Virus record (IMG/VR): IMGVR_UViG_3300025647_000327 | Coordinates: 1-21,561 of that record | Origin: a virus | Length of the DNA stretch: 21,561 nt | Reading direction: 5' to 3' (one strand) | In this document: positions 1 to 21,561 of the stretch, one piece after another | Layout of the letters: each line of letters starts with the position of its first letter | Position numbering within the stretch: position 1 is the stretch's first letter | Made by a program: the position numbers and the translations under genes | Notes under the pieces: model-generated | The model's input: only the letters and a program-made list of their open reading frames with translations | What the model was told of the DNA's origin: nothing | Database searches by the model: none

Positions 1-1456
1 TAACTTTATCTGTATAAGAAGTTCTTGCTAAAGAGCCTGTCGTCCATACTTGTTCTTGGTAATTATAGCACACCATTCTATCTACAAAGTTAGATGTAGC
101 ACTAGGATAAAACCATATAATTTCTGAAAATAAACTATTATGTGCGGCATATACTTGTTGGCCAGCATTATAATTAATACCAGGAGATCCGTTTAACGTT
201 TTAAAAACAAAGTCTTCTACTAAACATGGTAATTTTTTAACAGATCCATCATAAAGAAAAAAACCTCCTTCATCACTCATCCAATATACAGTTGTGTCTA
301 CGAATACTGATGCGTTTTGTCCAATACATCCACAATTAGATCCTACTTGTCTAATAGAAAATGTAAAAGGAGTTCCAATAAATTGCATAATATAAGCTGC
401 ACTATCCGTAGTTATAAAAGTATAATCTTTACCTTTAGAAGCTGCTCTAATTTCTGTACCAGAGTCAATTCTAAAAGTTCCAGCTGTATTTACCGAAGTA
501 GGTTCATATACATTAATGTTTTCTTGGTCAGAAAAACGAATAAACATTTTATCTTGAGTAGCAGGATTTCCAATAGTTGTTTCGGTTCCCAATAACACTA
601 AATGCCTATCCCTATCAGATACAATAGACATATAGGATTTAGTAGGACATCCTGTAATCGTAGAAGCTCTAGTAATTAAAGCATTAGGGTCTCCTGCAAT
701 AGGAGTCCATTGAAAAGATCTTCCATTATGTACGGTTGCAATTAATATTTGACCATAATTATCTAAAGACCATATACCTGGATCTAATAAAGCATTAGAA
801 GTGGTTCTTGGCGTACCCCAAGTAGAAGCACCCCATCGTCCTGCACCCCATCCATAAGCAGGTGTTTGTATCAAAGGACCTATTGCAATATAAGGTAAAG
901 GATCTAAGGTTCCGTCATTCGTGGCTCCTGTACCTGTTTCCGCTGTAGGCATGGTAATAGTAAATGTAGTGGTAGTTGGAATCGTTTTTACTTCAAATAA
1001 TACATTATCAAAATCAGTTGCTGTATAATCAGTATCAGGAGAAGTAAAAGATCCTGCATTATCAAAAGTAACAATATCTCCAATCTCTAAGTTGTGAGTA
1101 CCTGTAGTAGTAATGGTTACGGTAGTGGATCCGTTTGTAGTAGTAATATCTGCTCCTGTTTGCTGTCTATCTGGATCAATAGGTGTAATATCATAAAAAT
1201 CTCCAGAGTAATAAATATATAAACAACGATTGGTTCCTATAGCTGCATATTTTCTACCATCTAAATCTGCAAACGTATGTTGAGCACGTGCTGCTCCAAT
1301 GATACTGTTTTGTTCTATTTGTAGCCAACCACCTATTTTTTCAGGTTGACCATAACGAAAACGTACATTATCCCCATCTACCCATATATTTTCTGCTTGG
1401 GTATCTGTTATTTGTTTATTAAAACCTGGTTGAAATGGGATCTTTGTTAATGCCAT
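1..1456 (-). CDS. P22 gp10-like tail nozzle/hub protein, N-terminal part (cut by window edge)
   Basis: An ATG at 1456 opens a frame that runs without a stop to base 1 (485 codons seen), so the 3' end is outside the window. The start MALTKIPFQPGFNKQITDTQ, then WVDGDNVRFRYGQPEKIGGW, is the characteristic beginning of gp10/tail-nozzle-type proteins of marine podoviruses. A beta-rich propeller-like region follows (DLDGRKYAAIGTNRCLYIYY; GIWSLDNYGQILIATVHNG; CGCIGQNASVFVDTTVYWMS; DEGGFFLYDGSVKKLP). Around residue 190 there is a WG-rich stretch, YGWGAGRWGASTWGTP. It would close the end of the tail tube. It is unusual that ~13 kb separates it from the other neck genes. Confidence 0.75.
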   Translation of the reverse strand, partial: MALTKIPFQPGFNKQITDTQAENIWVDGDNVRFRYGQPEKIGGWLQIEQNSIIGAARAQHTFADLDGRKYAAIGTNRCLYIYYSGDFYDITPIDPDRQQTGADITTTNGSTTVTITTTGTHNLEIGDIVTFDNAGSFTSPDTDYTATDFDNVLFEVKTIPTTTTFTITMPTAETGTGATNDGTLDPLPYIAIGPLIQTPAYGWGAGRWGASTWGTPRTTSNALLDPGIWSLDNYGQILIATVHNGRSFQWTPIAGDPNALITRASTITGCPTKSYMSIVSDRDRHLVLLGTETTIGNPATQDKMFIRFSDQENINVYEPTSVNTAGTFRIDSGTEIRAASKGKDYTFITTDSAAYIMQFIGTPFTFSIRQVGSNCGCIGQNASVFVDTTVYWMSDEGGFFLYDGSVKKLPCLVEDFVFKTLNGSPGINYNAGQQVYAAHNSLFSEIIWFYPSATSNFVDRMVCYNYQEQVWTTGSLARTSYTDKV

Positions 1457-1471
1457 AACGACATTTTAAAC

Positions 1472-1499
1472 TATATATAGCGCTTAGTATAGATCTAAA
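1472..1499 (-). promoter_or_regulatory. Weak possible promoter before the nozzle gene
   Basis: The minus strand shows TTTAGA (1494-1499), a 16-base spacer and TATATA (1472-1477), in the 45-base gap before the ATG at 1456. There is no TG extension, and AT-rich DNA makes such matches common. No ribosome site is visible before that ATG. Confidence 0.25.
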
Positions 1500-1501
1500 T
1501 C

Positions 1502-2065
1502 TTAAAAGGCCCAACTGACAAATGAATATCTAGTGCCTTTTTTAACTTCAGTTACTTCGTGAGGAAACATAAAACAGCTTGGAAAAATGATAATATCACC
1601 AGTTTTTAACTTTAAATTTTTACCACAAATATTAAAATCTCCACCTGTGAAATTCTCATTCAAACAACCTACAAAGGATAACACGGGAATGCCTTTATGC
1701 TGACCATCAAATAAAGAATGAATATGATCGTAATGCATTCTCATCATTGTTCCTTTTTTATATTTATTAAATCGAATAGGAGAAAACTTAGTTGCTAAAT
1801 TACTTAATTTAGTTTCATTAGGATTTGCAAATTTAACATTATACTCTTGATAAGCTTTAACTAAAAAAGGAGTCATAGATTGTTGCATTTCAGAAGTAAT
1901 GGCTTGCACATCTAATTCTTTTTCTTTTTCTGAAGTCATAGAATTGGTTTCATTATTATGCCACTTATGTTTTTCCCAATCTCTTTTATCAATGGCTTTA
2001 ATAATTTCCTTGCACGTTTTTGCAGGAACTACATTATTTACATATACATAATCACTTACTTTCAT
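1502..2065 (-). CDS. 2OG-Fe(II) oxygenase, prolyl-4-hydroxylase-like (P4Hc type), third of three
   Basis: This 187-aa enzyme has an N-terminal helix region (VVPAKTCKEIIKAIDKRDWE) and a double-stranded beta-helix core. Iron ligands are H111 and D113 (RMHYDHIHS) and H169 (MFPHEVTEV), and 2OG is held by R179 (GTRYSFVSWAF). FTGGDFNI and LKTGDIIIFPS are typical core strands of P4Hc proteins. It differs in subfamily from the two genes before it, so the trio is not a simple recent triplication. A strong GGAGG ribosome site lies inside the end of the preceding gene. Possible targets include a virion protein or host protein; none is shown. Confidence 0.82.
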   Translation of the reverse strand: MKVSDYVYVNNVVPAKTCKEIIKAIDKRDWEKHKWHNNETNSMTSEKEKELDVQAITSEMQQSMTPFLVKAYQEYNVKFANPNETKLSNLATKFSPIRFNKYKKGTMMRMHYDHIHSLFDGQHKGIPVLSFVGCLNENFTGGDFNICGKNLKLKTGDIIIFPSCFMFPHEVTEVKKGTRYSFVSWAF

Positions 2066-2681
2066 AAATTTTCCTCCAGTTAAGTTCAGTTAAAGATTGT
2101 TCGGATCCTAAATTATCTTTTACAAAAGTATTAAAAGATAAACTAATCCTTACTTCGTCTGAAGTATTTCTAGGAACAGAATGACGTAAATGAGAAGGGA
2201 ACAAAATAAGTTCACCTGATACTAAAGGTAAATAAAATGTTTCACTATTAACTGAATTAAATTTCTCGAAGTTTAATTTAAGCATATCAAATTGTGTTTT
2301 AGAAAACATAATAGGTGGAAGATGTTTATCTATTCTAAAATAAAATACTCCAGATACAATAGAATTAGGATGAATATGTTCGTGGTGCACAGATCCCTTA
2401 GGATTGGTATTACACCAAGATTGAGTAATAATGAGTTGTTCTTTTGCCTGCATTATTTCTTTAGTAAATATATCTAAAGATTGTTGACAGAATTTTTTAA
2501 TATTATTTAATTGTTTCTTATCAAAAACATAAGAATCTTTAGAACGGAAATTTCCATTCATTCCATTGGGATCGTATTTAAGTTTTTCTACAAATGCTAA
2601 TTCTTTACTTAAGTTATTTTCATACTTAGTAATAAGTAGTGGTATAGCAAATAATTGTAATAGTTCTTTCTTTATCATCAC
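2052..2681 (-). CDS. 2OG-Fe(II) oxygenase family protein (PF13759/TIGR02466-like), second of three
   Basis: This 209-aa protein begins LLQLFAIPLLITKYEN, as in the family. SWCNTNPKGSVHHEHIHPNS (88-107) contains the W-x-N and the His cluster for iron, followed by IVSGVFYFRID. The C-terminal GELILFPSHLRHSVPRNTSD (156-175) gives distal H167, and EVRISLSFNTF gives 2OG-binding R178. This is the textbook order of the TIGR02466 group. The first codon at 2681 is GTG; the next, ATG at 2678, is probably the true start. It is under its own promoter and overlaps the third oxygenase gene by 14 bases. Substrate unknown. Confidence 0.8.
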   Translation of the reverse strand: MMIKKELLQLFAIPLLITKYENNLSKELAFVEKLKYDPNGMNGNFRSKDSYVFDKKQLNNIKKFCQQSLDIFTKEIMQAKEQLIITQSWCNTNPKGSVHHEHIHPNSIVSGVFYFRIDKHLPPIMFSKTQFDMLKLNFEKFNSVNSETFYLPLVSGELILFPSHLRHSVPRNTSDEVRISLSFNTFVKDNLGSEQSLTELNWRKIYESK

Positions 2682-2690
2682 ACAATAGAT

Positions 2691-2718
2691 GTTATACCAA
2701 ATTATAGGATTATGTAAA
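2691..2718 (-). promoter_or_regulatory. Extended -10 promoter before the second oxygenase gene
   Basis: In the 39-base gap the minus strand has -35 TTTACA (2713-2718), a 16-base spacer and -10 TATAAC (2691-2696) preceded by TGG (extended -10). The transcript would start near 2684, only a few bases before the GTG/ATG start (2681/2678), again leaving almost no leader. Confidence 0.55.
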
Positions 2719-2720
2719 GT

Positions 2721-3332
2721 TTAGTCAAAATTATACGCTAATGTTATTCTGGGATTATCTCCCTTATGTTTTTCAACAAAATGATGTAAATAGCTCCTAA
2801 ATATTAATAAACTATTATTTTCAGGTTTTATATCTGCTCTCTGATAAGACAGTTGATTAAAACAAACATTTCCTTTTAAAGGTTTCATATCTTCATATGG
2901 ATGTTTAAATATAATAGAAGAACGTTTATCAATATTTTTTTCTACTTGCAGATAATAAACTGCAGAAAAAGTAAAACCTGGATGTGTATGAAATTCTTGA
3001 TAATCATTTTTTTCATATATATTAAACCATCCTTCAGATGGCTTTTCATAAATATAATCAGAACCTAATTCATTATTAAATAGACTAACGTTTTTTGTTA
3101 TCTTTTCATTAAGAAATTTAAATTTTTTATCTTTAATTAAATCTAAAGTCCCTAAACTGTTATAGGTATCTACTAACCAATTAGATCCACCTTTTTTGGT
3201 TTTTTCTTTTATGTGTAGAATGTAATCTATTAGATCTTGTTTAATATTATCTGATAAGATATTTTCTTTGTAATAAAAACTAGTTGGAAAATATTGTATA
3301 ATTTCTTTCTGTGTCATCAATAAAGATAACAT
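2721..3332 (-). CDS. 2OG-Fe(II) oxygenase family protein (PF13759/TIGR02466-like), first of three
   Basis: This 203-aa protein (or 198 aa from the inner ATG at 3317, favoured by the promoter position) begins IIQYFPTSFYY, the usual start of this family (a 'phage/marine' 2OG oxygenase group). W102 and N104 precede the metal-binding FHTHPGFTFSAVYYLQV (114-130; H115, H117). The distal H183/H184 (SYLHHFV) and 2OG-binding R195 (NPRITLAYNFD) follow in order. These enzymes hydroxylate proteins or small molecules using 2-oxoglutarate and O2. The substrate is unknown. It has its own extended -10 promoter and is very AT-rich. Confidence 0.75.
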   Translation of the reverse strand: MLSLLMTQKEIIQYFPTSFYYKENILSDNIKQDLIDYILHIKEKTKKGGSNWLVDTYNSLGTLDLIKDKKFKFLNEKITKNVSLFNNELGSDYIYEKPSEGWFNIYEKNDYQEFHTHPGFTFSAVYYLQVEKNIDKRSSIIFKHPYEDMKPLKGNVCFNQLSYQRADIKPENNSLLIFRSYLHHFVEKHKGDNPRITLAYNFD

Positions 3333-3355
3333 AACAAACTATAAAACTATGTCAA
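3328..3355 (-). promoter_or_regulatory. Extended -10 promoter before the first oxygenase gene
   Basis: On the minus strand, a perfect -35 TTGACA (3350-3355), a 16-base spacer and -10 TATGTT (3328-3333) preceded by TGT form an extended -10 promoter. It starts right after the propeller stop codon. The upstream ATG of the oxygenase frame (3332) lies inside the -10 box, so the inner ATG at 3317 is the more likely start on this transcript. Confidence 0.55.
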
Positions 3356-3357
3356 GT

Positions 3358-4350
3358 TTAAGAAGAAATTCCACCGTGTGAACCAGATGCAGTTCCATAT
3401 TCACCATCAGTAGTAGTTAACATATCTCCAAAATCTATTGCATTACCAGTTGTTGTAATAGTAATATAATCTAAAGTATTTGTAACAACAGGATTTTGGC
3501 CTCCTCCAAATACTCCTCTAATAGAATTAGATACACCTCCCACACCAGCTCTTGTAACTGTTAAATCTCCAAAATCTGTGGCATTACCCGTTGATGCTAT
3601 AGTTATATATTGAATGACATTAATAACACCTGGTCCATCATTACCTCCAGCAAATACTCCTCTAGTATTAGAACTAACTCCACCTAAAATAATATTACCA
3701 GCTAATAAATCTCCAAAATCTGTGGCATTACCCGTTGATGCTATAGTTATATATTGAATGACATTAGTTCTTCCAGGGTTTCCTCCACCTCCAATTATTC
3801 CTCTTGTAGGAGAATTTACCATATTAGCTGATCCACCCACTGAATTTATTTGATCACCAAAATCTGCTGCATTACCAGTAGAAGCAATAGTCACATAATC
3901 CATTGTGTTGGAATTAGGATCTTGTCCACCACAGAAAACACCTCTAGTTTCAGAAGATGCTCCAGCTGATCTAGTTCTAGCTTGGGTTGTATCTCCAAAA
4001 TCTACTGCATTACCTTGAGTTGAAAATGTAAAATATTGAATTGAATTTGTTGTTGTTACGTCGTTTGGACTATATCCCATTGCGTTTAATCCTCTTGTAG
4101 TAGAGGCTGAACTTGATTGATTTGATGAAGCACCAGCTAATAAATCACCAAAATCTGTTGCGTTACCAGTAGAAGGTATATTTATCCACTGTATAGTATT
4201 TGTAGTAGCTGGAGATGCTGGAGATTCTCCTCCTATAAAAAATCCATAAGAAGATATATAATTAGGCCAATTATTTCCTAGCCTTGCATTGTAAACATCT
4301 TTAAGTTTCCAGATATATGAATTAGGTCCTGATGGTGATGGGAATGCCAT
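3358..4350 (-). CDS. Single six-repeat kelch-like propeller virion protein
   Basis: This 330-aa protein has the same design as the 328-aa one: a 36-residue attachment segment with SYIWKLKDVYNARLGNNWPN, then six ~48-residue repeats (about 37-327) and a closing SHGGISS. Repeats 4 and 5 carry identical ITIASTGNATDFGDL segments encoded by a perfect 61-bp DNA repeat. Its ATG shares one base with the stop of the 928-aa gene, with a GGAGG site, so the two are co-translated. It may be an alternative or shorter adhesin, or assemble with the large one. It is followed by a promoter and the first oxygenase gene. Confidence 0.7.
   Translation of the reverse strand: MAFPSPSGPNSYIWKLKDVYNARLGNNWPNYISSYGFFIGGESPASPATTNTIQWINIPSTGNATDFGDLLAGASSNQSSSASTTRGLNAMGYSPNDVTTTNSIQYFTFSTQGNAVDFGDTTQARTRSAGASSETRGVFCGGQDPNSNTMDYVTIASTGNAADFGDQINSVGGSANMVNSPTRGIIGGGGNPGRTNVIQYITIASTGNATDFGDLLAGNIILGGVSSNTRGVFAGGNDGPGVINVIQYITIASTGNATDFGDLTVTRAGVGGVSNSIRGVFGGGQNPVVTNTLDYITITTTGNAIDFGDMLTTTDGEYGTASGSHGGISS
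3562..3622 (-). repeat. 61-bp perfect direct repeat, copy 1
   Basis: This copy is identical over 61 bases to 3706-3766; the copies are exactly 144 bp (48 codons) apart. It lies in repeats 5 and 4 of the 330-aa propeller gene. Perfect identity, while neighbouring blades differ in DNA, points to recent duplication or gene conversion. Confidence 0.9.
3706..3766 (-). repeat. 61-bp perfect direct repeat, copy 2
   Basis: Second copy of the 61-bp repeat (see 3562-3622), in frame with it. Recombination between the two would delete or add exactly one blade without shifting the frame. Confidence 0.9.
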
Positions 4351-7136
4351 TATTGTAGTCCTCCGTGATTAGCTCCACCGCCACCTAAATTATTTCTTGC
4401 TTGAGTAGTATCTCCAAAGTCTATAGAATTACCAGTGGTTGCTATAGTTACATATTCCATAATATTTGTACTACTATTTAAGGCGACAACTCCTCTTGTA
4501 TTATTAGAAGCTGCTGCATTACTTGTTGACGTAGTTGTTAAATCTCCAAAATCGGTAGCATTACCTGTTGATGCAATAGTAACATATTGAATAATATTTG
4601 TAGAGGCACCTGGTTCTGAACTTCCTCCAGCTACAATTCCTCTTGTTGAAGATGAAAAACCAGCAGCATATCTGTTAGTTCCTAACAGATCACCAAAATC
4701 TGTAGCATTACCTGTTGCAGCTATTGTGACATAATCTATTACATTGGTATTTCCTGCTGGACCTCTTCCACCTAAAAACAAGCCTCTTGTTGGTGAACAA
4801 GCAGACGCTCTACTTCTTACACTTACAGTCATATCTCCAAAATCTATTGCATTACCAATTGATGCAATTGTAATATAATCAATTGTATTAACAATTGATC
4901 CTGGAAACTCTCCTCCTCCAAATATTCCTCTTGTAGAATTATTATTACAACCACTTGAAACAAAATATCTAGCTTGTGTTAAATCTCCAAAATCAAATGC
5001 ATTACCAGTGGTTTGCACATTAAAAGCGTCAATTACATTTGTTTGAGCAGGGGATGCTCCACCTGCAGAAATACCTCTAGTTGAAGTCATAGCACTTCCC
5101 ATATAACCTCTTATTGATGTTAAATCACCATAATCAACTGCATTCCCTGTAGATGAGATATCTATATAATCCATTGTGTTTACAAGAGTAGGAGTTCCTC
5201 CACCAAAATAAATTCCTCTATCAGGTTGAGCAGTTAACGTAGCCCCATTCAAGCCTCCGTGGCCGTTGGAAGAACCTCCCAGACTTGATTGAGCATTTGT
5301 TAAATCTCCAAAGTCTATAGCATTACCTGTTGATGCGATAGTGACATAATCTATTGTATTTGTAATAGGAGGTCCATTACCTCCTGCAAAAGTTCCCCGT
5401 GTTGAATTTGATGCACCAGCTCCTTTTCCTCTTGTTAATGTTAAATCTCCAAAATCTGCTGCATTACCAGCTGAAGCTATAGTTATGTAATCTATGACAT
5501 TTGAAACTGTAGGTGTTGTTTGACCTACTGCTATTACTCCTCGTGTAGAAGAAGAACTTGCCATACTTCCTCTAGAAGTAGAAGATAAATCTCCAAAATC
5601 GGTTGCATTACCTGTGGTTGCAATAGTTACATAATCCATAGTATTAACATTACCTGCAGGTCCTAGACCTGCTACAAACACACCTCTTGTTGTTGAATTT
5701 ACTCCTGATCCATTATATCTTGCAACAGTCAAATCTCCAAAATCTGCAAAATTTCCTAAAGAAGAATATTCAATATATTGAATAACATTATTAAGGGTAA
5801 AAGGAGCAACAGATAATTCACCTCCTCCAAAAATTCCTCTAGTAGAATTTCCAGCAGTATTAGGTCTATCATTAGCGGAAGTACTTAAATTTCCAAAATT
5901 GGCTGCGTTTCCTTTTGAAGTAACAGTAACATAATCTACAGTAGTTGAAGGAGAATTATAGTTTCCAGTAACTAGTTGTCTTGTTTCATTTGAAATACTT
6001 GCTGCTAAATTTCTATTTATTGTACAATCTCCAAAATCAGAAGCATTACCTGTGGTTGAAATTTTATAAGATTGAATAATATTAGTTGAAGCTGGAGTTT
6101 CTCCTGCTGCCATAATAGCTTGGTCTCCACTATTTAAAAATGTAGGAGGCCTTGTTCCTTGATACCCGTCGCTTAATCCTCCGTGGGCGTTACTGGTTGC
6201 TGCTCCTTGACCTCCTGGACCACCTAAGTTTCCAAAATCGGTTGCATTACCTGTAGTTGAAATAGTTACATATTGTTTGTTAGTAAGTGCTACAGCAGAA
6301 GCTACACCTCCTAATGAATATCCTTTTATTGAATTACTTGTTCCACTTCCTTCATATAAAGCTGAAGTTAAATCTCCAAAATCCGTTCCATTACCTCCTG
6401 AAGACATTGTAATAAATTCTATAACATTAGTGCTAGGGGTACCTCCCATAAATAATCCTCTTGTAGAAGAAGAGGTTCCTTGTAATGATCTTTTAGCTTG
6501 AGTTAGATCTCCGAAATCTGTTGTATTACCAGTCGTAGCTGTTGTTATAAATTGAATTGTATTGTGATTTGTTGTTGGACCAAATGTAAGCGATCCTCCA
6601 AAAATACCTCTTGTTGAACTAGATACCCCTGCCATAGCTTGTCCTGTTTGCACAGCTAAGTCTCCAAAGTCTAAAGCATTACCAAGTGAAGCTGTTGTTA
6701 CATAATCAATAACATTTTTCCCTGTTCCATTTCCTGCAAAAACACTTCTTGTAGAACTATTGGCTGATCCAATACCATATCTAGCTTCTGTTAAATTTCC
6801 AAAATCTGCAGCACTACCTAGTGAGCTAAATGTTACATAATCAATTATATTAGAAGAAGTTGGTGTGTAACCTCCTGCAAACAATCCTCTTGATAAAGAA
6901 CTAGCAGAGCCTAAAGCTCTTCTTGCAGAACTTAAATTTCCAAATACAGAAGTTTCTCCACCTGAAGTTAAATTAAAAGATTCTGCAACTGCTGAGTTGG
7001 TTGCAGGGAATCTAGTTCCACCTCCAAATAAACCCACAGCAGCATTGTTCGGCCAAGTCCCATTATAGATTTGGTCGTATACATCGCTTAATTTCCAAAC
7101 GCCTGCAGCGTTATCTAACCGTGGGAACTGAGCCAT
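4350..7136 (-). CDS. Giant triple-propeller tail protein (18 kelch-like repeats)
   Basis: This 928-aa protein has an N-terminal attachment segment (AAGVWKLSDVYDQIYNGTWP), then 18 repeats of 45-51 residues. They form three blocks of six: residues 35-321, 340-629 and 641-928. Each block ends with an HGGL closure (AHGGL, GHGGL, NHGGL), and short linkers join the blocks. The repeat core is GG, NVIDYVTIASTGNA, DFGDL, S-STRG. The block structure predicts three six-bladed beta-propellers. Likely role: multivalent host-surface binding on the tail. It follows the 116-aa gene, overlaps the 330-aa propeller gene by one base, and lies downstream of the sulfation-type genes. No enzyme motif is visible. 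Confidence 0.75.
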   Translation of the reverse strand: MAQFPRLDNAAGVWKLSDVYDQIYNGTWPNNAAVGLFGGGTRFPATNSAVAESFNLTSGGETSVFGNLSSARRALGSASSLSRGLFAGGYTPTSSNIIDYVTFSSLGSAADFGNLTEARYGIGSANSSTRSVFAGNGTGKNVIDYVTTASLGNALDFGDLAVQTGQAMAGVSSSTRGIFGGSLTFGPTTNHNTIQFITTATTGNTTDFGDLTQAKRSLQGTSSSTRGLFMGGTPSTNVIEFITMSSGGNGTDFGDLTSALYEGSGTSNSIKGYSLGGVASAVALTNKQYVTISTTGNATDFGNLGGPGGQGAATSNAHGGLSDGYQGTRPPTFLNSGDQAIMAAGETPASTNIIQSYKISTTGNASDFGDCTINRNLAASISNETRQLVTGNYNSPSTTVDYVTVTSKGNAANFGNLSTSANDRPNTAGNSTRGIFGGGELSVAPFTLNNVIQYIEYSSLGNFADFGDLTVARYNGSGVNSTTRGVFVAGLGPAGNVNTMDYVTIATTGNATDFGDLSSTSRGSMASSSSTRGVIAVGQTTPTVSNVIDYITIASAGNAADFGDLTLTRGKGAGASNSTRGTFAGGNGPPITNTIDYVTIASTGNAIDFGDLTNAQSSLGGSSNGHGGLNGATLTAQPDRGIYFGGGTPTLVNTMDYIDISSTGNAVDYGDLTSIRGYMGSAMTSTRGISAGGASPAQTNVIDAFNVQTTGNAFDFGDLTQARYFVSSGCNNNSTRGIFGGGEFPGSIVNTIDYITIASIGNAIDFGDMTVSVRSRASACSPTRGLFLGGRGPAGNTNVIDYVTIAATGNATDFGDLLGTNRYAAGFSSSTRGIVAGGSSEPGASTNIIQYVTIASTGNATDFGDLTTTSTSNAAASNNTRGVVALNSSTNIMEYVTIATTGNSIDFGDTTQARNNLGGGGANHGGLQ
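4353..7034 (-). repeat. Eighteen tandem ~144-bp coding repeats
   Basis: Tandem in-frame units of about 135-153 bp encode the propeller blades. The segment coding for G-N-A-x-D-F-G-D-L (plus strand: ctccaaaatc plus a conserved gcattacc) recurs once per unit and makes the repeat plain at DNA level. Two longer-than-usual units, at about 6120-6320 and 5217-5395, contain the inter-block linkers. Confidence 0.8.
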
Positions 7137-7144
7137 TTAAATCC

Positions 7145-7495
7145 TTATACGTTTAATGCGTCTAACTTTGTCCAAAAAACTGTAGCGTGTGCACTTTGAT
7201 CAAATGGAACTTGTGAATCTATTGAACCAGGATTATTTGGATCAGGTTGTTTCCAATCAGTTGTGTAAGTGTTTAGGTAAGTTACTAAATCTGTTTTGGA
7301 CGCAATTTCTTCAGCTTGACCTGCTGGAATAGTTGCGTTGTTATCAGCAATACCCACTAGCCACATATCTTGTGGACCAGGAACACCTGCAATTTGATTA
7401 GGCCAATTACCATTAGAACCATCATTTCCTCCATATAAAAAGGAAGGGATAGTACCATTGCTATTTAGCTTATATTTGACTGCTTTGTATGCCAT
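7145..7495 (-). CDS. Small virion protein heading the propeller-fibre block
   Basis: This 116-aa protein starts MAYKAVKYKLNSNGTIPSFL and has YGGNDGSNGNWPNQIAGV, which resembles the NxWPN attachment motif of the propeller proteins. The middle contains VPGPQDMWLVGIADNNATIP and a helix AEEIASKTDLVTYLNTYTTD. It has a good AAGGAG site and its own promoter, and precedes the 928-aa propeller gene by 8 bases. It may be a linker or chaperone-like partner for the large fibre. No catalytic features are visible. Function unknown. Confidence 0.6.
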   Translation of the reverse strand: MAYKAVKYKLNSNGTIPSFLYGGNDGSNGNWPNQIAGVPGPQDMWLVGIADNNATIPAGQAEEIASKTDLVTYLNTYTTDWKQPDPNNPGSIDSQVPFDQSAHATVFWTKLDALNV

Positions 7496-7520
7496 AGGTT
7501 ATTTCTCCTTAGAATTTATA

Positions 7521-7547
7521 ATTATATTATAACATAAACTCTGTAAA
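7521..7547 (-). promoter_or_regulatory. Promoter before the second fibre block
   Basis: In the 74-base gap, the minus strand reads TGTTATAATATAAT, an extended -10 (TGT then TATAAT, 7526-7534) overlapping a second TATAAT (7521-7526). A TTTACA box lies at 7542-7547, 15 bases from the second -10. Transcription would start near 7514-7519 and give a short leader containing the AAGGAG ribosome site of the 116-aa gene. Confidence 0.5.
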
Positions 7548-7569
7548 TAATACACTTGGTTAGCTATGA

Positions 7570-8409
7570 CTAGTCTTCTTTTTTCTTGTCTTCATTCACT
7601 GTAGCCAAAGATTTATCATCTAATAGCTTAAATCCTCTTCTATCAGCGAACTTTTTAGAGTCATTTTTAAAGATTTCTGCACAATGTTCTAACCATTGCA
7701 TCGTCATTTCGTGACTTGGGTTTTCTCCATTAGCCATCATTTCATTCTCTCTTTTAAGATATTCATATATCTCTTTTTGAGCGACCGCTGAGTTAATGCC
7801 CATATCAAATAAATAGATTAAATTACCTTCATCTATTTGTCCTCCTCGCGCGCGTGCGGCATTTAAGGCTTGTTTCATACAAGTCATAATATGGTATTTT
7901 ACTTCTTCTTCCTCATATTCTTTTTCTGTAATATCTTCTTTTCCTAATGTTTGTAAAATAGATTTATATTGAGTAGTGAAGAAAGACATTTTTCTAATTG
8001 CGCCTTGAATAGAATTTAACATATTACCACCTTGCACTCTTAGTTTAAGTAATTTAAATTCTATATGTTCTCTTTCTAAAGGATCTAAATCAGGATTCTC
8101 TAATTGTTTTTCTCTTTTTTTAATCATAATATCATTCTCTTGTAATTTTAAATGAGCTTCTTCTAAGGCCATTCTAGTTCTATCTATTTCTGCAAGAGTA
8201 TGTTTGACGGAGCGTATTGGTGTAATTGCAGTAACATCTAACATCACACCCATAAATTGAGAATGAGATTTATAAAAATTAGCTGATGTTTTTTTAATAG
8301 CAGGCATTGTATTACCAATGTGTGTTAACATATCTTTATATTTTTTAGTTAACTCTGGTAATTGAGATATACCAGCAATCGTTAAATCTTTTCCTTTATC
8401 TTTTTCCAT
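7570..8409 (-). CDS. Helical protein of unknown function in the sulfotransferase operon
   Basis: This 279-aa, mostly helical protein has no recognised domain. The N-terminal ~60 residues (ISQLPELTKKYKDMLTHIGN onward) and a coiled-coil centre (about 75-140, rich in E, K, L with KKREKQLENPDLDPLEREHI) are followed by a helical C-terminal half. The latter includes TCMKQALNAARARGGQ, NLIYLFDMGINSAVAQKEIY and MQWLEHCAEIF. The tail is highly charged. It begins inside the nucleotidyltransferase gene (14-base overlap; AAAGGAA site), so it belongs to the same operon. It could be a virion or an assembly protein; nothing indicates an enzyme. Confidence 0.6.
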   Translation of the reverse strand: MEKDKGKDLTIAGISQLPELTKKYKDMLTHIGNTMPAIKKTSANFYKSHSQFMGVMLDVTAITPIRSVKHTLAEIDRTRMALEEAHLKLQENDIMIKKREKQLENPDLDPLEREHIEFKLLKLRVQGGNMLNSIQGAIRKMSFFTTQYKSILQTLGKEDITEKEYEEEEVKYHIMTCMKQALNAARARGGQIDEGNLIYLFDMGINSAVAQKEIYEYLKRENEMMANGENPSHEMTMQWLEHCAEIFKNDSKKFADRRGFKLLDDKSLATVNEDKKKED

Positions 8410-8749
8410 TTATTTCCTTTCTTATTTTTGTTGCAGATATTTCTTGTATCTGTTTAGGTAAAACAATTTCTTCTATTTTATATCCTACCCCTCTTCCATA
8501 ACAAATATTAGTTATGTTAGGAACTTTTACAATATCAAATTTTCCTTGAAAAGCAAGTAAAGCTTGTTCAATCCTAGATTTGACTTCATTAAAATCAAAT
8601 GGATTACTATCATCTCTAGGTGTGTCTCTTACCATAATAATAACTTGTCCTGTTCTTTCCAATGCTTGTTCAAACAATGCTTGATGTCCAGCGTGCCACG
8701 GTTGCCATCTCCCTAACATCATTGCAGTTGGTTTATTTGAGTCTATCAT
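8396..8749 (-). CDS. HxGH-type nucleotidyltransferase (cytidylyl/adenylyltransferase fold)
   Basis: This 117-aa enzyme has the nucleotide-binding GRWQPWHAGH (13-22, HxGH at 19-22) and the C-terminal ISATKIR motif (104-110), both hallmarks of the nucleotidylyl-transferase superfamily. It is shorter than most members (~140-160 aa). An AAAGGAG site precedes the ATG. It overlaps the kinase gene by 17 bases and the next gene by 14. Within this operon it might make a nucleotide-activated intermediate: an APS-like compound if it acts on ATP and sulfate, or a CDP-linked group. ATP sulfurylases share the fold but are much larger, so that role is a hypothesis. Confidence 0.7.
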   Translation of the reverse strand: MIDSNKPTAMMLGRWQPWHAGHQALFEQALERTGQVIIMVRDTPRDDSNPFDFNEVKSRIEQALLAFQGKFDIVKVPNITNICYGRGVGYKIEEIVLPKQIQEISATKIRKEINGKR

Positions 8750-9140
8750 ATATCTCCTTTATTGTTTCATCATAGTTGTAATCTTTAATTTCAAAATCGC
8801 AAGTTTTAGGTTTTTCAAATACTTTATTGGTATCTTCAAATCTTCCTTTTTGAATAGTATTCATCCATATTTTAATATCATAAGATTGCCTGTTTTTATC
8901 AAAAGGAGCTACAAAATCTGCAATACTATGTTTATTATTTAATTTAGACTCCATCGTTAAAGACAACATCCTCGCTGCTTGTCGCTTGCGGCCAGATTCT
9001 GAAAAATCCCAGTCATTAAATTTTTTTCTTATTTCATCTGCATTATAATAATCCATATTAGCGGTTAATAATTTTTTACTAAAAGTAGATTTACCTGATC
9101 CTGGTAATCCAAAAACTATGATTCTTTTGAAGGTAGCCAT
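8733..9140 (-). CDS. APS-kinase-like (CysC-like) small P-loop kinase
   Basis: This 135-aa P-loop protein has Walker A GLPGSGKST (11-19). The segment NADEIRKKFNDWDFSESGRK (33-52) resembles the D-x-x-R ... GFS-x-x-x-R substrate region of APS kinases, and SIADFVAPFDKNRQSYD resembles their ISPF...R segment. APS kinase turns APS into PAPS, the donor for sulfotransferases. The preceding gene, overlapping by 25 bases, is a sulfotransferase, which supports this activity. It is shorter than usual CysC (~175-200 aa). Alternative: kinases of the same subfamily act on other nucleotide-linked groups, as in Campylobacter phosphoramidate synthesis, so substrate is not proven. Confidence 0.65.
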   Translation of the reverse strand: MATFKRIIVFGLPGSGKSTFSKKLLTANMDYYNADEIRKKFNDWDFSESGRKRQAARMLSLTMESKLNNKHSIADFVAPFDKNRQSYDIKIWMNTIQKGRFEDTNKVFEKPKTCDFEIKDYNYDETIKEIYDRLK

Positions 9141-9919
9141 ATATTCAAGTTTTTATATTTCTCAATAGTCTCTTTAGGTAATATTTTTTTAATATCTCTT
9201 TTAGTCTTACTTATATTTTTAGTTTTAATAGTATGTAAATTAAATCCTACTACTTTATCATCATATCCCATTCCATTAACTTCAAACGGTTTAAAATTTT
9301 TATAGGTATGATTAAATTGTTTTATTTCTAAAAAATCATAAATTTCTTTAACAATTTCTTTTGGTTTATTTACTAAATCATTATAGTCCACTAATTTATA
9401 TATTCCTTTATGATGATCAACTAAATGTTTAATAGCTATTAATTCGTTTACAATTAAACCCTTATTGTTCATTAGTGCATCGCATCTTTTTGCAGTATCC
9501 ATTGTACCAATACGATTAGGATAAGCGTCATAATTATGATCTGCCCAATCAATAAAAGAGGCTAATACTTCTAACACATCTCTTACTAAAACGACAATTT
9601 TAGGTTTTGGATTGACATAGTGTTTTAAGAATCTTAAGTTATTAGGAGCACCCCAAGGTCCTCGATCAATGATAATAGGTTCTTTCCAATCTTTATAATA
9701 TTCAGGTATCACGGATCGAATTACATTTCCATAAGAATTATGATCTGGATAATTTTTAAAAATATCACTATTTTTTAAATTGTGTAACTCTTTAAACATT
9801 TCTGTAATAATAGAATTTGCGGTAGCTGCAATCTCAGGGTTCTGATTTAAGATAGTAGATAATATAGTATTTCCTGCTCTAGGAAGTCCACAAAGATAAT
9901 GAATAACTTTCTTGCTCAC
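9116..9919 (-). CDS. PAPS-dependent sulfotransferase family protein
   Basis: This 267-aa enzyme would move a sulfo group from PAPS to an acceptor. The 5'-phosphosulfate-binding loop is GLPRAGNTIL (11-20). The 3'-phosphate-binding motif is KIVVLVRDVLEVLASFIDW (107-125), with R113 and S121 in the expected places. Length and fold order match single-domain sulfotransferases. GTG is chosen as start because the loop begins at residue 11, no ATG precedes it, and TAA lies 21 codons... or fewer upstream in frame. It overlaps the kinase gene by 25 bases and has its own promoter. Acceptor unknown: tail protein, host surface glycan or lipid are possible. Confidence 0.8.
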   Translation of the reverse strand: MSKKVIHYLCGLPRAGNTILSTILNQNPEIAATANSIITEMFKELHNLKNSDIFKNYPDHNSYGNVIRSVIPEYYKDWKEPIIIDRGPWGAPNNLRFLKHYVNPKPKIVVLVRDVLEVLASFIDWADHNYDAYPNRIGTMDTAKRCDALMNNKGLIVNELIAIKHLVDHHKGIYKLVDYNDLVNKPKEIVKEIYDFLEIKQFNHTYKNFKPFEVNGMGYDDKVVGFNLHTIKTKNISKTKRDIKKILPKETIEKYKNLNIWLPSKES

Positions 9920-9925
9920 AAAGAT

Positions 9926-9953
9926 CTTATAACAAATTTAATAATTAAATCAA
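9926..9953 (-). promoter_or_regulatory. Extended -10 promoter before the sulfotransferase operon
   Basis: On the minus strand, -35 TTGATT (9948-9953), a 16-base spacer and -10 TATAAG (9926-9931) are preceded by TGT, giving an extended -10. The expected transcript start (~9919) coincides with the GTG start codon of the sulfotransferase gene. No ribosome site is visible, so the message may be leaderless. Confidence 0.5.
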
Positions 9954-9954
9954 G

Positions 9955-10941
9955 TTATTGAAGTCCGCCGTTTGCGTTAGAAGCAGTACCTCTAGTATAA
10001 CCAGCAGAAGATAAAAGATCTCCAAAATCAAGCGCGTTTCCAGTTGAGGCGATAGTTACATAATCAATTACATTATTACCTGCCCCACCTGCCCAAAGTG
10101 CTCTTGTCGCATTTGAAGTTGAAGAAGCTCCATTTCTTGCAACCGTTAGATCTCCAAAATCAGTTGCATTACCTGTTGATGCTATTGTGATATAATCGAT
10201 AACGTTAGTTGTAGGATATCCTCCACCAAAAACACCACGAGTTCCACTTGATGCATTATTTCCTCCCACACCTCTTCTTGCAACAGTTAAATCTCCAAAA
10301 TCTGTAGCATTGCCTGTTGTTGCTGTGGTGATAAATTCTATTACATTTGTTTCTGTATTACTACCATTAATTGCTCCTCCTGCTATACACATTCTTGTTC
10401 CTGAACAGGCAGAAGCAGGAGATCTCCATAATGTTTGAGTTGCATCTCCAAAGTCTGTTGCATTACCTGTGGTAGCCATAGTAACATAATCTATAATATT
10501 TACTATTGCAGCAGATGGATTAGTACCACTAACACCACAAGCAAAAATACCTCTTGTACTACTATTCCCACCAGCACCTTGATTGTGACCGCTAGTAGCA
10601 TCTCCAAAATCAACAGCATTACTTCCAACTAATATATTAGGTACATAGTCTATTACATTGGTGTATGGACCAGCTGCACCACTAGAGTTATCACCACAAA
10701 ATAAACCTCTTGTAGAAGAAGCACACCCTATTGTAAAATCTAGACTGTTTAAATCTCCAAAATCAGCTGCATTACCTGTCGTCGTTATTTGTACATATTC
10801 TATAGAGTTTCCAGAGCCACCTCCGAAAAGAGCAATGTCGCCAGATAATATAAGAATTTCTGGCCAAGCATTATCTTGAATATATTTGGATAAATTTTTT
10901 AAGTTCCAGATTCCAGAGTAAGGTCCACCAGGAGTAGGCAT
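9955..10941 (-). CDS. Single six-repeat kelch-like propeller virion protein (probable adhesin)
   Basis: This 328-aa protein has a 35-residue N-terminal attachment segment (SGIWNLKNLSKYIQDNAWPE) and six ~48-residue repeats (about 36-327). Each repeat shows a GG turn, a strand NVIDYVTIASTGNATDFGDL, and an ending S-x-TRG that leads into the next GG. Spacing of GG, an aromatic residue, the F of DFGD (in place of the kelch W) and R resembles kelch beta-propeller blades. The final repeat closes with ASNANGGLQ instead of TRG. It is likely a host-receptor-binding or display protein. The same N-terminal W-x-L...WP motif is present in the other two propeller genes. A strong AGGAGG site precedes the ATG. 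Confidence 0.7.
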   Translation of the reverse strand: MPTPGGPYSGIWNLKNLSKYIQDNAWPEILILSGDIALFGGGSGNSIEYVQITTTGNAADFGDLNSLDFTIGCASSTRGLFCGDNSSGAAGPYTNVIDYVPNILVGSNAVDFGDATSGHNQGAGGNSSTRGIFACGVSGTNPSAAIVNIIDYVTMATTGNATDFGDATQTLWRSPASACSGTRMCIAGGAINGSNTETNVIEFITTATTGNATDFGDLTVARRGVGGNNASSGTRGVFGGGYPTTNVIDYITIASTGNATDFGDLTVARNGASSTSNATRALWAGGAGNNVIDYVTIASTGNALDFGDLLSSAGYTRGTASNANGGLQ

Positions 10942-10954
10942 ACTGGGTTACCTC

Positions 10955-11323
10955 CTATGCGTCGTCGATTATTTCGTAACTTATTACTACGTCTAGATCA
11001 CCGTTTGCTGAAGCACCGCCTCTGACAGAGTGTCCTTCTTCTAAATAAATGGATGTATTTTTATCTAACACAATTAGTGTTGCATCTGCAGGAACAGTTA
11101 CTGTGGACGCTAAATATCTATCATTAGATCCATCGTAATGACTAATTGTAACTGCTGCATCGCTAGTGCCATCTTTATTTGCAACAATGATATTATTAAC
11201 TTTGTAAACTTTATTTGATGCTGCACCATTTGCTAATAGAGAAGTTGTTAGAGTAGTATTCAACTCTGCCGTAGCAGTTTCTCCTAAGATTGATGTAACA
11301 TTTACTATATTTGGTTGTGCCAT
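10955..11323 (-). CDS. Small beta-rich tail-associated protein
   Basis: This 122-aa acidic protein starts with MAQPNIVNVTSILGETATAE. It continues through predicted strands (NKVYKVNNIIVANKDGTSDA; AAVTISHYDGSNDRYLAST; ATLIVLDKNTSIYLEEG; DLDVVISYEIIDD). The pattern resembles small virion proteins found next to fibre genes in marine myo- and podoviruses. These have a single beta-sandwich-like domain and no catalytic motif. It has an ACAGGAG site. It lies immediately before the first propeller gene and may be its partner or the collar of the fibre; that is inference. Confidence 0.6.
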   Translation of the reverse strand: MAQPNIVNVTSILGETATAELNTTLTTSLLANGAASNKVYKVNNIIVANKDGTSDAAVTISHYDGSNDRYLASTVTVPADATLIVLDKNTSIYLEEGHSVRGGASANGDLDVVISYEIIDDA

Positions 11324-11344
11324 TTTTTACTCCTGTTTCATATA

Positions 11345-11905
11345 TTATCCGAAAACAATTGCCATAGCAATAGCTTTACCTGTTGAAATTCCTGCTGATC
11401 CAAAACTTAAATTACCAGATCCGTCCGTAAGTATAGCTTGTCCACTAGTGCCATCTGCTGTAGGAAGCCTAAATTGATTAATGGTTGTAAATAAGGCATT
11501 AACGTCTACTACATCTGTACCATTAGAATATACTAATCTAGTTCCTTTATCGGTTGTTGAAAAAGTAAATCCAGAACCACTGACTGTTTTAAATTGAACT
11601 GTGAATGCTCCGCTGGTTCCATTAATGATAGTATATGTTTTTTCAATTGAATCTGGAATGGTTACAATTTGATTTCCTGTAATGGTTCCTGTAAATTTTA
11701 CAACCGCATTTCTACCATTAGATAAAATACCGTCTGTTACTGCAAGAGGTGTAGTTTTTGCTACACCAGCAATAGATACTTCTTGGTATCCTGCAAAACC
11801 TTGTTGTATTAATTCTAAATTGGTATTTGTTTTATCTCCCCATGTCCCAGAGTTTTCCCCTGTGGCCATTAATTCTAAACCCAAATCTGTATATGTAGAT
11901 GCCAT
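11345..11905 (-). CDS. Fibre-type virion protein with a recurrent LMATGENSGTWG start
   Basis: This 186-aa protein starts MASTYTDLGLELMATGENSG, then TWGDKTNTNLELIQQGFAGY. This is the N-terminal module of many pelagiphage and cyanophage fibre or fibre-associated proteins. The middle is beta-rich (AVVKFTGTITGNQIVTIPD; KTYTIINGTSGAFTVQFK). The end has a GTSGQAILTDGSGNLSFGSA segment, a pattern typical near the tip of short tail fibres, and stops with a hydrophobic tail (GKAIAMAIVFG). It is likely a short fibre or a linker to the receptor-binding part. It has its own promoter inside the end of the preceding gene. No lytic or depolymerase motif is visible. Confidence 0.65.
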   Translation of the reverse strand: MASTYTDLGLELMATGENSGTWGDKTNTNLELIQQGFAGYQEVSIAGVAKTTPLAVTDGILSNGRNAVVKFTGTITGNQIVTIPDSIEKTYTIINGTSGAFTVQFKTVSGSGFTFSTTDKGTRLVYSNGTDVVDVNALFTTINQFRLPTADGTSGQAILTDGSGNLSFGSAGISTGKAIAMAIVFG

Positions 11906-11931
11906 TTTATTATATCCTTATTTATATTAGT

Positions 11932-11960
11932 ATTATAGTTTCATTATGCAGCAATATCAA
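11932..11960 (-). promoter_or_regulatory. Sigma70-like promoter before the 186-aa fibre gene
   Basis: Read on the minus strand, a -35 box TTGATA (11955-11960) is followed after 17 bases by a perfect -10 box TATAAT (11932-11937). Transcription would start near 11925, about 20 bases before the ATG at 11905. A weak AAGGAT ribosome site lies between them. The -35 box is inside the last codons of the preceding fibre gene. Confidence 0.55.
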
Positions 11961-12903
11961 CCTCAGTCCAAACTACATCTATTCCAGTGTTAACTTCAGC
12001 CCATGCTGTAACCTTACTAGTTCCTTGTGTTATAGACATAACATTTCCAGTTACTATTACGTCTGAATTTGCTTGAATGGTGGTAGAACCTATATTTAAA
12101 GTAGCTGTTATTCCAGTAACTTCAGCTGTGGAAACAGCATCTACATCACCAATACCTGTGGTTAAATTTTGGCCTGTGACTAGTACATTAGCATCTGCCT
12201 GTGTATTTTCATTACCAACATATATATTTAATTCTTGTCCTGTTATATCTACTAGAGTATTCAAATCTACAGAAACACTAGAAATACTAGTAGACAAATT
12301 TAAAGAAGAGGTGGTCACAGAAGCATCAGCCTGTGTGGTCACTCCTTGTATATCTATTTGAGCATCGATTCCAGAAGGAAAAGCATCTACCGTAATAATT
12401 TCACTTATTTGTCCAGTAGATAATGTTAAATCATGTTCAGCTACATTAACAAATATATTACCATTTGCTTGAATGTCTACAGTTCCAATTCCAATGGAAG
12501 CGGATACACCATCAATTTTTAAACCTGCTGCTTCACCAGAAGAAGTTTGTAAACTGTTTCCTGAAATAGAAACTTCTACATCTGTAAAGGCTGCTTCGTT
12601 TCCAATTGTTGAAGTTAATGAAATTCCTGTTACATTAATATTTGCGTCTCCTGTAATGGAAACAGAATTAATATTTGTTGTAACAACTTCGCCTGTTATA
12701 TTTACATTTGCATTAGCTGCAACAGTTACTGAATTGATATTTGTTGTAAGTGATTGGCCTGTTACATTGATTTGTTGACCAATAGCAACTGTAGTAGAAC
12801 CTACATTAGTAGAAGCGGTTATACCGCTAACCGTTACTGGAAGAGCTTCGTTCCAAGAACCTTGGCTCCAGGTACCTCGTCCCCAACCAGTAACGTTAGA
12901 CAT
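11944..12903 (-). CDS. Tail-fibre shaft protein with 22-residue repeats
   Basis: This 319-aa protein has an N-terminal tryptophan/glycine segment (GWGRGTWSQGSWNEAL) that probably anchors it. A series of ~22-residue repeats with the core V/I-TG-x-x-L-T-T-x-I-G/N-S-V and alternating polar/hydrophobic residues follows. Clear units are at about residues 47-68, 69-90 and 91-112, with further degenerate copies up to the end. Such short beta repeats are expected to stack into a fibrous beta-solenoid or trimeric shaft. Cysteine is absent and charge is low and mostly acidic. It ends AWAEVNTGIDVVWTEVDIAA. A promoter for the next gene lies across its last codons. The fibre call is from repeat type and context. 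Confidence 0.65.
   Translation of the reverse strand: MSNVTGWGRGTWSQGSWNEALPVTVSGITASTNVGSTTVAIGQQINVTGQSLTTNINSVTVAANANVNITGEVVTTNINSVSITGDANINVTGISLTSTIGNEAAFTDVEVSISGNSLQTSSGEAAGLKIDGVSASIGIGTVDIQANGNIFVNVAEHDLTLSTGQISEIITVDAFPSGIDAQIDIQGVTTQADASVTTSSLNLSTSISSVSVDLNTLVDITGQELNIYVGNENTQADANVLVTGQNLTTGIGDVDAVSTAEVTGITATLNIGSTTIQANSDVIVTGNVMSITQGTSKVTAWAEVNTGIDVVWTEVDIAA
12490..12790 (-). repeat. 66-bp-period coding repeats in the fibre gene
   Basis: The DNA coding for the 22-residue fibre repeats has a 66-bp period. Adjacent units share stretches such as GAATTGATATTTGTTGT and GAATTAATATTTGTTGT, so the repeats arose by tandem duplication and have since diverged. More diverged copies continue on both sides of the interval given; boundaries are approximate. 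Confidence 0.6.
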
Positions 12904-12913
12904 TTAAAGCCCC

Positions 12914-13354
12914 TTAACTAATTCGTAAGATGGCAGCTGTACTTGTATATGCTGGGAATTGAACTGTGAATGTACCTGCAGTTGCAGTTTTATCTCCAGC
13001 AAAATCCAAAACACATACAGCAGCGTTAGCATTACTAGTATTATAAATTAATGCGCCTCTTGCAGTTAATGTTACACCTGTAAACGATAAATTATTAAAA
13101 TTAGTGATTGCTGTATTTACAGAAAGTGAAGTTCCAGTATTTACTAATCCTTTTCCTCCAGCTGTATATCCTGCTGGTGAACTAGATTCTCCACCTGTTG
13201 TGTAAGAAGTAGTAGATTTTCCAATTACTGCAGTGCTTAGATATAAAGCTAATTTAAATTTATTGCCACCTGATCCTGCCGAATCAAAATCATGTTCTGC
13301 TTGCAATAATTCTTGTTTAAAAGAATTACAGATTGCGTTTGTTGTTATAGCCAT
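12914..13354 (-). CDS. Virion structural protein, probably tail-associated
   Basis: This 146-aa protein starts MAITTNAICNSFKQELLQAE and continues HDFDSAGSGGNKFKLALYLS, TSYTTGGESSSPAGYTAGG and a beta-rich end (GALIYNTSNANAAVCVLDF; TFTVQFPA). This layout (helical start, FKLALY strand, GYTAGG) is shared by a recurrent structural protein of marine and roseobacter phages. It is low in charge and threonine/serine/glycine rich, as virion beta proteins often are. It has an AAGGAG ribosome site and is placed between the adaptor and the fibre genes. The exact location in the particle is unknown. Confidence 0.65.
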   Translation of the reverse strand: MAITTNAICNSFKQELLQAEHDFDSAGSGGNKFKLALYLSTAVIGKSTTSYTTGGESSSPAGYTAGGKGLVNTGTSLSVNTAITNFNNLSFTGVTLTARGALIYNTSNANAAVCVLDFAGDKTATAGTFTVQFPAYTSTAAILRIS

Positions 13355-13376
13355 TTTTTATTCTCCTTATTAATTT

Positions 13377-14030
13377 TTAAGATGGTGATGGTGAATCTAT
13401 TTTAATTCTAGGTACTCCATCAATAAAATCATCTCTACGTCTTCTGCCCATTTGTTGTAAAGCAAAAGCTTGTATTTCTTCATTATACTTGTCTGAATAT
13501 AGTTTGTACATATCTAAAGGTCCTTTTAGATAAGAAAAAGCTTCAGCTAAAACACCGTATAATAAAATAGATTGCTGATGTTGTGATAAATAAGTATTAT
13601 TACTTGCTGTAAAATGAGGGGGATCAATTATATAATTGATTTGTACTTGATAAGTAGAAGCTGGAATAGGAGCTACAACAGCAGTAAATTCATCCCACAT
13701 AGCGTAGGATACAGGAACTCCACTAGCTCCAGACTCATTATATTCAGTAATATAAGTCTGGTCTCTTTTTTCTAAAAAATTTCTATTTCCACTAATAATT
13801 GTTTCCATACTTCTCATTAATACAAAGTCAGAAGGCATCGTTAAATATCGTTGTCCAGCAATAAAATTAGAAGTAGAATATTTTCTTAAATCATCATAAT
13901 CTACTTTTCCAGCAACATTTAATTCTACATTGGTTAAAAACTGATCAATGAGAGTATCGGTTAATACCGTATCTCCCACTTCTGTGTAGTTTCTTATTTG
14001 TGTTAAAAATTGTGTATATGTTATAGCCAT
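13377..14030 (-). CDS. Phage adaptor protein (SU10-adaptor type, tail-tubular-A-like)
   Basis: This 217-aa protein is a probable ring protein joining portal and tail. The N-terminal helices (YTQFLTQIRNYTEVGD, then LIDQFLTNVELNVAGKVDYD) lead to a beta-sandwich middle (YLTMPSDFVLMRSMETI; VPVSYAMWDEFTAVVAPIP; YQVQINYIIDPPHF). The helical end is LLYGVLAEAFSYLKGPLDMY followed by KLYSDKYNEEIQAF. The LKGP..M..Y...Y...I pattern is the usual end of SU10/T7 gp11-type adaptors. The C-terminus has an arginine cluster (GRRRRDD) that may contact DNA or the portal. It overlaps the upstream gene by one base. A good, but not certain, family call. Confidence 0.75.
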   Translation of the reverse strand: MAITYTQFLTQIRNYTEVGDTVLTDTLIDQFLTNVELNVAGKVDYDDLRKYSTSNFIAGQRYLTMPSDFVLMRSMETIISGNRNFLEKRDQTYITEYNESGASGVPVSYAMWDEFTAVVAPIPASTYQVQINYIIDPPHFTASNNTYLSQHQQSILLYGVLAEAFSYLKGPLDMYKLYSDKYNEEIQAFALQQMGRRRRDDFIDGVPRIKIDSPSPS

Positions 14031-14419
14031 TATGATATTGTTATTTTTATTGTTCCTGTTTCTATTATAGCCTGTCTTCTAGTGTTTTGAATAGACCCGT
14101 TATCAGGAATCATTCCCGATGAATTAAAAGCAAAATCTCCTGGAAGCTCTAAACTAACGGTACACATGCCCTCACCTCCAGAATCAGCTTGTACATTATT
14201 AACAATTTCTGGTTGTTGGAAATCTTGTGATCTTACATTAGCTAAAGCAACTGCATCTGCTTTATGATAAGGAGGATCTAATTGTGGATGTTTGGGTTCA
14301 TATTCAGAAATATGTACCCACGAACCTTGCCATTCTTTTACCATTTCTGTGTAAGGAAAAGCCGCTCCAGAACGATCGGATATAGATAAAGATCTTTTTC
14401 CTCTTGCTTGATTTCCCAT
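14030..14419 (-). CDS. Conserved virion protein with DRSG/FPY/KHPQL motifs, function unknown
   Basis: This 129-aa protein lies between the two neck-ring genes. The N-terminal half carries SDRSGAAFPYTEMVKEWQGS and VHISEYEPKHPQLDPPYHKA, a pattern I associate with a recurrent small protein of marine phages. In many relatives the first residue of the DRSG motif is preceded by a cysteine; here it is serine. The second half is beta-rich and ends in a hydrophobic strand, ETGTIKITIS. The gene overlaps the adaptor start by one base. The role may be a neck or tail component; no enzyme motif is convincing. Confidence 0.6.
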   Translation of the reverse strand: MGNQARGKRSLSISDRSGAAFPYTEMVKEWQGSWVHISEYEPKHPQLDPPYHKADAVALANVRSQDFQQPEIVNNVQADSGGEGMCTVSLELPGDFAFNSSGMIPDNGSIQNTRRQAIIETGTIKITIS

Positions 14420-14421
14420 AA

Positions 14422-15108
14422 TTAACCCGCTGGATAATAATTTTGAGGTGAAATATAAGATGAAGTTCTTTGACCGTCTTCTTCTAAGGCTCTCATCATT
14501 TCATCTTCATATAATTGTTTTAATAATTGAATTCTATCAGGAGCTATTTTTTGTGATAAGTAATAAGCAAGTCCTGCGCACATAGCTGGCATAAATCTGT
14601 AAACAATATCAGCAGTGTTAGTATACGCTCCCGCATCTTCAATTCTTCCAATGTAATAATATTTTAAATAAGTATAAGTAGTAGCATCAGGAGCCTGATA
14701 CAAATAAACTTGTGGTGTTGTTTCTCTAGAAATATAATATTGTGAAGGTTGTCCAGTAGAGCCTTTATTGGGTAATGCAGCGTATGCAGACCTATCTATT
14801 TTTGTTAATGAAACATCTTGAGTTGATGAGGTAACGCCTGAAGTAGTAGATATATAAGCTTCTAATACATCATTACAATCACTAGGAGCAGCATATTGAA
14901 AAGTACCAGCTGTTAAAGCTTGTGTTTGTAAAGTTACTTTCCATAAATGAACACCTCTGTTCCCCCAGTCAGAAAATAATAAATTTAATGATCTTCTAGC
15001 TGAACGTAAATCGTGACCAGAGTTAGTTCTTACACCACAACGCTCATAGGCTTCTTCTATAATGTCATCTATGGTTAAATTAAATGATGTAGTTCCAGAA
15101 GTTGCCAT
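14422..15108 (-). CDS. P22 gp4-like head-to-tail connector / DNA stabilisation protein
   Basis: This 228-aa protein is a probable neck ring subunit that binds below the portal and keeps packaged DNA in the head. The N-terminal helix pair is characteristic: LTIDDIIEEAYERCG, then DLRSARRSLNLLFSDWGNRG, ending in HLWKVT. A beta-rich middle follows (TFQYAAPSDCNDVLEAYI; QPSQYYISRE; VYLYQAPD), then a helical C-terminus (YRFMPAMCAGLAYYLSQKIA, LLKQLYEDEMMRALEEDGQ). This order matches gp4-type/tail-tubular connectors of marine podoviruses. The C-terminal helix resembles that of the adaptor encoded two genes later, so the two are probably neighbouring rings. Confidence 0.7.
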   Translation of the reverse strand: MATSGTTSFNLTIDDIIEEAYERCGVRTNSGHDLRSARRSLNLLFSDWGNRGVHLWKVTLQTQALTAGTFQYAAPSDCNDVLEAYISTTSGVTSSTQDVSLTKIDRSAYAALPNKGSTGQPSQYYISRETTPQVYLYQAPDATTYTYLKYYYIGRIEDAGAYTNTADIVYRFMPAMCAGLAYYLSQKIAPDRIQLLKQLYEDEMMRALEEDGQRTSSYISPQNYYPAG

Positions 15109-15118
15109 AAATCATGAC

Positions 15119-15211
15119 CTACTTCTTTTTAGATTTTTTAGAATCTTTTTTTGAACCTACTTTTCCAGTAAGTTTATAATTCTTTTTGCCGCCGCCCATT
15201 GGATAGACCAT
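15119..15211 (-). CDS. 30-aa glycine/lysine-rich small protein
   Basis: This 30-aa protein begins MVYPMGGGKKNYKLTGKVGS and ends in a lysine/serine tail. It has a well-placed AAAGGAG site (inside the end of the preceding small gene). It fills the space up to the gp4-like gene, whose start follows 10 bases after its stop. A short MGGGK-type peptide is something I have seen repeatedly in AT-rich marine phage genomes. It has no recognised function, and it is too small for domain assignment. Confidence 0.5.
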   Translation of the reverse strand: MVYPMGGGKKNYKLTGKVGSKKDSKKSKKK

Positions 15212-15212
15212 A

Positions 15213-15332
15213 TTAAAATACTCCTTTAAAGTTAATTTTTTTACGATTATATACTTTTTTAGATTGTACCACCTTAGACTTATAACGTCTATCACTTAAC
15301 TTTTTTGCTATTGGGTTTGATTTTTTTGCCAT
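15213..15332 (-). CDS. 39-aa basic protein of a type common in marine phages
   Basis: This is a 39-aa, strongly basic protein starting MAKKSNPIAKKLSDRRYKSK and continuing VVQSKKVYNRKK. I recognise this pattern (a MAKKSNPxAK start, then YK-KVV--KK-Y-RK) as recurring in small genes of marine podo- and siphoviruses, though without a known role. It begins inside the 44-aa gene in another frame. An AAAGGAG site for the next gene lies within its last codons. High charge suggests nucleic-acid or capsid-interior contact. It was identified by reading the frame directly, and the recurrent pattern is the main support. Confidence 0.6.
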   Translation of the reverse strand: MAKKSNPIAKKLSDRRYKSKVVQSKKVYNRKKINFKGVF

Positions 15333-15426
15333 GTGTACGTTTAATAACCTTCTTATATTTACTCTTCCATTCAGAACCTAACCCTGGCTCTAATTGTCTT
15401 GCCATCTGTGATCTAGATATTACCAT
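15292..15426 (-). CDS. 44-aa basic protein whose N-terminus resembles the capsid protein's
   Basis: The ATG at 15426 overlaps the endolysin stop by 7 bases and opens a 44-codon frame. Residues 3-16 (ISRSQMARQLEPGL) match residues 3-16 of the major capsid protein (ISRSQLVKELEPGL) at 10 of 14 positions, with conservative changes at most of the others. The rest is lysine-rich (KSKYKKVIKR, KKIKPNSKKVK). Its 3' part overlaps the next small gene in a different frame by 41 bases. The repeated N-terminal peptide argues for a real protein. Its function is unknown; a capsid- or scaffold-contacting peptide is possible. Confidence 0.5.
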   Translation of the reverse strand: MVISRSQMARQLEPGLGSEWKSKYKKVIKRTHGKKIKPNSKKVK

Positions 15427-15875
15427 GGTGTATATTTAGTTTTATCCTCTTCTTTAATAGCTCGAAGGGACATATTTCGGTTCTCGCCTGGGTTCCAAGA
15501 GACATGAACCCAGCCGCTATCGGGCTCACCATCTCGATAAAATTCGAGAATTAATTGATCATATTCTAAATTATCTTTGACCCATTGCGCTAGGACTTTA
15601 TTATCAACGCCTACTACTTCTATATCGGCCGCCTTACCTTCGGTATGTTGAGAAGTTATTTTAGATCCAATAGCAATACATAATTCTGCAGATCTATATC
15701 CTGAAGATATAATTACAGGTGCTTCAAAATGAGAACGAATAGGTTGTAATACATTTACACATAATGCTTTTAAATTATCTATATGAGCGGGAGAAGGATT
15801 GTTAGAAATTCCTTTTCTTTCCGCTGTTTGTGATTTAACTAATTCACTTAACTGGAAGTTTGCTGATAGTTTCAT
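15420..15875 (-). CDS. Peptidase M15-family endolysin (Peptidase_M15_3 type)
   Basis: This 151-aa enzyme probably cuts peptidoglycan peptide cross-links to lyse the host. The N-terminal part (FQLSELVKSQTAERKGI) is the helical lead-in typical of the M15_3 family. The catalytic core shows SGYRS (58-62), the zinc-binding H77 and D84 (SQHTEGKAADIE), and the third zinc ligand H124 within GWVHVSW. Length and motif order match small M15 phage endolysins such as the T5 type. It has no signal peptide, so release would need a holin or a similar membrane partner. It lies at the end of the candidate spanin genes and overlaps the next small gene by 7 bases. Confidence 0.85.
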   Translation of the reverse strand: MKLSANFQLSELVKSQTAERKGISNNPSPAHIDNLKALCVNVLQPIRSHFEAPVIISSGYRSAELCIAIGSKITSQHTEGKAADIEVVGVDNKVLAQWVKDNLEYDQLILEFYRDGEPDSGWVHVSWNPGENRNMSLRAIKEEDKTKYTPW

Positions 15876-15951
15876 TAGTTTTAAGTTTATTACATTTACA
15901 ATCTTTTAACAATAGACAGAAACCCACACAAACCCAATAAATACACCTCAT
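15844..15951 (-). CDS. 35-aa hydrophobic peptide, possible small membrane (holin-like) protein
   Basis: An ATG overlaps the lipoprotein stop in an ATGA junction and opens a 35-codon frame. The frame runs 32 bases into the start of the endolysin gene. Residues 3-15 are hydrophobic and aromatic (CIYWVCVGFCLLL), followed by a basic, cysteine-containing tail. Position between a lipoprotein and an endolysin, together with tight coupling, suggests a small membrane lysis peptide. The hydrophobic stretch is short for a full membrane span. It may instead be a chance frame filling what would otherwise be a 72-base gap. Confidence 0.35.
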   Translation of the reverse strand: MRCIYWVCVGFCLLLKDCKCNKLKTNETISKLPVK

Positions 15952-16091
15952 ATTTTTAATTTAGATAATTGTTTTGCAATAGTATCAAAATAGTTAGGAT
16001 GTTTTTCTTCTTTAGTAGCACAACTAGTTAGTAGTAATGTGCAAAGAATAATACAGACAATAGGTATACTGTGCGTTAGATTTATGTTCAT
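15948..16091 (-). CDS. 47-aa lipoprotein, candidate o-spanin (Rz1-like)
   Basis: This short gene encodes a classic lipoprotein signal: a short N-terminus (MNINLTHS), a hydrophobic core (IPIVCIILCTLL) and a lipobox LTSC with the lipidation cysteine at residue 24. The mature part would be only 24 residues and polar (CATKEEKHPNYFDTIAKQL). Its ATG shares a base with the stop of the gene before it (TAATG). Outer-membrane spanins are very small lipoproteins encoded near an inner-membrane coiled-coil partner and an endolysin, and both are present here. The lipoprotein call is firm; the o-spanin role is inferred from context. Confidence 0.65.
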   Translation of the reverse strand: MNINLTHSIPIVCIILCTLLLTSCATKEEKHPNYFDTIAKQLSKLKI

Positions 16092-16309
16092 TAATGTTCC
16101 TCAATCTTTTCTTCTATTCTTTTAATTCCATGTTGATCCACATATACTTTTGCTTTAACTACAGAACATTGTACGTGTGAATTACCACTATCATTATTTC
16201 GTTCTATTTTTCTTTTAGTCTCTAAACATTCAGATAATGATTCTTTGTGAGAATGTTCTATCATTGTGTCGTTTAAAAATAAGCATAAAGCTACAACCAT
16301 TTCTATCAT
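16091..16309 (-). CDS. Small protein with hydrophobic N-terminus, function unknown
   Basis: This 72-aa protein starts with a short hydrophobic stretch (MIEMVVALCLFL) that could be a weak signal or membrane anchor. A polar, cysteine-containing domain follows (SECLETKRKIERN, HVQCSVVKAKVYVD). The two cysteines, in SEC and VQC, could form a disulfide if the protein is exported. It shares one base with the gene before it and one with the gene after it (both TAATG junctions), so it is translated together with the candidate spanins. Similar small genes are found in T7-like marine phages, but I know of no tested function. Confidence 0.6.
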   Translation of the reverse strand: MIEMVVALCLFLNDTMIEHSHKESLSECLETKRKIERNNDSGNSHVQCSVVKAKVYVDQHGIKRIEEKIEEH

Positions 16310-16686
16310 TAATGTTTACCATTTCCATTTGCAAACTTAATATCTCGTGTAGCATCTTTTAAACGTTCTACATCTTTTTTTAATTTTTCAATTTCTTTAT
16401 CAAATTGTTTTAACATCACACCTGTGTGAATATTTTCTTCTAATAATTTAGCGTGTTTTTCTACTTGTTTCGTTAAATATTCTATTAACATAAACTGTTC
16501 CTGATCAATGGGTTTTTGTTTAGAAGCTTCTAATAAGTCTTGTTCAAATAATTTATTTTTGGTTTCTAATTGATTGAGTCTCTCAATGACACCGAAATAA
16601 GCCCATACTCCAATAGCTACCGCTACAACAATAGCTAATAAATTTCTAATAGGTAAAGCTATGTTTGTGTTTTCGTTTAATTTCAT
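16309..16686 (-). CDS. Membrane-anchored coiled-coil protein, candidate i-spanin (Rz-like)
   Basis: This 125-aa protein has a short cytoplasmic N-terminus, one transmembrane segment (about residues 15-33, NLLAIVVAVAIGVWAYFGV) and a long helical, heptad-rich periplasmic region (about 34-115). That layout is shared with inner-membrane spanins such as lambda Rz. It is followed, through TAATG overlaps, by a 72-aa gene and a 47-aa lipoprotein gene, then by an M15 peptidase, as expected for a lysis cassette. There is no sequence motif that proves spanin function. A generic phage membrane protein is the alternative. Confidence 0.6.
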   Translation of the reverse strand: MKLNENTNIALPIRNLLAIVVAVAIGVWAYFGVIERLNQLETKNKLFEQDLLEASKQKPIDQEQFMLIEYLTKQVEKHAKLLEENIHTGVMLKQFDKEIEKLKKDVERLKDATRDIKFANGNGKH

Positions 16687-16689
16687 AGA

Positions 16690-17100
16690 CTATCTGCATT
16701 TCCACCTTCTTCTAGCTTGTCGTAATCTTGAATTTGGGTCTTTAGCTGCTTTGGGAAACATTTTCATTTGCCCTGCTGATCTAGCACAAAAAGATTTTCT
16801 TCTTGCAGCTCTTTTGGGACCTGGATTACTTTCTGTTACTGCTGTTTTTAATTTACTTCCAGGATTTTTTCTTCTGTAAGCCATAACTCCAGCTTGAGTC
16901 ATTCCCGCTCCTGCTTTAGTAGACCTAAAATTTTTTTTATTTCTAGGAGGCATTCCTCCTTTAGCAGCACCTACTGGCTTTACTTCTTGTTCTTCAACGT
17001 ATTCTTGTAAGGTGCCGTTATTTTTACCACTTGGTAATTGTGAAATATTTGCATATTGATCCAAGACAGTTCCTGGTATAGCAAACGGATTTCTAGCCAT
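16690..17100 (-). CDS. DUF6321-type basic protein
   Basis: This is a 136-aa, strongly basic protein. Residues ~66-136 match the DUF6321 pattern I know from T4-like and T7-like marine phages: GMTQAGVMAYRRKNPGSKLK, then TAVTE, RRKSFCARSAGQ, AKDPNSRLRQARRRWKC. Two cysteines (in KSFCAR and WKC) frame the end of the domain. The first ~55 residues are a polar linker containing GGMPPRNKKNF. The high K/R content suggests nucleic-acid contact, for example with packaged DNA, but this is inference. Its stop is 3 bases before the next ATG. The function of the domain is not established. Confidence 0.75.
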   Translation of the reverse strand: MARNPFAIPGTVLDQYANISQLPSGKNNGTLQEYVEEQEVKPVGAAKGGMPPRNKKNFRSTKAGAGMTQAGVMAYRRKNPGSKLKTAVTESNPGPKRAARRKSFCARSAGQMKMFPKAAKDPNSRLRQARRRWKCR

Positions 17101-17105
17101 TTAGA

Positions 17106-17435
17106 TTACGGCTGTTGAGATACTAAGCCTGCTCCTGAATATTTATCTGTAAATACAGTATATGCTGTGATGTTTGTTTTAGTATGACAATAAATACCTT
17201 GTGGAAAAACAATTCCATCTTCTGGAAGATTTAAAGTATAAACATCAGTGTTAGGTACATCAACAGTTAATAAAACAGTACCAGTGCTTGATCCAGTTGA
17301 TAATGAAAGAACTCCTGCTCCTGCTCCACTGGAAGCAACAGAAATAGCTCTTAATCTAATTGAAGGTGCAACGATTGCTGTTGCTCCTGGAGCAGCATCT
17401 GATCTAGTTGCTTGAATATCACATTTAAATCCCAT
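17106..17435 (-). CDS. Small beta-rich virion protein, function unknown
   Basis: This 109-aa protein has repeated short beta-strand-like segments rich in A, G, S, T and V (AIVAPSIRLRAISVASSGA, LSLSTGSSTGTVLLTVDVP) and few charged residues. This fits a small structural, perhaps capsid-decorating, protein. It lies just after the capsid gene and its hairpin, and has a GAGGAA ribosome site. No family name can be given with confidence. If the hairpin terminates part of the transcripts, this and the following genes would be made in lower amounts than the capsid protein. Confidence 0.6.
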   Translation of the reverse strand: MGFKCDIQATRSDAAPGATAIVAPSIRLRAISVASSGAGAGVLSLSTGSSTGTVLLTVDVPNTDVYTLNLPEDGIVFPQGIYCHTKTNITAYTVFTDKYSGAGLVSQQP

Positions 17436-17458
17436 AATTCCTCTATTGTATCTTTAAA

Positions 17459-17486
17459 TTGTGGGGACGTAAATACGCCCCCACAA
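17459..17486 (-). promoter_or_regulatory. Intercistronic hairpin downstream of the capsid gene
   Basis: In the minus-strand transcript, 17461-17484 folds into a 10-bp stem (GTGGGGGCGT against ACGTCCCCAC) with a 4-nt ATTT loop. Two further A/T pairs extend it on each side. One pair is G-U in the minus-strand RNA but would be an A-C mismatch in plus-strand RNA, so the hairpin is adapted to the direction of the genes. Only a short, broken U run (AATTT) follows. It could be a leaky terminator that lowers transcription after the capsid gene, or an RNA processing/stability element. Confidence 0.6.
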
Positions 17487-17498
17487 AAGTTTTATTGA

Positions 17499-18425
17499 TT
17501 ATGCTCCTATAGAACCGAAGATTCCTCTAGGGTCAGACCAACCGAAGCTGTATCTTTCTCTAGCTTTAAATCTAACGTTTCCAGTATCAAAATCACCTTC
17601 AATGGCAGTTTTGATAGCGCTTCTTACAAAGTGCTTCATACCATTTGGTGCATCAGTAAGGATAAAGAAAGCATCAGTGTCAGTCAAGAAATGATTAACT
17701 CTGTAACCTTCTGGTACCATACCCATGTTCATCATCGCGTTGATATCGTTTTTAGCGAACGCGTTTGATCCACCAGGTGTAGTTGATAGAGGAGATTTTA
17801 AGATTCTCTCAGCAGTAAATTGCAATTCTTTTGGAATTACTAATTTTCTACCCATAGTAGCAATCTTTAATCCTCTTTCGTCAACAAATGCTGCGATGTC
17901 AATCAGAGACTGCTCTAAAGAAGTTTCTGATAAGTCAGCTGCTGTAGACAATATGTTTCTGAAAGATCCACCATTAGACAGAGGGTGATCGTTAGCTAAT
18001 AAAGCTTTTCCGTCACCACCTGGGTATGATGAACTAAAACCATTGTTTAGTACATTAGCCGCAGTGATTTGTTTAGTTTGAGACATTGAACGAGCAAGTG
18101 CTCTAGTGTATCTAGATGCCAATCTGTCGTACAAGTTATCTTCAATAGCTTCCTCAGTAATAGCAAAAGCAAGTGCTACTGTATTATGAGTGTATCTAGA
18201 AGTGTAAGCTTCAGATGCTTGGTCAAAATTAACCATTGCACCTTCAGATTTTACTGCCGCAGCACCAAAACCTGTTAGCATTACTTCTTCTTCGAAAGCT
18301 CTGTCAGATGACTCAGTCATGAAGATTTCTGCATGTTCATTGTCATATCTGTTATATTCCAGGCCGAATAGTGCATTCAATCCTGGCTCTAGTTCTTTAA
18401 CTAGTTGTGATCGTGATATAGCCAT
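17499..18425 (-). CDS. Major capsid protein (HK97-like fold)
   Basis: This 308-aa protein forms the icosahedral shell. Position after a GroES, a scaffold and a decoration-type gene, length near the usual 300-350 aa, and style of sequence all agree. There is an N-terminal helical arm (ISRSQLVKELEPGLNALFG), an E-loop-like region (residues ~50-75, GFGAAAVKSEGAMVNFDQA), a long 'spine' helix (about 90-125, AITEEAIEDNLYDRLASRY onwards), a P-domain with ANVLNNGF and LLANDHPLSNGGSF, then a C-terminal part ending FGWSDPRGIFGSIGA. It resembles capsid proteins of marine podoviruses and Mu-gpT-like heads. It has the best-looking ribosome site of the region (AGGAGAATAAATG). A strong hairpin follows the stop. 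Confidence 0.88.
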   Translation of the reverse strand: MAISRSQLVKELEPGLNALFGLEYNRYDNEHAEIFMTESSDRAFEEEVMLTGFGAAAVKSEGAMVNFDQASEAYTSRYTHNTVALAFAITEEAIEDNLYDRLASRYTRALARSMSQTKQITAANVLNNGFSSSYPGGDGKALLANDHPLSNGGSFRNILSTAADLSETSLEQSLIDIAAFVDERGLKIATMGRKLVIPKELQFTAERILKSPLSTTPGGSNAFAKNDINAMMNMGMVPEGYRVNHFLTDTDAFFILTDAPNGMKHFVRSAIKTAIEGDFDTGNVRFKARERYSFGWSDPRGIFGSIGA

Positions 18426-18439
18426 TATTTATTCTCCTA

Positions 18440-19030
18440 TTATAAGCCTACACCATTTCCACCATAAGAGTAGAAATGATTGTTGATTCTTACAAGAACA
18501 TCAGCGTTCACAGAACCAGCTGTATCGTTAGCGATATCTTGAGAGATATCGATAGCTTGAACTGCAAATGTATTTGCAACTCCTGATACAGAGTAGTCTA
18601 ATTGAACTTTTGATATACCTGTTTGAACATTTCCAGTCACGTTAGTGATTGAAAAGTTCTTGAAGATGTCTGCTACAGCGAATGCTCCATCAGAATCAAT
18701 TGAATAAACTACTTCTGGATCATCAATGACTGAAGCGATGATTTCGCCTTGAGTCGGTGTGATTCCACCAGGATAGTAGTTCTTCCAAGTTGGTTTCTGA
18801 GTAGTCGGATCGTTGTAGAACACCCCGTTAAATACTCCAACAACAGCATCAGAAGTGTTAGCAGTAGCTCTTTGGATAAATCCTGTAGAAGTTGGTATTA
18901 CCAAATCCCCTTGAAATATCGCAGTGCCGTAACCTGCTTTAATTCTGTATCTGTTCTGAGCATTTATAAACGGAGAGCCATCTAACTTTCTTACTGGTCT
19001 AAGACCATATTTTTCAGCTACGTTAGCCAT
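18440..19030 (-). CDS. Probable head decoration/structural protein
   Basis: This 196-aa protein lies directly before the major capsid gene and has a strong AAAGGAG site. It begins MANVAEKYGLRPVRKLDGSP and is predicted beta-rich, with segments such as AIFQGDLVIPTSTGFIQRA, AVVGVFNGVFY and GSVNADVLVRINNHFYSYGG. The GDLV-x-G pattern followed by VVGVF is seen in phage decoration or capsid-stabilising beta proteins. No membrane segment or enzyme motif is visible. The gene ends 14 bases before the capsid gene. The structural assignment is from position and composition; a head-fibre role cannot be excluded. Confidence 0.65.
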   Translation of the reverse strand: MANVAEKYGLRPVRKLDGSPFINAQNRYRIKAGYGTAIFQGDLVIPTSTGFIQRATANTSDAVVGVFNGVFYNDPTTQKPTWKNYYPGGITPTQGEIIASVIDDPEVVYSIDSDGAFAVADIFKNFSITNVTGNVQTGISKVQLDYSVSGVANTFAVQAIDISQDIANDTAGSVNADVLVRINNHFYSYGGNGVGL

Positions 19031-19091
19031 ATTGTTAGTACTCCTTTTTATATTTGTTTCAGTTTATTTTGGGATGGTTATTGTCACAAAA

Positions 19092-19565
19092 TTAGGACTT
19101 ACTTCCACCACCAAAAGATACACGAGATTGTCGATTAATATTAATCGGCATCTCAGGTCGTTGCTCCTTCATGACATCATGATCAACCGCTTCCATTTTA
19201 TCCTGAGTAATTTTACTAAAATACTCAGAGCGCGATTGCACAATCTCTTCAGGTATCCTTGCCAACACAAGGCCAGCAACCCCGATCAAACCTGCGTATT
19301 GTCCGTCTCGAATAACTGGGTATCCATGATCACCGATAGTATTTTTAATTTCTTCGGCTCTTACAAATTCCCAACCTTCTCTAAGTTTCTTAGATACGTT
19401 TGCAGTATCTTGGAAACCCATAGACTCGACTCTGATCCATCTGTGGACCATGCCGACTGGCGCAGGCGGTGCGTCCAGAGCTGATGGTGGCGTCCAAGGT
19501 TTTTTTCTAACCTCTTTATGTTCTTCTGACGCGCGTGAAGTCTTATTTAACTTATTATCGCTCAT
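19092..19565 (-). CDS. Conserved phage protein between scaffold and head genes, function unknown
   Basis: This 157-aa protein follows the scaffold by one base (AGGAGG-like site at the scaffold's end). The N-terminus is basic and proline-rich. The middle has a compact beta/alpha core: MVHRWIRVESMGFQDT, a helix GWEFVRAEEI, then HGYPVIRDGQYAGLIGVAGLVLARIPEEIV. The C-terminus is polar and ends in RVSFGGGSKS. Proteins with this look recur next to scaffold/capsid genes in uncultured marine phages, but no biochemical role is known to me. It could be a minor head or head-completion protein. Its base composition is somewhat richer in G+C than the cargo genes. Confidence 0.65.
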   Translation of the reverse strand: MSDNKLNKTSRASEEHKEVRKKPWTPPSALDAPPAPVGMVHRWIRVESMGFQDTANVSKKLREGWEFVRAEEIKNTIGDHGYPVIRDGQYAGLIGVAGLVLARIPEEIVQSRSEYFSKITQDKMEAVDHDVMKEQRPEMPININRQSRVSFGGGSKS

Positions 19566-19566
19566 A

Positions 19567-20592
19567 CTATTGTACCTCCTTCACGTATTTAGCGTATTCT
19601 TCTAGTGGCACCCCTAATTTTTTGGCAATAGCCACCTGTGATTTGGTGAGTCTCACAGTTTTGCGTCCTTGCTGTTGTCTTCCAGCACTAGCAACTTGTT
19701 GGACGGGTTCTCTTCGTTGCTCTTGTACAGAAAACTTATGAGGGAAATTTTCCTTCATTCGTTTGTCTATTTCATTATAATACTCTTCACTTTCAACATC
19801 AACACCCATACCCACTAGATCTTCATGGATGGTGAAAGCGGCATTAGTCATGATTTTATCATTACCAAACCAAGTATTCTTTTGAGCCCAGGACTTAGCT
19901 TTTGGGCTAGGTTCTGGAGCCACAGGTTTAGCTCTTTGCTGTTCCTGTATCTCAGAAGCTTGTATTTTTTTCTGCTCTTCTAATTGTCTTAATCGTTCCG
20001 CACGATCAGCCATTTGCAATTTAGCTTTTTCTTTTTGCACTGCAAGCTGTGTTAGTTCGTCATTCGCTTGCATAATGGCATCAGTATCATTAGCTTCAAT
20101 AGCAGATTTTAATTTAATTCGTACTTGTTCTCTTTGTGCATCTACTCTTGCATCAAATTCTTTCAAGTATTGTTCATCAGCACTATCTAATCTTTTTTCT
20201 GATGTTTCATATTTTTTATGAAGACCTCGTGCAAACTCTAATGCTGCTTGCTCTCTACGTTCTGCTTCTCTATATCTTCTAGTTAATTTATCTATTCTTT
20301 TTTGAACCGATTCAGATATTTGATTCAGATCGTCTGCTGCTTCTTCTTTGGTTTCTTTTTTTGGATTGGGATTACTTGGAGTAGGTCTGTCTGTTTCTTC
20401 TTCTACTTCAATTTTTTCCTTTGTTTCTTCTTTATTATGCGAAGTATATCCTAAATCAACTTCCCCTACATTTAAGGTAGGTTCTTTTGATTTTTCTTCT
20501 TTAGTCTCTATTTGGATGTCTTGTTCTTTTACATCATCCGTATCTAAGTCAACTTGTGATTCGAACTTAGATGTTTCTTTTTCTTCTAACAT
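19567..20592 (-). CDS. Capsid scaffolding protein
   Basis: This 341-aa, highly charged protein lies two genes before the major capsid gene, the normal place for a scaffold. Residues 1-88 are a low-complexity acidic/lysine-rich region and look disordered. Residues 90-222 are a long coiled-coil helix rich in E, K, R, Q and A. Residues 234-285 form a more conserved-looking segment (KSWAQKNTWFGND, then IHEDLV, SEEYYNEIDKRM). The C-terminus ends in a short helical element, LTKSQVAIAKKLGVPLEEY, that resembles the capsid-binding helix-turn-helix ends of phage scaffolds. No protease domain is visible. An AGGAG site precedes the ATG. The call rests on composition and position, not on a catalytic motif. 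Confidence 0.75.
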   Translation of the reverse strand: MLEEKETSKFESQVDLDTDDVKEQDIQIETKEEKSKEPTLNVGEVDLGYTSHNKEETKEKIEVEEETDRPTPSNPNPKKETKEEAADDLNQISESVQKRIDKLTRRYREAERREQAALEFARGLHKKYETSEKRLDSADEQYLKEFDARVDAQREQVRIKLKSAIEANDTDAIMQANDELTQLAVQKEKAKLQMADRAERLRQLEEQKKIQASEIQEQQRAKPVAPEPSPKAKSWAQKNTWFGNDKIMTNAAFTIHEDLVGMGVDVESEEYYNEIDKRMKENFPHKFSVQEQRREPVQQVASAGRQQQGRKTVRLTKSQVAIAKKLGVPLEEYAKYVKEVQ

Positions 20593-20607
20593 TATATGTT
20601 CTCCTAT

Positions 20608-21060
20608 TTAATATAAATGAAGTATGTCTTCAGGTTTTGCGATGGTAGCAATAATCTCATCGTCATTTAAAATACGATGCTCACCGTATTTTGTTTTAAA
20701 ACGCGAGCCAGCATATCTTCCGTAGATTACAAACTGACCTTCCTTACACCAAGGGCCTTTGGGAAATCTATCTTTATCTGAATAACAAAGATCTCCTAAT
20801 GCAACGACTAAACCAACTACGGTTGTCATTTGAATAGTTTCACTTACATTATCGGTAAGAAGAATTCCTCCTTTGGTTTTTTTCGGACCTGCATAAGGTC
20901 GAACCAAAAGTCGGTATCCTACTGGTTTGGGAATTACATCCAGATATTTTTGTATACCTTCTGGATCGGTGGGTATTTCCTGCTCCTTAGATTCAGGTGC
21001 GGGATTTTCTTTTGACACGCCTATTAAGGACGTATCAGGTGTTACTATCGTCATCGACAT
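20608..21060 (-). CDS. Phage-encoded GroES-like co-chaperonin (Cpn10)
   Basis: This 150-aa protein has a ~45-residue variable N-terminal extension, then a Cpn10 domain (about residues 46-142). The strand GYRLLVRPY is followed by a glycine-rich mobile-loop segment KTKGGILLTDN (61-71), whose I-L-L corresponds to the hydrophobic tripeptide of GroES that docks on GroEL. Next come VVGLVVALGD, the KEGQFVIYGRYAG strand and HRILNDDEIIATI, which match the usual order in GroES. Phage co-chaperonins such as T4 gp31 replace host GroES so that GroEL can fold the capsid protein. Its place directly before the scaffold and capsid genes fits that. Two ATGs lie close together (21060 and 21054); a GGAG motif sits better for the second one. 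Confidence 0.85.
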   Translation of the reverse strand: MSMTIVTPDTSLIGVSKENPAPESKEQEIPTDPEGIQKYLDVIPKPVGYRLLVRPYAGPKKTKGGILLTDNVSETIQMTTVVGLVVALGDLCYSDKDRFPKGPWCKEGQFVIYGRYAGSRFKTKYGEHRILNDDEIIATIAKPEDILHLY

Positions 21061-21241
21061 TCTCCATGTTCTTCTGCAGGTCTTTTAGATCCTGTAGCAA
21101 TACCTCTAGGGCATTGAGTTTCCCTCTAGAGTAATGGAGTTTATCGACTGTGTCTACACCATAGCAAATATGGTCTTTCGTCTGCTCTATTTGTTTTTTA
21201 ATATAGTGTTTAACTTGGTCTAATGTTCCTAAATCAAGCAT
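21035..21241 (-). CDS. Small helical protein of unknown function
   Basis: This 68-aa acidic protein has no recognised domain. It looks almost wholly alpha-helical, with heptad-like leucine spacing in the second half (LNALEVLLQDLKDLQKNM) and a short acidic tail. Its start overlaps the end of the methyltransferase fragment by 8 bases, and its end overlaps the start of the co-chaperonin gene by 26 bases. The overlaps argue that it is a real, translationally coupled gene. A role in head assembly is only suggested by position. Confidence 0.6.
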   Translation of the reverse strand: MLDLGTLDQVKHYIKKQIEQTKDHICYGVDTVDKLHYSRGKLNALEVLLQDLKDLQKNMENVDDDSNT

Positions 21242-21561
21242 CTTTTTTCTTTTGTAAAGCTATTTTATTATCACCTTTTAATACAGGGACAAAACCTAAA
21301 TGAGTAATTAATATATTACCAATAAGATTCATATCAAATTTAGGATAATCATCATAAATAAAAATAGATCCTATTCTAGATCTGTCTGCAAAAAATAAGG
21401 TCTCTCGGATCACGTCTATGGTTTTATGAGGACCATCAAAATGAACTAAATCATAAGTATTAATAATTTCTTTTTTATCTCTGTAAATAGGAACACCATC
21501 TTGGAAGCGTTTCATAAACTCATCATCCCCAATCGAATACAAAGTAAAATGTTCGTACGGT
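21234..21561 (-). CDS. Class I SAM-dependent methyltransferase, C-terminal part (cut by window edge)
   Basis: The reading frame stays open to the right edge, so the 5' end lies outside the window; the TTG at 21542 is probably an internal leucine. The visible ~108 residues contain LVHFDGPH followed by an alternating strand/helix pattern and FIYDDYP. This resembles the second half of a Rossmann methyltransferase of the Methyltransf_24 type, where an acidic DG-H motif follows the central strands. The SAM-binding glycine loop would be in the missing half. The gene ends 8 bases inside the next small gene, so it is probably co-transcribed with the head genes. The substrate is unknown; a small-molecule, glycan or nucleic-acid target are all possible. 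The family call is moderately sure. Confidence 0.6.
   Translation of the reverse strand, partial: PYEHFTLYSIGDDEFMKRFQDGVPIYRDKKEIINTYDLVHFDGPHKTIDVIRETLFFADRSRIGSIFIYDDYPKFDMNLIGNILITHLGFVPVLKGDNKIALQKKKDA

Follow-up and report, generated by a model that had tools for sequence, protein, structure and literature searches.

A candidate for the ATP sulfurylase missing from SAR11 is the main result of this analysis, and it lies outside the DNA from which the work started. That DNA, a viral stretch of 21,561 nucleotides (IMG/VR record IMGVR_UViG_3300025647_000327, hereafter the window), encodes a sulfotransferase, an APS kinase-like protein and a short nucleotidyltransferase (NTase), and these three genes very probably activate sulfate and attach the sulfuryl group during infection. 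We consider it probable, with good confidence, that they form a self-contained cassette in which the NTase is a minimal ATP sulfurylase, the kinase yields PAPS and the sulfotransferase uses it. Likely as well, if held a shade less firmly, is the broader proposal that NTases of about 115 aa are a class of ATP sulfurylase that arose independently and has gone unrecognised, that they include the missing SAR11 enzyme (activating sulfate there and, in reverse, forming ATP), and that marine phages have combined this enzyme with APS kinase and sulfotransferase as a portable pathway.

The observations from which we start are the genes themselves, their conserved arrangement as a cassette, the predicted folds and the sulfur genes to which they are linked in genomes. 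From there we infer the NTase reaction, the flux through PAPS and the acceptor: the NTase would convert ATP and sulfate to APS and PPi, the kinase would turn APS into PAPS, and during infection the sulfotransferase would pass the sulfuryl group from PAPS to an acceptor that might be a fibre of the virion or a glycan on the host surface. In SAR11 and its relatives, the NTase would replace the canonical Sat or CysDN.

Most SAR11 bacteria are reported to lack ATP sulfurylase (PMC10356861); annotations are said to include aprBA, a cysC and cysQ but neither sat nor cysDN (PMC5069961), and sulfate pathways that are incomplete are described as a core trait of Pelagibacteraceae (PMC12636525). An APS reductase with no reported ATP sulfurylase leaves in question both the end of sulfite oxidation in SAR11, with its possible gain of ATP, and the source of PAPS (PMC10356861, PMC5069961, PMC12636525). 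The NTase family may supply the ATP sulfurylase that this group, among the commonest bacteria of the sea, has long been believed to lack, and its short, easily expressed protein makes the question of sulfate activation in SAR11 testable. If the proposal is true, many marine genomes would need new sulfur annotations, the lists of viral metabolic genes would have to be revised, and phages would be seen to encode every step that leads from sulfate to a sulfated product. In open-licence papers we found neither a description of a phage PAPS cassette nor one of the NTase in Pelagibacter or as a new ATP sulfurylase.

Three overlapping genes on the viral window

On its minus strand the window has three successively overlapping ORFs, in the order sulfotransferase, kinase and NTase. 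The genes and their motifs are as follows.

9116..9919, minus strand: putative PAPS-dependent sulfotransferase, 267 aa, GTG start (Sulfotransfer_3, Sulfotransfer_1, phrog_27463, cyanophage relatives)
9866..9892, minus strand: 5'-PSB-like loop CGLPRAGNT, residues 10-18 (C10-T18) of the sulfotransferase (motif match and alignment)
9545..9595, minus strand: 3'-PSB-like VVLVRDVLEVLASFIDW, residues 109-125 of the sulfotransferase, R...S (motif match and alignment)
8733..9140, minus strand: predicted minimal APS kinase, 135 aa (Foldseek, PDB profile search, hhalign, AlphaFold2)
8967..9005, minus strand: putative APS-site motif FSESGRKRQAARM, residues 46-58 of the kinase (alignment of 57 members)
8396..8749, minus strand: minimal HxGH adenylyltransferase, 117 aa, proposed ATP sulfurylase (CTP_transf_like, NadM-like fold, chromosomal homologues)
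8684..8713, minus strand: predicted nucleotide-binding motif GRWQPWHAGH, residues 13-22 of the NTase (62-member alignment)
8480..8500, minus strand: family-specific YGRGVGY motif, residues 84-90 of the NTase (62-member alignment)
8420..8440, minus strand: ISATKIR motif, residues 104-110 of the NTase (62-member alignment)

A first-pass annotation of this DNA had described overlaps of 25 and 17 nt, and the ORF coordinates confirm them: sulfotransferase and kinase share 9116-9140 (25 nt), and kinase and NTase share 8733-8749 (17 nt). The NTase also overlaps the next gene (7570-8409) by 14 nt. The motifs that it had named are likewise present, namely both PAPS-binding motifs of the sulfotransferase (residues 10-18 and 109-125), the DxxR (35-38), FS...R (46-51) and PF...R (79-84) segments of the kinase, which also has a P-loop at 11-18, and HxGH (19-22) and ISATKIR (104-110) in a very short NTase of 117 aa. 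Its shared promoter fared less well, since promoter-like sites are not enriched (16 versus 19±4.2 in shuffled sequence); the tight gene overlaps nevertheless imply a single transcript for the three genes. A terminator scan found none.

Sulfotransferase and APS kinase

Against Pfam, the sulfotransferase matched Sulfotransfer_3 (2e-12, 48.3 bits, cut-off 27) and Sulfotransfer_1 (2.5e-10, 40.7 bits, cut-off 22), and it matched phrog_27463, a PHROG with no functional label, at 2.2e-55; PDB sequences gave no meaningful match. The 5'-PSB and 3'-PSB motifs are both conserved in most family members, and the LPRxGNT pattern is kept in most of 31. Relatives are rare among annotated phages (10/50,697 records), and those annotated as sulfotransferases in cyanophages are 22-29% identical to the window protein. 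The cyanophages S-SKS1 and S-SRM01 share with the window a sulfotransferase that is 27-29% identical, but their records gave no match when the kinase or the NTase was the query. What phage sulfotransferases do has been called unclear in a paper on OM43 phages (PMC10580990).

By fold and profile the second protein is an APS kinase, and phosphorylation of APS is predicted. Its AlphaFold2 model, built with 57 homologues, reached a pLDDT of 95.5 (the alignments behind this model and that of the NTase omit rows from the annotated phage collection), and Foldseek ranks 1-29 in the PDB for this model were APS kinases, the best at 2.3e-7. A profile search of PDB sequences also returned APS kinases (up to 3.2e-13), hhalign against E. 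coli CysC gave 97.5%, and the protein is over the Pfam APS_kinase cut-off (1.5e-5), with some relatives reaching 1e-15 to 5e-13. The phage kinase resembles CysC and the APSK domain of PAPSS1 in its P-loop, its DxxR, FS...R and P...R segments and its fold; unlike them, it has 135 aa rather than about 200, with a shortened C-terminal region. Sixteen positions are invariant across the 57 kinases, viral rows included, and among them are D35, R38, F46, R51, R57, M58, P79 and R84. Q54 is nearly invariant, whereas canonical CysC (E. coli) has Asn at this place in FSxxxRxxN.

A separate family of HxGH nucleotidyltransferases

The NTase matched CTP_transf_like in Pfam (2.5e-6), and its AlphaFold2 model, with 62 homologues and a pLDDT of 92.5, has a NadM-like fold. 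In the fold comparison asked for by the first-pass annotation, the HxGH fold came out near NadM and PPAT, and ATP sulfurylase was absent among the 50 best matches; by profile, too, NMN adenylyltransferase (NadM) was closest. The match to PF01747 (Sat) remained under the cut-off of 24.3 bits (E 0.15, 11.9 bits), and that to the NadM equivalog TIGR01527 had 28.4 of the 181.2 bits required. Judged by these sequence comparisons, the NTase is a separate NadM-like HxGH family and not a canonical ATP sulfurylase. The complete-pathway idea, in which the NTase would activate sulfate, nevertheless has strong genomic support, described below. With Sat, the NTase would have in common the chemistry of the HxGH superfamily, the proposed reaction and the place in sulfate-assimilation and apr operons; it differs in being much smaller, in addition to the failed profile and fold matches.

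We count the proximity in sequence and fold to NMN adenylyltransferase and PPAT against the ATP sulfurylase reading. It is also the first point in favour of a rival explanation, in which the NTase is an NMN adenylyltransferase or some other small-molecule adenylyl- or cytidylyltransferase, and kinase and NTase are a non-sulfur module (NAD salvage or a CDP-activated group) merely travelling with the sulfotransferase. We regard this as improbable. With NadM (MJ0541, M. thermautotrophicus NMNAT) the NTase shares the GRxQPxHxGH motif, the NPF segment and the fold of the first two thirds, but profile and shorter Foldseek matches to NadM cover mainly residues ~8-77, and the acceptor half appears short, family-specific (YGRxVGY) and not common to the two, the NTase having about 115 aa versus about 170. 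The acceptor-site residues of NadM were compared by eye. In addition, the kinase resembles APS kinases and not riboside kinases, and the genomic partners of the NTase, unlike those of NadM, are sulfur genes.

Twenty-four positions are invariant across the 62 NTases, viral rows included. Among them are G13, R14, Q16, P17, H19, G21 and H22 around HxGH, Y84, G85, R86, V88 and G89 of YGRxVGY, and I104, S105, A106, T107 and R110 of ISATKIR. The nucleotidyltransferase motifs looked for in an ATP sulfurylase, HxGH and ISxTxxR, are kept in all 62. YGRGVGY was set by eye against the GRDHAG motif of ATP sulfurylase, a comparison that carries no weight as a test.

Chromosomal relatives beside sulfur genes

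A scan of genome contigs with the NTase found relatives chiefly in SAR11 chromosomes. Only 2 genomes in a Pseudomonadota-wide sample of 397 had the NTase, one of them the SAR11 reference, and the family within Pseudomonadota thus looks restricted to SAR11, its relatives and phages.

An operon of SUMT, CysI, CysH, DUF2061, kinase and NTase was present in 5/6 genomes of one alphaproteobacterial family, and the cysI-cysH operon loci that end with kinase and NTase are L100, L101, L107, L321 and L322. None of the five genomes had a CysD match above the curated cut-off, two weak matches being the neighbouring CysH. A gene of the ATP sulfurylase family (PF01747) was not found in four of them; in the fifth it lies outside the cysI-cysH operon, among surface-polysaccharide-type genes. 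The PF01747 (Sat-like) gene observed at L324:358-6001, beside pyruvate-kinase-like and surface-polysaccharide-type genes, is probably not in sulfate assimilation.

For SAR11, a single order was sampled with 148 genomes, the completeness asked for being at least 80%, with some assemblies incomplete. The NTase was found in 116, aprA in 118 and both in 105 (Fisher p 1.4e-8, every genome being counted regardless of relatedness). Where aprA was present and sat and cysN were not, 100/112 genomes had the NTase, and 13 aprA genomes had no NTase match, some assemblies being incomplete. CysN occurred in 6/148 genomes, none of which had the NTase or aprA, and PF01747 in 7/148, of which 5 had the NTase. 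In 24 SAR11 genomes no more than 3 kb separates the NTase from aprA, and in 42/80 chromosomal loci aprA, aprB or aprM is at most 3.5 kb away. The genes aprA and aprB were assigned by equivalog models, whereas aprM was named from its position. Being in both cysI-cysH and apr neighbourhoods, the NTase occupies the place of ATP sulfurylase in assimilation and in sulfite oxidation. Its operons and its complementarity to the canonical enzymes (0/6 CysN genomes; PF01747 in 5/116 NTase genomes) are those expected of an ATP sulfurylase; these operons, and the fact that CysN and NTase were never found together in this sample, speak against a non-sulfur module.

The distribution of the kinase points the same way. 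It was found in 106/148 SAR11 genomes; all but one of these, 105, also have the NTase, which in 96 is within 300 nt of the kinase, so that about 70% of the sampled genomes (105/148) have the pair. It was not found in 11 NTase-bearing genomes, and these include all 7 in which the NTase is inside an aprMBA operon. AprBA acts on APS and requires no kinase, while PAPS-type CysH and sulfotransferases require PAPS. An NTase without kinase in aprMBA operons is what one would expect if AprBA needs only APS. That the kinase is present where PAPS is needed and missing in aprMBA operons is predicted by an ATP sulfurylase and hard to explain otherwise, including by a non-sulfur module.

In a tree of 66 NTases, built from few columns, the members linked to aprBA are spread over at least two branches, those linked to cysHI cluster together, and the NTase of the window is placed with other sulfotransferase-linked viruses. 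We count these separate branches of aprBA-, cysHI- and sulfotransferase-linked NTases in favour of the pathway reading.

The link to aprBA might also be read differently, with the NTase acting at the level of APS mainly in reverse or with phosphate, like an ADP sulfurylase, and the phage pair serving disposal of sulfite or APS and not sulfation. In SAR11, aprBA is indeed thought to run as sulfite oxidation (PMC12636525, PMC5069961). However, aprBA genes were found near none of 155 viral loci, and phages pair the NTase with a PAPS-forming kinase and often a PAPS-using sulfotransferase, so that we hold this to be very unlikely.

Two further features of these chromosomal loci were observed. A conserved protein of ~116 aa, with no function assigned, is encoded directly after aprA in SAR11 (L125:8865-9227, L325:4501-4848, L326:5496-5843), and a TENA/THI-4-family gene (L103:5290-5952) is directly upstream of a SAR11 NTase-aprMBA operon.

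Recurrence of the cassette in viruses

Scanning viral contigs with the NTase alone as query gave 312 relatives; after wider scans and removal of duplicates there were 155 viral loci, 128 of them with room upstream. In the best-scoring loci, the kinase is directly upstream of the NTase and the sulfotransferase upstream of the kinase. The first-pass annotation had held that rare co-occurrence would refute a complete PAPS pathway. Within the 128 loci, found mostly via NTase or kinase sequence, the kinase is at most 3.5 kb from the NTase in 127, and a sulfotransferase of the window's family is nearby in 70. All three genes occur in 81 viral loci, always on one strand and in the order sulfotransferase-kinase-NTase in 78/81, with kinase and NTase overlapping by 17 nt in 48 and by 14 nt in 17. 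Co-occurrence is thus not rare and the refutation fails; the three genes are a recurrent cassette, beyond chance, which together with the chromosomal relatives in cysI-cysH and aprMBA operons it supports the complete pathway that had been proposed.

Preserved order and overlaps also speak against a reading in which kinase and NTase of the phage are remnants of host genes, degenerate or regulatory, the sulfotransferase alone being active, on host PAPS. A SAR11 host often has its own kinase and NTase, which would fit; the invariant positions of both families, conserved in viral rows too, would not, and we give this explanation slightly less credence than even the disposal of sulfite or APS.

In 57/128 viral loci with kinase and NTase, no sulfotransferase of the window's family was seen nearby; at least one of these, L076, has a Sulfotransfer_2 gene instead. 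These loci, Q54 of the kinase and the 13 aprA genomes with no NTase are counted against the pathway reading. Fusions of kinase and NTase, which we count in favour of the pathway reading, occur in phages of Stenotrophomonas and Xanthomonas and in 34 viral and 10 chromosomal loci. PHROG 10255 (phrog_10255, labelled 'kinase') contains the same two proteins as one fused family but has no pathway label, and a genome-wide search for a Sulfotransfer_3 gene found none in DLP6 and two Casjensviridae, three annotated phages that have the fusion, so that the pair is used there otherwise or with another transferase.

T4-like and Casjensviridae members have nucleotide-metabolism, NADAR or glycosyltransferase-like genes as neighbours, which likewise counts against the pathway reading. 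Two of these observations favour a non-sulfur module: a NADAR-type gene precedes the fused gene in the Casjensviridae of Stenotrophomonas and Xanthomonas, and in many T4-like loci no sulfur gene was seen near kinase and NTase. An adenylosuccinate synthetase-like or QueC-like gene adjoins kinase-NTase in the T4-like loci L284:2307-3329 and L289:4750-5262, and the T4-like neighbours are hinting at a role in nucleotide modification.

Host and surroundings of the cassette

The major capsid protein of the window is 74% identical to its counterpart in pelagiphage HTVC023P, and SAR11 is therefore the likely host. The first-pass annotation had supposed that a SAR11-like host would lack a PAPS supply of its own; a host without any PAPS route was rejected on finding kinase and NTase in 105/148 genomes. 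As SAR11 genomes mostly carry the pair, it is more likely that the phage augments or commandeers the host supply than that it fills a void.

The usual neighbours of the cassette are 2OG-Fe(II) oxygenases and genes for virion or tail proteins. In the window, three tandem 2OG-Fe(II) oxygenase genes, overlapping or adjacent, are located at 1502-3332 (minus strand), and such genes adjoin the cassette in many further viral loci, so that hydroxylation and sulfation might share one target. On either side of the window cassette, at 3358-7136 and 9955-10941 (minus strand), are GNATDFGDLT-like repeat proteins, which are probable adhesin or fibre proteins; the repeat is present in 4/81 cassette loci, the window included.

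Follow-up and report, generated by a model that had tools for sequence, protein, structure and literature searches.

A 44-aa lysine-rich protein of a marine podovirus is encoded in the window, by which we mean the whole 21,561-nucleotide stretch of DNA analysed here (IMG/VR virus record IMGVR_UViG_3300025647_000327). Its start nearly duplicates residues 1–16 of the major capsid protein (MCP) of the same genome. Judged from sequence comparisons with related phages, this shared start is a portable, strictly N-terminal tag, selected at the protein level and separable from the C-part that follows it. In the simplest interpretation the tag would serve as an address label during assembly or loading of the phage head, and we tentatively regard the 44-aa protein, at somewhat less than an even chance, as a small basic accessory protein with a head-targeting tag in residues 1–12 to 1–17. 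The features on which the argument turns are the following.

15292..15426, minus strand: 44-aa lysine-rich protein, the EPGL-type member of its family; 77 IMG/VR loci have homologues, and HTVC023P_gp50 is a homologue of the general form
15376..15426, minus strand: the tag, residues 1–17 of the 44-aa protein, MVISRSQMARQLEPGLG (invariance of R5 and Q11; AlphaFold helix)
15295..15375, minus strand: variable lysine-rich C-part of the 44-aa protein, residues 18–44
15213..15332, minus strand: 39-aa basic ORF beginning MAKKSNPIAKKL (phrog_20887), which overlaps the 44-aa ORF
15420..15875, minus strand: M15 peptidase endolysin (Pfam Peptidase_M15_3), whose stop overlaps the start of the 44-aa gene
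16690..17100, minus strand: 136-aa basic protein with a DUF6321 C-end; a similar small protein bears the tag in locus L394
17499..18425, minus strand: MCP, 308 aa (Pfam Phage_capsid_4; phrog_371, major head protein)
18375..18425, minus strand: N-terminal arm of the MCP, MAISRSQLVKELEPGLN, the other copy of the motif; the 22 N-terminal residues are identical in 78 of 84 relatives
19567..20592, minus strand: scaffold candidate, inferred from position and composition, the proposed partner of the tag

The genes near the 44-aa ORF are all on the minus strand. The window also encodes an SU10-type adaptor. Ranked by MCP, Pelagibacter phage HTVC023P (74%), DSL-LC04, 023Pt_psg01, and HTVC027P are the closest phages with annotation. 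Long proteins built of repeated TGNATDFGDL..TRGVFxGG units are encoded at 3358–7136 and 9955–10941; from sequence alone, these are probably tail or surface proteins that adopt a beta-repeat fold. At 1502–3332, three adjacent genes resemble, by eye, genes annotated as 2OG-Fe(II) oxygenase-like in HTVC023P. In PHROGs, several long phage families end in the DUF6321 segment seen at 16690–17100, which by this distribution also behaves as a portable module.

The 44-aa ORF has an ATG start and the sequence MVISRSQMARQLEPGLGSEWKSKYKKVIKRTHGKKIKPNSKKVK; residues 1–17 of the MCP are those of the arm given above, and the longer MCP start is MAISRSQLVKELEPGLNALFG. Residues 3–16 of the two proteins align without a shift, 10 of the 14 being identical, as the preliminary description had noted, and M/L, R/K, and Q/E are conservative changes between the two starts. 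When N-terminal residues 2–17 were scored with BLOSUM62 for the 561 predicted-protein pairs in the window, this pair reached 54 and the runner-up 17, and of 20 million composition-matched random pairs none reached 54; together the pair scores and the random pairs rule out a chance likeness. The patches of similar DNA that had been reported, GATCACA and TAGAGCCAGG, are indeed present, but they amount to no more than the shared residues imply: codons are identical at 4 of the 10 identical residues, against 4.84 expected from codon usage. Because codon identity does not exceed this expectation, the patches are no evidence of recent copying, and the same count rules out a recent DNA duplication or gene conversion from the 5′ end of the MCP gene. 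On the codon evidence, the likeness is one of conservation at the protein level and not a recent DNA copy.

A truncated MCP or a capsid duplicate of the Ccm kind was also ruled out, since the match ends within residues 1–26 and the remainder of the 44-aa protein, with 11 Lys in 28 residues, is unrelated to the MCP, just as it had first been described. The last codons of the C-part overlap the next ORF (15213–15332) in a different frame. Pfam and PHROGs gave no match for the 44-aa protein itself, and no description of the motif was found in the open-licence papers searched. AlphaFold predicts a short helix at residues 5–12 of the 44-aa protein with modest confidence; its model of the MCP (pLDDT 37) was unusable, and no sequence relative of the MCP was found in the PDB at E up to 1.

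The 44-aa gene is genuine and belongs to a lysine-rich family located downstream of the M15 endolysin. Every one of the 27 MCP-bearing loci whose sequence extends over the stretch 3′ of the endolysin has an intact small tagged gene, a count that includes the window and HTVC023P. A window-specific oddity or a disrupted ORF is ruled out, as the gene is conserved and intact across relatives. The small tagged gene usually adjoins the endolysin, lying 544 bases away in one locus and ~2.4 kb away in another (L049). In the window it is directly downstream of the endolysin on the same strand, as in most relatives, and its product combines an M-x-I-[STG]-R-x-[QS]-[MI]-x-x-Q-[ILV] start with a Lys-rich remainder. 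The HTVC023P gp50 protein of 46 aa occupies the same place and starts with MAITRGQISKQVEGKLRGAR.

The general form of the small-protein start is M-x-I-[STG]-R-[SA]-Q-[MI]-x-x-Q-[IV]-[ED]-G-K-L-R-G-A, without EPGL in most relatives. The subfamily of the window (77 loci fetched, 46 distinct starts) has QLEPGLG where the others have Q[IV][ED]GKLRG, and the GKLRGA segment that follows the core in the majority form is absent from the 44-aa protein, which has EPGLGS instead. From this comparison, the 44-aa protein belongs to the HTVC023P_gp50-like group at the family level only, and its subfamily is distinct. In 121 distinct gene starts R5 and Q11 never change and I3 almost never does, even as the codons vary. 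The small-protein arm varies, unlike the nearly fixed MCP arm, and does not follow the rare MCP variants. The small-protein start is not simply a second copy of the capsid arm, as had been proposed: most relatives lack EPGL and vary while the MCP arm hardly does. In two loci (L007, at 4105–4632, and L093) a 176-aa NKEKISE-rich ORF, possibly a homing endonuclease, is inserted between the endolysin and the small gene, which then starts with GTG and not ATG.

At least five different kinds of C-part occur behind the tag or close variants of it, the lysine-rich tail of the 44-aa protein being one. The counterpart of the downstream 39-aa basic ORF (phrog_20887) is fused in frame to the tag in L135, L155, and, in the GKLRGA form, L049; the tag is followed by a tail ending in YYRDLVK in L154 and by 162–304-aa EF-hand-like proteins in L151–L159, and in L394 a shorter tag precedes a protein resembling the window's DUF6321 protein. 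When IMG/VR was scanned with the start codon included in the pattern, the matches listed included MCPs, small basic proteins, and 300–900-aa proteins, e.g., those starting with MAITRTQIAKQLLANGGRIGF and MPISRSQMERQLRMGGGIMQVAPRQEYFLGG. When the start codon was not required, all 93 matches were located at the extreme N-terminus, although many of these sequences are related and do not represent 93 independent events. In 257 billion bases of prokaryote genomes there was one tag match only, on a 62-kb contig from a Pelagibacteraceae single-cell genome, where the neighbouring ORFs resemble those of these phages. The tag is a short N-terminal sequence common to otherwise unrelated proteins of one phage. 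The idea that the arm is a binding tag is partly supported, in that protein-level selection, separability, and the variety of basic or structural C-parts are what would be expected of a binding or targeting tag.

A motif at the other end of proteins was also observed. The sequence [YF][YI]xD[LI][LIVM]K? (YYGDLLK, YIKDLL, YYKDIL) closes many unrelated small proteins and may, from its placement, be a second, C-terminal tag; its carriers include L013, L015, L026, L027, L084, and L124–L127, and genomes G019–G022 and G024–G027. It occurs 17 times at the C-terminus and 12 times internally in 15 genomes, and was not found in the five HTVC027P-type genomes or in the window.

Exactly two tagged ORFs, the MCP and one other, are present in 16 of 18 long contigs or isolates. 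In the two exceptions only the MCP is tagged, and the contigs end ~700 bases past it. The second carrier in the HTVC023P lineage is the small protein and in the HTVC027P lineage a long protein, and the two never occur together; most of the 18 genomes were picked for carrying one or other tag, and the mutual exclusion is less biased than the presence. Searching 11 whole records with an exact pattern gave a result concordant with the count of two per genome, and the reversed control had no match; the exact pattern misses HTVC027P_gp82 and the GTG-started gene of G019, both of which are found by a looser local search. In DSL-LC04 and 023Pt_psg01 the pattern search placed the motif on the MCP only, which counts against reading the tag as a head label with one partner. 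The preliminary description had named relatives with the arm and without an intact small gene as evidence against its proposal. Within the lineage of the window the gene is intact at every covering locus, but in the HTVC027P lineage the same arm occurs without such a small gene, and there a different protein bears a related tag. Overall the initial interpretation is partly supported, with a change: the unit is a portable N-terminal tag common to the MCP and one partner per genome, and the 44-aa protein is one carrier.

The long tagged protein of HTVC027P-type phages (300–800 aa) heads an ejection-like cassette. Its untagged homologue in DSL-LC04 is annotated as a tail tape measure protein and is encoded three genes before one annotated as a DNA transfer protein. 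Several long tagged proteins, for example those of L242, L304, L309, and L326, have in common a C-terminal segment like AVRAAGGGSVDKGADKMYxxMKxLE, which is weakly similar to tail tape measure families.

The links between the three carriers differ in strength. Of the hundreds of ORF starts in each genome of the small type, that of the small protein matches the MCP arm best, scoring 27–54 overall and 52–54 in EPGL-type genomes, and unrelated ORF starts reach at most 21; the G019 protein was missed in this ranking because of the GTG start of its gene. The long proteins score 20–25 against the MCP arm, at the edge of the background, with HTVC027P_gp82 outside the top three, and their tags resemble the small proteins more than they resemble the MCP arm. 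On these MCP-arm scores, the small-protein link to the MCP is firm and the link between the MCP and the long proteins is weak when taken alone, and the small and long proteins are connected through the core I[ST]RxQ[MI]x[KR]QL. The MCP arms of more distant phages have diverged (MAAISRAQQLKELLPGLNALFG in Pag-Yong1 and MAMNRANFAKMLEPGLNTLFG in CRP-901), and these arms suggest that the MCP is the older carrier of the motif.

As a head-targeting signal, the tag would fold as a short amphipathic helix and dock where the MCP arm itself is recognised, most likely on the scaffold's C-terminal helix. The tagged protein would thereby enter the procapsid alongside the MCP, which would place the lysine-rich tail within the head, in contact with DNA or the acidic scaffold. 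By analogy with known phages, the tag perhaps mimics the capsid arm helix that scaffolds bind: the scaffolds of SPP1 and 80alpha bind the N-terminal helix of the MCP (PMC6813328, PMC5644958), an interaction generalised in PMC12749128, and T4 internal proteins bear short N-terminal capsid-targeting sequences (PMC5694885). The scaffold candidate of the window is encoded upstream of the MCP with two genes between, is 21% acidic, and ends in the conserved sequence LTKSQVAIAKKLGVPLEEYAKYVKE. This ending hardly varies among phages that have the arm and is diverged in CRP-901, Pag-Yong1, QDWS535, and RW. This co-conservation is not independent evidence, because overall relatedness gives the same pattern, and the location of the small gene beside the endolysin and not the head genes speaks against a head tag. 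It is possible, though doubtful, that SAR11-type podoviruses load exactly one kind of cargo protein into the procapsid of each phage, a small basic protein or a long ejection-type protein, by means of an address peptide modelled on the arm, and that lineages swapped the cargo and kept the tag.

The long tagged protein bears on two other explanations of the shared start. The tag could be a signal for another phage machine, such as the portal, the adaptor, the tail or ejection assembly, or a maturation protease, with the MCP likeness being partly convergent. The place of the long protein in an ejection-like cassette would suit such a signal, as would the core I-[ST]-R-x-Q-[MI]-x-[KR]-Q-L of the small and long proteins, to which EPGL is added only in the subfamily of the window. 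We nevertheless think it unlikely, since convergence on a short core would not produce so close a match between the EPGL-type proteins and the MCP, and the motif count is constant with the MCP always one of the two. Alternatively, the small protein could be an assembly regulator, absent from the finished virion, that competes with the MCP for the scaffold or with the scaffold for the MCP, and this competition would tune head size or timing. The same resemblance of tag to MCP fits a regulator, but the second carrier in the sister phages, with its length and its position at the head of the ejection-like cassette, looks like a virion component, and we consider a regulatory role quite improbable.

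The shared start could also result from selection not for binding but for translation initiation in late genes or for stable N-termini of their products. In the small family, residue 2 is without exception A, T, V, P, or G, residues compatible with methionine removal, and synonymous codon diversity among 27 MCPs is reduced to 0.23 in codons 1–15 versus 0.43 beyond codon 30, so that the arm-coding DNA (18375–18425) is unusually constrained, perhaps for translation initiation. As an account of the tag this is very unlikely, given that R5, Q7, and Q11 are kept while the codons vary, and that only two proteins per genome are tagged while other late genes have no tag. That the 44-aa protein is a lysis-associated peptide is hardly credible: it is the immediate neighbour of the endolysin, with overlapping start and stop codons, but it has no hydrophobic segment, the tagged protein of HTVC027P is encoded far from the endolysin, and in L049 the small gene itself lies well away from it.

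HTVC023P-type pelagiphages are widespread in the ocean (PMC9599517), and most of their small proteins are without annotation. If the head-targeting reading is true, a tag marking the MCP and one partner is a testable handle on unknown head-assembly proteins, and it might serve as a short packaging signal. The nearest annotated counterpart of the 44-aa protein, HTVC023P_gp50 (QGZ17679.1), resembles it in its place after the M15 peptidase, its N-terminal core, and its basic tail, but has VEGKLRG in place of LEPGLGS and is annotated as a hypothetical protein. The systems in which a scaffold binds an N-arm helix of the MCP (SPP1 gp13/gp11, 80alpha, P22, and phi29) are alike in that an N-terminal MCP segment, here a plausible short helix, would be involved, and in that a scaffold candidate with a conserved C-terminal end is found upstream of the MCP. 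We know of no case in SPP1, 80alpha, P22, or phi29 where the MCP arm is repeated on a second protein. The CpmB protein of SaPIs uses the MCP–scaffold interface (PMC5644958), and Ccm is described as an MCP homologue that alters the shell (PMC8569155); both are encoded by satellites that parasitise a helper, whereas the 44-aa gene is the phage's own and its product is MCP-like only over its initial 12–17 residues.

The closest functional parallel of the tag would be the T4 capsid-targeting sequence, likened here by mode of action and not by sequence. Both are short N-terminal peptides common to otherwise unrelated proteins and portable to other sequences (PMC5694885). In contrast to the tag described here, which is found on the MCP and one other protein, the T4 sequence is carried by several internal proteins and is removed by proteolysis; if the parallel is true, the idea of a capsid-targeting sequence extends to these podoviruses.
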